Assembly (NCBI GenBank): GCA_021811205.1
Contig: JAJZPK010000122.1
Location: 1-7,670, forward strand
Source of the DNA: Pseudomonadota bacterium
GTDB lineage: Bacteria > Pseudomonadota > Gammaproteobacteria > Burkholderiales > JABEVD01
Direction: 5' to 3'
Length of the DNA stretch: 7,670 nt
Both the position numbers and the translations under genes were made by a program. Within the stretch, counting starts at the first letter, position 1; each line of letters begins with the position of its first letter. The notes below the pieces were generated by a model. That model was not told the DNA's origin. It searched no databases and saw nothing but the letters and a program-made list of their open reading frames with translations. Shown here piece by piece: positions 1 to 7,670 of this stretch.

Positions 1-2037
1 GTGGTTTCCGGCCAGGCCAGAGCGGTCGTCTTCGCCACGGGAATGCGCACCGAATTCGGAAAAATCGCCCATCTCGCCCAGTCCGAGGAGCGGGGAACTT
101 CTCCCTTGCGGCGCGAGATCACCCATCTCAGCCGCATGATCGGAATGATTGCCGTCGTGATCGGCACCGTATTCTTTCTGGGCGGACAGGTGATCGGCAT
201 TCCTTTCTGGAAGGATTTCGTCTTCGCCATCGGCATCATCGTCGCCATGGTGCCCGAAGGATTGCTTCCCACGCTGACCCTTGCCCTGGTGCTCGCCACC
301 CAGCGCATGGCCGGAAAAAAGGTCCTGATCAGGCATCTGACTTCCGTCGAAGCGCTGGGCTCAACCACGGTCATCTGCACGGACAAGACGGGAACGCTCA
401 CCCAGAACAGGATGGCGGTGAAAGAGGTGTTCGTCGAAGGGAAATTTTCAAAGCCTTCCACCGACCTGCCTGCTCCTTTTCTGAAAGTGGCGAGATTCTG
501 CAACGATCTGAGGGAAGGACAAGTTTCCTTCGGGGATCCCATGGAAATCGCGCTTGCTTCGATGGCCATGGACAAGCTTTTACCCAGATCGGAAAGGCTG
601 TTCGAGATTCCTTTCGATGACGAACGAATGCGTTTGTCCACGGTGCACGATGATCCTGAAGGGCCGCAGCTTTTCTGCAAGGGGGCGCCCGAGACTGTCG
701 TGCCGTTATGCACGAGGATCCTGTGTGAAGACGGAGAAGAAGCGCTGCGTGACGCGCATCTCGAGAAAATAAGATCGGCGCAGGAAGCGATGGCCGAAAA
801 GGGGCTGCGGGTCATCGCATTGGCTCATCGTTCACTGGATGAAAACTGGAAAGCCGCTCCTCTGGAAGCCGATATGGTCTTTGCGGGTCTTGCCGGGCTG
901 GAAGATCCGCCGAGGATAGAGGTGCCTCAAGCGATCGAAAAATGCAGGAAGGCGGGCATCCGGGTCATCATGGTGACCGGAGATCATCCGGCAACGGCCC
1001 TGGCCATTGCAAGGGAGATCGGACTGATCAGGTCGGAAAACCCGAAGGTAATTTCCGGGGATGAGCTGCGCGGTCTTGGCGAGACCCAATTGCGTCTTGC
1101 ATTGGACGAGGAGGAGGTGCTTTTCGCCAGGGCCGATGCGGCGCAGAAAATGCGCATCGTCGATGCACTGAAGCGAAAGAGGCATGTCGTCGCGGTCACG
1201 GGAGACGGCGTGAACGATGCGCCTGCATTGCGATGCGCCCATATCGGCATCGCCATGGGGCTCGCCGGAACCGATGTCGCCAAGTCGGCTGCCGACATGG
1301 TGCTGCTGGACGACAATTTTGCCGCCATCGTCGATGCGGTCGAGGAGGGGCGTGCCGTCTTCAACAATATCGGCAAGTTCCTCACCTATATTCTGGCGCA
1401 CAACGTCCCCGAACTGGTTCCCTATCTCGCCTTTGCCCTGTTCAGCATCCCCTTGCCGTTGACGCCGATCCAGATCCTGTCTGTCGACATGGGGACGGAT
1501 TCCCTGACTGCGCTCGGACTAGGCGTCGAAAAGCCTGACCCGAAAGCGATGGAAAGACCGCCCCGCCCGGCATCGAGCCGCCTCTTCGGCTGGTCGCTCG
1601 CCCTGCGCGCCTATCTTTTCATCGGCCTCATCGAGGCAGTTGCCGCAATGTCCTGCTTTTTCTTCGTGCTCAAGGAATCCGGATGGCATTACGGGCAAAT
1701 GCTGTCCATGCACGATCCTGTTTACCGCGAAGCGACGACGGCCACACTGAGCGCCATCATCGCGATGCAGATCGTGAACGTCTTCCTCTGCCGAAGCAGG
1801 CGTCAATCCGTTTTTCATACGGGTCTGTCGGGCAATCCGCTGATTCTGGTCGGCGTCGCCTTCGAAATCGCGCTGCTGTTTTTCATCGACTATACGCCGC
1901 TCGGCAATGCCGTATTCGGGACGTCCCCTCTGGCCATGCATATCTGGCTTTTACTGGTCCCCTTCGCAGCAGGTCTCCTTTTCCTCGAGGAGTCGCGCAA
2001 GTGGATCGTGCGCAAGATAGGGTCTATACAGGGATAA
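1..2037 (+). CDS. P2-type cation-transporting ATPase, Na+,K+-ATPase-like (5' partial)
   Basis: Membrane pump that uses ATP, through an aspartyl-phosphate intermediate, to move cations across the cytoplasmic membrane. The 678 visible residues start in the linker between the actuator domain and M3, so M1-M2 and the TGES-bearing actuator domain lie off the window; the GTG at base 1 is an internal Val, not a start. In order: M3 (about 46-66), M4 with PEGL (85-88), phosphorylation motif DKTGTLT with Asp128, nucleotide-binding KGAPE (227-231), TGDH (326-329), the hinge TGDGVNDAP (400-408), then M5-M10 (about 457-662). M5 has N468 and E471, M6 has D496 and D500, M8 has Q590 and N593, M9 has E622; by eye these line up with the cation-site region of animal Na+,K+-ATPase alpha rather than with SERCA. 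The family and catalytic motifs are certain. The transported ion (Na+, K+, H+ or Ca2+) is not settled by sequence, and no beta-subunit gene is in view. The C-terminus ends soon after M10 in a short basic tail. Confidence 0.95.
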   Translation: MVSGQARAVVFATGMRTEFGKIAHLAQSEERGTSPLRREITHLSRMIGMIAVVIGTVFFLGGQVIGIPFWKDFVFAIGIIVAMVPEGLLPTLTLALVLATQRMAGKKVLIRHLTSVEALGSTTVICTDKTGTLTQNRMAVKEVFVEGKFSKPSTDLPAPFLKVARFCNDLREGQVSFGDPMEIALASMAMDKLLPRSERLFEIPFDDERMRLSTVHDDPEGPQLFCKGAPETVVPLCTRILCEDGEEALRDAHLEKIRSAQEAMAEKGLRVIALAHRSLDENWKAAPLEADMVFAGLAGLEDPPRIEVPQAIEKCRKAGIRVIMVTGDHPATALAIAREIGLIRSENPKVISGDELRGLGETQLRLALDEEEVLFARADAAQKMRIVDALKRKRHVVAVTGDGVNDAPALRCAHIGIAMGLAGTDVAKSAADMVLLDDNFAAIVDAVEEGRAVFNNIGKFLTYILAHNVPELVPYLAFALFSIPLPLTPIQILSVDMGTDSLTALGLGVEKPDPKAMERPPRPASSRLFGWSLALRAYLFIGLIEAVAAMSCFFFVLKESGWHYGQMLSMHDPVYREATTATLSAIIAMQIVNVFLCRSRRQSVFHTGLSGNPLILVGVAFEIALLFFIDYTPLGNAVFGTSPLAMHIWLLLVPFAAGLLFLEESRKWIVRKIGSIQG

Positions 2038-2075
2038 GTGGCAAATCATGGCGATCTTCGGTGTCGATCAGAAAA

Positions 2076-2089
2076 CGCCGAATTCGGCG
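2076..2089. repeat. Perfect 14-bp palindrome in the intergenic gap
   Basis: CGCCGAATTCGGCG reads identically on both strands. It lies 38 bp after the ATPase stop codon and about 50 bp before the ATG of the lipid-enzyme gene. With no unpaired loop and no following T-run it does not look like an intrinsic terminator. A dyad of this size could be a dimeric regulator's operator, but no regulator gene is in the window and no convincing -35/-10 pair is visible beside it. The rest of the 100-bp gap shows only a weak AAAAG/CTTTT inverted repeat at 2106-2120 and the ribosome binding site. Confidence 0.4.
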
Positions 2090-2122
2090 GTCGCCGTACT
2101 GCGTTAAAAGAATGGCTTTTCT

Positions 2123-2127
2123 GGGAG
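2123..2127 (+). promoter_or_regulatory. Ribosome binding site of the ACP-FAAL-acyltransferase gene
   Basis: GGGAG sits 10 bases before the ATG at 2138. An in-frame stop TAA at 2105-2107 closes the frame upstream and no other in-frame start lies between, so this site and that ATG fix the start. Confidence 0.6.
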
Positions 2128-2137
2128 CGCGCCATTT

Positions 2138-4918
2138 ATGAAAAGCTCGGATTCGCGGAAAGGCACGGCTTCTGCAAAGCTGCTCGGCATCGTAAAACAG
2201 CTTGCAAGCGAGGCGCGTGCAGCGAAGGTCGAGCATCCCACTCTCGACATGTCGCTCGAGCGCGATCTCGGTTTCGACAGCCTGACGCGGGTCGAATTGA
2301 TGCTGAGGGTGGAGCGCGCCTTCGATGTCCGTCTTCCCGAGGCATTGCTGGGAGAAGCGGAAACGCTCAGGGACATCCTGGACGCGCTCGGGAAACAGCA
2401 ACTGCCGGTACATGAAATCGCCGAAGTGCCGGAGGCCGAGCATGAGGTTTCAGGATTTCCGAGCGATGCGCAGACCCTGACCGAAGTTCTGGAATGGCAT
2501 GTCCTGCGCCATCGCGATCGGACCCATATCCTTTTCGAAGAATCCGGAAATACGGTGTCGATCAGCTACGGCGAGCTCGAAAGACGCGCGAAATGGGTGG
2601 CTGCCGGGTTGATCATGCGCGGAGTGCAGAAGGGCGAGGCCGTTGCGCTCATGCTTCCCACCGGTCCGGATTATTTCTTCAGCTTTTTCGGCATCCTGAT
2701 GGCAGGCTGCATTCCTGTTCCGATCTATCCGCCTTTCAGACTTTCCCAGATGGCCGACCACCTGAAACGGCATGTCGGGATATTGTCGAATGCAGGAGCC
2801 GTCATGCTGGTCACTTTCGACGAAGCGGCCAGCCTTGCGAGGTTGCTCGGGCTGCAGGTCGAATCCCTGCGGGAAGTCGTATTGCCCCGCGATCTCTCGG
2901 CCCAAGGCATCGAGGTCGTACCTGCCCTGCAAGGAGAAGACATCGCCCTGTTGCAATATACGTCGGGCAGCACAGGAAATCCGAAGGGCGTGGTGCTGGA
3001 TCACGCCAATCTGCTGGCGAACATCCGCGCCATGGGGGAAGCCGCTGAGGTCGATTCGAATGACGTTTTCGTGAGCTGGCTGCCGCTTTATCACGACATG
3101 GGGCTGATCGGCGCCTGGTTTGGAAGCCTCTATCATGCCTGCAGATATGTCGTCATGTCGCCCATTTCCTTCCTTTCCAGGCCTTCAAGGTGGTTCTCCA
3201 GCATCTCGAGGCACAGGGGAACGCTGACAGCATCCCCGAATTTCGGCTATGCGCTCTGCCTTTCCAGGATCGAAGCGGAGGACATGCAGGGAATCGATCT
3301 TTCCAGCCTGCGCATGGCTTTCAACGGAGCAGAGCCTGTCAGTCCAGAGGTGATCCGGGGGTTTTCTGAAAAATTCTCCCAGTATGGACTGAATCCGTCG
3401 GCCATTTCGCCCGTTTACGGGCTTGCGGAATCTTCCGTAGGGCTCGCCTTTCCTCCTCCGGGCAGGGGGGCGAAAGTGGATGAAGTGGATCGCGACCTGT
3501 TCGCCCGGACAGGCATGGCGATTCAGGGTGGGACGGATACGATCGCATTCGTCTCCTGCGGCCTGCCGCTTCCCGGGCACGAAATCAGGATCGTCGATGC
3601 GGCCGGACGCGAAGTTGGCGAGCGGCAGGAAGGGACGCTCGAGTTCAGGGGGCCTTCTGCGACAAGGGGCTACTTCAGGAATCCTGGGGAAACTGAAAAG
3701 CTTTTCCACGATGCATGGCTCGATTCGGGCGACTATGCCTATATTGCTGACGGCGAGATTTACGTCACGGGCCGCGCAAAAGACCTCATCATCCGGGCAG
3801 GCAGAAACATCCAGCCCTATGAGGCTGAGGAAGCGGTGGGCAATTTGCCCGGCATCAGACGGGGATGCGTTGCTGTTTTCGGGGTGCCCAAGGGCGGAAC
3901 CGAGCAGCTTGTCGTGATGGCTGAAACCAAGCAAAGGGAGGCGCAGGCTGAATTGAAGGATTTGATCAACGATGCGGTTGTCGATGTGCTCGGCGAGCCG
4001 CCTGACGATATTTTGCTCGTTCCTCCTCATACAGTCCTCAAGACTTCCAGCGGCAAGATCAGGCGGACGGCTTCTCGCGCGCTTTATCTCGGCGACTTGA
4101 AGAGGAAGCGGATGCATTATCTCGATTTCCTCGCTGAAGGGCTTCTCCCCCAGGCGAGGCGGCTTGCCAGGTCCATGGGAGGCCTTCTTTTTGCAGCCTA
4201 TGTGTGGATCGTCTTCTGGGCGATCGCCCCCTTAGCCTGGGTTTTCGCCGTGTCTTCGAAAAGCCGGGCATGGAGCTGGTCATCGAGCAGATGCTTCGCA
4301 CGGGTTTTCCTGTCTGTCTGCGGATACCGGTTGAATGTCGAGGGAATGCAAAATCTGCAAGGCGATCCCGCCATCCTCGTCGCCAACCATGCGAGCTATG
4401 CTGACGGCATCGTGATGACCGCAGCCCTGCCCGGTTCCCTTGCGCCGGACGGATTCTTTTCCTTCGTCGCCAAGAAGGAACTGCTGGATTCCTTCATCTC
4501 GAGGCTCTTTCTCAGTCATGTCGGCTCGGAATTCGTCGCGCGCGGGGAAATCGGGCCGGATATCGAACGTATCGAAGACAAGGCAAGATCGGGACGGTCC
4601 ATGATTTTTTTCCCCGAGGGGACCTTCACTAGGATACCTGGACTTGCGGAATTTCGCATGGGCGCCTTCCTTGCTTCGACCAATGCAGGCATTCCCGTCG
4701 TGCCGGTCGCCTTGCGCGGCACGCGCTCGGCCTTGCGGGACGGCGGCTGGTTACCGAGAAGAGGCGAATTGAAGGTTTGGATAGGTGCCCCCATTCCCCC
4801 GAAAGGGACGGGGTGGGAATCCGCAATCGATCTTCGGGATGAAGCCCGAAACCAAATTCTTTCCCATTGCGGCGAGCCGGGTCTATTCTTTGGATTAGGA
4901 CATAAGAAAGGCCGATAA
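2138..4918 (+). CDS. Three-domain acyl carrier protein / fatty-acyl-AMP ligase / PlsC-type acyltransferase
   Basis: A 926-residue fusion that probably activates a free fatty acid as acyl-AMP, loads it on its own carrier domain and transfers it to a lysolipid or glycerolipid at the membrane. Domain 1 (about 1-85) is an acyl carrier domain with the DSL phosphopantetheine site at Ser48. Domain 2 (about 100-660) is an adenylating enzyme: YTSGSTGNPKG (274-284), WLPLYHDMGLIG (314-325), VYGLAES (426-432), Asp532 in SGDY, a TGRAKDLII hinge (544-552) and the C-terminal catalytic Lys640 in SGKIRR. WLPLYHDMGLIG and the following region typify fatty-acyl-AMP ligases rather than acyl-CoA synthetases. A hydrophobic stretch (about 681-705) may anchor the chain. 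Domain 3 (about 730-926) is a lysophospholipid acyltransferase with HX4D (His751, Asp756) and FFPEGTFTR (824-832). All key catalytic residues are present. E. coli Aas joins comparable activities in the reverse order and without a built-in carrier domain, so the acceptor here may or may not be the same. Start: the only in-frame ATG after the upstream stop, with GGGAG before it. Confidence 0.92.
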   Translation: MKSSDSRKGTASAKLLGIVKQLASEARAAKVEHPTLDMSLERDLGFDSLTRVELMLRVERAFDVRLPEALLGEAETLRDILDALGKQQLPVHEIAEVPEAEHEVSGFPSDAQTLTEVLEWHVLRHRDRTHILFEESGNTVSISYGELERRAKWVAAGLIMRGVQKGEAVALMLPTGPDYFFSFFGILMAGCIPVPIYPPFRLSQMADHLKRHVGILSNAGAVMLVTFDEAASLARLLGLQVESLREVVLPRDLSAQGIEVVPALQGEDIALLQYTSGSTGNPKGVVLDHANLLANIRAMGEAAEVDSNDVFVSWLPLYHDMGLIGAWFGSLYHACRYVVMSPISFLSRPSRWFSSISRHRGTLTASPNFGYALCLSRIEAEDMQGIDLSSLRMAFNGAEPVSPEVIRGFSEKFSQYGLNPSAISPVYGLAESSVGLAFPPPGRGAKVDEVDRDLFARTGMAIQGGTDTIAFVSCGLPLPGHEIRIVDAAGREVGERQEGTLEFRGPSATRGYFRNPGETEKLFHDAWLDSGDYAYIADGEIYVTGRAKDLIIRAGRNIQPYEAEEAVGNLPGIRRGCVAVFGVPKGGTEQLVVMAETKQREAQAELKDLINDAVVDVLGEPPDDILLVPPHTVLKTSSGKIRRTASRALYLGDLKRKRMHYLDFLAEGLLPQARRLARSMGGLLFAAYVWIVFWAIAPLAWVFAVSSKSRAWSWSSSRCFARVFLSVCGYRLNVEGMQNLQGDPAILVANHASYADGIVMTAALPGSLAPDGFFSFVAKKELLDSFISRLFLSHVGSEFVARGEIGPDIERIEDKARSGRSMIFFPEGTFTRIPGLAEFRMGAFLASTNAGIPVVPVALRGTRSALRDGGWLPRRGELKVWIGAPIPPKGTGWESAIDLRDEARNQILSHCGEPGLFFGLGHKKGR
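4904..4911 (+). promoter_or_regulatory. Ribosome binding site of the Lon-like protease, inside the upstream gene
   Basis: AAGAAAGG lies 6 bases before the ATG at 4918, within the last codons of the preceding gene. With the TAATG stop/start overlap this suggests translational coupling and supports the chosen start. Confidence 0.65.
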
Positions 4919-7308
4919 TGACCTCGCCGCTCCACCCCTGCAAATTGCACACGGCATGCGATCCCGATGCTTTCGATTTCAAAACGACAGATGGTCTCGA
5001 TGAATTGGGCGAATTCATCGGCCAGCCGCGTGCGCTTTCCGCAATCAGATTCGGCGCGGGCATCGGGCGTGAAGGCTACAATCTGTTCGTGCTCGGGCCG
5101 CCTGGACTGGGCAAGCGCAGCATGGTCACGCAGTATCTCGAAGGAAAGGCGAAAACGGAGCCGGAGTCTTTCGACTGGTGTTATGTCAATAATTTTTCGG
5201 AGCCGCACAAGCCGATCGCCTTGAAGCTTCAGAACGGAATGGGCGCCAAGCTTGCAGCCGATATGGCGCATCTCGTGGAAGAGCTGCATGTCGCGATTCC
5301 GGCCGCCCTGGAAAGCGATGAATACAGGGCCAAGCTCGAGGCGCTCCAGGAAGAACTCGGCAGACGCCAGGAGGACGCTTTCGACGACCTCGGAAAGCGC
5401 GCCGAAGAAGAGGGTGTGGCGCTGCTCAGGACACCCGAGGGATTCACATTCGCGCCCATGGTCAACCATGTCGTGATTTCCCCTGCCGATTACGAGAAGC
5501 TTCCTCAGGAGAAGCAGGAAAGCTTCGGGAAGGCGATTTCAACCTTCCAGGAGGCATTGCAGAAAATCATCCGCCTGATCCCCAAATGGATGAAGGAGAA
5601 CAGGGAAAAAGTCAGGGCGCTCTACAGGGAAACAACCAAGGTTGCGGTGCTTCACCTGATCGACGAGGTGAGAGCTTCCTACTCGGACAGTGCAGTGCTT
5701 GCCTATCTCGATGCGGTGGAGCGGGATGTCGTCGAAAACGCAAAGGACTTCCTGAAGGGGGAGGACAAGGCGTCAGCGCTCCTGGGGCTCGGCGAGCGGC
5801 CGTCTCTGGAGCGCTATCAGGTGAACGTGCTGGGAAACCATTATGAATCGGCCGGGGCACCCATCCTGTTCGAGGAAAACCCATCCTACGGCAATCTTGT
5901 CGGCAGGGTAGAGCATGTTTCCCAGTTGGGCGCGCTCGTCACCAATTTCACGCTGATCAAGGCGGGTGCGCTGCACCGGGCGAACGGCGGTTATCTGCTG
6001 CTCGATGCGCGCAAGGTGCTGATGCAGCCTTATGCCTGGGAAGGGCTGAAACGTGCGCTGGCGTCAAACGAAATCAGAATTGAATCCCTGGGGCAGGCCC
6101 TGAGCCTCGTCAGCACCGTGTCTCTGGAGCCTGCGCCCATTCCGCTCAATGTCAAGGTTGTCCTGTTCGGCGAACGCCTGCTCTATTACATGCTCATGGA
6201 GTACGATCCGGAGTTCGGCAAGCTGTTCAAGATTCCAGCAGATTTCGAAGATCAGATGGAAAGGAGCGACGAGAATGTCCTGCTTTATGCGCGTCTGATC
6301 GCGACCCTGGCCAGGAAGGAAGGCATGCTGCCTTTCGACAGGCAAGCCGTTGCACGTGCGATCGAATATGCGTCACGCCTTGCATCGGACTCGGAAAGGC
6401 TGACGACGCATATCAAGGCGCTTGCCGATCTCTTGCGCGAAGCCGATTTTCAGGCGAGACAGGCAAGCGGGGAAATCGTCGGGCTGAACGATATCGAGGA
6501 GGCTGTTAGCGCGCGGATGGCGCGCTCGGACAGGCTGAAGCGCCGGCTCCATGAGGAAATATTGCGAGGCACGATCATGATCGATACGGAAGGCGCCGTA
6601 GTGGGGCAGGTGAATGGGCTTTCGGTGATCCAGCTTGCCGACTATGCTTTTTCGATACCGACAAGAATCACGGCGACGGTGAGGGTGGGTGATGGGGAAC
6701 TCGTCAACATCGAGCGGGAAGCCGAATTGAGCGGCGCCATCCATTCCAAAGGGGTGCTGATCCTGTCCTCGTTTCTCGCTTCGCGCTATGCACACGACCG
6801 TCCGCTTTCCCTTTCGGCGAGCCTCGCCTTCGAGCAATCCTACGGGATGATCGAAGGCGACAGCGCATCCTTGGCCGAGCTTTGCGCGCTGGTTTCGAAG
6901 CTGGCAGACGCCCCAATTCTGCAGGCCATGGCAGTGACGGGATCGGTGAATCAGTTCGGACAGGTGCAAGCCATCGGCGGCGTCAACGAGAAAATCGAAG
7001 GTTTTTTCGACGTCTGTGCAGGAAGGGGGCTCAGCGGAGCGCAGGGCGTCGTCATTCCAGAGGCCAACGTGAAGCATTTGATGCTGAAAAAGGAAGTGGT
7101 CGAGGCGGCTCGCGCGGGAAAATTCAGCATCTATGCAGTGAGCCATTTCGACGAGGCGATCAGCATTCTGACGGGGCTCGAATCCGGCGCGCTTGACACG
7201 ATGGGCCGATTCCCCGCCGGCAGCATCAACGGCAATGCGCTGGCCCGCCTGTCAAGATTCTCGGAGATCAGGCGAACCTTCTCTCAGAAGAAAAACAGAT
7301 CATCTTGA
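4918..7308 (+). CDS. Lon-like (S16 family) serine protease with AAA_32-type ATPase region
   Basis: A 796-residue cytoplasmic protease predicted to cut misfolded or specific proteins with a Ser-Lys dyad. The N-terminal segment, with an IGQ motif at 34-36, leads into a P-loop GPPGLGKRS (60-68, Lys66). A helical, charged, possibly coiled-coil region follows (about 120-170 and on), then the family block GAPILFEENPSYGNLVGR (313-330) and the Walker B-like HRANGGYLLLDA (353-364, Asp363). A helical lid (about 450-540) precedes the protease domain (about 552-770), which has catalytic Ser649 in GDSASL and Lys692 in GGVNEKIEGF. The 43-residue Ser-Lys spacing equals that of E. coli Lon (Ser679/Lys722). 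Two oddities: the P-loop has Arg where Ser/Thr normally follows the Lys, and Walker B has Ala where the catalytic Glu normally follows the Asp, so ATP hydrolysis may be weak or absent. The classical Lon N-terminal substrate domain is missing. Length and layout fit the AAA_32 branch, which resembles LonB/LonC-type enzymes rather than LonA. It is translationally coupled to the lipid enzyme (TAATG) and ends in a basic, Ser-rich tail. Confidence 0.93.
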   Translation: MTSPLHPCKLHTACDPDAFDFKTTDGLDELGEFIGQPRALSAIRFGAGIGREGYNLFVLGPPGLGKRSMVTQYLEGKAKTEPESFDWCYVNNFSEPHKPIALKLQNGMGAKLAADMAHLVEELHVAIPAALESDEYRAKLEALQEELGRRQEDAFDDLGKRAEEEGVALLRTPEGFTFAPMVNHVVISPADYEKLPQEKQESFGKAISTFQEALQKIIRLIPKWMKENREKVRALYRETTKVAVLHLIDEVRASYSDSAVLAYLDAVERDVVENAKDFLKGEDKASALLGLGERPSLERYQVNVLGNHYESAGAPILFEENPSYGNLVGRVEHVSQLGALVTNFTLIKAGALHRANGGYLLLDARKVLMQPYAWEGLKRALASNEIRIESLGQALSLVSTVSLEPAPIPLNVKVVLFGERLLYYMLMEYDPEFGKLFKIPADFEDQMERSDENVLLYARLIATLARKEGMLPFDRQAVARAIEYASRLASDSERLTTHIKALADLLREADFQARQASGEIVGLNDIEEAVSARMARSDRLKRRLHEEILRGTIMIDTEGAVVGQVNGLSVIQLADYAFSIPTRITATVRVGDGELVNIEREAELSGAIHSKGVLILSSFLASRYAHDRPLSLSASLAFEQSYGMIEGDSASLAELCALVSKLADAPILQAMAVTGSVNQFGQVQAIGGVNEKIEGFFDVCAGRGLSGAQGVVIPEANVKHLMLKKEVVEAARAGKFSIYAVSHFDEAISILTGLESGALDTMGRFPAGSINGNALARLSRFSEIRRTFSQKKNRSS

Positions 7309-7670
7309 TATGGGTTCGACCTTCCAGATGTCTTCTGCGTACTGGTCTATGGTTCGATCGCTCGAGAATTTTCCCATCTTCGCGATATTGAGGATGGCCT
7401 TTCTCGACCAGGCCTCCCTGTCCCGGTAGGCTTCGTCCACCTTTTCCTGACAGCGGATGTAGGCGGGATAATCCGCGCTCAGCCGGTAATGGTCGCCCTG
7501 GGTGAGCGCGCTGACGACAGGCAGGTAGCAATACGGATCCGTCGGGGAGAAGTAACCCGAACCGATCATGTCGAGCGCTTCCTGCATTTCCGGATGAATC
7601 TCGTGGGGCTTGGAGTAGCTTGCGGCGACTTCCTCTGCAGTGAGCCCGAAGATGAAAATGTTGTCTTCGC
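7300..7670 (-). CDS. glgP: Glycogen/starch phosphorylase, C-terminal part (5' end off window)
   Basis: Glycogen phosphorylase releases glucose-1-phosphate from the non-reducing ends of alpha-1,4-glucan, using pyridoxal phosphate. Only the last ~122 codons are here, reading from 7668 down to the TGA at 7302-7300; the frame stays open to the window edge, so the ATG at 7587-7585 is internal. Family landmarks are EDNIFIFGLTAEEV at the edge, the YPAYIRCQEKVDEAYRD stretch, WSRKAILNIAKMGKFSSDR, and the closing TIDQYAEDIW typical of the C-terminus of bacterial and eukaryotic phosphorylases. The pyridoxal-phosphate lysine and the active site lie outside the window, so activity cannot be judged, and glgP versus malP cannot be told apart from this part. 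It is convergent with the protease gene and shares 9 bp with it. No terminator hairpin is seen downstream of its stop. Confidence 0.93.
   Translation of the reverse strand, partial: EDNIFIFGLTAEEVAASYSKPHEIHPEMQEALDMIGSGYFSPTDPYCYLPVVSALTQGDHYRLSADYPAYIRCQEKVDEAYRDREAWSRKAILNIAKMGKFSSDRTIDQYAEDIWKVEPISR

Follow-up and report, generated by a model that had tools for sequence, protein, structure and literature searches.

The window analysed here, a stretch of DNA of 7,670 nucleotides, encodes a 926-residue protein in which an acyl carrier domain, a fatty-acyl-AMP ligase (FAAL) domain and a PlsC-type acyltransferase domain follow each other in one chain. It is probable, with a likelihood of roughly 60 %, that this protein is a self-loading acyltransferase which forms acyl-AMP, charges its own carrier domain and, independently of CoA, acylates a lysolipid. 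This reading is based on the architecture, the intact motifs, the folds, the conservation throughout the family and the co-inheritance of the domains. The FAAL domain would convert free fatty acid and ATP to acyl-AMP, and the acyl group would move to the phosphopantetheine attached at Ser48 of the same polypeptide, with CoA excluded from its usual pocket. At the membrane the carrier would then hand the acyl chain over to the PlsC-type domain at the C-terminus for esterification of a lysolipid, with lysophosphatidic acid or a different lysophospholipid as the likeliest acceptor. Free fatty acid would in this way serve the salvage or remodelling of membrane lipids, and neither acyl-CoA nor the acyl carrier protein (ACP) of fatty acid synthase would be needed. 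The chemistry of the single steps can be expected from the family of each domain; intramolecular transfer, the identity of the acceptor and the role in the cell are presumed.

The protein derives from a single open reading frame with an ATG start on the plus strand (window positions 2138–4918; Table 1). From the N- to the C-terminus Pfam finds PP-binding at residues 29–84 (E 2e-9), AMP-binding at 118–513 (E 7e-74) and Acyltransferase at 731–859 (E 1e-20), that is, all three domains for which the sequence-only reading had proposed a search. Motifs read directly are DSL at 47–49 (Ser48) for the carrier, YTSGSTGNPKG at 274, LDSGDY at 528, GRAKDLII at 545 and SSGKIRR at 637 (Lys640) for the AMP-binding part, and HASYAD at 751–756 (HX4D) and FFPEGT at 824 for the acyltransferase. 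The reading frame, its position and the residues Ser48, Lys640 and His751 named in that reading are correct according to direct inspection of the residues, and the Pfam domains agree with them. The structure model of the whole protein (pTM 0.65) says little on the relative placement of the domains.

Table 1 Features of the window and of the fusion protein encoded in it (positions are those of the window, residues those of the protein)
Feature	Position	Strand	Basis or detail
P-type cation ATPase, truncated by the left end of the window	1..2037	+	domain searches
Three-domain protein, carrier, FAAL and PlsC-type acyltransferase, 926 aa	2138..4918	+	ORF, Pfam, residues read directly
Acyl carrier domain, residues 14–86	2177..2395	+	PF00550, residues 29–84
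Ser48 codon, in GFDSL	2279–2281	+	Ser48 in 197/198 sequences
FAAL domain, residues 108–654	2459..4099	+	P-loop 2957–2989; Lys640 codon 4055–4057
FAAL CoA-blocking features: W314, P316, M321, FAAL-specific helix 342–348, F369	3077..3244	+	alignment to EcFAAL
Stretch with the FAAL-specific insertion, between E431 and C474	3428..3559	+	alignment to 3pbk
Long helices 661–706 and 710–727, N-terminal part of the PlsC-type domain	4118..4318	+	helices of the model
Acyltransferase catalytic domain, residues 731–859	4328..4714	+	PF01553; 5kym by sequence and fold
His751 codon 4388–4390, Asp756 codon 4403–4405, FFPEGT 4607–4624	4328..4714	+	H751, D756, E827 in 198/198 sequences
LonB-like ATP-dependent protease	4918..7308	+	ORF and domain searches
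Glycogen phosphorylase, C-terminal part, convergent	7303..7668	-	domain searches

The three domains and their known relatives

The N-terminal domain scores 38.0 bits against PF00550 (cut-off 20.8), carries the serine for phosphopantetheine and resembles ACPs of the fatty-acid-synthase type in sequence comparison. Ser48 is the predicted site of phosphopantetheinylation. An own carrier with a DSL site had already been suspected; of 198 aligned family sequences 197 retain the serine, and the last one is gapped at this position. Lys640 and His751 are present in all 198; this set was gathered by similarity to the whole protein and includes near-duplicates.

The middle domain shows the adenylation motifs and the fold of the ANL superfamily and is closest to FAALs. 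The best ten solved relatives by sequence and the best 25 rows by fold are all FAALs, and the matches of the whole protein in VIA-align span residues 107–654 only. In known FAALs the CoA pocket is blocked by Trp, Met, Phe and a FAAL-specific helix, as described in PMC8460268. The corresponding W314, P316, M321, helix 342–348 and F369 align by sequence to W224, P226, M231, T252–R258 and F279 of EcFAAL. Within the family W314, P316 and F369 are found in 198/198 sequences and M321 in 196/198. In addition, the region of the FAAL-specific insertion aligns to 3pbk with a gap of three residues and measures 42–51 residues in the family. These comparisons support an assignment as FAAL with the marks of a blocked CoA pocket, and the earlier proposal of a FAAL instead of an acyl-CoA ligase is upheld by the closest relatives as well as by the blocking residues. 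The best NCBIfam model is the fatty acyl-AMP ligase PRK09192, whose cut-off of 600 is not reached (415.1 bits), closely followed by a model for long-chain-fatty-acid–CoA ligase (412.2 bits, cut-off 572); none of the best 25 of 116 NCBIfam matches attains its own cut-off. The FAAL models of NCBIfam are narrow subfamily models, so this shortfall is informative about the subfamily but leaves the assignment to the FAAL class untouched.

The same fold, motifs, CoA-blocking residues and insertion are found in EcFAAL (3PBK), the Legionella FAAL (3KXW/3LNV) and the FAAL of the Synechococcus olefin synthase (7R7E). These enzymes likewise work with a carrier protein, but they feed polyketide synthases (PKS), nonribosomal peptide synthetases (NRPS) or separate ACPs, whereas the fusion has its carrier at the N-terminus and a PlsC-type domain behind the ligase.

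The C-terminal domain was modelled alone, since the whole-protein matches stop at the FAAL part. Its residues 677–913 align to residues 1–240 of the Thermotoga maritima PlsC (5KYM), so that the whole fold including the N-terminal helices, the HX4D motif and FPEGT are common to both. The 5KYM enzyme is a stand-alone protein, whereas the domain of the fusion follows a FAAL and does not reach a subfamily cut-off. Motifs and fold thus place it in the PlsC/LPLAT superfamily, and the acyltransferase with intact HX4D and FFPEGT seen in the sequence-only reading is borne out. A hydrophobic segment noted in front of it is present (strongest windows 675–709), but it is not a separate element and belongs to the PlsC-type domain itself.

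The nature of the acceptor is less clearly indicated by the family models. The model for 1-acylglycerol-3-phosphate acyltransferase (TIGR00530) yields 69.3 bits and stays below its cut-off of 102.95, and two models for lyso-ornithine lipid acyltransferase (OlsA) are matched with 41.9 and 37.6 bits. An equally self-loading enzyme could therefore act on an acceptor other than a glycerophospholipid, e.g. an ornithine-lipid-like lyso-aminolipid or a hydroxylated lipid, and form a special membrane lipid; PF01553 includes acyltransferases of the OlsA type according to a passage in PMC11631085. However, the OlsA scores are far under their cut-offs of 300 bits and lower than that of TIGR00530, and no enzyme for the first step of aminolipid synthesis is evident among the recurring neighbours listed. 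Such an acceptor is unlikely, and a lysophospholipid is preferred.

An enzyme with perhaps the same overall job is the E. coli 2-acylglycerophosphoethanolamine acyltransferase/acyl-ACP synthetase (Aas), which combines an adenylating and an acyltransferase activity in one chain but is not known to have a carrier domain of its own. Its order is opposite, as had been supposed: the acyltransferase match lies at residues 14–139 and the ligase match at 363–624 of Aas, as against carrier, ligase and acyltransferase in the fusion. The Aas ligase domain is only 28 % identical to that of the fusion over 306 residues, and the Aas-type models PRK08633 and PRK08043 are far under cut-off. The fusion could be an Aas-like enzyme in another order, fed mainly by the acyl-ACP of the cell and using its carrier as a docking or regulatory piece. 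The two activities annotated for Aas are the same and both domains match, if weakly (28 % over 306 and 134 residues). However, the middle domain is of FAAL type, and the near-complete retention of Ser48 exceeds what docking would need. This alternative is quite improbable compared with self-loading.

The architecture as such is not new. One sentence in the Conclusions of an eLife article of 2021 (PMC8460268) mentions fusions to lysophospholipid acyltransferases for a few FAAL-like domains of bacteria, and the article interprets architectures of this sort as a sign of recruitment to functions independent of PKS and NRPS. These fusions are apparently of the same kind, and the passages on them name no sequence, no carrier domain, no distribution and no function. 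FAAL–ACP didomains are known from HapA and NocH (PMC11837247), where a FAAL is joined to a carrier as in the fusion; they belong to PKS pathways, and the passages on them name no lipid acyltransferase. Among the titles listed in searches of freely accessible literature none is a functional study of a fusion of this type, and biochemical work on the family was not found in the papers covered. The earlier statement that no well-characterised enzyme has this order hence holds for the literature searched, but fusions of FAAL and lysophospholipid acyltransferase had already been named (PMC8460268). The protein is best described as a widespread variant of known parts that is apparently uncharacterised.

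Distribution and origin of the family

Homologues had been expected in databases, and 119 of the best 120 (7996 scored) have the same three Pfam domains; the remaining one, P0103, lacks a precomputed carrier domain. A survey of architectures across genomes had been suggested as well. In the class of the window, probably the Gammaproteobacteria in the sense of GTDB as judged from named relatives, at a threshold of E <= 1e-150 and with no more than two scored candidates in each genome, the family occurs in 65 of 369 genomes and 51 of 272 genera, and 66 of the 68 matching places cover nearly the whole protein. Six of these 68 copies contain one in-frame stop each (G336, G237, G326, G215, G265 and G206), some of which may reflect gene decay or errors of assembly; all six were retained unchanged. 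Among nearer relatives 12 of 60 genomes match at E <= 1e-100, with one partial match (residues 28–651) and one with an in-frame stop. A phylum-wide draw contains members in 5 of 299 genomes (767 bits or more, one partial), all other matches being restricted to the FAAL part with 340 bits or less. In a second phylum, that of a Desulfobulbaceae metagenome-assembled genome (L003), 5 of 247 genomes match, including that genome. The distribution is patchy. Since relatives recur in 65/369, 12/60 and 5/247 genomes, the protein is not a chance fusion. Hosts among the homologues listed include Nitrosospira, Gallionella, Ferrigenium, Ferrovum and Methylococcaceae, and furthermore Thiorhodococcus, Imhoffiella, Thiobaca and Marichromatium.

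The pairwise distances of the three domains, calculated for 108 sequences, correlate with 0.83–0.94 against permutation maxima below 0.19, a correlation that partly reflects the shared descent of the organisms. In a FAAL tree 60 fused domains, taken from the top of the locus-derived set, form one clade (support 0.94), and ten other FAALs and Aas are all placed outside. The simplest reading is a single fusion event, after which all three active sites were retained.

Genomic neighbourhood

In the window the ATG of the LonB-like protease overlaps the TAA stop of the fusion gene by one base (TAATG), so both genes may be co-transcribed. In L001 and L126, too, the protease gene follows directly in the same orientation; in L079 it lies two genes off on the opposite strand. 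The P-type ATPase ends 100 bases before the fusion gene (gap 2038–2137), while L001, the 88 % relative, shows a four-base overlap of the two frames. A close ATPase homologue at a distance of up to three genes from the fusion is limited to the window, L001 and L003.

A fixed operon was not seen beyond close relatives: no cluster of neighbours within six genes, as defined with a simple gene caller, occurs in more than 6 of 78 loci. Seven of 85 loci were lost for lack of a called focal frame (L008, L011, L077, L078, L099, L100 and L130). Within two genes of the fusion gene, a long-chain acyl-CoA synthetase occurs in five loci and a SPFH/NfeD pair in four (278 genes, 75 loci; L001 and L002 excluded as near-duplicates). 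Of nine query families including these, none was found among 765 genes in 40 control regions of 24 of the same genomes. The families were chosen post hoc for their recurrence, so this enrichment is only suggestive. NfeD and SPFH (slipin-like) genes lie near the fusion gene in L013 (5691–12664), L074, L088 and L102; in L013 NfeD, SPFH, the fusion and an acyl-CoA synthetase are all co-directional. In two Thiorhodococcus loci (L006, 10875–11963; L012, 3078–4166) the next gene looks radical-SAM-like by eye; we take it to resemble the radical-SAM protein of the AmmeMemoRadiSam system, with a Memo-like gene slightly downstream.

The neighbourhood also bears on a possible role as loading module of a polyketide or lipopeptide pathway, in which the acyltransferase would be a release step only. 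Bacterial FAALs typically serve PKS and NRPS (PMC8460268), and the nearest FAALs outside the family in the phylum-wide draw are located in frames of 553 to 4,411 residues. However, PKS and NRPS families are missing from the best 25 of 129 Pfam families for the 129 immediate neighbours of 100–900 residues (131 minus two of L002), a size range which would hide large synthases; of the recurring neighbour clusters a part was identified. A role of this kind is very improbable, and self-loading for lipid acylation remains the preferred reading.

Physiological links and meaning

Several physiological links were tried and dropped. A replacement of Aas is not indicated: Aas-like genes, detected with E. 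coli Aas at E <= 1e-80 and including some fragments and frames near 1,160 residues, are equally frequent in fusion-bearing genomes (19 of 65) and in genomes lacking the fusion (19 of 65). The former are all 65 of the class survey; the latter were drawn at random from 301 genomes of the same class, taken as the rest of the 369, and their status rests on the two candidates scored per genome. With a patchy family and an equal frequency of Aas, the fusion fills no simple Aas vacancy. A loss of fatty-acid oxidation is not linked either, the N-domain of acyl-CoA dehydrogenase (PF02771) being present in 56/65 genomes with and 49/65 without the fusion. The P-type ATPase, the LonB protease and universal stress proteins nearby had suggested a low-oxygen or stress regulon. 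A FNR/Anr-like box with at most one mismatch was found upstream of 6 of 77 focal and 19 of 701 other genes; because gene starts are approximate and the effect is small, such a regulon is not claimed. Glycogen phosphorylase is encoded within two genes of the fusion in the close relatives L001, L002, L007 and L126, a phosphorylase of another cluster in L072, and the first residues of two neighbours in L031 resemble glycogen synthase and glucokinase by eye. No count against background supports a glycogen association.

Several of the hosts belong to groups of autotrophs, methanotrophs or purple sulfur bacteria, and to our knowledge fatty-acid salvage in such hosts has been little studied. Bacteria reuse free fatty acids via acyl-CoA, acyl phosphate or soluble ACP. 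If the self-loading reading is true, a chain with its own carrier would be a further, closed route of reuse. The chances are about even that the family, of single origin, present in 51 of 272 genera of the class and sparse in other proteobacteria and in the phylum of the Desulfobulbaceae genome, is a one-protein system for carrier-tethered salvage of fatty acids into membrane lipids, independent of CoA, of the carrier of fatty acid synthase and of Aas. A FAAL would then act in membrane metabolism rather than in the assembly of natural products, and the protein would offer a testable case for the remark in the Conclusions of PMC8460268 on recruitment of FAALs to functions independent of PKS and NRPS.
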